From assembly GCF_016756535.1 (NCBI RefSeq), contig NZ_AP023247.1, forward strand, positions 2,728,501 through 2,792,500: a stretch of 64,000 bases of DNA, given 5' to 3'. How positions within the stretch are numbered: position 1 is the stretch's first letter; each line of letters begins with the position of its first letter. Shown in pieces: positions 1-64,000 of the stretch. The stretch is from Mesorhizobium sp. 131-2-1. GTDB lineage: Bacteria; Pseudomonadota; Alphaproteobacteria; Rhizobiales; Rhizobiaceae. The notes under the pieces are model-generated. The model did not search any database. It was not told where the DNA came from and saw only the letters and a program-made list of their open reading frames with translations. The position numbers and the translations under genes were made by a program.

Positions 1-1
1 G

Positions 2-292
2 TTCCTGCACCGCATCGCCGAGATCTTCCGCATCGACGAGGCGCACTATCAGAGCATCCTCGCCCGGCACGTCAATCTCGGCGCCGGCGATCCCTATGTC
101 GTGCTCGGCATCGAACGGGGAAAGCCGTTCGAGGAGGTCAGGAAGCGCTACCGAAAGCTGGTTTCGGACAATCATCCCGACCGGCTGATCGCGCGCGGCC
201 TGCCGCAGGAATTCATCAAGATCGCCACCACCAGGCTCGCGGCGATCAACGCCGCCTATGAGATGATCGAACGGGGCCTCAGGCACGTATGA
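2..292 (+). CDS. DjlA-like TerB/J-domain co-chaperone, C-terminal part
   Basis: The reading frame enters from the left edge of the window, so only the last 96 residues are seen. It begins in a helical stretch (FLHRIAEIFRIDEAHY) that looks like the end of a TerB domain, then runs into a J domain (about residues 33-95) with the HPD motif (SDNHPDR) that stimulates the ATPase of DnaK. TerB plus C-terminal J domain is the layout of the DjlA family, normally inner-membrane anchored. The stop overlaps the start of the amidase gene by 4 nt (ATGA), so the two are probably translated together. The N-terminus and any membrane segment lie outside the window. Confidence 0.85.
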   Translation, partial: FLHRIAEIFRIDEAHYQSILARHVNLGAGDPYVVLGIERGKPFEEVRKRYRKLVSDNHPDRLIARGLPQEFIKIATTRLAAINAAYEMIERGLRHV

Positions 293-1056
293 GCGGTTTC
301 CTGCCCGACCAGCCGGGCGCCGAGGTCAGGGTATCGCCGAATTTCGGCCCGCGGCGCGAGACGCTGAAACCAGATATGATCGTGCTGCACTATACCGGCA
401 TGGCGACCGGTGCCGGCGCCGAGGCGTGGCTGTGCGATCCGGCTAGCGAGGTGTCCGCTCACTATCTGGTCCACGAAGACGGCCGCGTCGTGCAGATGGT
501 GCGCGAAAGCGACCGCGCCTGGCATGCCGGCAAGAGTTCGTGGTTCGGACGAACGGATATCAACTCCAACTCGGTGGGCATCGAGATCGTCAATCCCGGC
601 CATTCGCTGGGCTATCCCGGTTTTCCCAGGCGGCAGATCGATGCGGTGATCGGCCTGTGCGCCGGCATCGTGCAACGCCATTCCATTGCGGCGCAGCGCG
701 TGCTCGCCCATTCCGACGTGGCGCCGGGTCGCAAAGTCGATCCGGGCGAGAAATTCCCCTGGAAGACCCTGTTTGCGGCCGGCATCGGCCATCTTGTGCC
801 GGCGGCGCCGGTCAGGCGGGGCGCGGCGCTCAGAATAGGCGACACGGGGAGCGACGTCGAGGCGCTGCAGTCGATGCTGGCGCTCTATGGCTACGGTGCG
901 GAGATATCCGGTGTGTTCGACCGCCAGACCGAAATCGTCGTCGAGGCCTTTCAACGGCATTTCCGGCCGCGGCTGGTCGATGGCGCGGCCGACGGCTCGA
1001 CACTGCGCACGCTGCAAAGGCTGCTTGCTTCGGTAAAGGCAATCCCCGCCAAATAG
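289..1056 (+). CDS. N-acetylmuramoyl-L-alanine amidase (AmpD/AmiD type) with peptidoglycan-binding domain
   Basis: 255 residues. An Amidase_2 domain (about 15-160) carries the expected zinc ligands: His34 in VLHYTG, His141 in LAHSDVAPGRK and Asp151 in VDPG, with Glu99 in GIEIVN as a likely catalytic residue. A PG_binding_1 domain follows (about 180-250, RIGDTGSDVEALQSML). The family cleaves the bond between N-acetylmuramic acid and the stem peptide in wall turnover and recycling. I see no clear signal peptide, which fits a cytoplasmic AmpD-like role, but AmiD-like lipoproteins share this domain layout, so the site of action is open. It is translationally coupled to the J-domain gene upstream. 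Confidence 0.88.
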   Translation: MSGFLPDQPGAEVRVSPNFGPRRETLKPDMIVLHYTGMATGAGAEAWLCDPASEVSAHYLVHEDGRVVQMVRESDRAWHAGKSSWFGRTDINSNSVGIEIVNPGHSLGYPGFPRRQIDAVIGLCAGIVQRHSIAAQRVLAHSDVAPGRKVDPGEKFPWKTLFAAGIGHLVPAAPVRRGAALRIGDTGSDVEALQSMLALYGYGAEISGVFDRQTEIVVEAFQRHFRPRLVDGAADGSTLRTLQRLLASVKAIPAK

Positions 1057-1241
1057 TCCTTTTCGCGCCGCTAAATTACAATCTGTCACTTAAAGTGACT
1101 TGCGCCGCCTTCTTTGCCGCCAAATCGGCCGTCAAAGGCGATCCGTGCAATTTATCGGACGTCTAGCCTCCCGGATGTTTCGATATTGATTTGGTGTCGC
1201 CGTGTGAAGTTCTTCGCGCGGTTCTAACAGAACAGGACCAC

Positions 1242-1955
1242 ATGCAAAATTTGACCGTCTTGACGGCAGCCGTTGCTGCCGGTGTAGTGACTCTTGCCAT
1301 CGGTGCCGCGAATGCCGCGCCCCAGAGCCTGCGGGCCGACAGCGGCTTCATCGCCGTAGCCAGCAAAACCACGCCGAAAGCCGCGGAGAGCCCGAAAGCA
1401 AAAAAGACGGCCACCGCAAAGGTGCAAAAGGTCGCCGCGGTGAAAACCAGGAAAGCGACTGCCAAGCGGCGTGTGCAGCGCAACAGGAAGACGATCGACC
1501 TCACGACCACCGCATCCATCCGCCCGAGCACCGCGGCAGAGTCGACGGCGGCGGCAGCAGTGGCAGACGGCGGACAGTACTCAGCGATCATCGCCCGCTA
1601 TGCGGCGGCGGAAGGCGTGCCGGTGTCGCTGGCCAAGGCGGTCATCAAGATCGAGAGCAACTACCGGCCGAACATTGTCGGCAGCGCCGGCGAGATCGGC
1701 CTGATGCAGATCAAGCCGGCAACGGCACGGATGATGGGCTACAGCGGCTCGGTCAAGGGCCTGTTCAATCCCGACACCAACATCAAGTACGGTATGAAAT
1801 ACCTGGCCATGGCGCGGGGCCTCGGTGGCGGCACCACCTGCGGCACGATCCTGAAGTACAATGCCGGCCACGCCGCGACGCGGATGAACCCGGTGTCGGC
1901 CGCCTATTGCAGCAAGGTCAAGGTGCAGATGGCCGCGCTCGGCTCGCCAGTGTGA
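1242..1955 (+). CDS. Lytic transglycosylase, SLT domain, secreted
   Basis: 237 residues from the ATG at 1242. This start opens directly on a signal peptide (MQNLTVLTAAVAAGVVTLAI, then GAANAA); an in-frame start at 1191 would only add a non-hydrophobic extension. A low-complexity Ala/Lys-rich linker (about 40-110) leads to a soluble lytic transglycosylase domain (about 112-235) with the catalytic Glu138 in IKIESNY, the GLMQIKP motif (153-159) and YNAGH (206-210). Such enzymes cut the MurNAc-GlcNAc bond with formation of 1,6-anhydro muropeptides in the periplasm. The linker would let the domain reach into the wall. It is a stand-alone gene; RNase P RNA follows 60 nt downstream. Confidence 0.88.
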   Translation: MQNLTVLTAAVAAGVVTLAIGAANAAPQSLRADSGFIAVASKTTPKAAESPKAKKTATAKVQKVAAVKTRKATAKRRVQRNRKTIDLTTTASIRPSTAAESTAAAAVADGGQYSAIIARYAAAEGVPVSLAKAVIKIESNYRPNIVGSAGEIGLMQIKPATARMMGYSGSVKGLFNPDTNIKYGMKYLAMARGLGGGTTCGTILKYNAGHAATRMNPVSAAYCSKVKVQMAALGSPV

Positions 1956-2018
1956 CGAAGCGGGCATAACCCTGCTTTTTCGTTTGCGTTTTCAGGCGCG
2001 AACCCCTTTATACGCCTT

Positions 2019-2416
2019 GCCAGCTGGCCGGGCGGCCGCACCCGCGAAGCCGAAAGGCTGCGGGTGAGGAAAGTCCGGGCTCCATGGAGACACGGTGCCG
2101 GTTAATGGCCGGCGGGGGCGACCCCAGGGAAAGTGCCACAGAAAGCAAACCGCCGCGGCGTTCGCCGCGGCAAGGGTGAAAGGGTGGGGTAAGAGCCCAC
2201 CGCGCGACTGGCAACAGGAGCGGCACGGTAAACCCCACCGGGAGCAAGACCGAATAGGGGCGGTGCGAGGGGAAACCCTCGAGGGCTGTTTCCGGCCTAC
2301 CGCCCGGGTAGGTTGCGTGAGGCGCATGGCAACATGCGCCCAAGATGAATGGCCGCCACGTTCCCGCGCTGCAAGGCGCGGGGGCCATACAGAACCCGGC
2401 TTACAGGCCAGCTGGC
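2019..2416 (+). ncRNA. rnpB: RNase P RNA
   Basis: The catalytic RNA of RNase P, which removes 5' leaders from tRNA precursors. The conserved CR-I segment GAGGAAAGTCCGGGC is at 2066-2080 and the CR-V segment AGAACCCGGCTTACA at 2391-2405. These two pair to form helix P4. The outer ends, GCCAGCTGGC at 2019-2028 and GCCAGCTGGC at 2407-2416, are self-complementary and form helix P1. The roughly 400-nt length and the type A layout fit alphaproteobacterial RNase P RNA. No protein-coding frame here is credible. Confidence 0.97.
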
Positions 2417-2487
2417 AATTCTCTCCGCGGTATCGTCTTGAAATCCGTTGAGATCAGGGGGTTGCGCCGTTCGGCGCGCCTGTTTGC

Positions 2488-3603
2488 TCAGGCGCCAAGC
2501 CTGTCGAGCGATGACTCTATCGCTTGCCAGAGCTCTTCCACCGGTTCGCAGCCGATGGACAGCCGAATGAAGCCAGGCGGCACGGCGTCGCCTCTTTTGG
2601 AACGCCGTTCGGCCGAGGTGTGGACGCCGCCGAAAGACGTTGCCGCCTGCATCAGCGCGCAATTGTTGATGAAGTCCTCGGCCTTCTCCTCCGAGGCGAG
2701 TTCGAACGAGATCAGGAAGCCGAAGCGATCCATCTGCGCGCGCGCCAGATTGTGCGAGGGGTCGCCGTCCAGGCCGGGAAAGCGCAGGCCGCCGACCGAC
2801 GTATGCTGCCGCAGCCGCTTGGCTATCACCTCCGCCGAGGCGCACATGCGGTCGAAGCGCACCTCCAGCGTTTCCAGGCCGCGATGCACCAGCCAGGCCT
2901 CGAATGGTCCGGGAATGCCGCCGGCCATCTCCCGCCAGGCCCTCACCTTGGCGACGATGTCCGGATTGCGGCTCGCGACATGGCCGAACAGCACATCGGA
3001 ATGGCCGTTCACCGCCTTGGTGTCGGCGGACACGACGATATCGGCGCCGAGGTCGAGCGGACGCTGGCCAAAGGGCGTCATCGTCGTGTTGTCGACGACG
3101 AGGAGCGCGCCTTGCGCGTGGACGGCGTTGGCGACGGCAGCGATGTCACAGATATCCAGCCGCGGATTCGACGGGCTTTCGACAAAGACCAGCCGGTAAC
3201 CGTCGAACCCTCCATCGAGGAAGGTTGGTGTAGGCCTCGTGTCGTAGGAGACGCCGAACGGCGTCAGGAAGCGATCCGCCAGCGCGCGCGTGGCGTGATA
3301 GCCGTCGGACGGCAGAAGGACGCGGTCGCCGGATTTCAGCAGCGCGAAAAACACAGCCGAGATCGCACCCATCCCCGATGGGAAGGCGAGGCACTGCGCA
3401 TCTTCCAGATGACCGAGCGCGTGTTCGACGGCGCGCCAGGTCGGATTGTCGTAACGGCCATACTGATCGAAGCCCGCTTCCTCGCCTGGCGTGTGGAAGA
3501 TCGAGGCCATGGTCAGCGGCAAGGGGATTGGGTCGCCCTTGGCGAAATCGCTGCTGCGCAAGTGGGCAAGTGTCGCAGCGCGGGACCTCGCGATTTCGGG
3601 CAT
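2488..3603 (-). CDS. PLP-dependent Cys/Met metabolism enzyme (cystathionine lyase type)
   Basis: 371 residues from the ATG at 3603, which has AAGGA upstream; an in-frame start at 3630 lacks a ribosome site. The fold is the Cys/Met metabolism transsulfuration family: the PLP-phosphate motif region YGRYDNPTW (about 48-56), a substrate loop with ESPSNPRLD (142-150), DNTT (171-174), and the Schiff-base lysine at position 196 in SADTKAVNGHSD. Family members cleave cystathionine or build it from O-acylhomoserine. The usual annotation would be cystathionine gamma-lyase, but the sequence alone does not separate gamma-lyase, beta-lyase and methionine gamma-lyase. It is monocistronic and converges on the RNase P gene. 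Confidence 0.85.
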   Translation of the reverse strand: MPEIARSRAATLAHLRSSDFAKGDPIPLPLTMASIFHTPGEEAGFDQYGRYDNPTWRAVEHALGHLEDAQCLAFPSGMGAISAVFFALLKSGDRVLLPSDGYHATRALADRFLTPFGVSYDTRPTPTFLDGGFDGYRLVFVESPSNPRLDICDIAAVANAVHAQGALLVVDNTTMTPFGQRPLDLGADIVVSADTKAVNGHSDVLFGHVASRNPDIVAKVRAWREMAGGIPGPFEAWLVHRGLETLEVRFDRMCASAEVIAKRLRQHTSVGGLRFPGLDGDPSHNLARAQMDRFGFLISFELASEEKAEDFINNCALMQAATSFGGVHTSAERRSKRGDAVPPGFIRLSIGCEPVEELWQAIESSLDRLGA

Positions 3604-4006
3604 GAGTTCGATCCTTTTGCTGAACGGCAATGGCAGCCGACGCTATGCGTGCCGGCGTTGCGCGGCAAGCTGGGTCCCTTGGGCCAGGCGGCTCTAAACG
3701 CTTCGTTAGGCTTAATAGACGATAAAGACCAGACGTGCCGTCAGCATGCTCTTCCTGGTTGTGGCGAGCGCGTTTGTGAAGCTCGTTCCCGTTGACGCCC
3801 ATAGTACCCCATGATATCCCATTCCGATACCAAAGCCTTCGTTCCGTGTCAGGGTGAAGCGTACGCCAATCGGGCAGCCGCTGGGGCTGCGCGTTTGCGG
3901 GCCTTTGCCCTGTCGAACGGAGCGGAATTTCGGCAAGGGACGCGCTGCGACGGCGCGGACGGAATGATGGAAAGGGGTGCGGCGGCGGAAGCGGCTGTAA
4001 CGCGTG
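3604..4006. other. 403-bp spacer with divergent promoters and the mraZ leader
   Basis: No credible gene lies in this stretch. It must hold the promoter of the minus-strand lyase gene and the promoter of the dcw cluster. The only clear structure is the 10-bp-phased CCC(A/G)T array at 3788-3822, annotated separately. If transcription starts just after it, the mraZ message has an untranslated leader of roughly 170-190 nt. I see no strong terminator. Confidence 0.6.
3788..3822 (-). promoter_or_regulatory. Putative MraZ operator: TGGGN repeats at 10-bp phase
   Basis: On the plus strand CCC triplets start at 3788, 3798, 3808 and 3818; the last three are CCCAT and the first is CCCGT. Read on the minus strand, the last three give TGGGN-N5-TGGGN-N5-TGGGN, the binding pattern described for Escherichia coli MraZ. 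A TTGACG hexamer at 3792-3797 and a weak TATCCC at 3815-3820, 17 bp apart, would place the boxes over the core promoter, fitting autorepression of the dcw cluster. The boxes sit about 185 bp upstream of mraZ. The promoter hexamers are an inference; the repeat phase is seen directly. Confidence 0.7.
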
Positions 4007-4465
4007 ATGGACCGGTTTCTGTCGAACACGGTGAGCAGGATCGACGCGAAGGGACGGGTATCCGTTCCGGCGCATTTCCGCGCTGTCGTGCAGAAACGCG
4101 GCTATTCGGAGCTCTATGCGCTGCGCTGCCTCGATCTTCCGGCCATGGATGTCGGCGGTCTCGATCTGCTCGACCGCTACGAGCAGCGCATCGCGCAGGA
4201 GGATCCCTTCCTGCAGACGGCGGACGACATGTCGTTCTTCTGCCATGGCGATGGGACCTTCCTGAAGCTCGATCAGGACGGGCGCATCACGATGACCGAT
4301 TTCATCCGCGAGCACTCCGGCATTTCGGCGGAAGTGGCCTTTGTCGGCCGGGGCAATTTCTTCCAGATCTGGGAGCCGGGACGGCTTGCCGCCTACGGGG
4401 CGCAGGCGCGCGCCCGGCTGTTGCAGCTTCGGCAGGGGACGAAGCCTGGGGAGCGACCGGAATGA
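4007..4465 (+). CDS. mraZ: MraZ, transcriptional regulator of the dcw cluster
   Basis: 152 residues from ATG 4007; a GTG directly before it (4004) is an equally possible start. Two SpoVT/AbrB-like MraZ domains are visible, the first around [19 protein letters not shown] and the second around [19 protein letters not shown]. MraZ assembles into a ring, binds direct repeats upstream of its own gene and represses division and wall genes. It opens the dcw operon as is usual. The stop overlaps the rsmH start (ATGA), so the two are coupled. A likely operator lies at 3788-3822. Confidence 0.95.
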
Positions 4466-5478
4466 TGGCGGGCCACGGCGATGATATCAACGCCGTTGGC
4501 GGACTGGTCCGTCACATTCCGGTCCTCCTTGCCGAAGTGCTGGAGGCGCTGTCGCCCAAAGCCGGCGATCTGATCGTCGACGGCACGTTCGGTGCCGGCG
4601 GCTACACCAAACGCATCCTGGCAAGCGGCGCCTCGGTGGTGGCCATCGACCGCGATCCCGATGCCATCGCCGCAGGGCGCTCGCTGGAGCAGCAATCCGG
4701 CGGCAGGCTGAGGCTCGTCCAGGCGCCGTTCTCGACGCTCGACGAGCACGTCGAAAGCGCCGATGGCGTGGTGCTCGACATTGGCGTCTCTTCCATGCAG
4801 CTCGACCAGGCAGAACGTGGCTTCTCGTTCCGTGCCGATGGGCCGCTCGACATGCGCATGGCGCAGGCGGGCCTGAGCGCCGCCGATGTCGTCAACAACT
4901 TCAAGGCGGGCGACCTTGCCCGCATCTTCGGCTTTCTTGGCGAGGAACGTCATGCCGGCCGCATTGCCCGCATGATCGAGAGCCGGCGCGAGAAGCGGCC
5001 GTTCGAGCGCACGCTCGATCTGGCGGACGCTATTGAAACGCATATCGGCCGCGCGCCGAAGGACAAGATCCACCCGGCGACCCGCGTCTTCCAGGCGCTG
5101 CGCATCTTCATCAACGACGAGCTCGGCGAACTGGCAAAGGCGCTGTTCGCGGCAGAGCGGGTCCTGAAACCCGGCGGGCGGCTCGTCGTGGTGACCTTCC
5201 ATTCGCTGGAGGACCGCATCGTCAAGCGCTTCATCGCCGACCGGGCCGAGGCCGCGAGCGGCTCGCGCCATATGCCTGCGGCACAGGCCCGCCTGGAGAC
5301 CTTCCGCAAGGCCGGCGGCGGTGTGACTGCGGGCGATGCGGAGATATCGGCCAATCCGCGAGCCCGCTCGGCCAGGCTGCGCGCTGCAGTCCGCACCGAG
5401 GCGCCGGCGCGCGCGGGCGACTTTTCGATTTTCGGCCTTCCAAAGCTTCCCGCCGTCGAACGGCCGGGGGAGAGGTGA
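4462..5478 (+). CDS. rsmH: 16S rRNA m4C1402 methyltransferase RsmH (MraW)
   Basis: 338 residues, usual family length. The start at 4462 (ATGATGGCG) overlaps the mraZ stop; the open frame extends far upstream to 3811 but that part is the antisense and out-of-frame shadow of mraZ. The SAM-binding motif is [15 protein letters not shown] near residue 40, with [13 protein letters not shown] before it, and the C-terminal block [13 protein letters not shown] is typical of MraW. It N4-methylates C1402 of 16S rRNA and tunes the decoding centre. Its place second in the dcw cluster is conserved in bacteria. Confidence 0.96.
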
Positions 5479-5482
5479 GCAC

Positions 5483-5878
5483 GTGTTTCGTACCAGCGAC
5501 ATAGTCCTGATCGCCGTCATGGTCTCGGCGGCGGCCCTGACCTACAAGACCAAGCGCGAGGCCGAGGAACAAATGGCTTCAGTGCAGAAGATCGAGGCGC
5601 AGATCCGCTACGAGGAGGACACGATCGATCTTTTGAAGGCCGACTGGAGCCTGCTCACCCAGCCCTCGCGCCTGCAGAAGCTCGCCGAAATCTACAAGTC
5701 GCAGCTCGGACTGGAGCCGGTCAATGCGCGCCAGATCGTCAACCTCGACGATCTGCCGGCAAAGCCGGTCACCATCGAGGACCTCTCGTCGCAGCGGCTG
5801 GGCGGCATGGCCGACAATTCCGACAAGGGGCCCAAGGGGGCCAAGGACCCGATCGTGACCGGAGGCATCGTGCAATGA
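5483..5878 (+). CDS. ftsL: Cell division protein FtsL
   Basis: 131 residues from a GTG at 5483, preceded by GAGAGGTGAG. It has the small bitopic layout of FtsL: a short N-terminus, one membrane helix (about 5-22, IVLIAVMVSAAALTY) and a periplasmic heptad-rich stretch (about 25-75, EEQMASVQKIEAQIRYEEDT). FtsL binds FtsB and FtsQ and activates FtsWI at the septum. The sequence is poorly conserved, so the call rests on topology and on position between rsmH and ftsI. The C-terminal tail (about 90-131) is polar and probably unstructured. The stop overlaps the ftsI start. Confidence 0.85.
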   Translation: MFRTSDIVLIAVMVSAAALTYKTKREAEEQMASVQKIEAQIRYEEDTIDLLKADWSLLTQPSRLQKLAEIYKSQLGLEPVNARQIVNLDDLPAKPVTIEDLSSQRLGGMADNSDKGPKGAKDPIVTGGIVQ

Positions 5879-7602
5879 TCGCCCGGTTCTCGATGCTCGC
5901 AGGACTGCTGAGGCGCCGAAAGCGGCAGGGCGACGACGGCTCGATCGTGGTCGACGGCGCGCGCAAGGCAACCGGCGGCAGGGCCAAGACCCGCATCGTG
6001 ATGACGATGGCGGTGTTCTTCGGCATCTATTCGGCCATCGCCGGCAGGCTGGTCTATCTCGGATTCCAGAGTCCCGACATGTCGGGCGGCCCGCAGAACC
6101 GCGTGACGGCCTCCCGGCCGGACATCGTCGACCGCAATGGCGAGGTGCTGGCGACCGATATCAAGACGGCCTCGCTGTTTGCCGAGCCGCGCCGCATCGT
6201 CGACGCCGACGAGGCGATCGAGAAGCTTGCGACCGTGCTGCCCGAGATCGACTACGAGCAGACCTACCACAAGCTGAAGAGCGGTGCCGGCTTCGTCTGG
6301 CTGCAGCGGCAGCTGACGCCAAAGCAGCAGGCCGATATCATGCAGCTTGGCATTCCCGGTTTCGGCTTCCGTACGGAAAAGCGCCGCTTCTATCCGAGCG
6401 GCGAGACCTCCTCCTACATTGTCGGTCTCACCAACATCGACAATCAGGGCATCTCCGGCATGGAGAAATATATCGACGACCAGGGTCTGACCGACCTGCA
6501 GGCATCGGGTCTGGCGGTGGCGAGGGACCTGAAGCCGGTGCAACTGTCGATCGACCTGCGCGTCCAGAACGTCGTGCGCGACGAGGTGGCCAACGGCATG
6601 GAGCGGTTCCATGCGATCGCGGCGGGCGCCGTCGTCCTCAACGTCAAGACCGGCGAAGTGATGGCGATGGCCTCGGTGCCGGATTTCGACCCGAACAATC
6701 CCTACAACGCCCAGGACAAGGACCGGCTGAACCGCATGTCGGCCGGCCTCTATGAAATGGGCTCGACCTTCAAGAGCTTCACCACTGCCATGGCGCTCGA
6801 TTCCGGTAAAGTGACGCTCGAGAGCCGGTTCGACGCCTCACGGCCGATCAGGATCGGACGCCAGACGATTCACGACTTCCACAGCAAGGGGCGTGTGCTG
6901 TCGGTGCCGGAGGTGTTCATCTACTCCTCCAACATCGGTTCGGCCAAGGAGGCGGAGGCCGTCGGCATCGAGGGCCACCGCGAATTCCTGCATCGCCTCG
7001 GCGTGCTCGAGAAGATGCAGACCGAGCTGCCGGAGGTGGCGCGGCCGACCGAGCCAAAGGTGTGGAAGCAGGTCAATTCGATCACCATCGCCTTCGGCCA
7101 TGGCGTGTCGACCACCCCGCTGCAGACGGCGGTGGGTTGCGCCGCGCTGATGAATGGCGGCTTTCTGATCGAACCGACTTTCCTGCCGCGCACGGCGGAG
7201 CAGGCGATGGAAGTGGCCAAGAAGGTGGTTAGCGAAAAGACCGTCGAAGGCATGCGCTATCTTTACGCGCTCAACGCCGAAAAGGGGTCGGGCAAGAGCG
7301 CCAGGGTTCCGGGCTATCGCGTCGGCGGCAAGACCGGCACAGCGGAGAAGGTCGTCAATGGCCGCTACTCCAAGGAGAAGAATTTCAATGCCTTCGTCGC
7401 CGCTTTCCCGATGGACGATCCGCAATATATCGTGCTGACGATCGCCGACGAGCCGAAGCCGGAAAAGCCGGGCATGGGGGCGACCGCCGCCTCGAATGCG
7501 GGCGTCATGGCGGGGAACATTATCCGCCGTTCGGCCGCCATGCTTGGCGTGAAGCCAGATTTCAGCCATGAAAATGGTGCAACGCTGGTTTCCTATCAGT
7601 GA
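5875..7602 (+). CDS. ftsI: Septal peptidoglycan transpeptidase FtsI (PBP3)
   Basis: 575 residues. One N-terminal membrane segment (about 43-62, RIVMTMAVFFGIYSAIAGRL), then a PBP dimer domain and a transpeptidase domain. The active-site serine is in GSTFKSF (about Ser297), the SxN motif is SSN in IYSSNIGSA, and the KTG motif is in GGKTGTAEK (about Lys486). It crosslinks new wall at the division site together with the glycosyltransferase FtsW, also in this cluster. It begins inside the last codons of ftsL (ATGA), so expression is coupled. Confidence 0.96.
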   Translation: MIARFSMLAGLLRRRKRQGDDGSIVVDGARKATGGRAKTRIVMTMAVFFGIYSAIAGRLVYLGFQSPDMSGGPQNRVTASRPDIVDRNGEVLATDIKTASLFAEPRRIVDADEAIEKLATVLPEIDYEQTYHKLKSGAGFVWLQRQLTPKQQADIMQLGIPGFGFRTEKRRFYPSGETSSYIVGLTNIDNQGISGMEKYIDDQGLTDLQASGLAVARDLKPVQLSIDLRVQNVVRDEVANGMERFHAIAAGAVVLNVKTGEVMAMASVPDFDPNNPYNAQDKDRLNRMSAGLYEMGSTFKSFTTAMALDSGKVTLESRFDASRPIRIGRQTIHDFHSKGRVLSVPEVFIYSSNIGSAKEAEAVGIEGHREFLHRLGVLEKMQTELPEVARPTEPKVWKQVNSITIAFGHGVSTTPLQTAVGCAALMNGGFLIEPTFLPRTAEQAMEVAKKVVSEKTVEGMRYLYALNAEKGSGKSARVPGYRVGGKTGTAEKVVNGRYSKEKNFNAFVAAFPMDDPQYIVLTIADEPKPEKPGMGATAASNAGVMAGNIIRRSAAMLGVKPDFSHENGATLVSYQ

Positions 7603-7656
7603 TTCTTGGGGCGCGCCGGCAACTGCGCGCTATTTTGTTGCGATGAACGGGACTCG

Positions 7657-9111
7657 ATGCAGCTAAAAGAACTAGCCGGTATCCTGCCTGTCGAGGGAAC
7701 AGCTTCCCCCGACCTGGAGGTCACCGGGATTTCCTCGGATTCCCGCGCGGTCAAGACCGGCGTTGTCTTTTTCGCGCTCGCCGGCAGCAAGGCCGATGGC
7801 GCTGCCTATGCGGCGGATGCCGCCAAGCGCGGTGCCGCGGCGGTCGTGGCGGGCAAGGGGAGCCCGATTGCCGGACTGCCGGTCCCGGTCTTATCCGTCG
7901 ACGATCCGCGGCTGGCATTGGCGCTGAGCGCCGCCCGCTTCTTCGGCCGGCAGCCCGAAACGATGGTGGCGGTGACCGGAACCAGCGGCAAGACCTCGGT
8001 CGCCGCCTTTACCCGCCAGATCTGGGAGCAGGCGGGCCTTGCCGCCGCCTCGATCGGCACCACCGGCGTCGTGGCCCCCGGCCGCAACGACTACGGCTCG
8101 CTGACGACACCGGATCCGGTGGCGCTGCACCTTCTGCTCAAGGAACTGGCTGATGCCGGTGTCACCCATGCGTCGATGGAAGCTTCCAGCCACGGCCTCG
8201 ACCAGCGCCGGCTCGACGGCGTCAGGCTTGCCGCCGGCGGCTTCACCAATCTCGGCCGCGACCACATGGACTACCATCCGACGGTTGAGGACTATCATCG
8301 CGCCAAACTTCGCCTGTTCGACACGCTGCTGCCCAAAGGCGCGCCGGCCGTCATCTTCGCCGACGATCCGTGGTCGGAGCCGACGGTTGGTGCGGCGAAG
8401 GCTGCAGGGCTCGACGTGCTGACCGTTGGCCGCCATGGCGACTTCCTCAGGCTGAAGCGGGTGGAGCACGAGCGCCACCGCCAGCGGGCCGAGGTCGAGG
8501 TCGATGGCGTGCTCCACGAAATCGACCTGCCGCTGGCCGGCGATTTCCAGATCGCCAACGCGCTGGTTTCGGCGGGACTTGCCATTTCCACTGGAACGCC
8601 AGTCGCCAAAGCCTTGATGGCATTGGAAAAACTGAAGGGCGCTCCGGGCCGGCTCGATCTCGTCGGTACCACGGCAAATGGCGCGCCGGTCTATGTCGAC
8701 TACGCCCACAAGCCGGATGCGCTGGAAAACGTGCTGGCCTCGGTACGGCCGTTCACGACCGGTCGGGTCATCGTCGTCTTCGGCTGCGGCGGCGATCGCG
8801 ATCGCGGCAAGCGGCCGATCATGGGCGAGATTGCGACACGGCTCGCCGATGTCGTCATCGTCACCGACGACAATCCGCGTTCGGAAGTGCCGGAAACGAT
8901 CCGCGCCGCGATCCTTGCGGCCGCACCCGGCGCCATCGAGATCGGCGACCGGCGCAAGGCTATCCACGAGGCGGTGGCCATGCTGCACGCCGGCGACACG
9001 CTGATCGTGGCCGGCAAGGGGCATGAGGAAGGCCAGACGATCGGCAGCGAAACGTTCCATTTCTCCGACCATGAGCAAGTCCGCGCGGCGCTCAGGGAGC
9101 GCGCCGCATGA
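7657..9111 (+). CDS. murE: UDP-MurNAc-L-Ala-D-Glu:meso-diaminopimelate ligase
   Basis: 484 residues from ATG 7657; an in-frame upstream extension to 7606 would add non-conserved residues. Mur ligase layout: N-terminal UDP-binding domain, ATP-binding loop VTGTSGKTS (about residue 109), and the C-terminal domain with [15 protein letters not shown]. The DNPR motif (VTDDNPRSE) is the signature for meso-diaminopimelate rather than lysine. It adds the third residue of the stem peptide in the cytoplasm. The 4-nt overlap with murF indicates coupling. Confidence 0.96.
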
Positions 9112-10541
9112 GCTTGCTCTGGACCTCCGAGGCACTGGTCGACGCCATGGGCGGACGGCCCATCGGTGTCATGCCGCAAGGCATATCGGGCATTTCGATC
9201 GACAGCCGCAGCCTGCAGCCCGGGGATGCCTTCTTCGCCATCAAGGGCGAGACGATGGACGGCCATGACTTCGCCACCGCCGCCGTCAAGGCCGGGGCCG
9301 GCGTGCTGGTGGTCGCCGAAGGCAAGCTGCCGTCGCTGGGGCGGCTGACTGCGCCGATGATCGTCGTGCAGGACGTGCTGGCGGCGCTGGAAAAGCTCGG
9401 CGTCGCGGCGCGCGCCCGCTCCGGGGCCAGGATTATCGCGGTGACCGGCTCGGCCGGCAAGACGACCACCAAGGAGGCGCTGCGCCACGTGCTTTCGGCG
9501 GTCGGCACCGTGCACGCCTCGGCGCAATCGTTCAACAATCACTGGGGCGTGCCGCTGACACTGGCGCGGATGCCCGAGGATTGCGACTATGCCGTGTTCG
9601 AGATCGGCATGAACCATCCGGGCGAGATCCGGCCGCTGGTCAAGATGGTACGGCCGCATGTCGCCATCGTCACGCTGATTGCGGCCGCGCATCTCGGCTT
9701 CTTCCGCAACCTCGACGAGATCGCCCAGGCCAAGGCCGAGATATTCGATGGGCTGGAGCCGGATGGCGCGGCCCTGCTCAACCGCGACGATTCCCGCTGG
9801 AAGCTGCTCGACAAGATGGCGAAGACGGCCGGCGTCGAGCATGTCTACAGTTTTGGCGAAAATGCCCGCTCGACCTTCCGGCTGCTGAAATGCGAGCTCA
9901 ATGCCGCCCATTCCGTCATCACCGCCAAGATCGACGGGCGGGAGATCGTTGCCCGCGTCGGCGCGCCCGGCCGCCACATGGTGCAGAATGTGCTGGCCGT
10001 GCTCGGCGCCGCGCAGCTGGTCGGCGCCGATCTCGACAAGGTGGCCTCGGCGCTTTCCGACCTCTCGGCCGAGCGCGGCCGCGGCAAACGCCACATGCTG
10101 CGCCATCCGAAGGGACCGATTACGCTCATCGACGAGAGCTACAACGCCAATCCGGCGTCGATGGCGGCCGCCATGGCGCTGCTCAACGCCACGCCGGTGT
10201 CGGGCGAGGGCAGGCGTGTCGCCGTGCTCGGCGACATGCTGGAACTCGGCAGCCATTCGGCGAAGCTGCATGCCGCCCTTGCCGAGCTGATCGTCGGCAC
10301 CGGCACGCAAACCGTCTTTCTCGGCGGCCCCGAGATGCGGGCGCTCGCCGAGATACTGCCCAGCGACGTCAAGACCGAGTACCGCGCCGGCGCCGAGGAG
10401 TTGAAGCCGCTCTTGCTGTCGGCACTGCGGGCTGGCGACGTGGTGATGGTCAAATCGTCGAAAGGCATTGGATTTTCAAAACTGGTCGAGGCCTTGCTCG
10501 GCAAATTTCCGGCGCAAGCCACAACCATTGAACAGACCTAG
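9108..10541 (+). CDS. murF: UDP-MurNAc-tripeptide:D-Ala-D-Ala ligase
   Basis: 477 residues, usual length. The ATP-binding loop is [12 protein letters not shown] (about residue 109), followed by [15 protein letters not shown] and the C-terminal [11 protein letters not shown] motif, all typical of MurF. It attaches the dipeptide D-Ala-D-Ala to the UDP-MurNAc-tripeptide, the last cytoplasmic ligation. The dipeptide comes from Ddl, encoded further down in the same cluster. The start overlaps the murE stop (ATGA). A 26-nt gap separates it from mraY. Confidence 0.96.
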
Positions 10542-10567
10542 GGGTCAGGTCCGGGGGACGGAATTTC

Positions 10568-11650
10568 ATGTTCACATTGCTCGTCGATTTTGCGGACAAG
10601 ATCTCTGTCTTCAACGTCTTCCGCTACATCACCTTCCGCACCGGCGGGGCGCTGATCACCTCGGCGCTGATCGTCTTCATCTTCGGGCCGACCATCATCA
10701 ATTCGCTGAGGATCCGGCAAGGCAAGGGCCAGCCGATCCGCGCCGATGGTCCGCAGACGCATTTCAAGAAGGCCGGAACGCCGACCATGGGCGGGCTGAT
10801 GATCCTGTGCGGCATCATCGGCTCGTCGCTGCTGTGGGCGAACCTGTCCAGCATCTATGTCTGGGTGGTGCTGCTGGTGACGCTCGGCTTCGGTTCGATC
10901 GGCTTCTACGACGACTATCTCAAGGTGACCAAGCAGTCGCATCTCGGCTTTTCCGGCAAGGCGCGGCTCGGGCTCGAATTCATTATCGCCGGCATCGCCG
11001 CCTGGGTGATCATGCATAACGGCCAGGCGCCGTTCTCGTCGTCGCTGACCTTTCCCTTCGCCAAGGAATTCATCGTAAATCTCGGCTGGTTCTTCGTGCC
11101 GTTCTCCTGCTTCGTCATCGTCGGCGCCGGCAACGCGGTGAACCTGACCGACGGGCTCGACGGCCTGGCGATCGTGCCGATCATGATCGCGGCCGCCTCC
11201 TTCGGGGTCATCGCCTATCTCTCCGGCAACGCGGTGTTCGCCGAATATCTGCAGATCCATTTTGTTCCCGGCACCGGCGAACTGGCGGTGGTGCTTGGCG
11301 CGGTGATCGGCGCCGGCCTCGGCTTCCTGTGGTTCAACGCGCCGCCTGCGGCGATCTTCATGGGCGACACCGGCTCGCTGGCGATGGGCGGCCTGATCGG
11401 CACAGTTGCGGTGGCGACCAAGCACGAGATCGTGCTGGTCATCGTCGGCGGCCTGTTCGTGGTCGAGATCCTGTCGGTCATCATCCAGGTCGGCTACTTC
11501 AAGATGACCGGCAAGCGCGTGTTCCTGATGGCGCCGATCCATCATCATTTCGAAAAACTCGGCTGGACCGAAAGCCAGGTGGTGATCCGCTTCTGGATCA
11601 TCGCGGTGATCCTGGCGCTGGTCGGCCTGTCGACCCTCAAGCTCAGATAG
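10568..11650 (+). CDS. mraY: Phospho-MurNAc-pentapeptide transferase
   Basis: 360 residues with about ten membrane helices. Family motifs are visible: the cytoplasmic [12 protein letters not shown], the DDYLK aspartates ([11 protein letters not shown]), [10 protein letters not shown] and the MAPIHHHFE block. It moves phospho-MurNAc-pentapeptide from UDP onto undecaprenyl phosphate, giving lipid I on the inner leaflet. A strong ribosome site (GGGGGACGGAA) precedes the ATG, one of the few points in the cluster where translation restarts without overlap. Confidence 0.97.
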
Positions 11651-11658
11651 GCAGCCGC

Positions 11659-13059
11659 TTGATCCCCGCCTCATCCTTCTCAGGCAAGCGCGTTTCGCTC
11701 TTCGGGCTCGGCGGTTCGGGGATCGCGACCGCGCATGCGCTGATCGCCGGCGGGGCCGACATCCTTGCCTGGGACGACAATCCGGACAGCGTCGCCAAGG
11801 CCGCGGCCGCCGGGATAGCGACGGGCGACCTGCGCGGCGCCGACTGGTCGCGCTTCTCGGCCTTCGTGCTGTCGCCCGGCGTGCCGCTGACGCATCCGAA
11901 GCCGCACTGGACGGTGGAACTCGCGCGCGGCGCCGGCGTCGAGGTCATCGGTGATATCGAGCTGTTCTGCCGCGAACGGATCCTGCGGGCGCCGACGGCA
12001 CCCTTCATCGCGATCACCGGCACCAACGGCAAGTCGACGACCACGGCCCTGACCGCGCATATCCTGAAATCGGCCGGCCGCGACACGCAGATGGGTGGCA
12101 ATATCGGCCGCGCCATCATGACGCTCGATCCGCCGGAAGAGCGACGGCACTATGTCGTGGAATGCTCCTCCTACCAGATCGACCTCGCGCCTTCGATCAA
12201 TCCGACGGCCGGCATCCTGCTCAACCTGACGCCCGATCATCTCGACCGCCACGGCACCATGGCGCACTACGCCTCGATCAAGGAGCGGCTGGTCGCCGGC
12301 AGCGAGACGGCAATCGTTGGCATCGACGATTCCTGGTGCGCCCAGATCGCCGACCGGCTGGAGCGCGCGGGCAGGCCGGTCATCCGCATTTCCAAGCGCC
12401 TGCCGCTGACCGACGGCTATTTCGCCGATGGCGGCAACCTGATGGAAGCGGTGCATGGCCGCTATAGCCGCGTCGCCTTCCTGGAAGGCATAGGCTCGCT
12501 GCGCGGCCAGCACAATGCGCAGAACGCGCTGGCCGCCGTCGCCGCCTGCCTTAAGGTTGGGCTGGACCTCGGCGAGATCCAGGCCGGGCTCGAGAGCTTT
12601 CCGGGACTGGCGCATCGCATGGAGCAGGTCGGCCGCAAGGATCATGTGCTGTTCATCAACGATTCCAAGGCGACCAACGCCGATGCGGCGGCTCCGGCCC
12701 TGTCGAGCTTCAACCGGATCTACTGGATCGCCGGCGGCCTGCCCAAGGAAGGCGGCATCGAGCCGCTGCGCGGCTTCTTCCCGCGCATCGCCAAGGCCTA
12801 TCTGATCGGCGAGGCGGCGCCCGCCTTCTCGGCGACGCTTGGCGAGGCGGTGCCCTACGAGATTTCCGGCACGCTGGCGGCGGCTGTCGAGCATGCCGCG
12901 CGCGATGCAGCCAATGACGATGGCGGCGAGGCGGTGGTGCTGCTGTCGCCCGCCTGCGCCAGTTTCGACCAGTTCAAGAATTTCGAAGTGCGCGGCGAAG
13001 CCTTCAGGCAAGCTGCGAGCGCTATAGATGGCGTGAAACCCATCGGAGGGGCACGTTGA
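11659..13059 (+). CDS. murD: UDP-MurNAc-L-Ala:D-glutamate ligase
   Basis: 466 residues from a TTG at 11659, giving the conserved beginning [21 protein letters not shown]. The open frame runs on upstream inside mraY, but that part is out-of-frame shadow. [13 protein letters not shown] is the ATP-binding loop (about residue 115) and NDSKATN with the C-terminal [10 protein letters not shown] are family signatures. It adds D-glutamate as the second residue of the stem peptide. The stop TGA overlaps the ATG of ftsW by one base. Confidence 0.94.
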
Positions 13060-14210
13060 TGCAAAGCCGTCTCGACAAAAGTCCGGTAGCCACCTGGTGG
13101 TGGACGATCGATCGCTGGTTCCTGGCCGCGTTCCTGTCGCTGATGGGGCTGGGCATTGTGCTCTCCTTCGCGGCGAGCCCAGCGGTGGCCGAACGCATCG
13201 GCCTCGACAGCTTCCACTTCGCCACCAGGCAGATCATCTTCACCGTGCCGGCGCTCGGCGTAATGCTGGCCGTCTCCTTCCTGGAGGCGCGGCAGATCCG
13301 GCGCATGGCGCTGGTGATCCTGTGCATCATGCTGGTGCTGATGGTGGCGGTGCTCTATGTCGGCGTCGAGGTCAAAGGCGCGCGGCGCTGGGTGTCGCTC
13401 GCCGGCCTCTCCATCCAGCCGTCGGAATTCCTCAAGCCGGCCTTTGTCATCGTCTGCGCCTGGCTGTTCGCCGAGCACAAGCGCCAGCCCGACATTCCCG
13501 GCAATCTGTTTGCCCTGCTGCTGCTGGTCCTGGTCGTCTCGCTTCTCGTAGCCCAGCCCGATCTTGGCCAGACCATGCTGGTGACCGGCACCTGGGGCGT
13601 CATGTTCTTCATGGCGGGCCTGCCATGGCTGTGGATCATCGCGCTCGGCGTCACCGGCGTCAGCGGCCTGTTCGCCGCCTATACCGTGTTCCCGCACGTC
13701 GCCGCCCGCATCGACAAGTTCCTGACCGGCGAGGGCGACACCTTCCAGGTCGACATGGGGCGCGAGGCGCTGATCAACGGCCACTGGTTCGGCGTCGGCC
13801 CGGGCGAGGGCACGGTCAAGCGGGTCATTCCCGACAGTCATGCCGACTTCGTCTTCTCGGTCGCCGGCGAGGAGTTCGGACTGGTGATGTGCTTCTTCAT
13901 CATGTCGATCTTCGCCTTCATCGTGCTGCGCGGCCTCAACACCGCGCTCAAGGAACATGACGACTTCACGCGCTATGCCGTTGGCGGGCTGGTCACTGTG
14001 TTCGGCCTGCAGTCAGCCATCAACATGTGCGTCAACCTGCAGCTGATGCCGGCCAAGGGCATGACGCTGCCGTTCATCTCCTATGGCGGCTCCTCGCAGA
14101 TCGCCATCGCCATATCGATGGGCATGGTGCTGGCCTTGACGCGCAGGCGGCCCGAGAAGCGCAAGCAGATGGGCTTTTCCTTCCCGCATCGCGCCATGCC
14201 GGCGGAGTGA
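13059..14210 (+). CDS. ftsW: Septal peptidoglycan glycosyltransferase FtsW
   Basis: 383 residues with about ten membrane helices (SEDS family). I chose the ATG at 13059, behind GGAGGGG, over a TTG one codon earlier. Conserved SEDS features are [22 protein letters not shown], the long extracytoplasmic loop with [28 protein letters not shown], and the C-terminal [11 protein letters not shown]. It polymerises lipid II into glycan strands at the septum as the partner of FtsI. Confidence 0.95.
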
Positions 14211-14211
14211 G

Positions 14212-15339
14212 ATGTCGCGGGGTGTGATCCTTCTGGCGGCGGGCGGCACGGGCGGACATCTCTTCCCGGCCGAGGCGCTGGCACATGAGCTCAACGACCG
14301 CGGCTGGAAGGTGCACCTGGCCACCGATCATCGCGCCGAGCGCTATTCCGGCCAGTTTCCGGCCGTCAACATCCATCCGATCCAGTCGGCGACGCTTGGC
14401 TCGAAGAATCCGCTGGCGGTGCTGTCGGCCTTCTGGACGATCTGGCGCGGTGTGCGGCAGGCCTCGAAGATCATCGCCAGGATCAAGCCGGAGGCCGTCG
14501 TCGGCTTTGGCGGCTATCCGACACTGCCGCCGCTCTATGCGGCGACACGGCGCAAGGTGCCGTCGCTGATCCATGAGCAGAACGCGGTGATGGGCCGTGC
14601 CAACAGGGCGCTGGCCGGCCGCGTCGACGCCATCGCCGGCGGATTCCTGCCGGAGGACGAAAGCGCTGCCGGCGCCAAGACGGTGACCACCGGCAATCCG
14701 GTCAGGCCGCAGATCCTGGAGGCGGCAAAGACGCCTTATGTGGCTTCGGCCGGTGAGGAGCCGTTCCGCTTCCTGGTGTTTGGTGGCAGCCAGGGCGCGC
14801 AGTTCTTCTCCGACGCCGTGCCCGCGGCAATCGGGCTTCTGCCTGAGGCCCAGCGCAAGCGGCTGATGATCACGCAGCAGGCGCGCGCCGAGGACGTGGC
14901 CCGCGTCAAGGCGGCCTATGCCGCGCTCGGGGTCGAGGCCCAGGTGTCGCCTTTCTTCACCGACATGGCGGCGCGGATAGCGGCGGCGCATCTGGTAATG
15001 TCGCGCTCCGGCGCCTCGACCGTGTCGGAGATCGCCGTCATCGGCCGGCCGGCGCTGCTGGTACCCTATCCGCACGCGCTCGACCACGACCAGGCGGCGA
15101 ATGCCGCCGCCCTTGCCGCGGCCGGCGGGGCCGAGGTGCATCCGCAATCCACGCTTTCCCCCGAGCGTGTCGCCACGCTGATCGGCGGGCTGATGCAGGA
15201 CCCGGATCGGCTGTCGGCCATGGCCGCGGCGGCCCGATCGGCCGGAAAACCGAACGCGGCGCGGTTGCTCGCCGATCTGACAGAGGCTATTGCGTCGAAA
15301 AAAACCGTTTCGGATTTCAGGAAGGGGACGCAAGCATGA
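14212..15339 (+). CDS. murG: UDP-GlcNAc:lipid I GlcNAc transferase
   Basis: 375 residues, a GT28 family protein. The N-terminal glycine-rich loop [16 protein letters not shown] and the C-terminal UDP-GlcNAc site ([39 protein letters not shown]) are clear. It makes lipid II from lipid I on the cytoplasmic face. Only one base separates it from ftsW, and its stop overlaps the start of murC (ATGA). Confidence 0.97.
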
Positions 15340-16742
15340 AGATGCCGCAGACGATCGGCCTCGTGCATTTCATCGGCATTGGGGGCATCGGCATGAGCGG
15401 CATCGCCGAGGTGCTGCACAATCTCGGCTACAAGGTTCAGGGCTCCGACCAGGCCGACGGCGCCAATGTGCAGCGGCTGCGCGACAAGGGCATCGAATGT
15501 TTCGTCGGCCACAGGGCGGAAAACCTTGGTGATGCCGAAGTGGTGGTCGTTTCGACCGCGATCAAGAAATCCAACCCCGAACTCAAGGCTGCGCGCGAGA
15601 AGCTGCTGCCTGTCGTGCGCCGCGCCGAGATGCTGGCCGAACTGATGCGCTTCCGGCAAGCGGTCGCCATTGGCGGCACGCACGGCAAGACGACGACGAC
15701 CTCGATGGTGGCGACGCTGCTTGACGCCGGCGGGCTCGACCCGACCGTCATCAATGGCGGCATCATCAACGCCTATGGCACCAACGCCCGCATGGGCGAT
15801 GGCGAATGGATGGTGGTCGAGGCAGACGAGAGCGACGGCACCTTCCTGAAGTTGCCGGCCGAAATCGCCGTCGTCACCAACATCGATCCCGAGCATCTCG
15901 ACCATTACGGCAGCTTCGACAAGGTGCGTGAGGCGTTCCGCCAGTTCGTCGAGAATGTGCCGTTCTACGGCTTTGGCGTGATGTGCACCGATCATCCCGA
16001 GGTGCAGGCGCTGGTTGGCAGCATCGAGGACCGGCGCGTCATCACCTATGGCGAGAACGCGCAGGCCGACGTGCGCTTCACCAACCACCGCATGGATGGC
16101 GCCGCCTCCCAATTCGACGTGGTCATCCGCGATCGCAAGGGCCGCGGCCAGACGACGATCGCCGATCTGCGGCTGCCGATGCCCGGCCGCCACAACGTCT
16201 CCAACGCGACCGCCGCGATCGCCGTCGCGCATGAGCTTGGCCTTTCCGCCGAGGCAATCAAGAAAGGCCTGTCATCCTTCGCCGGCGTCAAGCGCCGCTT
16301 CACCCACACCGGCTCGTGGAACGGCGTCGAGATCTTCGACGATTACGGCCACCACCCGGTCGAGATCACGGCGGTGCTGAAGGCAGCGCGCAGCGCCACC
16401 AAGGGCCGCGTCATCGCGATCGCGCAGCCGCACCGCTTCACCCGGCTGCACGATCTGTTCAACGAGTTCTCGGTCTGCTTCAACGACGCCGACACTGTGA
16501 TGGTGGCGCCGGTCTATGCGGCGGGCGAAGAGCCGATCGAAGGCGTGACGTCGGAGGCACTGGTGTCGCGCATCCGCGCCGGCGGCCATCGCGACGCGCG
16601 CTACATAGAGGGCCCGGCGGCGATCGCGCCGATCATCCGCGATCTGGCAAAGCCCGGCGACTTCGTCATCTTCCTCGGCGCCGGCAACATCACGCAATGG
16701 GCCTATGCCTTGCCCAAGGAACTCGGCGGGACGGCCTCATGA
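15336..16742 (+). CDS. murC: UDP-MurNAc:L-alanine ligase
   Basis: 468 residues. The N-terminal [17 protein letters not shown] binds the nucleotide, [13 protein letters not shown] (about residue 111) is the ATP loop, and [11 protein letters not shown] with AQPHRFTR are MurC signatures. It adds the first amino acid of the stem peptide. It starts within the end of murG and its stop overlaps the murB start, so the three are translationally coupled. Confidence 0.97.
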
Positions 16743-17704
16743 TGCGCGGCCAGCCCCTGATCGACAAGCTTGGCGACCGGCTCGCCGGCCTGCGCGGCCG
16801 CCTCACGCCCAACGCCGAGATGGACAAGATCACCTGGTTCCGCGCCGGCGGGCTGGCGGATGCGCTGTTCCAGCCGGCCGACGAGGAAGACCTCGCCGCC
16901 TTCCTGCGCGCCGTGCCGGAAGAAATCCCGCTCACCATCGTCGGTGTCGGCTCGAACCTGCTGGTGCGCGACGGTGGCATCCCCGGTTTCGTCATCCGGC
17001 TTTCGGCCAAGGGCTTTGGCGAGGCGGAGGTGGTTTCGCCGACGACGATCAGGGCGGGCGCCGCCACGCCCGACAAGCGCGTCGCGGCTGTCGCCTATGA
17101 GGCAGGCATTGGCGGCTTCCACTTCTACCACGGCATTCCCGGTGCCGTCGGCGGCGCGCTTAGGATGAACGCCGGCGCCAACGGCGTCGAGACGCGCGAA
17201 CGCGTCGTCGAGGTGCGGGCGCTCGACCGCAAGGGCAACCTTCACACGCTCAGCAATGCCGACATGGGCTATGCCTATCGGCATTCGGCGGCACCTTCGG
17301 GCCTGATCTTCACATCGGCGCTGTTCGAGGGGCATGCGGAAGACCAGGCAACGATCAAGGCGGCGATGGACGCGGTGCAGAACCACCGCGAGACGGTCCA
17401 GCCGATCCGCGAAAAGACCGGCGGTTCGACCTTCAAGAATCCGGAAGGCACCTCGGCCTGGAAGGAGATCGACAAGGCCGGCTGCCGCGGCCTGATGATT
17501 GGCGGCGCGCAGATGTCGCCGATGCATTGCAACTTCATGATCAACACCGGAACCGCGACCGGCTACGACCTCGAATATCTCGGCGAGACGGTGCGCGCGC
17601 GGGTGCTCGTAAACTCGGGCATCCGGCTGCATTGGGAGATCAAGCGCCTCGGCGATTTCCGACCGGGCCATGCGGTGCAGGAATTCCTGGGGCAACTCCT
17701 CTAG
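16739..17704 (+). CDS. murB: UDP-N-acetylenolpyruvoylglucosamine reductase
   Basis: 321 residues from the first ATG of ATGATG at 16739, overlapping the murC stop. Motifs of the FAD-binding MurB family: [43 protein letters not shown], and the C-terminal block [10 protein letters not shown] with the catalytic serine. It reduces enolpyruvyl-UDP-GlcNAc to UDP-MurNAc with NADPH. It ends the first translationally coupled block; its TAG stop is also the first bases of a palindromic repeat. Confidence 0.96.
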
Positions 17705-17803
17705 AGCCGTTCAGCGTTTCATGGAAACGCTGAACGGCTCTATCTCTGTGTTTTGACGCAATTCCGGACTGAAAACCGTTTCACACTTTTCCTGGAATTG
17801 CTC
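17702..17803 (+). repeat. RIME-like palindromic repeat, copy 1 (family A)
   Basis: Two hairpins in tandem. The first has perfect 18-bp arms (17703-17720 and 17724-17741) around ATG. The second pairs GCAATTCC near 17758 with GGAATTGC near 17795-17802. In its loop is the family core AACCGTTTCACACTTTT (17774-17790), shared with three other loci in the window. The layout resembles rhizobial intergenic mosaic elements (RIME). The left end overlaps the murB stop codon. It could act as a terminator or processing site; no T run follows. Confidence 0.8.
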
Positions 17804-18173
17804 CGGGGCGTGCCGGCATTCAGGCGGCCGGCCCGACCTGGATTTCAGCGCACTTCAAGCGTGTGGCGAAGTTCATGTAATACATGAACTTCGGCGACCC
17901 ATAGCGGCCCCCGGACCGTTGCTCCAAAGACTCAACAACACACTTTTCGCAACCGTTTTCGCGGAAAGTGAATCTCTCGGAATCATAAGGACTTGCCAGC
18001 GAATCAACTCTCTGATTCTCTGGCCTCAAGCGTTTCCTGATTTGAGTCGTTCGACGCGTCGGTCGCGTTTTCCGTCTGGGGGGGGCAACCTGCCGGAAGA
18101 CTCGGACTCACTGTGCGGGAATGCTGGTGTGGAAATGTCAGTCGCGGCCCGCCGTGAGAGGGGATGACGGGAG
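17705..18173. other. 469-bp spacer between murB and ddl
   Basis: This is the only large break in the dcw cluster. It holds a RIME-like repeat (17702-17803), a perfect 27-bp palindrome (17867-17893), a more AT-rich stretch and an eight-base G run near 18080. Short open frames here look non-coding: none has a ribosome site with a plausible protein. A new promoter for ddl-ftsQAZ is likely somewhere here, but I cannot place it with confidence. Confidence 0.6.
17867..17893. promoter_or_regulatory. Perfect 27-bp palindrome, possible operator
   Basis: Arms CGAAGTTCATGTA (17867-17879) and TACATGAACTTCG (17881-17893) are exact inverted copies around a single A. A one-base centre is too tight for an RNA hairpin with all 13 pairs closed, so a DNA site for a dimeric regulator is more natural, though a shorter hairpin could still form. 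It lies 280 bp upstream of ddl, in the only gap of the dcw cluster. No binding protein is known to me. Confidence 0.6.
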
Positions 18174-19100
18174 ATGAAGAGCAAGCATGTGGCCGTCCTG
18201 CTCGGTGGTTTTTCGTCGGAGCGGCCCGTGTCCCTGTCTTCGGGGAAGGCATGTGCGGATGCACTCGAGAATGAGGGCTACAAGGTCACCCGCGTCGACG
18301 TTTCGCGCGATGTCGGCACCGTGCTTGCCGCGCTCAAGCCGGACGTCGCCTTCAATGCGCTGCATGGCCCGTTCGGCGAGGATGGCACCATTCAGGGCAT
18401 CCTCGAATATCTCGAAATTCCCTACACCCATTCGGGTGTGCTCGCTTCGGCTCTGGCCATGAACAAGGAGCTTGCCAAGAAGATCGCCAAGGCGGCCGGC
18501 GTTCCGGTGGCGGAATCCAAGGTGGCCAACCGCTTCGCCATTCAGAACAAGCATCCTATGAAGCCGCCCTATGTGGTCAAGCCGGTCAACGAAGGGTCGA
18601 GTTTTGGCGTCGTCATCGTGCACGAAGGGCAGTCGCATCCGCCGCAGGTCATCGGTTCGTCCGAGTGGAAATACGGCGAGACCGTCATGGTCGAGCGCTA
18701 CATCCACGGGCGTGAGTTGACCTGCGCGGTGATGGGCGATGTGGCGCTTGGTGTCTGCGAGATCATCCCGACCGGCCATTCCTTCTACGATTACGATTCG
18801 AAATACGTGGCGGGCGGGTCAAAACACGAAACCCCTGCAAAAATTTCACCGAATATTTACCAAAAAATACAGACACTGGCGCTTAAGGCTCACCAAGCTA
18901 TCGGTTGCCGGGGCGTCTCCCGGTCGGACTTCCGTTACGATGACCGTCACTCCGAAAACGGCGAGGTTGTCTGGCTCGAGGTCAACACCCAGCCGGGCAT
19001 GACGCCGACGTCTCTGGTGCCTGAAATCGCCGCTCATGCGGGGCATTCGTTCGGCGAACTGTTGAGTTGGATGGTGGAGGACGCTTCGTGTCTGCGTTGA
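18174..19100 (+). CDS. ddl: D-alanine--D-alanine ligase
   Basis: 308 residues, ATP-grasp fold, the shorter DdlB type. Motifs: [19 protein letters not shown] at the N-terminus, the [15 protein letters not shown] substrate loop, [12 protein letters not shown], the ATP-grasp loop around [13 protein letters not shown], and the metal-binding end [17 protein letters not shown]. It makes the dipeptide used by MurF. Codons around 18810-18900 are more AT-rich than the neighbouring sequence, while the protein motifs stay intact. It overlaps ftsQ by 13 nt. Confidence 0.95.
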
Positions 19101-20029
19101 GGTGGGGACAGGGCAAGGGGGCTGGCGCCGGGCCGGCGCTGTTCGGTCTGCCATTGTCGTTCGACCATTTCGTGCTGCCGCGCATGCTTCGCCGGCCGGT
19201 GCGCGTCCTGGCGCGCCTTGGTGGCGGTGAGTTCGCGGCCCCGCCTTTCTCCGCGGCGATCCTTTCGGCTGTGCTGATCGGGTCCGGCAGCGCCTATGGC
19301 GCCTATCTTGGCGGGCAGATCGACGGCGTCGTCCAGGGCGTCACAGCGCGCACCGGTTTCGCGGTCGATCAGATCAAGGTCGTCGGCAACCGCGAAACCT
19401 CCGAGATCGACATACTGGATCGGCTCGAGCTCGACGGCTGGACCTCGCTGATCGGTTTCGATGCCGAGGCCGCGCGCGAGCGGATCAGGACGCTGCCCTG
19501 GGTCGAGGTCGCCGCGGTCCGCAAGGTCTATCCGCATACACTCGAAGTGCGCGTCGAGGAGCGTGAGCCTTTCGCGCTCTGGCAGCAGGGCAACTCGCTT
19601 TCGGTCATCGAGCGCGACGGCCAGATCATCGCCCCGTTCTCTGGTGGCAAGCAGGCGTTGCTGCCGCTGATCATCGGCACCGGCGCGCCGGCCAGGGCGC
19701 CGGACTTCCTTGCCAAGGTGAAGCGCTATCCCGAGCTTGCGGCGAGGGTCAAAGGCTATATCCGCGTCGGCGAGCGGCGCTGGGACCTTAAGCTGGAGAA
19801 CGGCATCACGGTCAAGCTGCCGGAAGACGGCGAAGACCAGGCGATCGCCGCCCTGGTCAGGATGGACCGCGACAACGGGCTTCTGACGCGCGATATCGCG
19901 GCCGTCGACATGCGCCTGTCCGACCGCCTGGTCGTGCAGCTGACGCCGGAGGCGGCGACGCAGCGCGAAGCCGCGCTCAATGAAAAGCCGAAGAGCCTGA
20001 CGAAGCGCAAGCCGGAGACGAAGATATGA
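19088..20029 (+). CDS. ftsQ: Cell division protein FtsQ
   Basis: 313 residues from a GTG at 19088 with GGAGG at 19076-19080; an upstream in-frame ATG at 19067 would lie within ddl and lacks a site. One membrane helix (about 55-75, [20 protein letters not shown]), then a POTRA domain ([23 protein letters not shown]) and the FtsQ beta domain ([27 protein letters not shown]). It recruits FtsL and FtsB to the divisome. A lysine-rich tail ([14 protein letters not shown]) ends the protein. The stop overlaps the ftsA start (ATGA). Confidence 0.93.
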
Positions 20030-21333
20030 GCTGGCTTGGCGGCAACAGCGATGCCTCCTCGCGCCGGTCCGGCACCTTGACGGTGCTCGATGTCGGCTCG
20101 AGCAAGGTTTGCTGCGTGGTGGCGAAGCTGAAGCCGCGTGAGGATGGCAAGCTGCTGCGCGGGCGCTCGCATCGCATCCAGGTGATCGGTATCGGCCACC
20201 AGAAATCGCAAGGCGTGAAGTCGGGTGTTGTCGTCGACCTCGACCGGGCCGAGCACGCCATCCGCCTTGCCGTCGACGCCGCCGAGCGGATGGCTGGGCT
20301 GACGGTGGATTCGCTGATCGTCAACATGACCGCCGGGCGGTTGAAGAGCGAGACCTTCTCGGCCACGATCAATCTCGGCGGCCATCAGGCCGACGAGGCC
20401 GACATCAAGCGCGTGCTTGCCGCCGGCGCCAAGCAGGCGCTGAAGGCCGAGCGCGAGGTGATCCATTCGCTTCCCGTCGGCTTCTCGCTCGACGCCGAAC
20501 GCGGCGTGCGCGACCCGCGCGGCATGGTTGGCGACGCACTGGGCGTCGACATGCATGTGCTGACGGGCGATTCGGCGCCGCTGCGCAACCTGGAGCTCTG
20601 CATCAACCGCTCGCATCTCTCGGTCGAGCGCATGGTGGCAACCCCGTATGCCAGCGGACTTGCCGCACTTGTCGACGATGAGCTCGAAATGGGCGCCGCC
20701 TGCATCGACATGGGTGGCGGTACGACGACGATCTCGGTGTTCTCGGAAGGCAAGTTCGTTCACGGCGACGCCATCGCCATTGGCGGCAACCATGTCACGC
20801 TCGACATGGCCAAGGGCCTGTCGACCTCGCTCGATGCCGCAGAGCGGCTGAAGGTGATGCACGGTTCGGCACTGCCTGGCAGCGCCGACGATCGCGACCT
20901 CGTCTCGATCCAGCCGATCGGCGAGGAAGGCGAGGTGCCGCTGCAGATTCCGCGCTCGATGATGACGCGCATCATCCGCGCCCGCATCGACGAGACGCTG
21001 GAGCTTTTGCGCGACCGGCTGAACAAGTCCGGCTACGGCAATGCCGTCGGCAAGCGCGTCGTGCTCACCGGCGGCGCCAGCCAGCTTTCCGGCCTGCCGG
21101 AAGCGGCGCGCCGCATCCTCGGCCGCAATGTGCGCATCGGTCGCCCGCTCGGCGTGGCGGGCCTGCCCGAGGCGGCCAAGGGGCCGGCGTTCTCGACCCC
21201 GGTCGGGCTTTTGATCTATCCGCAGATGGCAAGCTTCGAGAGCCATTCGGCGAAGGGAATTTCCGGTCTCAAGATGACCGGAACAGGTGGAAAACTGCAT
21301 CGCATGAGTCAGTGGTTGAGAGACAGTTTCTAA
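20026..21333 (+). CDS. ftsA: Cell division protein FtsA
   Basis: 435 residues, actin-like. Phosphate loops LDVGSSKVCC (N-terminal) and CIDMGGGTTTISVF (about 226-239) and the adenosine site VLTGGASQLSGL are visible, together with the SHS2/1C domain specific to FtsA. The C-terminal helix KLHRMSQWLRDSF is amphipathic and would tether FtsA to the membrane. It anchors FtsZ filaments. It is coupled to ftsQ upstream; ftsZ follows after 68 nt. Confidence 0.96.
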   Translation: MSWLGGNSDASSRRSGTLTVLDVGSSKVCCVVAKLKPREDGKLLRGRSHRIQVIGIGHQKSQGVKSGVVVDLDRAEHAIRLAVDAAERMAGLTVDSLIVNMTAGRLKSETFSATINLGGHQADEADIKRVLAAGAKQALKAEREVIHSLPVGFSLDAERGVRDPRGMVGDALGVDMHVLTGDSAPLRNLELCINRSHLSVERMVATPYASGLAALVDDELEMGAACIDMGGGTTTISVFSEGKFVHGDAIAIGGNHVTLDMAKGLSTSLDAAERLKVMHGSALPGSADDRDLVSIQPIGEEGEVPLQIPRSMMTRIIRARIDETLELLRDRLNKSGYGNAVGKRVVLTGGASQLSGLPEAARRILGRNVRIGRPLGVAGLPEAAKGPAFSTPVGLLIYPQMASFESHSAKGISGLKMTGTGGKLHRMSQWLRDSF

Positions 21334-21401
21334 AATTGACGGGGACAGCCCCATAGGCGGCCGCAGCGGCGAAGCGGCGGGAAAGGCAAAGGACGGAGAC
21401 A

Positions 21402-23063
21402 ATGACCATCAATCTGCAAAAGCCGGACATCACCGAGCTGAAGCCACGCATCACCGTGTTTGGTGTCGGCGGTGGCGGCGGCAATGCGGTCAACAACATG
21501 ATCACCGCCGGCTTGCGCGGTGTCGAGTTCGTGGTGGCGAACACCGATGCGCAGGCGCTGACCATGTCGAAGGCGGAGCGGCTGATCCAGCTCGGCGCGC
21601 ATGTGACCGAGGGTCTCGGCGCCGGCTCGCAGCCGGAGGTCGGCCGCGCAGCAGCGGAAGAATGCATCGATGAGATCATCGATCACCTCTCCAACACCCA
21701 TATGTGCTTCGTCACCGCCGGCATGGGCGGCGGCACCGGCACAGGTGCTGCTCCGGTTGTCGCCCGCGCCGCGCGCGAGAAGGGCATCCTCACCGTCGGC
21801 GTCGTCACCAAGCCGTTCCATTTCGAGGGCCAGCGCCGCATGAAGACGGCCGACTTGGGCATCGAGGAACTGCAGAAATGCGTCGACACGCTCATCGTCA
21901 TCCCCAACCAGAACCTGTTCCGGCTGGCCAATGACAAGACCACCTTCGCCGACGCGTTCGCCATGGCCGACCAGGTGCTTTACTCGGGTGTTGCCTGCAT
22001 CACCGACCTGATGGTCAAGGAAGGCCTGATCAACCTCGACTTCGCCGACGTCCGCTCGGTGATGCGCGAGATGGGCAAGGCGATGATGGGTACGGGCGAG
22101 GCTTCGGGCGAGGGCCGCGCCATGGCCGCCGCCGAAGCCGCGATCGCCAACCCGCTGCTCGACGAGACCTCGATGAAGGGCGCCAAGGGCCTGCTGATCT
22201 CGATCACCGGCGGCCGCGACCTGACCCTGTTCGAGGTCGACGAAGCCGCGACCCGCATTCGCGAAGAGGTCGACCAGGACGCCAACATCATCCTCGGCGC
22301 CACCTTCGACGAGGAACTGGAAGGCGTGATCCGCGTCTCGGTGGTCGCCACCGGCATCGACAAGTCGGCGGCGGAAATCGCCGCGGCGCCGATCTCGATC
22401 CGCGCGGCGCCGCAGAAGCCGATCACCCGCCCGGCCGCTCCGGTCGCGGAAAGCCGGCCGGCTCCGGTCCTGCAGCAGACCTATGAGCCGCGCGCTGCCG
22501 ATCCGGTCGCCGAGGCGATCCAGCTTGCCGAAGCCAATGCCGCCGCAATGGCACAGGCCCGCCCGGCGCCGACGGCGCATGCGGAAGAGTTCCGTCCGCA
22601 GAGCAAGATCTTCCAGGCGCCGCCCGCCCAGCCGCAGCCCATCGTTCAGCAGCAGGTGGTGCAACCCGCGCCGCTCAGGGAAATGTCGCAGCCGGTTGCC
22701 GCCGCGCCCCAGCGCATGCCGCGCGTCGAGGACTTTCCGCCGGTGGTGAAGGCCGAGGTGGAGGCCAAGAGCCGTCCGGTCGACCATGAGAATGGCGGAC
22801 CGATGGGACTGCTGAAGCGCCTGACCAACGGGTTGACGCGCCGCGAGGAAGAGCCTGCCCGGCTGCAGCCGGCGCAGCCGCGCGAGCCCAAACTGCGCCA
22901 GGCCGCACCGGAAGTGCGCCGTCTCGCCAGCCAGGATCCGCAGCTCTACGCGCCGCGCCGCGGCCAGCTCGACGACCAGGGCCGGCTGACGACGCAGAGC
23001 CGGGCCGTGCAGGAAGACGACCAGCTGGAGATCCCGGCATTCCTGCGCCGCCAGGCCAATTGA
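21402..23063 (+). CDS. ftsZ: Cell division GTPase FtsZ
   Basis: 553 residues, longer than the roughly 380 of Escherichia coli. The tubulin-like core (1-320) has [13 protein letters not shown] and the signature loop [10 protein letters not shown] near residue 109. A long Pro/Ala/Gln-rich linker (about 325-540) follows, and the C-terminal peptide IPAFLRR that binds FtsA ends the protein. Long linkers are usual in rhizobia. It forms the Z ring. AAGGACGGAGAC precedes the ATG. A hairpin terminator lies 24 nt downstream. Confidence 0.97.
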
Positions 23064-23401
23064 CCGTTAACGGTTCGTAACAGTTGTTAACAGGCAGACA
23101 AGCGATTGTTTGCCTGTTAATATATTAAGTGCTGTAAAAACAAGATGTTGCAAGCGCTTCCTTGCGTCCGATCGCGGTTACAGAGGGTAAGAAACCGTGA
23201 TTTGGACTCTCCCAGCCGGGCCACTATCTTCGCCCGGAGCACTATCGGCTTGCCGGGATTCGGGGAGTTGGCCCTGCCTGCCGATCATATCAAGAGCCGC
23301 ACGGCCTTGTTTATTTTGCCGCATTCATGCGCACGCCAGGTGATCCATTTGGCCGCAAAATACTCGGGGAGCCGATAAAGCGGACGCAGGCAGTATGGGC
23401 C
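23064..23401. other. 338-bp spacer between ftsZ and lpxC
   Basis: It begins with the hairpin annotated at 23087-23120, after which an AT-rich stretch (TATATTAAGTGCTGTAAAAA, 23121-23140) could contain the lpxC promoter. I cannot assign hexamers with confidence. No gene is supported; an in-frame extension of lpxC up to 23327 is not conserved-looking. Confidence 0.55.
23087..23120 (+). terminator. Hairpin terminator after ftsZ, GCGA tetraloop
   Basis: Arms TTAACAGGCAGACAA (23087-23101) and TTGTTTGCCTGTTAA (23106-23120) pair over 15 positions, with one G-U pair in RNA, around a GCGA loop of the GNRA class. The stem is AT-rich at the base and is followed by TATATTAAG rather than a long T run, so it may be a weak terminator or a 3' stabilising structure. 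It sits right after the end of ftsZ. Confidence 0.7.
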
Positions 23402-24349
23402 ATGGGGTTTGTCTTGCACGACTATCAGACGACACTTAAATCGCGCGCGACTCTTACGGGGACCGGCGTTCACAGCGGCAAGCCCGTCACCGTCAATTTC
23501 CTGCCCGCGGATGCCGATACCGGCATCGTCTTCCAGCTTTCCAATGGCGGCGAGAGCCGCGAGTTCCGCGCGCTGGTCTCGGAAGTCGGCGCGACCGACC
23601 TCTGCACCATGCTCGGCGATCCGGCGGGCGACCACATCGGCACCGTCGAACATCTGATGGCCGCGGTCTTCGGGCTTGGCGTCGACAATCTCGTCATCGA
23701 GATCGACGGCCGTGAGGTTCCGATCCTCGACGGCAGCGCCGTGCCCTTTGTCGAGGCCTTCGACCAGGCGGGCATCGAGACGCTGCCGGTCAAGCGCCGC
23801 TACATCCGGGTGGTCAAGCCGGTCCGCATCGAGAATGGCGCCTCATGGGCCGAGTTCAGGCCCTATGACGGCACGCGCTTCGAGATCGAGATCGATTTCG
23901 AGAGCCCGGCCATTGGCCGCCAGCTCTTCGCATCCGACATCAACCCCGACATTTTCCGCCGCGACATCGCGCGGGCCCGCACCTTCGGCTTCATGAAGGA
24001 CGTCGAGCGTCTCTGGGCCGCCGGCTATGCGCTCGGCGCGTCGCTGGAGAACTCGCTGGTGATCGGCGACGACAACCGCGTCATCAACATGGGCGGCCTT
24101 CGCTACACCAACGAATTCGCGCGCCACAAGACGCTGGATGCCATGGGCGACTTGGCGCTTGCCGGCGCCCGCTTCATCGGCTGCTTCCGCTCCTATCGCG
24201 GCGGCCACAGGATGAATGCGGCGGCCTTGCGTCGGCTTCTGTCCGACCGGTCTGCATTCGAGATCGTCGAAACCACACGTCGCGAGCGTGGCCGCAGCGC
24301 CGAAATGATTGCCGTGAGCGCGCCACTCTACGCGCCCTGGATGATCTGA
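23402..24349 (+). CDS. lpxC: UDP-3-O-acyl-N-acetylglucosamine deacetylase LpxC
   Basis: 315 residues from ATG 23402, which gives the conserved N-terminus LHDYQTTLKSRATLTGTGVHSG; the frame opens earlier at 23327 without conserved sequence. Zinc ligands are in TVEHLMAAVFGLGVDN and the C-terminal RSYRGGHRMN, with LDAMGDLALAGA the third metal-binding block. It removes acetate in the committed step of lipid A synthesis. Its place directly after ftsZ is conserved in many proteobacteria and joins wall, division and outer membrane supply. Confidence 0.95.
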   Translation: MGFVLHDYQTTLKSRATLTGTGVHSGKPVTVNFLPADADTGIVFQLSNGGESREFRALVSEVGATDLCTMLGDPAGDHIGTVEHLMAAVFGLGVDNLVIEIDGREVPILDGSAVPFVEAFDQAGIETLPVKRRYIRVVKPVRIENGASWAEFRPYDGTRFEIEIDFESPAIGRQLFASDINPDIFRRDIARARTFGFMKDVERLWAAGYALGASLENSLVIGDDNRVINMGGLRYTNEFARHKTLDAMGDLALAGARFIGCFRSYRGGHRMNAAALRRLLSDRSAFEIVETTRRERGRSAEMIAVSAPLYAPWMI

Positions 24350-24565
24350 TTCTTAACGATTTTCTGGCTTTGTGGCGCCCGACCGGTGTTGCATGGATGC
24401 ATCATCGGTGGGTGAAATCGTCCCATTGCGGCGCCAGCGCCAAACCGCCACAAAAATGTGCGATTGGCCGGAGATAGCGTTGCCGGGCACGGCGGTTATG
24501 GTTTATGGCTGCTGCCCCAGAGCGAAATGACGACTGAAATGACGCCGAAAGGGCGGAATCCAATC

Positions 24566-25435
24566 ATGTTCTTCAAGCGAGTTGGTCAATCGAAAGCGCC
24601 GCACCGGGCTGTTTTCCTGGCGCTTTCGGTGGTTGTTCCATCGCTCTTCCTGTCGGCCTGCATGTCCTCCGAGAAGGACGTCGACCTGTCGACCTATGTC
24701 GATCAGACCGAGCCGGCCGACGTCCTCTACAATCAGGGCCTCGCCAATCTGAACGCCGGACGCCTGCAGGAGGCGAGCCGCAAGTTCGACGCCGTCGACC
24801 GCCAGCATCCCTATTCGGAGTTCGCCCGCAAATCGATGGTGATGGGCGCCTTCGCCGACTACCGGCAGGGCAACTATGACGAGGCGATCGGCTCGGCCAA
24901 GCGCTATCTCACGCTCTACCCGTCGACGGACGACGCCGCCTATGCCCAGTACATCATCGGGCTGAGCTACTACCGTCAGATCAAGGACGTCACGCAGGAC
25001 CAGAAGGAAGCCCGTCTCACCGTGCAGACGATGCAGGATCTGGTGACGCGCTGGCCGACGTCGGAATATGTCGACGACGCCAAGGAGAAGATCCGCTTCG
25101 CCACCGACCAGCTCGCCGGCAAGGAGATGCAGATCGGCCGCTACTATCTCGAGCGCCGCGAATACATCGCCGCGGTCAAGCGCTTCCGGACCGTGGTCGA
25201 GAACTATTCCAACACCCGCCATGTCGAGGAGGCGTTGGCGCGCCTGACCGAAACCTACTACGCCATGGGGCTGACCTCGGAAGCGCAGACCGCCGCGGCG
25301 GTGCTCGGCACCAACTATCCCGACAGCCAGTGGTACAAGGATTCCTACAAGCTCCTGCAGAGCAACGGGCTTGAGCCGCGCGAAAATGCCGGGTCGTGGA
25401 TATCCAAGGCCGGGAAACTGATCACCGGCGCCTGA
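24566..25435 (+). CDS. bamD: Outer membrane assembly lipoprotein BamD
   Basis: 289 residues from ATG 24566; in-frame starts at 24527 and 24539 are possible but put extra polar residues before the signal. A signal peptide ends in the lipobox LSAC (LFLSAC, Cys at about 33). Tetratricopeptide repeats follow, such as [20 protein letters not shown] and [21 protein letters not shown]. BamD is an essential partner of BamA in outer membrane protein insertion. It ends 8 nt before recN, so the two may be cotranscribed. Confidence 0.93.
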
Positions 25436-25443
25436 CGTCCGCG

Positions 25444-27117
25444 ATGCTGTCCAGGCTGTCGATCCGCGATATCGTCCTGATCGAGAAGCTGGACATCGAC
25501 TTCTTGCCCGGTCTCTCGGTGCTCACCGGCGAGACCGGCGCCGGCAAATCCATCCTGCTCGATGCGCTGTCCCTGGCGCTCGGCGCGCGCGGTGATGCGT
25601 CACTTGTTCGCCACGGCGCCACGCAGGGTCAGGTCATTGCTGTGTTCGATGTGCCGCGCAACCATCCGGCCCGCGCGCTGCTTGCCGACAACGCCATCGA
25701 GGATGATGGCGACATCATCCTGCGCCGGGTGCAGACGGCCGATGGCCGCACGCGCGTCTTCGTCAACGACCAGCCGTCCAGTGTCACGCTGATGCGCGAT
25801 GTCGGCCATGCGCTGGTCGAGATCCATGGCCAGCATGACGAGCGCGCCCTGGTCGATCCGGGTGCGCATCGCGAATTGCTGGACAGTTTCGGCGGCCATC
25901 TCGGCGCCGCGCGCGCGGCCGGCGAGGCCTGGCGCTTCTGGCGCGGCTGCGAGCAGGATCTGGCAAAACACCGCGCCAAGGTTGAGGCCGCCGCGCGCGA
26001 AGCCGACTATCTGCGCGCCTCGGTCGCGGAACTGGCGAAGCTCGATCCGCAACCGGGCGAAGAGAGCGAGCTTGCCGAACTGCGCGCCCAGATGATGCGG
26101 GCGGAGAAGATCGCCTCGGAAATCCATGACGCGCAGGACGTGCTTTCGGGACCATCCTCGCCGTTGCCGCAGTTGGCCAGCCTGCTACGGCGCCTGCAGC
26201 GCAAGGCGGGCGAGGTGCCGGGGCTGCTCGACGACGTCGTGAAGTCGCTTGACGAGGCGATGCTGTCGCTCGATGCGGCGCAGTCCGGCGTCGAGGCGGC
26301 ACTGCGCGCCACCGAGTACGATCCGCAACGGCTGGAGAAGGCGGAGGAGCGGCTGTTTGCGCTGCGCGCCGCCTCGCGCAAGCACAGCGTCGCGGTGGAC
26401 GATCTGGCGCAGTTGCGCGATACGATGGCGGCTGATCTCGCCGATCTCGATGCCGGCGAGGAGCGCCTGCATGGGCTGGAGAAGCAGGCGGCCGCGGCGT
26501 GCGAGGCCTACGACATTTCCGCCGCGCAACTGTCATCGCTTCGTCACGCGGCCGCGGTCGGGCTGACCAAGGCGGTGATGGCCGAATTGCCGGCGCTCAA
26601 GCTCGAACGCGCCGAATTCATCGTCGAGATGGCGAGCGATGCCGAGAGCCGCATGGAAGAGGGCATCGACCAGGTCGAGTTCTGGGTGCGTACCAATCCG
26701 GGGACGCGGCCCGGCCCGATGATGAAGGTCGCTTCCGGCGGCGAGCTGTCGCGCTTCCTGCTGGCGCTGAAGGTGGCGCTGGCCGATCGCGGTTCGGCGC
26801 CGACGCTCGTCTTCGACGAAATCGACACCGGCGTCGGCGGCGCCGTGGCCGATGCCATCGGCCAGCGGCTGGCTAGGTTGTCGAAGCGCGTGCAGGTGCT
26901 GTCCGTCACCCACGCGCCGCAAGTGGCGGCGCGCGCGGCAACGCATTTCCTGATCTCCAAATCCGGCGGCACCGACAAGGTCGCCACCGGCATCGCCGAG
27001 ATGGACCGGCCGGCGCGCCAGGAGGAGATCGCGCGCATGCTGGCCGGCGCCACTATCACCGACGAGGCGCGCGCGGCGGCCGAGCGGCTGCTGCGCGAGA
27101 ACACGGCGGCAGCCTAG
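25444..27117 (+). CDS. recN: DNA repair protein RecN
   Basis: 557 residues from ATG 25444. SMC-like layout: Walker A GETGAGKS (29-36), a central region rich in charged coiled coil (about 155-370), ABC signature GGELSRFLLALK, and Walker B TLVFDEIDTGVGG. It acts in recombinational repair of double-strand breaks. An in-frame extension to 25396 overlaps bamD and lacks conservation. The TAG stop lies within the left arm of a long palindromic repeat. Confidence 0.95.
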   Translation: MLSRLSIRDIVLIEKLDIDFLPGLSVLTGETGAGKSILLDALSLALGARGDASLVRHGATQGQVIAVFDVPRNHPARALLADNAIEDDGDIILRRVQTADGRTRVFVNDQPSSVTLMRDVGHALVEIHGQHDERALVDPGAHRELLDSFGGHLGAARAAGEAWRFWRGCEQDLAKHRAKVEAAAREADYLRASVAELAKLDPQPGEESELAELRAQMMRAEKIASEIHDAQDVLSGPSSPLPQLASLLRRLQRKAGEVPGLLDDVVKSLDEAMLSLDAAQSGVEAALRATEYDPQRLEKAEERLFALRAASRKHSVAVDDLAQLRDTMAADLADLDAGEERLHGLEKQAAAACEAYDISAAQLSSLRHAAAVGLTKAVMAELPALKLERAEFIVEMASDAESRMEEGIDQVEFWVRTNPGTRPGPMMKVASGGELSRFLLALKVALADRGSAPTLVFDEIDTGVGGAVADAIGQRLARLSKRVQVLSVTHAPQVAARAATHFLISKSGGTDKVATGIAEMDRPARQEEIARMLAGATITDEARAAAERLLRENTAAA

Positions 27118-27118
27118 C

Positions 27119-27265
27119 TAGGCTGTGCTGATATTCAGGTGAGGCCGGCCTGCGAAGGGCGGCTTCCTGCGCTTCCGGTGCTCACGTACCCAAAAGTACG
27201 CTCCGCTCCGGTTCTCGGAATCCACCCTTCTCGACTCGGCCTGACCTGAATCTCAACACATCCTA
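27119..27265. repeat. Long imperfect palindromic element (family C)
   Basis: Left arm from about 27119 to 27190 and right arm from about 27195 to 27265 are inverted near-copies of each other; for example ATTCAGGTGAGGCCGG on the left matches ATTCAGGTCAGGCCGA read from the complement of the right. The outer ends are variants of CCTAGG. An RNA copy would fold into one hairpin of about 65-70 pairs. It fills the recN-ligA spacer and could end the recN transcript. It does not share sequence with the other repeats here. Confidence 0.75.
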
Positions 27266-27375
27266 GGTGCTTGATTCTCCGTGCTTGGAATCTGAGTCAG
27301 GATATGGCTGCATCTTGCTGTTCGGGAATGATTTTGACGCAACCCGACTCCCGATCGGCGAATCCTGATTTATAG

Positions 27376-29612
<2,237 letters not shown>

Positions 29613-29613
<1 letters not shown>

Positions 29614-30305
29614 TGGCCGGCACGTTCAAGGGCTTCGGCCAAAAGGCCATTCCATTCCTGAAGGCGCTCGACTTCCACCAGAACCGGGAGTGGTTCCAGG
29701 AGAATCGCGACCTCTATGAAAGCGAGTTGCACGAGCCGTTCTGCGATCTCGTCGAGACGCTGACCGAGCGTTTCGCTGCTGCCGGTCTCGGCTTGCGCGG
29801 CGACCGCAAGAAGTCGCTGTTCCGCATCAATCGCGACGTGCGCTTCTCCAAGGACAAGCGGCCCTACAACCGGCATCTGTCGGCCATCCTGTCGCCCGAC
29901 GGCACCAAGATGGAGCAGGGCGTCTTCTACGTGCATATCGGGCTCGAACGATGCTTTTCAGGCGTTGCCTGGTGGCAGCCCGGTCCCGAACTGCTGCTCG
30001 CCATGCGCAACGCCATCGCGACGCGGCCGGACAAGTATCGCGCCCTGCTGGCGGCCTTGAAGAAGAACCGTCTCGAATTCGAGACCAAGGACCGCATGAA
30101 GCGCATGCCGCGCGGCTTCGAGCATGTCACCGACACCGACTTGGCCGAAGCCATCCGCAACCGGCACTTTTACGTCCAGCAGGCAATCGACCCGGCGGGA
30201 ATCCACTCGGCCGCGCTGGTCGACGAGCTCGTCGATTTCACCTTGCGCGCCAAGCCGTTGCTCGACTGGGGCAGGGCGATCCAGGGCAAGCCAGTGCAGG
30301 CCTAG
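29613..30305 (+). CDS. DUF2461 family protein (TIGR02453)
   Basis: 230 residues. The block FHQNREWFQENRDLYESELHEPF and the stretch RINRDVRFSKDKRPYNRHLSA are the marks of the DUF2461 / TIGR02453 family, whose function is unknown. No membrane segment or signal is visible, so a cytoplasmic protein is expected. The ATG shares one base with the ligA stop, so it is probably translated with ligA, which may hint at a DNA-related role; that is only context. Confidence 0.85.
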
Positions 30306-30334
30306 TTTCGCCTTTCAGCAGGTGCGGAGCCATT

Positions 30335-30652
30335 GTGATTCCGGGTCGATATATTGTTCTGACAGCAGCGCTATTCGGCCTCGCCGGCTGCTTTGTTGGC
30401 GAAACTTTTGATGCCGTTTACCTGCACCGGGGCGCAGACGGCGCCAATGCCGAGTGCTCAAGCGGCACCTATGGCGTCAACATGTTAGGACGAAGCAAGA
30501 ATCCACTACTGAATGTCACGCGATGTGTGGCGGCTTGTGAGAAAGCGGGTTTTGTCGTTGTCAGGAGCTTTCCGCGACTTGATCTCTTGATCGAGACAAA
30601 GGAGCTTGGCGACATTCCGGAAAGTGAGTGCACGATATCGCATAAATCCTAG
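30335..30652 (+). CDS. Small putative lipoprotein
   Basis: 105 residues from a GTG at 30335 with GCGGAG upstream. A short signal (IVLTAALFGLAGC) ends in a lipobox, Cys19, so a lipid-anchored protein is likely. The rest is small, with four further cysteines (SSGTYG region, VTRCVAACEKAG, ESECTI) that could form disulfides in the periplasm. I do not recognise the family. Base composition is lower in GC than that of neighbouring genes. It follows the DUF2461 gene by 29 nt and may share its transcript. Confidence 0.6.
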   Translation: MIPGRYIVLTAALFGLAGCFVGETFDAVYLHRGADGANAECSSGTYGVNMLGRSKNPLLNVTRCVAACEKAGFVVVRSFPRLDLLIETKELGDIPESECTISHKS

Positions 30653-30745
30653 CGCCAATCAGTTCCGCTGATCGTTGCGCTCAAGCGAATTGGTGTGACA
30701 AGAAAGGCGGCGCTCCCTACATCTGGCCCTCCAAGGGAGCGAACG

Positions 30746-31474
30746 ATGTCGGCGGAAGCGATCTCCGAAAGCAACGTGAAGAGTGATTTCTGGGACGGCG
30801 TGCGGCTGAGCATGCCCGTCGTGGTCGCCTCGGCGCCATTCGCCCTGCTGTTCGGGGCGATCGCCGTCGACAATGGTTTTTCGGTGCTCGAAGCCTTCCT
30901 GATGAGCGCGCTGATCTTCGGCGGCGCCAGCCAGATGGTCGGTATCGAACTGTTCGGCCAGCATGTCGCGCCATGGCTGATCGTGCTGTCGATCTTCGCC
31001 GTCAATTTCCGCCACGTGCTCTATTCAGCCGGCCTCGGCCGGCGCATTTCGCATTGGCCGGTGGTGCAGCAGGCGCTCGGCTTCTTCATCATGACCGACC
31101 CGCAATATGCCGTTTCCGAGGCCAAGGCAGTGTCCGGCGAGACGGTGGGCTTTGCCTGGTATCTCGGGCTCGGCCTGCCGGTCTATGTGTTCTGGGTGAT
31201 CGAAAGCGCGCTCGGCGCGGTGTTCGGCAAGCTCATCCCCGACACGCACGCGCTGGGCATCGACTTCCTGCTGCCGATCTATTTCCTCGGCCTCGTCATG
31301 GGCTTCCGCAAGCGGCCATTGTGGCTGCCGATCGTCGCGGCAAGCGCAGTCGCCTCGATCGTCGCCTACAAGACGGTCGGCTCGCCCTGGCATGTCTCGA
31401 TTGGCGCCATCGCCGGCGTGCTGCTCGCCGTCATCCTGCCGCCGCACCACAGCGGCGTGGGGGAACGGCCATGA
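30746..31474 (+). CDS. azlC: AzlC family branched-chain amino acid exporter subunit
   Basis: 242 residues from ATG 30746 with AAGGGAG upstream. Multiple membrane helices and the AzlC motif FGGASQMVGIELFG. Together with a small AzlD partner, proteins of this family export branched-chain amino acids or analogues (YgaZH in Escherichia coli, AzlCD in Bacillus). The stop overlaps the start of azlD, as usual for this pair. No regulator gene is adjacent. Confidence 0.9.
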   Translation: MSAEAISESNVKSDFWDGVRLSMPVVVASAPFALLFGAIAVDNGFSVLEAFLMSALIFGGASQMVGIELFGQHVAPWLIVLSIFAVNFRHVLYSAGLGRRISHWPVVQQALGFFIMTDPQYAVSEAKAVSGETVGFAWYLGLGLPVYVFWVIESALGAVFGKLIPDTHALGIDFLLPIYFLGLVMGFRKRPLWLPIVAASAVASIVAYKTVGSPWHVSIGAIAGVLLAVILPPHHSGVGERP

Positions 31475-31767
31475 GCGCCACCTTCTGGATCATCATCGCC
31501 GGCGCGATCGCGACCTATCTCACCCGCGTCGGCGGGCATCTCATCATCTCGCGCTTCGATAGCGTTCATCCGCGCGTCGAGGCCGGCTTGAATGCCGTGC
31601 CGGCGGCGGTGCTGACAACGCTGGTGGCGCCGGCCGTGCTCGGCGCCGGCCCCGCCGAATGGGCGGCGCTGATCGTCACCGCGGTCGTGTCGTTGCGCGG
31701 TGGGTTGATGTCGATGTTCCTAACGGGCGCCGCCGTGCTGATTCTTGCCAGGCAGTTCGTCGGATAG
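31471..31767 (+). CDS. azlD: AzlD family exporter subunit
   Basis: 98 residues with about three to four membrane helices (FWIIIAGAIATYLTR, VPAAVLTTLVAPAVLG, and a C-terminal VLILARQFVG). Size, topology and ATGA overlap with azlC identify the small AzlD partner. It ends 3 nt before the stop of the minus-strand aminopeptidase gene; there is no room for a terminator between them, so the transcripts probably overlap. Confidence 0.9.
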   Translation: MSATFWIIIAGAIATYLTRVGGHLIISRFDSVHPRVEAGLNAVPAAVLTTLVAPAVLGAGPAEWAALIVTAVVSLRGGLMSMFLTGAAVLILARQFVG

Positions 31768-31770
31768 AAA

Positions 31771-33615
31771 TCAGATCTTGGCGTCGTGCGGCAGCGGCGC
31801 GGTCGCTTTCTCCAGCCAGGCCAGCGTCTCGCCGTCGAGCATCGGTCCGATCTCGGCCAGCACGCGCGCATGGTATTCGTCCAGCCAATGCAATTCGTCG
31901 CGTGTCAGCAATTCGGTGCGCACAAGACGCTTGTCGATCGGCGCCAGCGTCAGCGTCTCGAAGCCGTGCATGGCGATGTCGCCACCCTCCAGCGGCTCGG
32001 CCGGCGTCACCAGCACCAGGTTCTCGATGCGGATGCCGTAGGCACCTTCCTTGTAGTAGCCGGGCTCGTTGGAAAGCATCATGCCGGCGAGCAGCTTCTC
32101 GGTGCCGGTGCGGGCGATGCGCTGCGGGCCTTCATGGACGGCTAGATAGGAGCCGACGCCGTGGCCGGTGCCGTGGGCGAAGTCGCAGCCATGCTTCCAC
32201 AGCGCCATCCGCGCCACGGCATCGATTTCGGAGCCACGTGTGCCGGCGGGGAAACGCAGCATGGAAATGCCGATCATGCCCTTCAGCACCAGCGTGAAGC
32301 GCTCGCGCATCTCCTCGGTCGGCTGGCCGATCGGCACGGTGCGGGTGATGTCTGTGGTGCCGTCCTGATACTGGCCGCCGGAATCGAGCAGGAACAGCTC
32401 GCCATCGGACAGCTTGCGGCTGGTGGCGCGGGAGACGCGGTAGTGCATGATGGCGCCGTTCGGGCCGGCGCCGGAGATCGTGTCGAAGGAGACGTCGCGC
32501 AGCGGCATCTGCGTTTCCTCGCCGGTCTGCCGGCGCACCTCCTCCAGCCTGGTGACGACGGCGATCTCGTCGAGCGTGCCCGGCTTTTGCCGGTCGAGCC
32601 AGCAGAGCAGCTTGGCGATAGCCGCACCGTCGCGACGGTGCGCGGCGCGGCTGCCGTTGATCTCGGCCTGGTTCTTGGTGGCGCGCGGAATGCGGGCCGG
32701 ATCGGGCGCGGAAACCACCGTGCCACCATTGGCCTCGACGAGCATCCCAAGCTTCTCGGCCGCCAGAACGGGGTCGAGCGCGATTCTGGCGCCACCCTTG
32801 GCCAGCGTGACAACAGCCGCTTCGAACTCGCCGGGCTCGTGCAGATCGGCAAGCTGCGTCAGATAGGCGGCAACCATGCGCGGGAACTTGCGCTGGTCCA
32901 TGAACAGCTGGTGCTTGCCATCGGCGGCAAGGATCGCGAAGCCGAGCGCCAGCGGCGTGTGCGGCACGTCGCCGCCGCGGATGTTGAAGGCCCAGGCTAT
33001 CGAAGACGGGTCGGTGAGCACCGCATGCGTCGCGCCTTCCTTGTCGATCGCCGCCGCCAGCCGCGCCAGCTTGTCCTTGGCCAGTTCGCCGGCGAAGCCG
33101 ATGGGATGGATCTCGACCGGTGCCAGCGGCAGCTCGGGCTGGTCCTTCCAGATAATGTCGATCGGGTTCTTGTCGAGCGGCACCAGCGTCGCGCCGGACT
33201 GCTCGGCCGAAGCTTTCAGCGCCTTGATCTCGCTCAGCGTATGCAGCCAGGGATCGAAGCCGAGCCTTGCGCCCTTACCGAGATTGTCCTTGATCCAGGA
33301 GGCGGGCGGGTTGTCGACGAGGCTCTCGATCGAGAAGATGTCGAGATCGACTTCGCTGCGAACCTGCAGCGTGTAGCGCCCGTCGACGAAGACGAAGGCG
33401 CGGTCGCTAAGAACGATGGCGACGCCCGCCGAGCCGCTGAAGCCGGTCAGCCATTTCAGCCGCGCCGAGCGGTCGGCGACATATTCGCCCTGATGCTCGT
33501 CGGCGCGCGGCACGATGAATCCGTCGAGCCCGTTTTCTGCCAGCCATTGCCGCAGCAGCGCCACGCGCGGCTTGCCGACAGACGGATCGCCCGCCGAATC
33601 GAAGGTCTGGAACAT
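31771..33615 (-). CDS. Xaa-Pro aminopeptidase, M24B family
   Basis: 614 residues from ATG 33615 behind GAGGAGG; an earlier in-frame ATG at 33660 lacks a site. Two creatinase N-terminal-like domains precede a pita-bread M24 domain (about 310-550) with metal-binding blocks LLDSGGQYQDGTTDITRT, HGTGHGVGSYLAVHEGP and SNEPGYY, then a C-terminal M24 extension ending in LDEYHARVLAEIGP. It removes an N-terminal residue before proline. The length above 600 places it with the three-domain form (like eukaryotic APP1), rather than the 440-residue PepP. Confidence 0.92.
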   Translation of the reverse strand: MFQTFDSAGDPSVGKPRVALLRQWLAENGLDGFIVPRADEHQGEYVADRSARLKWLTGFSGSAGVAIVLSDRAFVFVDGRYTLQVRSEVDLDIFSIESLVDNPPASWIKDNLGKGARLGFDPWLHTLSEIKALKASAEQSGATLVPLDKNPIDIIWKDQPELPLAPVEIHPIGFAGELAKDKLARLAAAIDKEGATHAVLTDPSSIAWAFNIRGGDVPHTPLALGFAILAADGKHQLFMDQRKFPRMVAAYLTQLADLHEPGEFEAAVVTLAKGGARIALDPVLAAEKLGMLVEANGGTVVSAPDPARIPRATKNQAEINGSRAAHRRDGAAIAKLLCWLDRQKPGTLDEIAVVTRLEEVRRQTGEETQMPLRDVSFDTISGAGPNGAIMHYRVSRATSRKLSDGELFLLDSGGQYQDGTTDITRTVPIGQPTEEMRERFTLVLKGMIGISMLRFPAGTRGSEIDAVARMALWKHGCDFAHGTGHGVGSYLAVHEGPQRIARTGTEKLLAGMMLSNEPGYYKEGAYGIRIENLVLVTPAEPLEGGDIAMHGFETLTLAPIDKRLVRTELLTRDELHWLDEYHARVLAEIGPMLDGETLAWLEKATAPLPHDAKI

Positions 33616-33658
33616 GATGGGCCTCCTCTGTTCGACGCGACCGTAACGCATGGCCCCC

Positions 33659-33679
33659 AAAACCGGAATCGATTTCCGG
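33659..33679 (-). terminator. Terminator of prmA
   Basis: Read on the minus strand, CCGGAA then ATCGA then TTCCGG forms a six-pair stem, followed by TTTT and a G run. It lies 22 nt after the prmA stop and 44 nt before the aminopeptidase start, which fits a short intrinsic terminator. Confidence 0.6.
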
Positions 33680-33700
33680 CAGGGTCAGATTGGTCCAGTT

Positions 33701-34573
33701 TCAGCGCTTGAGATGGATCGTCACCCAGCCTTCGCGGTGGAGGGTGCGGACGTGGCGAAAGCTCTGGCCGACATAGGCCGAGACAACGGCGTCGCGCTGG
33801 CGGTCGAGGATGCCGGACAGCACGATCGAGCCGCCCAGCCTGATGTGCTTCGCCATCTCCGGCGCCAGCCGCATCAGCGGCCGCGCCAGTATGTTGGCAA
33901 CGATGAGGTCGAAGGGCGCGCGCTTGCCGAAGATCGGGTGGTGGAAGCCCGGCGCCGTTACCGTTTCCACCAGCGCCTTGACGTGGTTGAGGCGCGCATT
34001 TGCGGCGGCGACCTTGACCGCGACCGGGTCGATGTCGGTCGCCAGCACCGGGATATGCGCGAGCCTGGCCACCGCGATCGCCAGCACGGCGCTGCCGGTG
34101 CCGAGGTCGAGCGCGTTGCGTGGATGCTCGCGTCGGACGACCTTTTCCAGCATTTCGAGGCAGCCGGCGGTGGTGCCGTGGTGGCCGGTGCCGAAGGCAA
34201 GCCCAGCCTCGATCTCAATGGCGAGGTCGCCGCTGTGGCGCTTGTCGCGGTCATGCGCGCCGTGGACGAAGAAGCGGCCGGCGCGCACCGGCTTCAGCCC
34301 TTCAAGCGAGCGCGCCACCCAGTCGACGTCGGGAAGCTGCTCGCGCTCGATCTGTTTCTTCAGCGCCAGGCCGGCCAGGATGGCTTTGACCCGGTTCTCG
34401 ACCGCATCGACGTCACCATCGGCATAGAGCGAGACTTCGTGGATGTCGCGATCCTCGTCGATCTCCAGCACGGCAAGCGGCAGGCCCTCATCCTCGAAGG
34501 CCGCATCGAGCGCGGCAAAGATGCGGTCGGCATCGATCTTGCCGGCGGTGAAATGGAGCCGCGTCTGCGCCAT
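33701..34573 (-). CDS. prmA: Ribosomal protein L11 methyltransferase
   Basis: 290 residues. A C-terminal class I methyltransferase domain carries the SAM motif [18 protein letters not shown], preceded by [17 protein letters not shown], the PrmA hallmark, and followed by [19 protein letters not shown]. The N-terminal part (1-100) is the substrate-recognition domain for L11. It trimethylates residues of ribosomal protein L11. It lies 9 nt downstream of the sco gene on the same strand, so the two may be cotranscribed. Confidence 0.94.
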
Positions 34574-34582
34574 GGGATGGTG

Positions 34583-35161
34583 TCAGCCTTCGTTCGCCAG
34601 GCGCTTCAGCTTGGCAACAGCCGTTTCGGCGCTTTCGCCATAGGCGATGGTGCCGGAGAATTCGCCCTTCCCATTGAGCAGCAGCACCGAAGCGGTGTGG
34701 TCCATCGTGTAATCGCCGTCGCCGGTATCGACCTTCTTCCAGTAGATGCCGAAGGCTTTGGCCATGGCATGGACCTTGTCGGGGTCGCCGCTGATGCCGA
34801 CGATGCGGTCGGAGAAATTGCCGACATAGGCTTTCACAACTTCGGGCGTGTCGCGCTCGGGGTCGACGGTGACGAAATAGGCATTGAGGTTCTTGCCTTC
34901 GTCGCCCAGCGTCTTCAGCCAGCCGGTCATCTCGAAGAGCGTGGTCGGGCAGACCTCGGGGCAGTGCGTGAAGCCGAAGAAGACGACGCTCGGATGGCCC
35001 CTGAATGCGGCTTCGGTGATCGGCGCGCCCTTCTGGTCGACCAGCGCGAAGGACCCGCCGTAGGGCTCGCCGCCATAGTGGCCGCGATACCAGTCGAAGG
35101 TGAGCCAGCCGATGCCCGCCGCCATCAGGACGAGAATGCCGACCAGGATTGAACGCATCAT
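34583..35161 (-). CDS. SCO1/SenC family copper chaperone
   Basis: 192 residues from ATG 35161. An N-terminal membrane helix (about 4-22, SILVGILVLMAAGIGWLTF) anchors a thioredoxin-fold domain with the copper-binding CxxxC pair Cys67 and Cys71 (THCPEVCP) and the third ligand His155 (TMDHTASV). Such proteins deliver copper to the CuA site of cytochrome c oxidase in the periplasm. An in-frame ATG at 35188 is possible but adds a polar stretch. No oxidase genes are nearby. Confidence 0.92.
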   Translation of the reverse strand: MMRSILVGILVLMAAGIGWLTFDWYRGHYGGEPYGGSFALVDQKGAPITEAAFRGHPSVVFFGFTHCPEVCPTTLFEMTGWLKTLGDEGKNLNAYFVTVDPERDTPEVVKAYVGNFSDRIVGISGDPDKVHAMAKAFGIYWKKVDTGDGDYTMDHTASVLLLNGKGEFSGTIAYGESAETAVAKLKRLANEG

Positions 35162-35374
35162 CAGGAAATGTCCGTCGCGATCTTCCATTGGGCGCCCAAT
35201 CGGGCACCTTGCCCGAGCAGTCTTAGCGGGTAGAGGCGGCCGTGGCAAAGATGCCGCGTTGCCGCAACCGGCCCGATGCGGGCCGTGGCCGTGGATGCAT
35301 ATTACCAATCCTTAATTTGACCGGTTTTTCTCCCAGCCTATCTTCGCGATAGACAATTCAGCGATGGACCGGAC

Positions 35375-35872
35375 ATGCAGGCAGCCTCCTATTCGAAGAC
35401 CCAGATCTGGCTGCATTGGAGCATCGCCGTGCTGATCCTGGTTCAATTCCTCGCCCATGACGGCATGGAGCATGTCTGGCGCGCCTTTCGCCGGGGGCAG
35501 GAGGCGGCCGCCGGAGATATACCGTTGGCCTACATGCATGTCGTGCTCGGCCTCGCGGTGCTGGTGCTGGCGGCGTGGCGGCTTTGGCTGAGGGCGACGC
35601 GCGGCGTGCCGCCGGTCTCGGGCATGGAGCATCCGGCGTTGTGGCTGCTGGCCAAAGCCGCGCATCTGGTGATCTACGCCCTCATCTTCATCGTACCGCT
35701 TTCCGGCGCCGCCGCCTGGTTCTTCCAGGTGCCAGGAGCCGGGCTGGTGCATGTGCTTGGCAAGGACATCCTGCTCTATGTCGTGCTGCTGCACGTCGCC
35801 GGCGCGCTGGTCCAGCACTTCGTCCTCAAGACCGACGTGCTGCGACAGATGCTGAGGTTCCGCCAGGCCTAG
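35375..35872 (+). CDS. Cytochrome b561 family protein
   Basis: 165 residues with four membrane helices. Histidines likely to bind two hemes are in WLHWSIAVL, YMHVVLGLA, AHLVIYALIF and VLLHVAGALVQHFVL. Family members move electrons from ubiquinol in the inner membrane, in some cases to quench superoxide, or serve as cytochrome subunits. It is alone or precedes creA by 79 nt. The promoter would be in the 213-nt gap divergent from sco. Confidence 0.88.
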   Translation: MQAASYSKTQIWLHWSIAVLILVQFLAHDGMEHVWRAFRRGQEAAAGDIPLAYMHVVLGLAVLVLAAWRLWLRATRGVPPVSGMEHPALWLLAKAAHLVIYALIFIVPLSGAAAWFFQVPGAGLVHVLGKDILLYVVLLHVAGALVQHFVLKTDVLRQMLRFRQA

Positions 35873-35951
35873 CGCGTCGCCCGTCGGTCGCCTTGCAAAC
35901 GGCGCGCTTCCATCCCACCTGAGACCGGCAACTCGAACCGAGGAGGCTCTC

Positions 35952-36440
35952 TTGCAAAAACTGATCGGCGGCGCGCTTGCCGCATGCCTCGTTCTTGGCG
36001 CTGGCGCCGCGGCGGCAGAGGAAGTCGGCAAGGTCGGCGTCGACTGGGTCGGCAACGACATCATGGTCGAGGCGATCAAGGATCCGAAAGTGGAGGGCGT
36101 CACCTGCCACGTCGCCTATTTCGATCGCAGCGTCATCGATCGCCTGCACAAGGGCAACTGGTTCGAGGATCCGTCCGATTCCTCGATCTCCTGCCGCCAG
36201 ACCGGGCCGATCACCATCGGCGACATCGACATGGGCGAAGGCGGCGAGGAGGTGTTCAAGCAGGGCCTCAGCCTGATCTGGAAGAAGCAGGTGGTGAACC
36301 GCATCTACGACAAGAAGAACGAGACGCTGATCTACCTCTCGCATTCGCGCCAGGTGCAGAACGGCTCGGCGAAGATGTCGGTCACAACGATCCCGCTCTA
36401 TGGCCAGAACGTGGTGTGGACCAAGGGCAAGCCGCAATAG
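35952..36440 (+). CDS. creA: CreA family periplasmic protein
   Basis: 162 residues from a TTG at 35952 behind a perfect AGGAGG (35941-35946). The signal peptide is KLIGGALAACLVLGAGAAAA. The mature part matches CreA: GKVGVDWVGNDIMVEAIKDPKVEGVTCH, SISCRQTGPI and the C-terminal SVTTIPLYGQNVVW. The family (PF05981) is widespread and its biochemical role is unknown; two cysteines probably form a disulfide. A tandem 36-bp repeat lies 34 nt downstream. Confidence 0.9.
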   Translation: MQKLIGGALAACLVLGAGAAAAEEVGKVGVDWVGNDIMVEAIKDPKVEGVTCHVAYFDRSVIDRLHKGNWFEDPSDSSISCRQTGPITIGDIDMGEGGEEVFKQGLSLIWKKQVVNRIYDKKNETLIYLSHSRQVQNGSAKMSVTTIPLYGQNVVWTKGKPQ

Positions 36441-36474
36441 CCGGTTCGCACTCTCTGGGCGTGTTTGACCACGC

Positions 36475-36546
36475 GACAATTGCTTCCGCCTTGCGGCAGC
36501 AATTGCGCGGGACAATTGCTTCCGCCTTGCAGGAGCAATTGCGCGG
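36475..36546. repeat. Two tandem 36-bp units, each an inverted repeat (family D)
   Basis: Units at 36475-36510 and 36511-36546 differ at only two positions. Each contains CAATTGCT and AGCAATTG as inverted arms, so each can fold on its own or pair with the other. They lie between creA and the acetyltransferase gene, and the last bases are 16 nt from the GTG start of that gene. This may act as a creA terminator. Confidence 0.8.
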
Positions 36547-36561
36547 GGGTAAAGCCGCCTT

Positions 36562-37203
36562 GTGGACCATGCCGAAAACCTTGTGCTGAAAGATCCGGAG
36601 CCGCGTATCCATCCGACCGCGGAACTGAAGGCGTGCAAGCTCGGCCGCTACGCCTCGATCGGCGAGCGGGTGATCCTGCGCGAAGTGACGGTCGGCGACT
36701 TCTCCTATTTCGAGCGCCATGCGGAAGCGATCTACACGACGATCGGCAAGTTCTGCTCGATCGCCGCCAACAGCCGCATCAATGCGCTCGAGCATCCGAT
36801 CGAGCGGCTGACACAGCACAAGGTCAGCTACCGGCCGAACGAATATTTCCGCTGGCTGGGCGTCGACGCCGGGTTCCGGGAGCGGCGGCAGGCAAGGTCG
36901 GTCAGCATCGGCCACGATGTCTGGATCGGCCATGGCGCAGTGATCATGCCGGGCATCACCATCGGCAATGGCGCCATCGTCGGCGCCAATGCGGTGGTCA
37001 CGCATGACGTGCCGGCCTACACGATCGTCGCCGGCGTGCCGGCCAGGCCGCTTCGCCAGCGCTTCAGCGCCGAGATCGCGGCGCGGATCGAACGCCTTAC
37101 CTGGTGGGACTGGCCGCCGGAGAAACTGGCCAGGGCGGTTCCCGACATGCAGGCCCTTCCGATCGAAGAATTCCTCGACCGCTGGGAAAACAACGCTTCC
37201 TGA
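36562..37203 (+). CDS. Hexapeptide-repeat acetyltransferase, xenobiotic/phosphonate type
   Basis: 213 residues from GTG 36562; the ribosome site is weak, so a later start is possible. A left-handed beta-helix is seen in ACKLGRYASIGERVILREVTVGDFSYFERHAEA and SIGHDVWIGHGAVIMPGITIGNGAIVGANAVVTHDVP, the latter the usual acetyl-CoA site. The whole resembles the hexapeptide transferase family linked to phosphonate metabolism (TIGR03308), and CatB-like transferases. No phosphonate genes are near, so the substrate is unknown. Confidence 0.8.
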   Translation: MDHAENLVLKDPEPRIHPTAELKACKLGRYASIGERVILREVTVGDFSYFERHAEAIYTTIGKFCSIAANSRINALEHPIERLTQHKVSYRPNEYFRWLGVDAGFRERRQARSVSIGHDVWIGHGAVIMPGITIGNGAIVGANAVVTHDVPAYTIVAGVPARPLRQRFSAEIAARIERLTWWDWPPEKLARAVPDMQALPIEEFLDRWENNAS

Positions 37204-37248
37204 TTCGATTGGAGGCTGCCGCGCGCGATCGTTTTCCGCGCAAAACGA

Positions 37249-37287
37249 ACCCCTTCCGCCATGCGGGGGTGGCGCAGCGGAAGGGGT
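37249..37287. repeat. Inverted repeat, possible terminator of the acetyltransferase gene
   Basis: ACCCCTTCCGC (37249-37259) and GCGGAAGGGGT (37277-37287) are exact inverted copies with a 17-nt loop. A further GCGGAAGG lies at 37310-37317. The element is 46 nt past the acetyltransferase stop. It resembles a short form of the CTCCCC/GGGGAG composite palindromes found at 44322-44509 and 52449-52565, but the match is too short to be sure. Confidence 0.6.
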
Positions 37288-37473
37288 CGGAGGTAAACCG
37301 CCGTGAAGCGGAAGGAACAGGCTTTCCTGCCTGCTCCGGCACTATCGCAACAAACCCATAAGGTGTTTTTTCCCAAGCCTGCGCTTTCCGCGTGTGCCCG
37401 ATTGCACGCCGTGGGGAACCGGGAGCGTGTGTTGGCTGTTTCTTTCGCAGTTCGCGACTGCCGAGGAATTCCG

Positions 37474-37932
37474 ATGATCGAGAGGCTCTTCACCAGGATT
37501 GCCAATTGGGTGGCTCATGTGGCCGGCATGCCGCCGACCTTCGCCGCCTGCGTGCTGATCGTCGTCGTCTGGGCGCTGAGCGGGCCGTTCTTCGGATTTT
37601 CCGATACCTGGCAGCTGGTCATCAACACCGGCACCACCATCGTCACCTTCCTGATGGTGTTCCTCATCCAGAACACCCAGAACCGCGACGGCGCGGCTAT
37701 CCAGGCCAAGCTCGACGAACTGATCCGGGCCGGCAAGGCGCACAACACCTTCATCGGCATCGAGCACCTGACGGAATCGGAAGTCGAGGAGATTCGCGAC
37801 AAGTGCGAGCGGGCGGCGAAACGGCATGACCGCAAGATCGCCGAACTGGCCGCCAAGAAGGCCGTCGCGTCGAAGCCCGGGCCGAAGAAGCAGGCTGCTG
37901 CTTCGGCCGGCCGCCAGACTAGCGGTTCATGA
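37474..37932 (+). CDS. Low-affinity iron permease-like membrane protein
   Basis: 152 residues from ATG 37474 with GAGG upstream; the frame extends to 37303 without conserved sequence. Two membrane helices (FAACVLIVVVWALSGPFFGF and VINTGTTIVTFLMVFLIQN) are followed by NTQNRDGAAIQAKLDELIRA, the mark of the low-affinity iron permease family PF04120. The C-terminal part is Lys/Ala-rich and probably cytoplasmic. The iron link comes from a yeast Fet4 homology and is unproven in bacteria. Its 3' end overlaps the converging SDR gene by 14 nt. Confidence 0.8.
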   Translation: MIERLFTRIANWVAHVAGMPPTFAACVLIVVVWALSGPFFGFSDTWQLVINTGTTIVTFLMVFLIQNTQNRDGAAIQAKLDELIRAGKAHNTFIGIEHLTESEVEEIRDKCERAAKRHDRKIAELAAKKAVASKPGPKKQAAASAGRQTSGS

Positions 37933-38779
37933 AAGCCGCGAAAGCATCCTTGTGGTCCGGATGCCAGCGCGACAAAGCGGGGCGGTTCTCGATGATGTCG
38001 CCAATCGCCCAGGCCATGCGTTTTTCGTCAGTCGTCCGCGCCACCTCATTGTCGGGGCACAGGATGTAGAAGTCGCTGCGTAGCAGCGAAGAAAGCATGA
38101 AGTCGATGACCTGCTCGCCTGTCCAGGCGCCGGCCGGCTTTTCCGTCGCGCCTTCGGTCAGGCCGGTATAGGTGAAGCCCGGAATGAGCAGGTGGGCGGA
38201 GACCTTCGCGCCCGGCTCGTTGCGCAGGGCGTGTGCAAGGCCCTCGGTGAAGGTCTTAACGCCGGCCTTGGAGACGTTGTAGGCGAGGTTGCCGGGCGGC
38301 GTGGTGATGCCTTGCTTCGAGCCGGTGTTGATGATCAGACCGGGCTTGCCGGATGCCAGCATGCTTGGCGCGAACGCCTCGACGCCATGCACGACGCCCC
38401 AGAAATTTATGGCGAGCAGCCGCTTCCAGGCATCGCGGTTTTCCCACGGCTTGCCGGGATTGTTGCCGACGCCGGCATTGTTCATCAGCAAGGATACGGC
38501 GCCGAAGGCTGCTCCAACCTTTTCCGCCAGACGGTCGACCTCGTCAGCCTCGGAAACATCGGTGGCGACGGCAAGCACGTCGCCGCCGATCGCGGCGACC
38601 GCCCGACCTGCTTCGTCGAGGCGTGCGCCGCCAATATCGGCCAGCACGATCTTCATGCCCATTGCCGCGAACCGCTTGGCGGCGGCGAGGCCGATGCCGC
38701 TGGCGCCGCCGGTGACGACGGCGACATTGCCGGAGGCGAGGGCGGGCAGGGCGGTCTGGATTTCGGCGTCGGTGGTCAT
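37919..38779 (-). CDS. Short-chain dehydrogenase/reductase
   Basis: 286 residues from ATG 38779. Classical SDR: cofactor loop VTGGASGIGLAAAKRF, NNAG in LLMNNAGVG, and the catalytic Ser/Tyr/Lys in NTGSKQGITTPPGNLAYNVSKAG. Asp at the end of beta 2 (KIVLADIGGARL) suggests NAD(H) preference. The substrate cannot be told. It converges with the iron permease-like gene with a 14-nt overlap at the 3' ends and appears monocistronic. Confidence 0.88.
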   Translation of the reverse strand: MTTDAEIQTALPALASGNVAVVTGGASGIGLAAAKRFAAMGMKIVLADIGGARLDEAGRAVAAIGGDVLAVATDVSEADEVDRLAEKVGAAFGAVSLLMNNAGVGNNPGKPWENRDAWKRLLAINFWGVVHGVEAFAPSMLASGKPGLIINTGSKQGITTPPGNLAYNVSKAGVKTFTEGLAHALRNEPGAKVSAHLLIPGFTYTGLTEGATEKPAGAWTGEQVIDFMLSSLLRSDFYILCPDNEVARTTDEKRMAWAIGDIIENRPALSRWHPDHKDAFAAFMNR

Positions 38780-38910
38780 TGCGAGGTCCTTGTTTGGGGT
38801 GGCGCCGAACTTAGCGCCGGATGGCGCCCTGGCAAGTCTGCCTGGCGTCTTCGGGTTGACCGGGCGGCGGCGGCTGCGCATGCTGGCGTCTGCAAACGGA
38901 GGTTCGGCGA

Positions 38911-39192
38911 TTGACCGACTGGGTCGAAATCCTGAAGGAGCAGACCGCCACCGGCGACCAGATGGGTCGCGAGGTGCCGAAGATGCTGGCCAATCCCGAC
39001 ATCAACGAGGCGCAGGTCAAGACGCTGTTCTCGGCTTTGGAAAAGCAGGCGGAGTTCGTCGAGAAGCTGCGCATGGCGCTGGAGAAATTCGACCATGACT
39101 TTCCGGTCATCAAGGCGGCCGAGCGGCTGGAGGAGCGCTATGCCGACCTCGCCGCGTCGGTCGCCGAAAAGCTGAAGGCGATGCGGACGTAG
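38911..39192 (+). CDS. Small conserved-looking helical protein
   Basis: 93 residues from a TTG at 38911 with GGAGG at the right distance. The sequence is charged and fully helical in look (KLRMALEKFDHDFPVIKAAERLEERYADLAASVAEKL), without membrane segment or cysteines. I do not recognise a family. The coding character (GC at third positions, heptad-like spacing) supports a real gene. Its TAG stop is formed by the first bases of a RIME-like repeat, as with murB. Confidence 0.7.
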   Translation: MTDWVEILKEQTATGDQMGREVPKMLANPDINEAQVKTLFSALEKQAEFVEKLRMALEKFDHDFPVIKAAERLEERYADLAASVAEKLKAMRT

Positions 39193-39314
39193 AGCGGTTC
39201 ACCGTTTCACGGAAACGGCGAGCCGCTCTATCTCTTTGTTTTTCCGCAATTCCGGACAGGAGGCTACGGCGAAGTCGCCGAGCCCAACCGTTTCACACTT
39301 TTCCTGGAATTGCT
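39190..39314 (+). repeat. RIME-like palindromic repeat, copy 2 (family A)
   Basis: First hairpin AGAGCGGTTCACCGTTTC (39191-39208) against the near-complement ending at 39229. Second hairpin with GCAATTCCGGA (39246-39256) and TCCTGGAATTGC (39302-39313) as arms. The core AACCGTTTCACACTTTT is at 39286-39302. Compared with copy 1 the loop has about 20 extra bases that themselves fold (GGCTACGGCGAAGTCGCCGA). The left end overlaps the stop of the small protein gene. Confidence 0.8.
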
Positions 39315-39324
39315 CTTGCAACGC

Positions 39325-39900
39325 CTATTTTTCGATAAGCCTCTCGAACCGCCTGTCCGGCACGAACCAGGTTATCGCCACCGCCACATAGAGCGCAACG
39401 CCGATCCACTGGTTGACGAAGGTGAGCAGCACGCCCGCGATATAGACCGCCAGCGAGATCTTGCCTTTTGTGTCACGGCCGACCGCCCTGGTGAATGTCG
39501 TGTCCGCGCCGTGCAGGTGGCGCAGCTTGGTGACCAGGATCGTGTAGGCGACGGCGCACAGCGCCAGGTCGATGCCGTAGACGGCGACAGGAACCGGCGC
39601 GAAATGGTTCTCGCCCATGAAGGCGGTCGTCGCCGGCATCAACGACAGCCAGAACAGAAGGTTGAGGTTGGCCCACAGGACACGTCCATCGACGCGCTGT
39701 ACGGTGTGGAACATGTTGTGCAGGTTGTTCCAGTAGATGCCGACATTGATGAAGGAGAGCACATAGCTGAAGAAGACCGGCCACAAGGGCGCGAGTGCTG
39801 CAAAATCCTCGCCATGCGGCACCTTCAGCTCCAGCACCATGATGGTGATGATGATGGCGACGACGCCATCGGTGAATGCTTCGACCCGTCCTTTTCCCAT
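39325..39900 (-). CDS. TMEM175-family potassium channel-like protein
   Basis: 191 residues from ATG 39900. Six membrane helices, the first with the family motif RVEAFTDGVVAIIITIMVLEL (variant of FSDGVxAI). Bacterial members of this family (formerly DUF1211) form tetrameric potassium channels without a canonical selectivity filter. The frame extends upstream to 40014, but the first 38 residues look unlike the family and would be a shadow. It is monocistronic. Confidence 0.88.
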   Translation of the reverse strand: MGKGRVEAFTDGVVAIIITIMVLELKVPHGEDFAALAPLWPVFFSYVLSFINVGIYWNNLHNMFHTVQRVDGRVLWANLNLLFWLSLMPATTAFMGENHFAPVPVAVYGIDLALCAVAYTILVTKLRHLHGADTTFTRAVGRDTKGKISLAVYIAGVLLTFVNQWIGVALYVAVAITWFVPDRRFERLIEK

Positions 39901-40057
39901 CGATTCTCCCCCCTCTGGACCAAGCGAAGGGTACGAGAGGATTTCGCGCGACGCCATACTGACCATCCTGTCAGGAGCGCGATGACGGCAAGCTGCCTTT
40001 GCCGGCATGATCACGATCTTCGCGGTGGAGGCACCAGCCTTGTGGACACGCTTGTCT

Positions 40058-41530
40058 TCAGCCGTTCGGCGTCTCGGGCGCCATGTTCGCGCGCTGGCGC
40101 GGCACGCCGAGGCCGGTGTCCGGCGGCTCGCCGGCGGCCGGCCTGCCCTCGATCATGTGCATGGTGCGCCAGCCGCCGAAGCGGTAGTAGGCGGCGGCCA
40201 GCGCCAGCGAGGTGACCGAGCCGGCCGGAAAGCTCCACCACAGCGCCTCCTCGCCGATCACGCTCCTGAGGAAATAGGCAAAGCCGGTGCGCACGATCAG
40301 TACCGAGATCACCAGGATGATCAGCGGCGGCATCACCGCGCCGGTGGCGCGCACCGTGGCGAACAACACGATGGTGACGCCGAACAGGATGAACGACCAG
40401 GACGCGACGTTGTTGATGTGGGCGGCTATGTCGATGGCCGCGCTGTCGGTGCTGAGGAACAGGCTGAGGATCGAACGATCGAAGAGGAACAGCAGGAAGA
40501 CCAGCGCGCCGGTCAGCGCCAGATTGAAGCCGACGCCCGAAGCGGCGACCTTGCCGATACGGTCCCAGCGCCCGGCGCCGACATTCTGCGCCGCCATCGA
40601 GGAGACGGCGGCGCCGATGGCCAGGGCCGGCATCTGGATATAGGTCCAGAGCTGCGCGGCAATGCCGTAGGCGGCGGCGACCTGCGAGCCGTAGGAATTG
40701 ACGATGCCCATCACCGTCAGCGCCGCGACCGAGATGACGATCATCTGCAGGCCCATCGGCACGCCCTTGAAGACGACGATCCTGAGCAGCGTCGGGTCCG
40801 GCCGCAACAGGGCCAGGTTGGCACCGGCGAGCCTGAGTGGATGCTTGCGCGCATAGAGCACGACGAGGATGGCGATGACGCTCACCGTCTGGCCGATCAG
40901 CGTCGCGGTGGCTGACCCGGCAATGCCGAGTTCGGGGAAGGGGCCGATGCCGCGGATGAGCAGCGGGTTGAGCACGATGTCCAGCAGAACGGCCAACGCC
41001 ATGAATACGAACGGGGTGCGTGAATCGCCGGCGCCGCGCAGGACCGTCATGACGAAGGACAAGAGGTTCATCATCGGCACGGCGACGAAGATGATGCGCA
41101 AGTAGGAGCGCGCCAGCGGCAGCGCGTCGGCCGGCGTGCTGAGCGTGTTGAGTATGGCGTCGACCCAGACCCAGCCGCAGACGGCGAACACCACCGAGAC
41201 GAGGAAGAAGAAGGTGGCGCTGGTGCCGACGATGCGGCGCGCCTCCGGCAGGTCGCGGGCGCCAACCGACTGCGCCACCAGGATGGTGGCGGCCATGCCG
41301 ATGCCGAACACCGTGCCGAGGATCAGGAACAGCACCAGATTGGCGTTGGAGGTCGCGGTCAGCGCCGCTTCGCCGAGGAAGCGGCCGACCCAGACGGCGT
41401 TGATCGAGCCGTTGAGCGACTGCAGCACGTTGGAACCGAGCACGGGCAGGGCGAACAACAGCAGCGTGCGCGGGATCGGGCCGCTGGTGAGGTCGCCGGT
41501 GCGCCGGCGGGCGTGCGTCTTCTCATCCAT
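40058..41530 (-). CDS. MATE family efflux transporter
   Basis: 490 residues from ATG 41530 with about twelve membrane helices in two similar halves. Typical MATE stretches: ALPVLGSNVLQSLNGSINAVWVGRFLGEAALTA in the first half and YGIAAQLWTYIQMPALAIGAAVSSMAAQNVGAGR in the second. These proteins expel cationic drugs or metabolites in exchange for Na+ or H+. The substrate is unknown. An extension to 41611 is possible but unlikely. Confidence 0.92.
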   Translation of the reverse strand: MDEKTHARRRTGDLTSGPIPRTLLLFALPVLGSNVLQSLNGSINAVWVGRFLGEAALTATSNANLVLFLILGTVFGIGMAATILVAQSVGARDLPEARRIVGTSATFFFLVSVVFAVCGWVWVDAILNTLSTPADALPLARSYLRIIFVAVPMMNLLSFVMTVLRGAGDSRTPFVFMALAVLLDIVLNPLLIRGIGPFPELGIAGSATATLIGQTVSVIAILVVLYARKHPLRLAGANLALLRPDPTLLRIVVFKGVPMGLQMIVISVAALTVMGIVNSYGSQVAAAYGIAAQLWTYIQMPALAIGAAVSSMAAQNVGAGRWDRIGKVAASGVGFNLALTGALVFLLFLFDRSILSLFLSTDSAAIDIAAHINNVASWSFILFGVTIVLFATVRATGAVMPPLIILVISVLIVRTGFAYFLRSVIGEEALWWSFPAGSVTSLALAAAYYRFGGWRTMHMIEGRPAAGEPPDTGLGVPRQRANMAPETPNG

Positions 41531-41841
41531 GGTGGGCTGTTTGGCAAAGGCTGGTTTTTGAGTCCGGTCGGTGGATGATTGCCGATTTAACGGGACAGGT
41601 CGATCCGGCATCGGAAATTCGCCTGGAGCCGGATGATTTCAGGTCGAAACGACCTGAAATCTGAATCCGTCTCCAAATCAAAGAGATAGAGCATGATGTC
41701 ACCCGAAAACCGCTTCACACTTTTCGGCATCATGCTCTGACGTGTCCTGGCTCGGTCATGTTCTCAAAGCTTCCCGAATGGGATATTGATCCCGGGTGCG
41801 TGGGGACGCACTCGTTAGATCTTATGGATAGCTGGGGGATC
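41531..41841. other. 311-bp spacer between divergent MATE and L,D-transpeptidase genes
   Basis: It contains a RIME-like repeat at 41635-41738 and must also hold promoters in both directions. I see no further gene. An in-frame extension of the transpeptidase frame upstream to 41758 is not supported by a ribosome site. Confidence 0.55.
41635..41738 (+). repeat. RIME-like palindromic repeat, copy 3 (family A)
   Basis: First hairpin: GATTTCAGGTCG (41635-41646) and CGACCTGAAATC (41650-41661) around AAA, perfect. Second: AGAGCATGATG (41688-41698) and CATCATGCTCT (41728-41738). The core AACCGCTTCACACTTTT is at 41708-41724. The arms differ completely from copies 1 and 2 while pairing is kept, so only the loop core is conserved in sequence. 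Confidence 0.8.
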
Positions 41842-42648
41842 ATGTCCGATAGTCCGCTGTTTCTTGAGCGCCTGAACCGGCGTGTGTTTCTCGGTGCATC
41901 CGCCTTGGGCGCGGCCTCCGTTGCGCTTTCGGCATGCACCACGACGGACGTGGCACCGTCGCCAGCGGCGCCGCCAGTACCCGCGCCGCCGCCGCCAAGC
42001 GAGTCGGCTTTCGGGGCTGCCGAAAGCATGTATGCGGCGCGTGTCGACGAGGGCTATCAGCTGCCGGCAATTCCGGTAGCCAAGCTCGATCCGAAGTTCG
42101 TACGCCAGATCGTGCCCGACCCGACCGGAGAAAAACCTGGCACGATCGTCGTCGATACCTCCGAGCACTTCCTCTATCTGGTGCGCGACGGCGGCCAGGC
42201 CATCCGCTATGGCGTCAGCCTCGGCAAGGCCGGTTTCGGATGGACCGGCAGCGCCGTGGTTCAGGCAAGGAAGAAATGGCCGGTCTGGACGCCGCCGCCG
42301 GAAATGATCCAGCGCCGGCCGGAACTGGCGAAATACAAGGACGGCATGCCGCCCGGCCCGCAGAGCCCGTTGGGCGCCCGGGCGCTCTATCTTTTCCGCG
42401 ATGGCAAGGACACGATGTACCGACTGCACGGCACGCCGGAGTGGGATTCCATCGGCAAGAACGCTTCGTCCGGCTGCGTGCGCTTCATGAACCAGGACAT
42501 CATCGACCTCTACAGCCGGGTCGACGGCGTCGCGCAGGTCTACGTGCGCCCGAACCTGTCGCCCGCCGGGAAGATCAGCGCCGTGTCTAACCGGACGGCC
42601 GAGCCGATCGATGCCGGCGTGCCAAGGGACGCCGAGTTCTTGAAGTAG
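41842..42648 (+). CDS. L,D-transpeptidase (YkuD), putative lipoprotein
   Basis: 268 residues from ATG 41842 with GGGGGAT just before it. The N-terminus has a twin-arginine-like NRRVFLGAS and a lipobox (VALSAC, Cys32), so export as a lipoprotein by Tat is plausible. A Pro/Ala linker leads to the YkuD domain (about 100-240) with the motif HGTPEW then SSGCVRF, the catalytic cysteine being in SSGC. Such enzymes make 3-3 crosslinks in peptidoglycan or attach proteins to the wall in rhizobia. Confidence 0.9.
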   Translation: MSDSPLFLERLNRRVFLGASALGAASVALSACTTTDVAPSPAAPPVPAPPPPSESAFGAAESMYAARVDEGYQLPAIPVAKLDPKFVRQIVPDPTGEKPGTIVVDTSEHFLYLVRDGGQAIRYGVSLGKAGFGWTGSAVVQARKKWPVWTPPPEMIQRRPELAKYKDGMPPGPQSPLGARALYLFRDGKDTMYRLHGTPEWDSIGKNASSGCVRFMNQDIIDLYSRVDGVAQVYVRPNLSPAGKISAVSNRTAEPIDAGVPRDAEFLK

Positions 42649-42726
42649 GCACCTTCACGGCATCGGTGATCGTCGACAAGAGTTTGGAGGCGAACGCGCT
42701 CGGCGGGTCCGCTTCCCTGTCTCGTG

Positions 42727-44193
42727 CTAGTTCGTCGCGAGGTTCGGCAGCGTGACCTGATAGACCAGGAACATGGTGTCGACGTCGGCGCCGTCCTCGG
42801 CCTTGTAGGGCGCACCGACCTGGAAGCCGTCCTGGGTCAGGAAGTCGTTGTCATTGGCGACGAACAGGAAGTAGTCGTCGGGCAGCTTGGGATCGAGCAC
42901 GCTGACCAGCGACATCGCCTCCCACTTCTCCGAGAGGTTGTCCTTGTCGTTGGGCTTGCCGTTGTGCAGGCCGAAGCGGCCAAGCTGGGCCTTGTCGTTG
43001 ATGTCGATGAACGGCGTGACCTTGGCCGGTGTCACCGATGGATCGAGCACGCCCTTCGGCGCCACCGGCTTGTCGGCGGCGTCGAACGGACCGCCGGCGA
43101 TGTCGGTCGCGCCGGAGAGGTCGACGATATTGATCTTGCGATAGAGCGACTCTTCGCCCTTCACACCCTGGCCGTTGCCGCTGTCGCGGGTGAGCATCAG
43201 GAAGCTGTTGCCGGAGAGCGCCACGATCTCGCTCTGCGCCGCCACCTTGGTCTTGTCCTTGGCGTCCTTGAACACCGGCAGCGGCACGACATATTCGTGC
43301 GCCAGCTTGAGATGGGCGAGGTCGGAGGCGTCATAGACCAGCGCCCTGGTGTTCTGGCGGGTCGATCCGGAATCGCCGCCATCCTGGCGCGGCGCCGACT
43401 GCAGCACGGCGATAAGCAACTTGCCGTCCGGCGTCAGCGACATGCCTTCCAAGCCCTGGTTGTTCTGGCGGCCGGTCTCGGGATCCTTCGGATCGGGCTC
43501 GGCAGCATCTGGGCCCGGATTGTCGGAGGCGAAGTTCGGCTTGCCGTGGCGCATCGGCACCAGGGCCGCCGGCGGTTGGGTGGCCGACATGAGGCGGCCT
43601 TCAGCCGAGAAACGATAGATGTTCGGACCGTATTCGTCGGAGATGAACATGGTGCCGTCGGGCAGCCGCACAATCGCCTCGTCGTCGAGCGACAGCTTGC
43701 CATTGTCAGCCTGCGGCAGGATCGGCATGTCGCCGGCGGCGGGACGCACGCCGTTCAGCGGGTCGAGACCGGTGGCATCAGTGCCCTTGTCGTCGGTCAG
43801 GAGCATGGTGTCGGCGAGCGTCGCCTTGACGCCCGACTGCTCCTGTCCGGCGGCGGGCGCGGCGCCCGGGGCGGTCGGGGCCAGATCGATCGAAATGGTG
43901 TTGAGGCGGGCCCGGTAGTCGGTGGTGCCGACGACGTTGTAGCCGCGATCCGGCAGCAGCCAGAGCGAGCCCTTGTACGCGTTACCCTCACGCGACCAGC
44001 CCTTGACGTCGATCGCCATGCCGGAGCCGGAGCCGAAGGTCTCGCCGAACTTGTCCTTCTGGCTGGCGGGGATGCGGCCGACGCCGACCAGCCCCTTGTT
44101 GACATAGGCGACGCCATCGGCGAGCGCCGGTGTCAGGGCAGTGAACAAAGCGAGCGCGACGCCGAGCGAGACAGTTCGGTGCAGGTTTTTCAT
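42727..44193 (-). CDS. Secreted esterase-like/phytase-like beta-propeller protein
   Basis: 488 residues. A clear signal peptide (TVSLGVALALFTALTPALA) then a domain of the 'esterase-like activity of phytase' family (PF13449), with GSLWLLPDRGYNVV, DDEAIVRLPDGTMFISDEYGPNIYRF, and GLEGMSLTPDGKLLIAVLQS in blade-like repeats. Related proteins act on phosphoesters or are of unknown function. Location is periplasm or outside. The C-terminal end (NDNDFLTQDGF) repeats propeller motifs. Monocistronic; a repeat-filled spacer separates it from the lacI gene. Confidence 0.8.
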   Translation of the reverse strand: MKNLHRTVSLGVALALFTALTPALADGVAYVNKGLVGVGRIPASQKDKFGETFGSGSGMAIDVKGWSREGNAYKGSLWLLPDRGYNVVGTTDYRARLNTISIDLAPTAPGAAPAAGQEQSGVKATLADTMLLTDDKGTDATGLDPLNGVRPAAGDMPILPQADNGKLSLDDEAIVRLPDGTMFISDEYGPNIYRFSAEGRLMSATQPPAALVPMRHGKPNFASDNPGPDAAEPDPKDPETGRQNNQGLEGMSLTPDGKLLIAVLQSAPRQDGGDSGSTRQNTRALVYDASDLAHLKLAHEYVVPLPVFKDAKDKTKVAAQSEIVALSGNSFLMLTRDSGNGQGVKGEESLYRKINIVDLSGATDIAGGPFDAADKPVAPKGVLDPSVTPAKVTPFIDINDKAQLGRFGLHNGKPNDKDNLSEKWEAMSLVSVLDPKLPDDYFLFVANDNDFLTQDGFQVGAPYKAEDGADVDTMFLVYQVTLPNLATN

Positions 44194-44516
44194 CGATATC
44201 CCCTTGTGACGAGCAGAACGGCCAATGGCTGAAAGGGCGCGGCATCGACGATGCGGCCCCGGGTCCGTTGCGTGGTCTAGGACCTGAACGTGATGGTTGC
44301 GTGACAGGAGGGGTGCACTTGCCTTCTCCCCTTGTGGGAGAAGGTGGCCGAGCGAAGCTCGGACGGATGAGGGGTGCTGGACGGAGCGCTACCTTGAAGA
44401 TGCAAACGCTTAAAATCTCTAGTATCTTTTGACGCCGCGTTTCTTCCAGCACCCCTCATCCGTCTCGGCGCTACGCGCCGATCCACCTTCTCCCACAGGG
44501 GGAGAAGGGAAGGGCA
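44194..44516. other. 323-bp spacer upstream of the phytase-like gene
   Basis: It is dominated by the composite palindromic element at 44322-44509. Between its arms is a low-GC stretch (about 44398-44440). The promoter of the phytase-like gene would lie in 44194-44320. No protein gene is supported. Confidence 0.55.
44322..44509. repeat. Composite palindromic element, intergenic copy (family B)
   Basis: Left arm 44322-44381 and right arm 44445-44509 are inverted copies. Each arm holds its own small hairpins: CTTCTCCCC/GGGAGAAG, and CCGAGCGAAGCTCGG on the left or CGGCGCTACGCGCCG on the right, then GACGGATGAGGGGTGCTGG. The two arms would form a long stem with side hairpins and a 63-nt loop. An element with the same order of parts, shorter, sits inside the uvrD gene at 52449-52565. 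Confidence 0.8.
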
Positions 44517-45542
44517 CTAGTCACTCTCTCTTGCGATCAGCTCCAGCGGCCAGACCTCGCGCATGATGCGCGCCCCTTCCGAGCCGGCGAAGGCGGGCAG
44601 CGAGGCGAGCAGCATTTCGGCCAGCCGCCGGCCCATCGGCTCCAGCGCCGGGCGGAAGGCGGTCAGCGCCGGCGAGAAATAGCGGCAGAGCGGGGTATCG
44701 ACGATGACGATCACCGCGATGTCGTGGCCGGGCCTGATACCCATCTCGGCGAGCGCCTTGCAGCCGCCGAGCGCCATGGCGTCGTTGTTGAAGATGATGG
44801 CGGTCGGCCGGTCCTTTGCCAGCATCACGCGCGGCGTCACCTGGTAGCCGCCGGCCTCGTTGATGAAGCCGTCGGCGATCAGGGCGGGGTCGACCTCGAT
44901 GCCGTGTCGCTTCAGGGCCTTGCGGTAGCCATCGAGGAACAGGTAGCCGAAATTGAGGTTGAGGGCAGGGCGGATGGCGGCGATGCGGCGGTGGCCGCGC
45001 GCCACCAGCCGGTCGACGGCGTCGCTGCCGGCCTTCTCGAAATCGAGATCCAGCGAAGGGTATGACTTTCCGCCCGAGCGGCTGCGGCCGAGCGTGGCGA
45101 AGGGAAAGCCCCTCTCGGTCAGGTAGTCGATGCGCTCGTCCTCGCGCCGCGTCCAGGCCAGCACCACCGCGTCGGCCCGGCGCGTCTCGACGACGCGGCG
45201 CAGGCGTTCCTGCTGGTAGTCGCCGGGCGCGCCCATCACCACGGTCAGGTCGAGCCCGCTTTCGGCGAGCCTGCCCTGCAGCCCGATCAGGAGCGGGATG
45301 AAGAACGGTTCGCCATATTGCTGGTCGCCCGGATGCGGCTGCAGCATGAAGGCGATCGAATGGGTGGCCCCTTGCCGCAAGCTGCGGCCGGACTGGTTGG
45401 GGGCGTAGTTCAGCTTCTTGGCCGCTTCCAGCACGCGCTGGCGCGTGTCGGCATTGACGTCGGCGCGGCCGTTCAGCGCGCGCGACACGGTGCCGATCGA
45501 AATGTTCAGATGACGCGCAAGGTCGTGGATGCTGGACGCCAA
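44517..45542 (-). CDS. LacI family transcriptional repressor
   Basis: 341 residues from a TTG at 45542, with GGGGGAGAA 7-8 nt upstream; a GTG at 45572 is the alternative. The N-terminal helix-turn-helix is SIHDLARHLNISIGTVSRALNGRADVNADTR (4-34), followed by the hinge LNYAPNQSGRSLRQG and a periplasmic-binding-protein-like effector domain. LacI proteins bind palindromes with a central CG, as found at 45651-45664, and release them with a sugar. It is divergent from the dehydrogenase-ABC operon and most likely represses it, and perhaps itself. Confidence 0.9.
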   Translation of the reverse strand: MASSIHDLARHLNISIGTVSRALNGRADVNADTRQRVLEAAKKLNYAPNQSGRSLRQGATHSIAFMLQPHPGDQQYGEPFFIPLLIGLQGRLAESGLDLTVVMGAPGDYQQERLRRVVETRRADAVVLAWTRREDERIDYLTERGFPFATLGRSRSGGKSYPSLDLDFEKAGSDAVDRLVARGHRRIAAIRPALNLNFGYLFLDGYRKALKRHGIEVDPALIADGFINEAGGYQVTPRVMLAKDRPTAIIFNNDAMALGGCKALAEMGIRPGHDIAVIVIVDTPLCRYFSPALTAFRPALEPMGRRLAEMLLASLPAFAGSEGARIMREVWPLELIARESD

Positions 45543-45621
45543 GGACGGTTCTCCCCCTGCCTTGGCTAGCACTGGCTGCCGCTCAGGCCAAGACTTCGGG
45601 ACGATTTTTGCAAGCAGCCAG

Positions 45622-45678
45622 TTGACATTCTACGTCATCGGGTGTGTTCTCGTAAACGTTTACGGAAAAACGTTTACG
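45622..45678 (+). promoter_or_regulatory. Promoter and LacI-type operators of the sugar operon
   Basis: TTGACA at 45622-45627 is a perfect -35 hexamer; TGTTCT at 45645-45650 is 17 bp downstream and could be the -10. Immediately after it CGTAAACGTTTACG (45651-45664) is a perfect 14-bp palindrome of LacI type. A second site centred at 45671/45672 has a perfect right half (GTTTACG) and a weaker left half. The operators would cover the transcription start. Sequence facts are direct; the promoter reading is inferred. Confidence 0.8.
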
Positions 45679-45741
45679 GTGATGCCGTGGATGCCGTGAC
45701 GATCGGCCTGGAGGGGCCGAGCGGAGGAGGAACACTGGGTG

Positions 45742-46770
45742 ATGAAGGTCGTCCTGGCCGGCTGCGGAGCGATGAGCAGGCAGTGGCTCGATGCCGCGAG
45801 GCAGATCGACGGGCTCGCGATTGTCGGCCTTGTCGATCTTGACGCCGAGCGGGCGCAGGCGAGAGCGCGCGAATACGCGCTTTCCACCGCCGTCATCGGC
45901 ACCAATCTCGACGCTGTCCTTGATCAGACCAAGCCCGATGCAGTGTTCGATGTCGTCGTTCCCGCCGCACGGCGCGAAGTCGCCTTTGCAGCCTTCGCCC
46001 ACAATTGCCATCTGCTCACCGAAAAGCCGCTGGCCGACACGCCGGAGAATGCCCGCGCCATCATCGAGGCCGCGAGCCGGGCAAAGCGCATCCATGCCGT
46101 CGTCCAGAACCGTCGCTACGTCGCCAATGTCAGGCGCATCCGGCGCTTTCTCGACTCCGGCGCCATCGGCGCGGCAACCAGCATCCATGCCGATTTCTTC
46201 GTCGCACCGCATTTCGGCGGTTTTCGCGAGGAGATGGCGCATGTGCTGCTGCTCGACATGGCGATCCATACCTTTGATGCCGCCCGCTACATGGTCGGCG
46301 GCGAACCGGCTGGCGTCTACTGCCAGGAATGGGAGCCTGCCAGTTCCTGGTACCGGCAAGGGTCGTCGGCCAATGCCGTGTTCGAATTCGCTGATGGCAA
46401 GGTCTTCACCTATGCCGGCTCATGGTGCGCCGACGGTTTCCGCACCAGCTGGGAGGGTAGCTGGCGCATCGTCGCCGAGCGCGGCAGCCTGCTCTGGGAC
46501 GGCTTTGATGGGCTAAAGGCAGAGGCGGTGGTGCCGGGCCGCGACGGCCTGTTCGACAAAACCCAGCCAATTGAAGTGCCGCCGCTCGACGCCGCCGACC
46601 GCGTCGATGGTCATCTCGGCATCATCAAGGATTTCATGCATGCGGTCGAGACCGGCACCGAGCCGGAAACGCGCGGCGCCGACAACATCAAGAGCCTGGC
46701 CATGGTTTTCGGCGCGATCGAAAGCGCCGAGACCGGGCGGCGCGTGGCCATCAGACAGGAAGCACAATGA
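45742..46770 (+). CDS. Gfo/Idh/MocA family oxidoreductase
   Basis: 342 residues from ATG 45742, behind GGAGGAGG. The N-terminal Rossmann fold starts with VVLAGCGAMSRQWLDA, and EKPLADTPENARAII is the EKP motif of the family. A C-terminal alpha/beta substrate domain follows, with the DMAIHTFDAARYM helix that supplies catalytic residues. Members oxidise sugars, inositols or their derivatives with NAD(P). First gene of the LacI-controlled operon; its stop overlaps the start of the isomerase gene. Confidence 0.9.
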   Translation: MKVVLAGCGAMSRQWLDAARQIDGLAIVGLVDLDAERAQARAREYALSTAVIGTNLDAVLDQTKPDAVFDVVVPAARREVAFAAFAHNCHLLTEKPLADTPENARAIIEAASRAKRIHAVVQNRRYVANVRRIRRFLDSGAIGAATSIHADFFVAPHFGGFREEMAHVLLLDMAIHTFDAARYMVGGEPAGVYCQEWEPASSWYRQGSSANAVFEFADGKVFTYAGSWCADGFRTSWEGSWRIVAERGSLLWDGFDGLKAEAVVPGRDGLFDKTQPIEVPPLDAADRVDGHLGIIKDFMHAVETGTEPETRGADNIKSLAMVFGAIESAETGRRVAIRQEAQ

Positions 46771-47675
46771 TGCCAAACCCGCTCCTCGACATCAGGATCG
46801 GCACCATGGTCCGGGCCAATCTCGACGAACCGGCGGCCTACATCAAACAGATCCTGCCGCTCGGCTTCGAGAGCATCCAGCCCTTCTTCTGGCAGACGCT
46901 GGGCGGCAAGGATTTGCCGCGGCTCGCCGGCCAGATCCACGAGGCGATCGGCGATGCCGACGTCAACGTGTCCTCGATCGGTGTGTTCGGCAATCCGCTG
47001 GAAAGCGGCGAGGTCGATCGCGGCGTGCTCGCGGCCTGGGAAACCGTCATCGACAATGCGCATCTGTTCGGCGCTTCCACGGTCAGCGGCTTCACCGGCC
47101 GCATTCGCGGCAAGCCGCTGACCGACAGCCTGCCGCGCTTCCGCGAGGTGTGGGGGCCGCTGGCAAAGCGTGCCGCCGACAAGGGCGTGCGCATCGCCTT
47201 CGAGAATTGCGCCATGGACGGCAACTGGGCCAGTGGCGATTGGAACATCGCCCACAATCCCGACGCCTGGGAGCTGATGTTCAACGAATTGCCGGACGAC
47301 AATCTCGGCCTCGAATGGGAGCCCTGTCACCAGCTCGTCTATCTGATCGATCCGATCCCGCAGATCCGCAAATGGGCGTCGCGCATTTTCCACGTCCACG
47401 GCAAGGACGCCACGGTGCGCTGGGACGTGATCCGCGAGCACGGCGTGTTCGGCCGCCTGCCATTCGTGCAGATGCGCAGCCCCGGTTTCGGCGACAGCGA
47501 CTGGACGCGGGTGATCAGCGAGTTGAGGCTGGCCGGTTACAAGGGCGCCATCGACATCGAGGGCTGGCACGACCCTGTCTATCGCGACGACCTGGAGATC
47601 ACCGGCCAGATGAGGGCGCTGGACTATCTCAAGCAATGCCGGGGAGGTGCCAGCTACCTGCCAAATCCGATGTGA
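46767..47675 (+). CDS. Sugar phosphate isomerase/epimerase family protein (TIM barrel)
   Basis: 302 residues. AP endonuclease 2-like TIM barrel (PF01261): IGTMVRANLDEPAAYIKQILPLGFESIQPFF at the start, RIAFENCAMDGNWASG (metal-binding Glu) in the middle, LGLEWEPCHQLVYLIDP, and IFHVHGKDATV (metal-binding His) toward the end, with GAIDIEGWHDPVY as the last strand. Such proteins are isomerases or epimerases, or dehydratases of keto sugars. The substrate is unknown. Coupled to the dehydrogenase gene (ATGA). A 17-bp direct duplication covers its stop codon. Confidence 0.88.
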   Translation: MMPNPLLDIRIGTMVRANLDEPAAYIKQILPLGFESIQPFFWQTLGGKDLPRLAGQIHEAIGDADVNVSSIGVFGNPLESGEVDRGVLAAWETVIDNAHLFGASTVSGFTGRIRGKPLTDSLPRFREVWGPLAKRAADKGVRIAFENCAMDGNWASGDWNIAHNPDAWELMFNELPDDNLGLEWEPCHQLVYLIDPIPQIRKWASRIFHVHGKDATVRWDVIREHGVFGRLPFVQMRSPGFGDSDWTRVISELRLAGYKGAIDIEGWHDPVYRDDLEITGQMRALDYLKQCRGGASYLPNPM

Positions 47676-47694
47676 GGCCAAATTTGATGTGAGG
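47661..47694. repeat. 17-bp tandem duplication over the stop of the isomerase gene
   Basis: CCAAATCCGATGTGAGG (47661-47677) is followed at once by CCAAATTTGATGTGAGG (47678-47694), differing at two positions. The first copy supplies the last codons and the TGA stop. A hairpin with TGGCCGGC (47697-47704) and GCCGGCCA (47716-47723) follows directly and could be a processing or termination signal between enzyme genes and the ABC genes. Confidence 0.75.
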
Positions 47695-47793
47695 ATTGGC
47701 CGGCGGGAGGAGCCGGCCGGCCAGGACTACGGCGCACTGCCGAAGGCAATGTCGAAACCCTCGCTTAGCGAGGAAACAAAGGGAGGAACGTGC

Positions 47794-48801
47794 ATGAGCA
47801 TCGCGAAGAGAACGACACTTCTGCGCACGACCGTCGTGGCTGCAACCACGGCGCTCTGTGCCGCAATCTCCACCTTGCCGGCCAACGCGCTCGACGCCCA
47901 ATGGTGCAAGGACGTCCACATCCGCTTCTTCGTCGGCGGCGCCGAGGGCGACGCCTTCGGCACCATCGTCTATAATGGCGCCAAGCAGGCAGCGGCCGAC
48001 CTCGGCCCGAAGGTCGACTACATCTTCTCGGGCTGGGACGTCGAAAAGATGGTGCAGCAATTGCGCGAAGCCGTCGCCGTGAAGCCCAACGGCATCGCCA
48101 TGATGGGTCATCCAGGCGACGCCGCGATCATGCCGCTGGCCGATCAGGCGCACAAGGATGGCATCAAGATGATGTACCAGAACGTGCCGGTGCCGACGGT
48201 GGTGGCGGCGTTCGGCGGCGGCTATGTCGGCGCGCAGCAGGAACAGCAGGGCCGCGCGCTCGGCGCCGAGGCGTTCAAGCTGGCCGGGCTCAAGGCCGGT
48301 GACAAGGCGATCATGATCGGCCCATTCGAGAACGAAAGCCGAGGCGCACGCGAGCGCGGGACGGTCGCCGCATTGAAAGAGGCCGGTATCGATGTCGTTC
48401 AAATCAATTCCCAAACCGAGTGGGCAGCCGATCCGAATCTGGCGATCCCGTTGATCACCGCTGCGCTGCTCAACAATCCCGGCGTCAAGGCGGTCGGGTA
48501 TCCGGGCGGGCAGATGCTCGGCAATGTGCCGACATACATGCAGGCCGCAGGGCGGAAGCCCGGCGACATCTTCAACTTCGGCTTCGACACCAGCCCGCAG
48601 ATCGTCGAGGCCTTCAAGGGCGGCTGGGTGCAACTGACCGCCGACCAGCAGCCGTTCATGCAGGGCTATCTGCCGATCCTCAGCCTCTGCCAGCAAGTCG
48701 TGCTGGGCCTGGCGCCGATGAATGTCGACACCGGCGCCGGCTTCGTCACGCCGCAGAATTACGAGATCGTCTCGGAGCTCGCCAAGCAGGCGCTGCGCTG
48801 A
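47794..48801 (+). CDS. Sugar ABC transporter, periplasmic binding protein
   Basis: 335 residues from ATG 47794 with GGGAGGA upstream. The signal peptide is about residues 1-30 (TTLLRTTVVAATTALCAAIS then TLPANALDA). The mature part is a type I periplasmic sugar-binding protein (PF13407): VHIRFFVGGAEGDAFGTIVYNGAKQAA, NGIAMMGHPGDAA and the C-terminal QQPFMQGYLPILSLC. It would present a sugar to the permease encoded two genes on. The strong ribosome site fits the high level needed for a binding protein. Confidence 0.92.
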   Translation: MSIAKRTTLLRTTVVAATTALCAAISTLPANALDAQWCKDVHIRFFVGGAEGDAFGTIVYNGAKQAAADLGPKVDYIFSGWDVEKMVQQLREAVAVKPNGIAMMGHPGDAAIMPLADQAHKDGIKMMYQNVPVPTVVAAFGGGYVGAQQEQQGRALGAEAFKLAGLKAGDKAIMIGPFENESRGARERGTVAALKEAGIDVVQINSQTEWAADPNLAIPLITAALLNNPGVKAVGYPGGQMLGNVPTYMQAAGRKPGDIFNFGFDTSPQIVEAFKGGWVQLTADQQPFMQGYLPILSLCQQVVLGLAPMNVDTGAGFVTPQNYEIVSELAKQALR

Positions 48802-48811
48802 CCTCCCAAGG

Positions 48812-48841
48812 CTGCCGGCCGGGATTTCGCCCGGCCGGCAG
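48812..48841 (+). terminator. Hairpin between binding-protein and ATPase genes
   Basis: Arms CTGCCGGCCGGG (48812-48823) and CCCGGCCGGCAG (48830-48841) are perfect around ATTTCG. It has no T run. Hairpins at this place are common in sugar ABC operons, where they protect the binding-protein message or lower expression of the membrane parts, so partial termination or mRNA stabilisation is more likely than a full stop. Confidence 0.7.
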
Positions 48842-48888
48842 GGCCGTCGGCAACAGGCCGGCGAATCGACAATTCAAGCGAGGATACG

Positions 48889-49686
48889 ATGGCCGAACGC
48901 ATCATCGAACTGCGCGACATCAAGAAATCCTACGGCCAGGTCTATGCGCTGGGAGGGGTCAATCTCAGCGTTGACCGCGGCGAGGTGGTCGGCCTGATTG
49001 GCGACAATGGCGCCGGCAAGTCGACGTTGATCAAGATCCTGTCCGGCGTGGTCAGGCCGACCAGCGGCGACATCCTCGTGCGCGGCAAGTCAGTGACCGG
49101 ATGGAGTGCTGCCCGCTCGCGCGACGCCGGCATCGAGACGGTGTTCCAGGACCGGGCGCTGGCGGTGCAGCAGACGATCGTGCGCAACATTTTCATGGGC
49201 CGCGAACTGACAAGCTTCATGGGTTGGCTGAAGGTCAACAAGGAGATCGAGGAGGCAAGCCGGTTGATGCGCGAGATCGGCTTCACCTCGAAAGTGTTCA
49301 CGCCGCATTCGATCGTCGGCCAGCTCTCCGGCGGCGAACGCCAGGGCGTGGCGATCGCGCGCGCCATCTACAAGCAGGCGGAGCTGATCATCCTGGATGA
49401 GCCGACGACGGCGCTGTCGCTAACCGAGACCGCCAAGGTCTTCCATTTCGTGCGCCAGGTGCGGGCGAGCGGCCGCTCGATCCTGTTCATCGGCCACAAC
49501 ATCCACCACGTCTTCGACATCGCCGACCGTTTCGTGGTGCTCGATCGCGGCAAAGTGGCGCTGACTGCCGACCGCAGCGAGGTCAAGTCGGCAGAAGACC
49601 TCATCAATTTCATGGAAGACGTTGCGCATCCCGGCGGGTTGCCTGGACTGCACGAGGCCGGCGTAGCGGAGCAGGGAGCACGATGA
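48889..49686 (+). CDS. Sugar ABC transporter ATP-binding protein, single-domain
   Basis: 265 residues with one nucleotide-binding domain: Walker A GDNGAGKS (38-45), signature LSGGERQGVAIARA, Walker B AELIILDEP and the H-loop FIGHNIHH. Most sugar ATPases of this class (RbsA, XylG) are a double domain of about 500 residues; the short form recalls FrcA of the rhizobial fructose system. Two copies would act per transporter. The stop overlaps the permease start (ATGA). Confidence 0.93.
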   Translation: MAERIIELRDIKKSYGQVYALGGVNLSVDRGEVVGLIGDNGAGKSTLIKILSGVVRPTSGDILVRGKSVTGWSAARSRDAGIETVFQDRALAVQQTIVRNIFMGRELTSFMGWLKVNKEIEEASRLMREIGFTSKVFTPHSIVGQLSGGERQGVAIARAIYKQAELIILDEPTTALSLTETAKVFHFVRQVRASGRSILFIGHNIHHVFDIADRFVVLDRGKVALTADRSEVKSAEDLINFMEDVAHPGGLPGLHEAGVAEQGAR

Positions 49687-50729
49687 GCAAGACCATGGAA
49701 CCCGATATCGACGGCCCGCTCGGCGCGTATAACCAGCCCACCCCCAAGGAGTGGAAACACCCGTCCGACCAGTGGCTGCGCGGCTTCGTCCTCGACAACC
49801 GGGCCGCGCTCGGCACGCTCGCCGTGTTCATCGTCATGATGGCGGTGTTCATGATCGCCAACCCGACCGTCTTCACCACCTGGTATCTCTACAGCTCGGT
49901 GCTGACGACGCTGCCGGTGGCGCTGTTCGTGGTGGTGCCGCTGGTCTTCGTCGTCACCTGCGGCGAGATCGACCTGTCGTTCCCGGCGACGATGGGTTTT
50001 GCGTCCTGGGTTTTCGCGCTGGTGGTGCAGGCCGGCTATGATCCGTTCCTCGGCATCATCGCCGCGCTCGTCACCGGCACGCTGCTCGGCTTCCTGGTCG
50101 GATCGCTCGTCGTCTATGGCGGGCTGTCGTCGCTGATCGCCACGCTCGGCATGAATTTCCTGCTGCGCGGCCTGATCCAGATCATCAACGAGGGCAAGTC
50201 GACGGCGTTGACCAACCTCGCCGACAGCTGGGCCTACAAGATCTTCTCCAGCCAGCTCTATGGCATCCCGGTGCAGATCTTCTGGGCCGTCGCCTTCGTG
50301 GTGCTGTCGGCGCTACTCTACAACAGGCACCGTTTCGGCGCGCAGGTGAGGGTGGTCGGCGACAATCCCGATAGTGCCCAGCAGATGGGCATCGACGTCA
50401 AGCGCGTCAGGGTCAAGGTGTTCGTCTTCGTCGGCATCGGGGCGGCGATCGCCGGCACCTTCTCGGTGATGATCAACTTCACCTGGTGGCCGACGGCGGG
50501 CGACGGCTATCTGCTGCCGGTGCTGGCCTCGGTGTTCGTCGGCGGCACGCCGACCTGGGGCGGCATCGGCACGGTGGTCGGCGGCGCGATCGGCGCGGTC
50601 ACGGTGTCGTTCATCCAGACCGGTGTGGTGGCGGCGGGGTTGAGCGGCTTCTACGTGCAGTTTTTCAACGGGCTGATCATCATCCTGTCGCTGCTCGGCC
50701 ACAAATGGAACCAGGCGCGCTATCGCTAG
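49683..50729 (+). CDS. Sugar ABC transporter permease
   Basis: 348 residues with eight or more membrane helices, of the ribose/fructose permease class (BPD_transp_2). Motifs: VVTCGEIDLSFPATMGFASWVFALVV, the EIDLS stretch being the family mark, and RVKVFVFVGIGAAIAGTFSVMI with GGTPTWGGIGTVVGGAIGAVTVS near the end. A 40-residue polar N-terminus precedes the first helix. Last gene of the operon; it converges on uvrD with 9 nt between the ends. Confidence 0.93.
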   Translation: MSKTMEPDIDGPLGAYNQPTPKEWKHPSDQWLRGFVLDNRAALGTLAVFIVMMAVFMIANPTVFTTWYLYSSVLTTLPVALFVVVPLVFVVTCGEIDLSFPATMGFASWVFALVVQAGYDPFLGIIAALVTGTLLGFLVGSLVVYGGLSSLIATLGMNFLLRGLIQIINEGKSTALTNLADSWAYKIFSSQLYGIPVQIFWAVAFVVLSALLYNRHRFGAQVRVVGDNPDSAQQMGIDVKRVRVKVFVFVGIGAAIAGTFSVMINFTWWPTAGDGYLLPVLASVFVGGTPTWGGIGTVVGGAIGAVTVSFIQTGVVAAGLSGFYVQFFNGLIIILSLLGHKWNQARYR

Positions 50730-50738
50730 AAGGACTGC

Positions 50739-53402
50739 TCACACCGCCGCGACGAACCCGTCCAGGACGCGTTTCTGGCCGGCCTTGTCGAAGTCGATGG
50801 TCAGCTTGTTGCCTTCGATGGCGGCAATGTTGCCGTTGCCGAACTTCTGATGGAAGACGCGGTCGCCGACGCTGAAGGCGGATGGCGTGTCGGCGACCGA
50901 TTTGGCGACCAGCTCGCCGTCGATGGTGCGGCCTTTGACCGAGGTGCGGCCGGCGCCGTAGCCGCTATCGGTCTCGCCATAGCCGATGCGCTCGACCTGG
51001 TGGCCGGAGCGCGTGCCCCAGTTGCGGTCGGTCGCCTCGGTGCGGTTGGCCTGCGCGCGCTGCCAGCCCGGCGTCGAATAGGTGTTGGAGAAGCTTCCCG
51101 ATTTCTCGGCGCCGATATTGTCGAAGCGCGAGGCGCCATAGGGGTTCTGCCTGCCGCCACGTCCCGAGGCAAACGAACCGCCGCCATAGCTGTTGCCGTA
51201 GCCGCCATAGGAGTTGCCGCTCTCGGCGACCTCGACATGGGTATTCGGCAACTCGTCGAGGAAGCGCGACGGGATGGTCGATTGCCAGAGACCGTGGATG
51301 AGGCGGTTGGAGACGAACCAGATGTGCAGGTTCTTCTTGGCCCGCGTCAGCCCGACATAGGCGAGGCGGCGCTCTTCCTCCAGGCCGGAGCGACCGCCCT
51401 CGTCCAGCGCTCGCTGATGCGGGAACAGGCCTTCTTCCCAGCCGGGGAGGAACACGGTCTCGAATTCGAGGCCCTTGGCCGAATGCAGGGTCATTATGCT
51501 CACCGCATCGAGCGACTCGCTCTGCTCGGCCTCCATGACCAGCGCAACATGCTCGAGGAAGGAGCGCAGCGATTCATATTCCTCCATGGAGCGGACAAGC
51601 TCCTTGAGGTTCTCCAGACGGCCCGGCGCTTCCGCCGAGCGGTCGTTCTTCCACATGTCGGTGTAGCCGCTCTCCTCGAGGATGGTCTCTGCGAGTTCGG
51701 TGTGCGGCGTGGTCTCCAGCGCCTTCTGCCAGCGCTCGAAATTGGCGGCGACCTCGCGCAAGGCGGCGCGCGGCTTCGGCTTCAGCTCGTCGCTTTCGGC
51801 GAGGTTGCCGGCCGCTTCCAGCATCGGGATGCGCAACGCGCGGGCGGTGTCGTGGAGCTGGCGGATGGTGGCTTCGCCGAGCCCGCGTTTCGGCACGTTG
51901 ACGATGCGCTCGAAGGCGAGGTCGTCGCCGCCGTTGGCGACGACGCGGAAGAAGGCCAGTGCGTCGCGGATTTCCATCCGCTCGTAGAAACGCGGGCCGC
52001 CGATGACGCGGTAGTTGAGGCCAAGCGTGATGAAGCGGTCCTCGAAGGCGCGCATCTGGAAGGAGGCGCGTACGAGGATGGCCATGTCGTTGAGATTGTG
52101 CTTGCCCCGCTGGTAGGCCTCGATCGTCTCGCCGACGGCGCGCGCCTCTTCCTCAGAATCCCAGGCGGCATGGACATGCACCTTGTCGTCCTCGGGATCG
52201 TCGCGGTCGGTGAACAGCGTCTTGCCGAAGCGGCCCTCATTGTGGGCGATGAGATGCGAGGCGGCACCCAGGATGTGCGCCGTCGAGCGGTAGTTGCGCT
52301 CCAGCCGGATAATGGTGGCGCCGGGGAAATCCTTGTCGAAGCGAAGGATGTTGTCGACTTCCGCGCCGCGCCAGCCGTAGATCGACTGGTCGTCGTCGCC
52401 GACGCAGCAGATGTTGACGGTAGCACGAGTTTCGGTCGAGCGCGCCTTACCCTCCCCTCGATGGGGAGGGTCGTCGCGAAGCGACGGGGAGGGGTGACTG
52501 GCGCCGGCGCTATCACCCCCGCCCGCGCCGCTGCGCGGCGCGACCTCCCCCATCGAGGGGGAGGTAGGTCTTTGCGCCAAGAGCCGCAGCCACATGTACT
52601 GCGCGGTGTTGGTGTCCTGGTACTCGTCGACGAGGATGTATTTGAAGCGCTTGTGGTAGTCCTTGAGCACGTCCGGATAGGCGCGGAAGATGCGGATCGG
52701 GTGGCAGAGCAGATCGCCGAAGTCGCAGGCGTTCAGCGTCTGCAGCCGCTCCTGATAGGCCTTGTAGAGTTCGCGGCCCTTGCCGTTGCCGAAGCTGCGG
52801 GCATCACCCTCGGGGATATCGGCTGGCACAAGCCCCTTGTTCTTCCAGCCGTCGATCATCTGGCCGAACTGCTTGGCCGGCCACCGCTTGTCGTCCAAGC
52901 CTTCGGCCTGGATGAGCTGCTTGATCAGGCGCACGACGTCATCGGTGTCCAGGATGGTGAAATCGGATTTCAGCCCGGCAAGCTCGGCGTGGCGGCGCAG
53001 CAGCTTGACGCCGATCGAATGGAATGTGCCGAGCCAGGGCATGCCCTCGACATTGCCTTCGCCGATCAGATGGCCGATGCGCTGCTTCATCTCGCGCGCG
53101 GCCTTGTTGGTGAAGGTGACGGCGAGGATCTGCGAGGGGAAGGCCTTGCCGGTGGCGAGGATGTGGGCGATGCGGGTGGTGAGCACCCGCGTCTTGCCGG
53201 TGCCGGCGCCGGCCAGCACCAGGACCGGGCCTTCCGTCGTTTCGACCGCCAGCCGCTGCTCGGGGTTGAGGCCGTTCAGGTAATCGGGCGTATCGTTGCG
53301 ACCGCTGCGGGCGGCCATGGCGCGCGCGGCAATGCCGGACGGGGCCGTGGGCCGCGCATTCGGTTCGTCAAAGAAGGGCATGTCTTCCGAAAACCCGGAC
53401 AT
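50739..53402 (-). CDS. uvrD: UvrD/PcrA-type DNA helicase carrying an in-frame palindromic element
   Basis: 887 residues, longer than the usual 720-830. Superfamily 1 helicase motifs are in order: Q-motif GLNPEQRLAV (44-53), Walker A GAGTGKT (65-71), VTFTNKAAREM, DEYQDTN (259-265), GDDDQSIYGWRGA (335-347), and later VSIMTLHSAKGLEFE and EERRLAYVGLTRA. Residues 280-318 are encoded exactly by a palindromic element (52449-52565), inserted between motifs II and III where relatives have a short turn. The C-terminal tail (about 740-820) is Gly/Ser/Tyr-rich and then ends in a conserved PcrA-like domain (VGDRVFHQKFGNGNIAAIEG). It acts in excision repair and fork restart. Confidence 0.95.
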   Translation of the reverse strand: MSGFSEDMPFFDEPNARPTAPSGIAARAMAARSGRNDTPDYLNGLNPEQRLAVETTEGPVLVLAGAGTGKTRVLTTRIAHILATGKAFPSQILAVTFTNKAAREMKQRIGHLIGEGNVEGMPWLGTFHSIGVKLLRRHAELAGLKSDFTILDTDDVVRLIKQLIQAEGLDDKRWPAKQFGQMIDGWKNKGLVPADIPEGDARSFGNGKGRELYKAYQERLQTLNACDFGDLLCHPIRIFRAYPDVLKDYHKRFKYILVDEYQDTNTAQYMWLRLLAQRPTSPSMGEVAPRSGAGGGDSAGASHPSPSLRDDPPHRGEGKARSTETRATVNICCVGDDDQSIYGWRGAEVDNILRFDKDFPGATIIRLERNYRSTAHILGAASHLIAHNEGRFGKTLFTDRDDPEDDKVHVHAAWDSEEEARAVGETIEAYQRGKHNLNDMAILVRASFQMRAFEDRFITLGLNYRVIGGPRFYERMEIRDALAFFRVVANGGDDLAFERIVNVPKRGLGEATIRQLHDTARALRIPMLEAAGNLAESDELKPKPRAALREVAANFERWQKALETTPHTELAETILEESGYTDMWKNDRSAEAPGRLENLKELVRSMEEYESLRSFLEHVALVMEAEQSESLDAVSIMTLHSAKGLEFETVFLPGWEEGLFPHQRALDEGGRSGLEEERRLAYVGLTRAKKNLHIWFVSNRLIHGLWQSTIPSRFLDELPNTHVEVAESGNSYGGYGNSYGGGSFASGRGGRQNPYGASRFDNIGAEKSGSFSNTYSTPGWQRAQANRTEATDRNWGTRSGHQVERIGYGETDSGYGAGRTSVKGRTIDGELVAKSVADTPSAFSVGDRVFHQKFGNGNIAAIEGNKLTIDFDKAGQKRVLDGFVAAV
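52449..52565 (-). repeat. Composite palindromic element inside uvrD, in frame (family B)
   Basis: The outer ends are the palindromes ACCCTCCCC...GGGGAGGGT (52449-52471) and ACCTCCCCC...GGGGGAGGT (52543-52565). Inside are two more hairpins, CGTCGCGAAGCGACG (52471-52485) and CGCCGCTGCGCGGCG (52527-52541), flanking the GGGGAGGGG and CACCCCC blocks. Total 117 bp, exactly 39 codons, aligned with the uvrD codons. The order of parts matches the intergenic element at 44322-44509. It encodes a Pro/Gly/Ser/Arg-rich loop (SPSMGEVAPR, then SHPSPSLRDDPPHRGEG). Confidence 0.85.
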
Positions 53403-53475
53403 TGTCCCCGAATGTAGTGATTCGGCAGCGAAAGACCAGAAGTGTCTCCGTTTTGTTCCGGTTTGGCGACAGGAT

Positions 53476-53509
53476 TTGCCGGGCGCCGTGTCTCTTCGGC
53501 GCCCGGCAA
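53476..53509 (-). terminator. Hairpin terminator of the flavin monooxygenase-like gene
   Basis: TTGCCGGGCGCC (53476-53487) and GGCGCCCGGCAA (53498-53509) are perfect inverted arms with a 10-nt loop. It lies 24 nt beyond the stop of the minus-strand monooxygenase gene and upstream of uvrD. There is no U run after the stem on the minus strand, so Rho may assist. Confidence 0.7.
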
Positions 53510-53532
53510 TTGCCTAAAACCCTTGTCGCGCC

Positions 53533-54813
53533 TTATCCGATGGTTGCCCGCATGCGCTCGCCGATCTTATCGGCGACGTAGCCGGCATCGCGCGCCGCGC
53601 CATGGATCATGGTGGAAGAAGTCGAGTGTTGGAAATGCAGGCCGCAGACATACAGTCCCGGCTCGCCTTCGACAGCACCGCGATATTGCTTCACCCGGCC
53701 GGTGCCGTCGAAAATCGGCAGCTTGATCCAATCCAGTCCGGCCCGGAACCCGGTGCACCAGACGATGTTCGAAACGTCGAGAATCTGGCCGTCGTCGAGC
53801 AGCGGCTTGCCGTCGCGGGCACCGGCGACGCGGGCGACCCGGCGGATACCGGCGGCGTCCAGGTCCTGCGGCTTGACCCGGATCAGCGGCAGGCCATGCG
53901 ACAACTGCTCAGGCTTGGCCTTGCGGCCCATCGGCGTGTCGACCGTGAGCAAACGGTGGAAAACGATGCGCAAGACGACCGGCAGGACCAGACGCATTGC
54001 GAAGTAGCCATTGTAGGTGACCGGGATGTGGCCGGGATGCCGGCCTGACAGACACACCTGGTGCGTGCGCGCCAGATCCATGGCGATTTCCGCACCGGAA
54101 TTGCTGGCGCCGACCAAAAGCACGCTGCCCGCCTGGAGCTGTTCCGGGTTCTTGTAGGCAACCGAATGCAATTGCCGGATCGACGGGTCGAGCGACGCCG
54201 CGAAATCCGGGATCTTCGGCTTCTGGTAGCTCGAGGCCGCGGCGACGACGTGCTTGGCGATGTAGCGGGTCTGGCCCGATGTGACGATGTAGCGCTCGCC
54301 GGAACGGGTCACCTCGTCGACCTTGACGCCGGTGCGCACCGGCAAGCCAAACCTCCTGGCATAGGCCTCTAGATAGTCGGCCATTTCGTCCTTGGTCGGG
54401 AACGAATAGCGGGCAGCGGGGAAGGGCATGCCGACCAGTCCGTCGAAGCGCGCCGGCGTGAACAGGCGCAGCGAATCCCAGCGCGAGCGCCAGATGTCGC
54501 CGACGCGTTCGCGGGCCTCGAGGATGACGAACTTCACGCCCTTGCGGGCGAGGTGATAGCCGACGGAAAGGCCGTTCTGTCCCGCGCCGATGACCACGAC
54601 GTCGAAATGTTCTTCTCTCGGCATTGGCAGCGTGTCGTCGTCGGCTGGCGCCGCCGATGCCCGCAGCGCACCGGCCTCCAGTTGCATGAAGGCCGCTCCC
54701 GGTTCCAGCAATGCGCCGGCGCGCGCTCTGGTTTCGGCGATGCGGATGTTGCGGGGGCCGCGCAGGTTCATTCCCTCAATCGCGGCCGGCCCGGATGTCG
54801 AAATCGGATTCAT
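53533..54813 (-). CDS. Flavin-containing monooxygenase-like FAD/NAD(P)-binding protein
   Basis: 426 residues from ATG 54813 with GGAG upstream. FAD loop VVVIGAGQNGLSVGYHLARKG (GAGQNG at 76-81), then GDIWRSRWDSLRLFTPAR, typical of CzcO/FMO-like proteins, and a second dinucleotide loop VLLVGASNSGAEIAMDLA for NADPH. NIVWCTGFRAGLDWI near the C-terminus is another family mark. About 65 residues precede the FAD domain and look unstructured. The substrate is unknown. It lies 134 nt downstream of the LuxR gene on the same strand. Confidence 0.85.
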   Translation of the reverse strand: MNPISTSGPAAIEGMNLRGPRNIRIAETRARAGALLEPGAAFMQLEAGALRASAAPADDDTLPMPREEHFDVVVIGAGQNGLSVGYHLARKGVKFVILEARERVGDIWRSRWDSLRLFTPARFDGLVGMPFPAARYSFPTKDEMADYLEAYARRFGLPVRTGVKVDEVTRSGERYIVTSGQTRYIAKHVVAAASSYQKPKIPDFAASLDPSIRQLHSVAYKNPEQLQAGSVLLVGASNSGAEIAMDLARTHQVCLSGRHPGHIPVTYNGYFAMRLVLPVVLRIVFHRLLTVDTPMGRKAKPEQLSHGLPLIRVKPQDLDAAGIRRVARVAGARDGKPLLDDGQILDVSNIVWCTGFRAGLDWIKLPIFDGTGRVKQYRGAVEGEPGLYVCGLHFQHSTSSTMIHGAARDAGYVADKIGERMRATIG

Positions 54814-54907
54814 GATCGCTCCATTTGGTTCGTCAGTCGTGGACCAGAAATTAGTGGAACGGCGCGGCGGCGCTTCGGGGAGACACCTCACGGGACAGAA
54901 AAATGCG

Positions 54908-54925
54908 ATGGGGATTTTTCCCCAT
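54908..54925 (-). terminator. Short hairpin after the LuxR-type gene
   Basis: ATGGGGA (54908-54914) and TCCCCAT (54919-54925) pair around TTTT. It is 23 nt beyond the stop of the regulator gene. As an 18-bp palindrome it could also be an operator for the monooxygenase gene; no T run follows on the minus strand. Confidence 0.45.
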
Positions 54926-54947
54926 GTCCTCAGGTCGGATGACCGGA

Positions 54948-56588
54948 TCAGACGAGCCGGTTCTGGAAGGCGTAGGCGGTCGCTGCGGCGCGTGAGTTGA
55001 CCGCGAGCTTGTCGAAAATGTTGCTGACATGCCGGTCGACGGTCTTCTCGCTGAGGCCAAGCTCCGTCGCTATCGACCTGTTGGTCCTGCCGGTGGCGAC
55101 AAGGCCAAGGACCTCGATCTCGCGCCCGGTCAGGCGGTGCGGGCGCGAATTGGCCGTCTCGATCAGCGCGCTGACGCGGGCGAGTTCGGGCGCGGCGCCC
55201 AGTGCGGCGAAAACGGCGCGGGCGGCATCGAATTCGAGCTCGGCGCCGTCCTCGTCGCCAAGCAGGCGGCAGGCTTGTCCCGAAAGCACGCGCAGCCGAG
55301 CTTCCAGATAAGGGGCGCCGGCGCGCTGCCAGGTCTTCAGCGCGGCGCGGAAATGGCCAAGCGCCGCCGCGGCGCTGCCTTCATGCAGGTCGATCTCACC
55401 CCTGGCCTGCGCCGCCATAGCGGCCAGGACATCGGTTGCGAAACGGCCCGCGATCGCCTCCAGATCCTGGCAGGCTTCGCGCGCCTCCTCGATGGCGCCT
55501 GAGGCGATCATGATCTCGACCAGCGCCGGGAGCAGGCGGGCGCGGCCAAGTGGAGCCTTGGTCGTGGCGAGCACGCGGCGAATGGTTGCCGCGGCCTGTT
55601 CGGCGCGGCCCTGCATCAGGCGCAGCAGCGCCATGCCGGGCTGCGGTTCGAACCCGAGCCGGCTGGCGGCGCGGTAGAGCTCCTCGGCGGCGGCAAACTC
55701 ACCGCGCAGGCGACGGATTTCGGCCTCCTGGTAGGCCGCTCCCGCCGCTGCTTCGCTGGCCGTCGTATGGGCCAGCGACTTCGTCGCGCGGCGTGCCTCG
55801 GTGATCGCATCCTGCCAGGCACCGTTCAGTTCCATGATCTCGGCGCGGTGCAACAGGCAGACGCCGTTGAACTGAACGAGTTGCGGCTGCGTTCCGCACC
55901 AGTTCGACAGCGCCTCGGTCCATTCGCGCGAGCGGTCGAGCGCGTAGACCTGCCGGCACGCGGCGATGAGGTTGCAATAGATCAGGCCGGTGACGATGGG
56001 CGAAAGCTTTCCGTCGACGGCCGGCAGCATGGCCTCGTCGAGCGAGGCGATGCCTTCATCGATCCGGCCCTGCCGCACAAGCGCGCGGCCGAGATAACAT
56101 CTGGCGAAGGCGACAAGGTCGACGTCGCAACAGCGCTCGCCGATCGCCAGCGCCTGGCCGGCCAACGGCTCCGCCGCCGGATCGTTGCCCGTCATGAGCT
56201 CCTTCTGTGCCGCGAGCAAGACCAGATAGCCATGCGCCGCGCATTCGCGCCCAAAGCTGTCGGCCAGGCGCTGGGCCTGCTGGATGCAGGCGGTCGCGTG
56301 GCCCTGCTCGCCCAGGGCCAGGAGTCGGAAGCCGCGGAAGAACGCCCAATACGCCGCGCGGTCGTAACGGCCCGCTTCGACATAGGTCTCGAACAGGCGG
56401 TCACCGGCGGCCATGCTGTCCTGGTCGCGGTCCAGCATGGCCGCCGACCAGAGTACCCGTTCCAGATCGTCCGGGCCCAGCGGCGCGAGCTCGTCCGTTG
56501 CGCGCAACAGCTCGAGTGCATCCGCCCATGCCCGTTGCTCATAGGCGCGGCGGGCCTGTTCCAGAAGCGAAGCGGCGTCGGCTTTCAT
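54948..56588 (-). CDS. LuxR-type regulator with a long helical-repeat N-terminus
   Basis: 546 residues from ATG 56588. The C-terminal 65 residues are a LuxR/GerE helix-turn-helix (LTGREIEVLGLVATGRTNRSIATELGLSEKTVDRHVSNIFDKL). The rest is alpha-helical and Ala/Leu/Arg-rich in the style of tetratricopeptide repeats (AYEQRAWADALELLRATDEL, FRAALKTWQRAGAPYLEARL). There is no Walker A, so it is not a full MalT/LAL protein but looks like the tail part of one. It is divergent from the glucose dehydrogenase gene (235-bp gap) and upstream of the monooxygenase gene; it may control either. Confidence 0.85.
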   Translation of the reverse strand: MKADAASLLEQARRAYEQRAWADALELLRATDELAPLGPDDLERVLWSAAMLDRDQDSMAAGDRLFETYVEAGRYDRAAYWAFFRGFRLLALGEQGHATACIQQAQRLADSFGRECAAHGYLVLLAAQKELMTGNDPAAEPLAGQALAIGERCCDVDLVAFARCYLGRALVRQGRIDEGIASLDEAMLPAVDGKLSPIVTGLIYCNLIAACRQVYALDRSREWTEALSNWCGTQPQLVQFNGVCLLHRAEIMELNGAWQDAITEARRATKSLAHTTASEAAAGAAYQEAEIRRLRGEFAAAEELYRAASRLGFEPQPGMALLRLMQGRAEQAAATIRRVLATTKAPLGRARLLPALVEIMIASGAIEEAREACQDLEAIAGRFATDVLAAMAAQARGEIDLHEGSAAAALGHFRAALKTWQRAGAPYLEARLRVLSGQACRLLGDEDGAELEFDAARAVFAALGAAPELARVSALIETANSRPHRLTGREIEVLGLVATGRTNRSIATELGLSEKTVDRHVSNIFDKLAVNSRAAATAYAFQNRLV

Positions 56589-56822
56589 GGGCAAAGCATA
56601 GCATCGCCAAATAGCTGGCAGAAGAATGGCAGATGCCAGGCTCTGTCATTTCGGCGTGACCGGCAGCGGCGATGCTTACTTTATGCCGTGCTGATTTGAC
56701 ACCGCGCGCAGGGGGGCCGAAAACTGCGGCGGCGAGATGAAACAGAATCGAAAGCGCGTTACGGTTGTGCTTCGTGACGCGGTTTTCGATCGCCAGTCTG
56801 CTGCGCATGAAGGAGTGTCGTT

Positions 56823-59135
56823 ATGGCAACCGTCCTTACCGCCGTGGTCCTTGCTCTCATCGGTCTGGTTCTTGGCGGAGGCGGCATCTGGTTGGCTTCG
56901 CTTGGCGGCAGCTGGTACTACGTCATCGTCGGCCTTGCCTTCCTCATCGCAGCCTTGCTGCTCTTCAGGCGAAATTCCCTTGCGCTCTGGCTCTATGCGG
57001 CGATCGTGATCGGCACGTTGTGCTGGGCGGTCTGGGAAGCGGGCTTCGACTGGTGGGATCTGGGCCCGCGCGGCGGCGTCATCGTGCTCCTGGCGCTGTG
57101 GCTTTTGACGCCATGGGCGAGGCGAGGGCTGAGCGGTCCCGACGGGCGCGCGCCGCTGATCCTGGCGGTGCTGGCCTCGCTGGCCGTGGCCGGCTATTCG
57201 ATGACGGCCGATCCCAGGGACATTGCCGGCGAGCTCAGCGCCGACAAGGTGACGCCGACCGCCGATCTCGGCGGCAACGTCCCGGAAAGCGAGTGGCACT
57301 TCTACGGCCGCACGCCCTATGGCCAGCGCTATTCGCCGCTCAACCAGATCACCGTGGACAATGTGGCTTCGCTGCAGCCGGCATGGACCTACCGCACCGG
57401 CGACGTGAAGGGTCCGGACGACATCGGCGAGACGACCTATCAGGTGACGCCGCTGAAGATCGGCGACGCGCTCTACATCTGCACGCCGCACAATTTCGCC
57501 ATCGCCATCGATGCCGCGACCGGCAAGGAGAAATGGCGCTACGATCCGAAGATCAAGCTGGACCCCAACCGCCAGCATCAGACCTGCCGCGGCGTGTCCT
57601 ACTATGCCGACGCCAAGATCGCCGCCGGCCAGCCTTGTGCCGCGCGCGTTTATCTGCCTACCTCCGACGCGCGGCTGATCGCGCTCGACGCCGCGAACGG
57701 CCAGGTCTGTCCGTCCTTCGCCGAAGGCGGCACGCTGAACCTCATGGCCAACATGCCGTACCCGAAGTCGGGCTATTACTATTCGACCTCGGCGCCGCTC
57801 ATCGTCGGCGGCAAGATCATCGTCGGTGGTGCGGTCAACGACAATTATTCGACGCAGGAGCCGTCGGGTGTCATCCGCGCCTACGACGCAGGCAGCGGCG
57901 CACTGCTGTGGAACTGGGATTCGGGCAATCCGGACCAGACGACGCCGCTGCCGGCCGACCAGACCTACACCAACAACTCGCCCAACATGTGGTCGACACC
58001 GAGCGCCGACGAGAAGCTCGGTCTGCTCTACGTGCCGCTCGGCAACCAGACACCGGACCAGCTCGGCGCCGGGCGCAGCGCCAATGTCGAGAAATTCTCG
58101 TCCTCGATCACCGCGCTCGACCTCAACACCGGGCAAGTGCGCTGGGTGCGGCAGACCGTGCACCATGATCTGTGGGACATGGACGTGCCGGCGCAGCCGA
58201 CGCTGGTCGACATCACCACGTCGAGCGGCGTCGTGCCGGCTTTGGTCGGGCCGACCAAGCAGGGCGACCTCTATGTGCTCGACCGGCGCAGCGGCGAGCC
58301 GATCATTGCCGTCAAGGAGATGCCGGCGCCAGGCGGTGCGATCGAGGGTGACCACGCGTCGCCGACGCAGCCGGAGTCGGACCTCTCCTTCAATCCGAAA
58401 CCGCTGACCGGAGCCGACATGTGGGGCATCACCATGTTCGACCAGCTGGCCTGCCGGATCGAGCTCAAGGGCCTGCGCTATGAGGGCCGCTACACGCCGC
58501 CGTCCGTACAGGGTTCGCTGATCTATCCAGGCAATTTCGGCGTCTTCAACTGGGGCGGCGTCGCGGTCGATCCGGTCAGGCAGGTGATGTTCGGCATGCC
58601 GACCTATCTGGCGTTCAAGTCGCAGCTCATTCCCCGCGACCAGGTGCCGCCGCCGGATGGAGGACGCGGCAGCGAGCAAGGGCTCAACCGCAACGAGGGC
58701 GCGCCTTACGCGGTGGTGATGGGGCCGTTCCTGTCGCCGCTTGGCATCCCGTGCCAGGCGCCGCCATGGGGCTATGTCGCCGGCGCCGATCTCAGGACCG
58801 GCAAGATCGTCTACAAGCACCGCAACGGCACCGTGCGCGACATGACACCGCTACCGCTGCCGTTCAAGGTGGGCGTGCCGGGCATAGGCGGGCCGATGAT
58901 CACCGCCGGCGGCGTCGCCTTCCTGGGGGCTGCGGTCGATGATTATTTGCGCGCCTATGATCTGACGACCGGCAAGCAGCTTTGGAAAGCCAGGCTGCCG
59001 GCCGGCGGGCAGTCGACGCCGATGACCTACACGGTCGGCGACGGCCGCCAGTTCGTGGTCATCGTCGCCGGCGGCCATGGTTCGGTCGGCACCAAGCCCG
59101 GCGACTATGTGATGGCTTACGCTTTGCCGAAGTGA
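56823..59135 (+). CDS. gcd: Membrane-bound PQQ-dependent glucose/quinate-type dehydrogenase
   Basis: 770 residues from ATG 56823 with AAGGAG upstream. Four to five membrane helices (1-130) precede a periplasmic eight-bladed propeller with the PQQ family stretches SEWHFYGRTPYGQRYSPLNQI, DVPAQPTLVDI and the C-terminal TPMTYTVGDGRQFVVIVAGGHGSVGTKPGDYVMAYALPK. Length and topology match glucose dehydrogenase, which oxidises glucose to gluconolactone at the outer face of the inner membrane and passes electrons to ubiquinone; quinate or shikimate enzymes share this layout. No pqq genes are in the window. Confidence 0.92.
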   Translation: MATVLTAVVLALIGLVLGGGGIWLASLGGSWYYVIVGLAFLIAALLLFRRNSLALWLYAAIVIGTLCWAVWEAGFDWWDLGPRGGVIVLLALWLLTPWARRGLSGPDGRAPLILAVLASLAVAGYSMTADPRDIAGELSADKVTPTADLGGNVPESEWHFYGRTPYGQRYSPLNQITVDNVASLQPAWTYRTGDVKGPDDIGETTYQVTPLKIGDALYICTPHNFAIAIDAATGKEKWRYDPKIKLDPNRQHQTCRGVSYYADAKIAAGQPCAARVYLPTSDARLIALDAANGQVCPSFAEGGTLNLMANMPYPKSGYYYSTSAPLIVGGKIIVGGAVNDNYSTQEPSGVIRAYDAGSGALLWNWDSGNPDQTTPLPADQTYTNNSPNMWSTPSADEKLGLLYVPLGNQTPDQLGAGRSANVEKFSSSITALDLNTGQVRWVRQTVHHDLWDMDVPAQPTLVDITTSSGVVPALVGPTKQGDLYVLDRRSGEPIIAVKEMPAPGGAIEGDHASPTQPESDLSFNPKPLTGADMWGITMFDQLACRIELKGLRYEGRYTPPSVQGSLIYPGNFGVFNWGGVAVDPVRQVMFGMPTYLAFKSQLIPRDQVPPPDGGRGSEQGLNRNEGAPYAVVMGPFLSPLGIPCQAPPWGYVAGADLRTGKIVYKHRNGTVRDMTPLPLPFKVGVPGIGGPMITAGGVAFLGAAVDDYLRAYDLTTGKQLWKARLPAGGQSTPMTYTVGDGRQFVVIVAGGHGSVGTKPGDYVMAYALPK

Positions 59136-59143
59136 AAGCTCGT

Positions 59144-59581
59144 TCAGAGCCCGAGATGGCCCTTGAGGCCAGGCACCGAGCCAAGCACCTGGTTGGTGAG
59201 ATCGGGGCCGGCGGCGGCTTCCGCCTGCTGGATCAGCGTCGCGCCGGCCTTCTGGATCTGCGCCATATCGAGGCCGGAGGCCTTGAGCGCGGCGACGCCG
59301 TTGATCAGCGCTCCGGTCTTTTCGCCGAGCATGCCGCCGAGCGCGCCCTGCAGTGACGACAGCAAGCCGCCGCCCGAGCCGCCGGAAGCACCGGCGGCCA
59401 TGACATCGTATTTCCGGGCCAGCGCATCGGCGCCCGGAATCCTGGCAAAGAAGTTCGAGGCGCTGGTGCCTTCCGCTTCGTGCTCGAGCACCGAAAAAAT
59501 GGTGCCGACGACCTTTTCCGTCACCGCCTGGTCGAGGCCGGCTTTCGCGGAGACGGTGTTCACGATGTCCTGGACGTCCAT
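59144..59581 (-). CDS. Uncharacterised protein, YidB/DUF2780-like
   Basis: 145 residues. An N-terminal helical part (MDVQDIVNTVSAKAGLDQAVTEKVVGTI) is followed by a Gly/Ser-rich turn (ASGGSGGGLLSS, 64-78 region) and a helical C-terminal part (ALINGVAALKASGLDMAQIQKAG) . The layout recalls YidB/DUF937 and DUF2780 proteins, whose function is unknown; I cannot tell which family applies. No signal peptide or cysteines. It converges with gcd, with 8 nt between the ends. Confidence 0.7.
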   Translation of the reverse strand: MDVQDIVNTVSAKAGLDQAVTEKVVGTIFSVLEHEAEGTSASNFFARIPGADALARKYDVMAAGASGGSGGGLLSSLQGALGGMLGEKTGALINGVAALKASGLDMAQIQKAGATLIQQAEAAAGPDLTNQVLGSVPGLKGHLGL

Positions 59582-59605
59582 GGTCTTCCCCCTCGGTGTT
59601 GACGC

Positions 59606-59758
59606 TCAGTTGCCGGATTTCGCGCGGCCTTGCCGGCGCTGCTCGCTTCTGACCTTGACCGGCGCCCGGCTGGCTGTGAGCGCCGCGGAGCGCAGCGCCA
59701 GGAGGGCCGCGCCGGCGAGCACGAGCGCGCTTGCGAGGATCGGAGCGGACAAGGTCAT
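59606..59758 (-). CDS. Small single-helix membrane protein
   Basis: 50 residues from ATG 59758 with GAAGGA nine nt upstream. A hydrophobic helix (about 5-28, APILASALVLAGAALLALRSAAL) is followed by a strongly basic tail (VKVRSEQRRQGRAKSG), giving an N-out or signal-anchor type topology. I do not recognise it. It is 24 nt upstream of the DUF-like gene on the same strand and may form an operon with it. Short genes of this kind can be spurious; the ribosome site supports it. Confidence 0.5.
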   Translation of the reverse strand: MTLSAPILASALVLAGAALLALRSAALTASRAPVKVRSEQRRQGRAKSGN

Positions 59759-59907
59759 GAGCGTTGTTCCTTCTTGTCGGGCACCGCCGTGACAGGCGAA
59801 GCCAGGGTCAGCTTCCCTTGATATCGTGGCATTCACCATCAAGTTTTACCGAAATGACCAAAATGTGATGAGAGCCGTGCGGCGGCTGGCCTTCGCGGCC
59901 GGCGTGA

Positions 59908-60019
59908 GGGCGCCAATCATGCCTTCAACAACGACACCTCGGCGGCGCGCTACGACAAGAAGGCGGCCGACCTCGCCTGGGGCAGGACCGTCGCCTTCCT
60001 GAAGGAGAAACTGGCCTAG
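59908..60019 (+). pseudogene. Frameshifted C-terminal remnant of a dienelactone hydrolase
   Basis: From 59914 one frame reads NHAFNNDTS and after an extra G near 59941 the next frame reads AARYDKKAADLAWGRTVAFLKEKLA then TAG (60017-60019). Joined, this matches the conserved C-terminus of the dienelactone hydrolase (carboxymethylenebutenolidase) family, including the catalytic His in the HAF motif. Upstream DNA (59760-59905) shows no rest of the gene. So this is a decayed 3' fragment, not a gene. It lies before the converging EamA gene. Confidence 0.7.
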
Positions 60020-60034
60020 TCGAACGAGGGCGGC

Positions 60035-60970
60035 TCACTCCGGCGCCGGCTTGTGGACGGCGACGCCGGCGACCACGAGCGCAATGCCCAGGCAGTCGCT
60101 GAGACTCGGTATCTGTCGCAGCACGATGACGCCGATCAGCGTCGCGGTGAGCGGCAGAAGCGACAGCATCAGCGCGAAGCTGGCGCGCGGCAGCCGCGCC
60201 ATGGCAAGCTGATCACATATGTAGGGGATGACCGAGGAGCAGATGCCGACGCCGATGGCGGCGAAAAGCAGCGATGGCACCGAGAAGGCCGGCAGCGCCT
60301 CGGTGAAGCCGACGGGCAGCACGACGAGGAATGCGATCGTCATGGCGGCACCCAGGCCGGCAATGCCTGCGCCGGCGCCGGACGCGGCGAGGCGGTGGCC
60401 AAGCACGATGTAGCCGACGAACAGCGCGCCGTTGAGGAAGGCCCAGAACAGGCCGACCGGGTCGTCGGACCATTTGACGTCGATCAGGAGCAAGGTGCCG
60501 GTGACGGCGATGGCGAGCGCCGCGAGGTTGCGCGGACTGCGCAGGCCGACCAGCGCGACACCGATGGTGCCGACGAATTCGATCGCCGCGACCAGCGAGA
60601 TCGGCAAGCGGTCGAGTGCGAGGTAGAAGGAACAGTTCATCACCGCCAGGCAGGCGCCGAAGGCGACGAGGAGCAGGCGCGTCGGCCGATCGGCGCGGGC
60701 AAGAACGGTCCATGGCCGGGTCAGCGGCGCAAAGACCAGAGCGGCGGTGGCGATGCGCAGCCAGGCCATGCCGAGCACCCCGACATGGGCGAAGAGCAAC
60801 ACCGCGAAGGCCGGCCCCAGATAGTGGAACACGGCGCTGACGCCGAACCACAGATGCGGCGGCAGCGCGGTCGCCAAGGCGGAAAGGCCAGGGCCGGCAA
60901 TGCCTTGGCTGGTATCGCTCGCGTTGTCGGAGGCAGGACTGACGGTCGAGACTTGCGCTTGATCTCTCAT
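60035..60970 (-). CDS. EamA (DMT) family metabolite exporter, RhtA-like
   Basis: 311 residues with about ten membrane helices forming two EamA halves. Stretches such as LWFGVSAVFHYLGPAFAVLLFAHVGVLGMAWLRI, LPISLVAAIEFVGTIGVAL and ICDQLAMARLPRASFALMLSLLPLTATLIGVIVL are typical of the RhtA/threonine-homoserine type. It probably exports amino acids or other small metabolites. It is divergent from an Lrp/AsnC regulator gene with 77 bp between the start codons, a common exporter-regulator pairing. Confidence 0.88.
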   Translation of the reverse strand: MRDQAQVSTVSPASDNASDTSQGIAGPGLSALATALPPHLWFGVSAVFHYLGPAFAVLLFAHVGVLGMAWLRIATAALVFAPLTRPWTVLARADRPTRLLLVAFGACLAVMNCSFYLALDRLPISLVAAIEFVGTIGVALVGLRSPRNLAALAIAVTGTLLLIDVKWSDDPVGLFWAFLNGALFVGYIVLGHRLAASGAGAGIAGLGAAMTIAFLVVLPVGFTEALPAFSVPSLLFAAIGVGICSSVIPYICDQLAMARLPRASFALMLSLLPLTATLIGVIVLRQIPSLSDCLGIALVVAGVAVHKPAPE

Positions 60971-61047
60971 GCGATCATTATCGCAGGCGGAATTTACGGT
61001 TCATATAGGTGATCGTTGGCTGGATTCGCCAATATCGCAGCGAAGAG

Positions 61048-61545
61048 ATGGAAAAACCATTGAAACGCCTTCGAAACGAAAATGCGAACCTTGATGCTGC
61101 GGACCTGAAGCTTCTGCGCATTCTGGAACAGGACGCACGCACCAGCACAGCCGAACTGGCGCGGGCCGTCGGGCTGTCGGCGCCCAGCGTGGCGGAGCGG
61201 ATCAGGAAGCTGCAGGAGAACGGCGTTATCGAGGGCTACACGGTCAGGATCAATCCGGCGGCGCTCGGCATGAAGCTCTCGGCATGGCTGCGCATCAGGC
61301 CGGTGCCGGGGCAGCTTGCCGTCGTTGCCGAGATCATCCGCGACCTGCCCGAGATCGCGCAATGCGACCGCGTGACCGGCGAGGACTGCTTCATCGCGCT
61401 GGCACATGTCGGCTCGGTGAGCGAGCTCGAACGGGTGATCGACCGCATCATCCCCTACGCGATGACCAACACGGCGATCATCCAGTCGTCGCCGGTGGCG
61501 CCGCGCTCGCCGCTCGAGGCCGCGCCGAAAGCGCGTCGCCCCTAA
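61048..61545 (+). CDS. Lrp/AsnC family transcriptional regulator
   Basis: 165 residues from ATG 61048; an in-frame GTG at 61009 is possible. N-terminal helix-turn-helix LDAADLKLLRILEQDARTSTAELARAVGLSAPSVAERIRKL, then the RAM domain (about 75-150, LSAWLRIRPVPGQLAVVAEIIRDLPEIAQCDRVTGEDCFIALAHVGS) that binds amino acids. It is divergent from the EamA exporter and most likely controls it in response to an amino acid. The C-terminal tail is Pro/Ala/Arg-rich. Confidence 0.9.
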   Translation: MEKPLKRLRNENANLDAADLKLLRILEQDARTSTAELARAVGLSAPSVAERIRKLQENGVIEGYTVRINPAALGMKLSAWLRIRPVPGQLAVVAEIIRDLPEIAQCDRVTGEDCFIALAHVGSVSELERVIDRIIPYAMTNTAIIQSSPVAPRSPLEAAPKARRP

Positions 61546-61577
61546 AGGGTCTCATGCGTCGAGCTTCAGGTTGTTGT

Positions 61578-61629
61578 TTCGTGCATGTCGTTATCGCAAA
61601 ACCGCTGCGCACTTTTGGGCGACATGCAT
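61578..61629 (+). repeat. RIME-like palindromic repeat, copy 4 (short, family A)
   Basis: Arms TGCATGTCG (61582-61590) and CGACATGCA (61620-61628) are exact inverted copies; between them is the core AACCGCTGCGCACTTTT (61600-61616). The first hairpin of the longer copies is not seen. It lies between the Lrp gene and a small minus-strand gene. Confidence 0.7.
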
Positions 61630-61646
61630 GAGGAATCGTCAGTAAG

Positions 61647-61844
61647 TCAGAAATGCCCACGCTTCAGGCGCGCCTGCTTGAGGATGGCGCGCCAGCGGAT
61701 CATGTCGAAGGGGATAGGCTCATTGTTGTTGGCGATGTGGAAGATCTCGTTGTTGACGTTCTTCAGCGAGCGCCAAAAATCGTAGTCGGTGATGCGCGGA
61801 TCGGCGGCAAGCCTCTCCACCTCGACCTTGATGTCGGTTTTCAT
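61647..61844 (-). CDS. Small uncharacterised protein
   Basis: 65 residues from ATG 61844 with GAGGAA upstream; an in-frame start at 61883 has no site. The sequence MKTDIKVEVERLAADPRITD leads to YDFWRSLKNVNNEIFHIANNNEPIPFD, then a basic end (AILKQARLKRGHF). The Trp/Phe/Asn-rich middle looks structured rather than random. I do not recognise the family. No signal or membrane segment. Confidence 0.65.
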   Translation of the reverse strand: MKTDIKVEVERLAADPRITDYDFWRSLKNVNNEIFHIANNNEPIPFDMIRWRAILKQARLKRGHF

Positions 61845-61991
61845 GCACGTTCCTCGAACCGCCTGTGCCCCGCCGCTGGGCATCGCACCCCGATGTGAAC
61901 CGTTCTCGAACGCTCTGCTGAGTCGTTCAACGGCGCAATCGGCTTGTTCACGTTAAATCCTTGGTAAGGTTAACGCGGGCGGGTAAGTGCT

Positions 61992-62477
61992 TCAAGCGGT
62001 CTTGCGGCGAATGCCGATCGAACGGCCGGCGCGCTCCGGCATCGGCAGCGTGGCATGGGCAGCGCGCATCGCCTCGATCCTGGCGAGCACGTCGGCGGGG
62101 AAGGGCGCCACTTTCGGTCCGGACATGTCGACATGCAGCGAAAGCGTCTCGGAGGTGGCGGCCAGCCAGCCGTCGACATGGCGGATCTCCTGATAGGCTC
62201 TCAGCCGCTTCTCGTCATGGTCGATGAGCTGGAAGGAAACCTTGACCTTGTGCTCAAGGTGCAACTCCTGCACGTAGCAGACATGGACTTCCGCCGTGTA
62301 GATGGTGAGGCGGCGCTCCCTGGCATAGTCCGGCCCCATGCCCATCATTTCGAAGGCGTCGTCCGAGCAGCGGTCGAACAGCACGTTGTAATAGGCCATG
62401 TTGAGATGGCCGTTATAGTCGATCCAGTCCTTCTCGATATCCATGGCGCGGGAAATGAAGGGGGCTGGCATCGACAT
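61992..62477 (-). CDS. 4-hydroxybenzoyl-CoA thioesterase-like (hotdog) protein
   Basis: 161 residues from ATG 62477 with GAAGGAAA upstream; the frame opens earlier at 62564 without a site. Hotdog-fold thioesterase features: DWIDYNGHLNMAYYNVLFDRCSDD, where the Asp-Tyr-Asn-Gly-His stretch is the active-site region, and VHVCYVQELHLEHKVKVSFQLI. Proteins of this kind hydrolyse acyl-CoA; several close relatives are annotated as carnitine-related or YbgC-like thioesterases. The substrate is unknown. It is divergent from the FAD oxidase gene with 101 bp between starts. Confidence 0.85.
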   Translation of the reverse strand: MSMPAPFISRAMDIEKDWIDYNGHLNMAYYNVLFDRCSDDAFEMMGMGPDYARERRLTIYTAEVHVCYVQELHLEHKVKVSFQLIDHDEKRLRAYQEIRHVDGWLAATSETLSLHVDMSGPKVAPFPADVLARIEAMRAAHATLPMPERAGRSIGIRRKTA

Positions 62478-62578
62478 CTTGATTTCCTTCTTGATCGCTG
62501 GACAGGGCGTGGGTCGTGAGACTACGCATCCATAGCCGCACAGCAAGGGTGGCGGCTGGTCCATTCGCGGAGTGATTC

Positions 62579-63997
62579 ATGGCTTTGAGCGACCTCAATC
62601 CGGTCGAGCGCAACGAGGAGGGCATCGCCGCGGTGCTCGGCATCCTCAAGCAGACGCTCGGCGAGCGCTTCCAGACCGGCCAGGCTATCCGTTCGCAGCA
62701 CGCCCACACCACCACCTACATTCCGACGCAGGCGCCGGATGGCGTCGCCTTCGTGGAGAGCACGGCCGAGGTGCAGGAGATCGTGCGCGCCTGCGCTACG
62801 CACCGGGTGCCGGTGATCGCCTTCGGTGTCGGCTCCTCGCTGGAGGGCCACACCAACGCGCCGGGCGGCGGCATTTCGATCGACACCTCGCGCATGAACC
62901 GGATCCTGTCGGTCAATCCCGAGGATCTCGACTGCACCGTCGAGCCTGGCGTGACGCGCGAGGATCTCAACCGGCATCTGCGCGACACCGGCCTGTTCTT
63001 CCCGATCGACCCGGGCGCCAATGCCTCGCTGGGCGGCATGGCGGCGACGCGGGCCTCCGGCACCAATGCCGTGCGCTACGGTACGATGCGCGAGAACGTT
63101 TTGTCGCTGACAGCGGTCATGGCTGACGGCGAGGCGGTTACCACCGGCAAGCGGGCGAAGAAGAGCTCGGCCGGCTACGACCTGACGCGGCTGCTGATCG
63201 GCTCGGAGGGCACGCTCGGCGTCATCACGGCGCTGACGCTGAGACTGCAGGGCATTCCGCAGGCGATCTCGGGTGGCGTCTGCCCGTTCCCGAGCCTCGA
63301 GGCGGCCTGCAGGACGGTGATCGCCACGATCCAGATGGGCATTCCGGTGGCGCGCATCGAGCTGGTCAATGCGCTGCAGATGCGGGCGATGAAGAACTAT
63401 TCCAAGCTCGACTATCCAGAGAGCCCGTGCCTGTTCGTCGAGTTCCATGGCAGCGATGCCGGCGTTGCCGAGCAAGCCGAGACCTTCGGCATGATCGCCG
63501 AGGAAAATGGCGGCGGGCCGTTCCTGTGGACCAGCGTCGCCGAGGAGCGGACGAAGCTGTGGAAGGCGAGACACGATGCCTATTGGTCGTCGCTGACCTT
63601 GCGGCCCGGCGCCAAGGGGCTGTCGACCGATGTCTGCGTGCCGATCTCGCGGCTTGCCGAATGCGTCACCGAGACCGAGGCCGACATTGCCGAGATGGGG
63701 CTGGTCGCGCCGATCGTCGGCCATGCCGGCGACGGTAATTTCCACGTGCTGGTGCTGATGGATGTCGACAACCCGCAAGAGATCGCGCTGGCGGAGAAAT
63801 TCGTCGCCAGGCTGAACATGCGGGCGATCGCCATGGAAGGGACCTGTACCGGCGAGCACGGCATCGGCCAGGGCAAGATCGGTTTCCTGCGCCACGAACT
63901 CGGCCATGGCGTCGACATCATGCGCACGATCAAGCAGGCGCTCGACCCGCTGAACATCATGAACCCTGGCAAGATCCTGCCGGCCGTTGCGGAATAG
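62579..63997 (+). CDS. FAD-linked oxidase, GlcD / D-lactate dehydrogenase type
   Basis: 472 residues, ending 3 nt from the window edge. The FAD_binding_4 domain has VPVIAFGVGSSLEGHTNAPGGGISID, the PP-loop, then DPGANASLGGMAATRASGTNAVRYGTMRENV and SAGYDLTRLLIGSEGTLGVITALTLRL. The C-terminal FAD-oxidase domain has VGHAGDGNFHVLVLMD (metal or substrate His) and GTCTGEHGIGQGK. The family oxidises 2-hydroxy acids such as D-lactate or glycolate; without the neighbouring genes I cannot say which. Confidence 0.92.
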   Translation: MALSDLNPVERNEEGIAAVLGILKQTLGERFQTGQAIRSQHAHTTTYIPTQAPDGVAFVESTAEVQEIVRACATHRVPVIAFGVGSSLEGHTNAPGGGISIDTSRMNRILSVNPEDLDCTVEPGVTREDLNRHLRDTGLFFPIDPGANASLGGMAATRASGTNAVRYGTMRENVLSLTAVMADGEAVTTGKRAKKSSAGYDLTRLLIGSEGTLGVITALTLRLQGIPQAISGGVCPFPSLEAACRTVIATIQMGIPVARIELVNALQMRAMKNYSKLDYPESPCLFVEFHGSDAGVAEQAETFGMIAEENGGGPFLWTSVAEERTKLWKARHDAYWSSLTLRPGAKGLSTDVCVPISRLAECVTETEADIAEMGLVAPIVGHAGDGNFHVLVLMDVDNPQEIALAEKFVARLNMRAIAMEGTCTGEHGIGQGKIGFLRHELGHGVDIMRTIKQALDPLNIMNPGKILPAVAE

Positions 63998-64000
63998 GGC

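What the first reader, a model, noticed from the sequence alone, without database searches (positions are those of the whole stretch)
52449..52565. A palindromic repeat has become 39 in-frame codons of the UvrD/PcrA helicase
The DNA is a composite of palindromes with the same order of parts as the intergenic element at 44322-44509. It is exactly 117 bp, its ends fall on codon borders (residues 280-318), and the frame stays open, adding a Pro/Gly/Ser/Arg loop between helicase motifs II (DEYQDTN) and III (GDDDQSIYG). Repeats that insert in frame are well known in Rickettsia (RPE); this looks like a comparable event in a rhizobial repair gene. The loop may be tolerated because this turn is on the surface, an inference.
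Basis: partly seen in the sequence, partly recalled or inferred. Interest (0 to 1): 0.75.

Follow-up and report, generated by a model that had tools for sequence, protein, structure and literature searches.

The report
Palindromic DNA repeats inside a helicase
In Mesorhizobium and some related soil bacteria, small repeat elements have inserted several times, without breaking the reading frame, into one short turn of a DNA-repair helicase, so that this turn differs even between close species.

Summary
Confirmed and extended. Window 52449-52565 is a 117-bp head-to-head palindrome read in frame as residues 280-318 of a PcrA/UvrD-type helicase. It lies in the motif II-III turn, 3-4 residues long in E. 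coli UvrD. The element recurs at about ten places in the genome; two copies are in frame in ftsY. A sister element sits in the pyruvate dehydrogenase E2 linker of relatives. Outside the family 27 of 27 loci are short; in 30 other family genera with split matches, 27 are, so the short turn is probably ancestral. Insert class tracks flanking uvrD DNA only weakly. Inserts are under relaxed protein constraint. Best explanation: palindromic repeats persist in coding DNA where the protein is flexible, and the uvrD turn is reused and reshuffled. REPs inside UvrD/REP helicase genes are published (PMC3733652); a family-wide shared site was not found in ten searches.

The parts
50739..53402 (-). PcrA/UvrD-type helicase gene, 887 aa, frame open across the element
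   Evidence: best NCBIfam TIGR01073 pcrA, 766.8 bits, under its cut-off of 911.2; PF00580, PF13361
52449..52565 (-). 117-bp palindromic element core, codons 280-318
52434..52565 (-). approximate 132-nt (44-codon) net difference from the empty Mesorhizobium allele; right end ambiguous
   Evidence: (85 against 41 aa)
52449..52471 (.). outer hairpin, 9-bp stem, 5-nt loop
52543..52565 (.). outer hairpin, inverted partner, 9-bp stem, 5-nt loop
52472..52486 (.). inner hairpin CGTCGCGAAGCGACG
52525..52541 (.). inner hairpin GCGCCGCTGCGCGGCGC
52608..52628 (-). helicase motif II, DEYQDTN, residues 259-265
52374..52400 (-). helicase motif III, GDDDQSIYG, residues 335-343
44322..44509 (.). intergenic element with the same order of parts

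Best explanation
The segment is a copy of a dispersed palindromic repeat that became part of the coding sequence of uvrD/pcrA. Shown: it is a repeat, it is in frame, the site is empty in outgroups, and the same turn holds inserts of other sequence classes in related species. Inferred: elements of this superfamily insert widely, copies that hit folded parts of genes are lost, and in-frame copies survive only in flexible segments (the uvrD motif II-III turn, the FtsY N-terminal domain, the PDH-E2 linker). Once in uvrD the insert is tolerated rather than needed, drifts under relaxed protein constraint, is trimmed or joined by a second element, and is reshuffled between species, probably by recombination through the conserved motif II and III DNA on either side.
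For: Multi-copy: about ten places in the own genome. Coding hosts: two copies in frame in ftsY, class c element in the PDH-E2 linker between lipoyl and E3-binding domains in two genomes, with b-type or c-type inserts at that linker in 18 of 19 parsed loci of 30. Rarity in genes: 4 of 66 fetched copies of classes a, b, c lie inside an ORF (2 in ftsY, 2 in PDH-E2; rows are not independent and uvrD copies are not counted). Empty site: 27 of 27 class-level loci, 27 of 30 split-match family genera, 4 of 141 readable Mesorhizobium. Recurrence: class a also in another genus with different junctions (L172). Descent plus reshuffling: all 7 class-a-only alleles in the genus have AGA as the last shared arginine codon against 4 of 129 other inserted alleles, yet they are not one clade of the flank tree. 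Relaxed constraint: dN/dS 0.25-0.47 in inserts, 0.054-0.089 in 600 nt beside them. Youth: synonymous divergence 0.107 in class a inserts against 0.293 beside them. Turn position: E. coli UvrD has 3-4 residues there.
Against: The commonest class, d (98 of 228 parsed loci), is not clearly palindromic: mean fold z -1.24 against -0.59 in controls, 7 of 98 under -3, and has only one other copy per genome tested, so its origin as a repeat is not shown. My classes rest on motif patterns and class d lumps diverse sequences. The dN/dS of 0.25-0.47 is below 1, so some constraint (protein, DNA or RNA) may remain. No transposase of the Y1/RAYT kind was found in 4 genomes, so no mobiliser is known. Insert class is not fully random on the tree: 51 changes against a permuted mean of 61.8, minimum 56 of 200, and pairs at 4-6% flank divergence share class in 38% of 139 against 27.6% overall.
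Confidence: 0.82

Rival explanations
1. The inserts are selected: a long disordered loop in this turn gives Rhizobiaceae UvrD a new function (a partner-binding or regulatory loop), and repeats are merely the raw material.
For: 136 of 141 readable Mesorhizobium alleles keep at least 12 extra residues; reversion to the short form is rare in the genus (4 of 141); dN/dS below 1. PMC3733652 (section 17, part 1, read) speculates that REP inserts in repair genes change activity.
Against: Sequence, length (48-128 aa loops, one of 231) and class change between close species; four Mesorhizobium genomes and 27 of 30 split-match family genera do without; the same kind of insert occurs in unrelated proteins.
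Confidence: 0.15
2. Site-directed insertion: the elements aim at this DNA site or at palindromes already there, so the hotspot reflects target choice more than tolerance.
For: Second elements sit beside earlier ones (a+d in L140 and four proteins P0020, P0023, P0025, P0029; g+d in L168, L192).
Against: Junctions differ between lineages (L017 against L172); 27 of 27 class loci and 27 of 30 split-match family genera have the same conserved flanks and no insert; other hosts have unrelated flanks.
Confidence: 0.1
3. The segment is an ordinary low-complexity protein expansion of G+C-rich DNA and its likeness to repeats is chance.
For: Class d looks like this.
Against: For class a the nucleotide match to other genomic copies is E 4.5e-29, and the ftsY copies are read from the opposite strand, so the likeness is at the DNA level; fold z under -3 in 8 of 8 class a inserts against 2 of 57 control windows.
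Confidence: 0.03

Closest known systems
Rickettsia palindromic elements (RPE)
   Same: 100-150 bp palindromic repeats found in frame inside unrelated genes and tolerated (PMC10969869, passages seen).
   Different: Different lineage and, as far as seen, different sequences (not compared here); here one protein turn is reused by several element classes across a family, and alleles are reshuffled between species.
CGTC-tagged REPs of alpha-proteobacteria (PMC3733652, sections 15 and 17 part 1 read)
   Same: 9-bp stem and 5-nt loop, two hairpins head to head, mainly intergenic, some inside repair genes including UvrD/REP helicase, no known transposase.
   Different: Only one of the two hairpins is followed by CGTC; the paper says that, apart from recB in two Xanthomonas species, REPs in genes of one functional category sit at different sites, whereas here the uvrD site is shared. 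Its text does not name Mesorhizobium or FtsY.
RIME, Sm-repeats and ABC motifs of Sinorhizobium meliloti (PMC2573895, passages seen)
   Same: Dispersed intergenic palindromic or mosaic repeats of rhizobia.

Membership tests
Rickettsia palindromic elements (RPE) as a kind | palindromic repeat of about 100-150 bp in several copies | tested here: met
   117 bp; about ten places
Rickettsia palindromic elements (RPE) as a kind | in-frame insertion in more than one unrelated gene | tested here: met
   uvrD, ftsY, PDH-E2 in relatives
Rickettsia palindromic elements (RPE) as a family | sequence homology to an RPE family of Rickettsia | not tested
   no RPE sequences were fetched
CGTC REP superfamily | stem of 8-9 bp and loop of 4-5 nt | tested here: met
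   9 bp and 5 nt in both outer hairpins; criteria from Table 1 of PMC3733652
CGTC REP superfamily | unpaired CGTC tag at one end | tested here: inconclusive
   CGTC follows the hairpin at 52449-52471, but is paired in an inner stem; the other hairpin is followed by CGCG
CGTC REP superfamily | head-to-head dimers | tested here: met
   arms 52448-52473 and 52541-52566 are inverted, 85% complementary
RIME of rhizobia | sequence match to RIME1 or RIME2 | not testable with these tools
   the 1995 paper is known here only from a reference list; searches gave no sequence
RAYT-mobilised REP | Y1 transposase (PF01797) in the genome | tested here: not met
   0 of 4 Mesorhizobium genomes; control rings in 5 of 14

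The most novel reading that the evidence does not exclude
The uvrD motif II-III turn in Mesorhizobium and allied genera is an allelic cassette: repeats of several families are captured there, stacked, trimmed and exchanged between species by recombination through the conserved motif II and III DNA, faster than species diverge. With FtsY and PDH-E2 as further capture sites, palindromic repeats would be a standing source of new disordered segments in core proteins of rhizobia.
Probability: 0.45. Interest if true: 0.78.

Novelty: new variant of a known kind. Interest (0 to 1): 0.62.

Why it matters
In-frame repeats are usually seen as scattered accidents. Here one turn of one core helicase records many captures in a single genus, with empty, single, double and trimmed alleles all present, so the birth, spread and tolerance of a new protein segment can be followed and tested. 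It also warns that indels at this turn are unreliable markers for uvrD phylogeny, and that short-read assemblies tend to break there.

Full report
Observation. Window 52449-52565 is 117 nt inside an 887-aa ORF on the minus strand, codons 280-318. It is strongly palindromic and has two outer hairpins with 9-bp stems and 5-nt loops in head-to-head order. The intergenic element at 44322-44509 has the same order of parts. The gene is of the PcrA/UvrD family (Pfam PF00580 and PF13361); the best NCBIfam model, TIGR01073 pcrA, scores 766.8 bits, under its curated cut-off of 911.2. Motifs II and III are intact on either side.

Copies in the genome. A search of the own genome with 52440-52575 gave 16 matches at E<=0.001, counting both strands, which I group into about ten places. 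The best two after uvrD itself are both inside one ORF, ftsY, in frame and read from the opposite strand (TIGR00064, 318.9 bits, above its cut-off). The others lie outside coding ORFs by the test. Of 66 fetched copies of classes a, b and c in four genomes, uvrD copies left out, four lie in coding ORFs: two in ftsY and two in PDH-E2 (copies within 200 nt of an ORF end are not counted, and rows can be two arms of one element).

Orthologues in the genus. Of 146 Mesorhizobium-genus genomes, 141 could be read across the turn in one frame. Four have a 41-residue DEYQDTN-to-QSIYG loop, one has 48, and 136 have 53 to 128, one of these excepted at 231 with a long proline run that may be an assembly fault. 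The five unread ones are contig ends (L138, L144, L145), a run of N (L133) and a frame change (L131). By peptide patterns, 140 parsed genus loci fall into d 67, c 27, b 23, d+e 8, a 7, none 4 and one each of a+d, f, g and other.

Outside the genus. In 61 parsed loci of other genera of the family, chosen mostly for full-length matches, 60 have inserts: d 31, other 14, c 5, f 5, g+d 2, b 2, a 1. To correct that bias I took 30 genomes of 30 genera with weaker or split matches: 27 have loops of 36-48 residues, three have 60, 128 and 132. All 27 class-level loci parsed have the short turn, as do the 69 readable proteins in the set. The short turn is therefore the likely ancestral state, with inserts gained in part of the family.

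What the inserts are. Fold z under -3 occurs in 8 of 8 class a, 24 of 30 c, 17 of 25 b, 6 of 6 f, 1 of 1 g, 2 of 2 g+d, 1 of 1 a+d, 6 of 14 other, 1 of 8 d+e and 7 of 98 d, against 2 of 57 control windows of the same genes. Class b and c queries find many copies: 52 matches for b in G078, and 150, 146, 130 and 68 matches for c in G000, G104, G078 and G024, half-elements and both strands counted. Class d has one further copy, or in G024 one besides itself, at 76-77% identity, so its repeat origin is not shown.

Further hosts. In 30 FtsY loci the class-a peptide in reverse reading occurs in the N-terminal part of 16. In PDH-E2, the linker between the lipoyl domain and the E3-binding domain holds a c-type insert in 12 and a b-type insert in 6 of 19 parsed loci (30 fetched), and none in one (types read by eye; domains). 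All three hosts are flexible parts of core proteins; for uvrD, E. coli UvrD has 3-4 residues where this protein has 52, and the model gives no confident structure for 276-327.

History. All seven class-a-only alleles have AGA at the last arginine codon before the insert, against 4 of 129 other inserted alleles, so they share descent; yet they are spread over the flank tree. Alleles with class a followed by class d (L140, and proteins P0020, P0023, P0025, P0029) suggest that a entered a d-bearing allele and that d was later trimmed; the reverse order is not excluded. In the other genus, class a has different junctions (L172), which points to a separate insertion. Insert class is only weakly tied to the flanks: 8 of 24 pairs at 2-4% divergence share class against 27.6% overall; 51 changes on the genus tree against a permuted mean of 61.8, minimum 56; no windowed association. 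Flank segments also correlate poorly with each other (0.04-0.65), so the whole gene is mosaic.

Constraint. dN/dS is 0.25, 0.39, 0.47 and 0.42 in inserts of classes a, b, c and d, and 0.054-0.089 in the 600 nt after them; synonymous divergence of a, b and c inserts is a third to under two thirds of that of the flank, of d nearly equal. The inserts are thus younger or more recently shared than the gene, except d, and are under relaxed but not absent constraint. The helicase itself is under strong purifying selection.

Literature. PMC3733652 (passages, section 15, section 17 part 1) reports GTAG and CGTC REPs inside genes, naming UvrD/REP helicase, and says that apart from recB of two Xanthomonas species such REPs lie at different sites. 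PMC10969869 (passages) summarises RPEs. PMC2573895 (passages) mentions RIMEs, Sm-repeats and ABC motifs. I found no report of the shared uvrD site in searches. Verdict: a new variant of a known kind; the single insertion is ordinary in kind, the reused and reshuffled site is the surprise.

Noticed in passing
L403-L432 (FtsY of Mesorhizobium): The FtsY N-terminal domain carries further repeat-like peptides (AAPHPPAGTFSPYRDGEKEEA and SRGEGKGEG types) beside the class-a ones.
   Followed up: partly
L433-L458 (PDH-E2 of Mesorhizobium): The lipoyl to E3-binding linker alternates between b-type and c-type palindromic inserts among species.
   Followed up: partly
L131 (G047): UvrD changes frame inside a class-b insert, at a C run one base shorter than in its relatives; sequencing error or a broken gene.
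   Followed up: no
L127 (G003): UvrD loop of 231 residues with a very long proline run and a glycine run, probably an assembly fault at the repeat.
   Followed up: no
L138, L144, L145: Draft contigs end in or near the uvrD insert or the gene, as expected of a dispersed repeat.
   Followed up: no
L087, L111, L120, L130, L135, L136, L139, L148: A further module (SGSPGGR..DRTEAG) precedes class d; its fold z is weak (1 of 8 under -3), so it may be a different kind of insertion.
   Followed up: partly
window 2020-2419 (+): Bacterial RNase P RNA, class A (Rfam RF00010, 306 bits).
   Followed up: no
window 50850-53417 (+): An 855-aa open frame antisense to uvrD, most likely a by-product of high G+C.
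   Followed up: no
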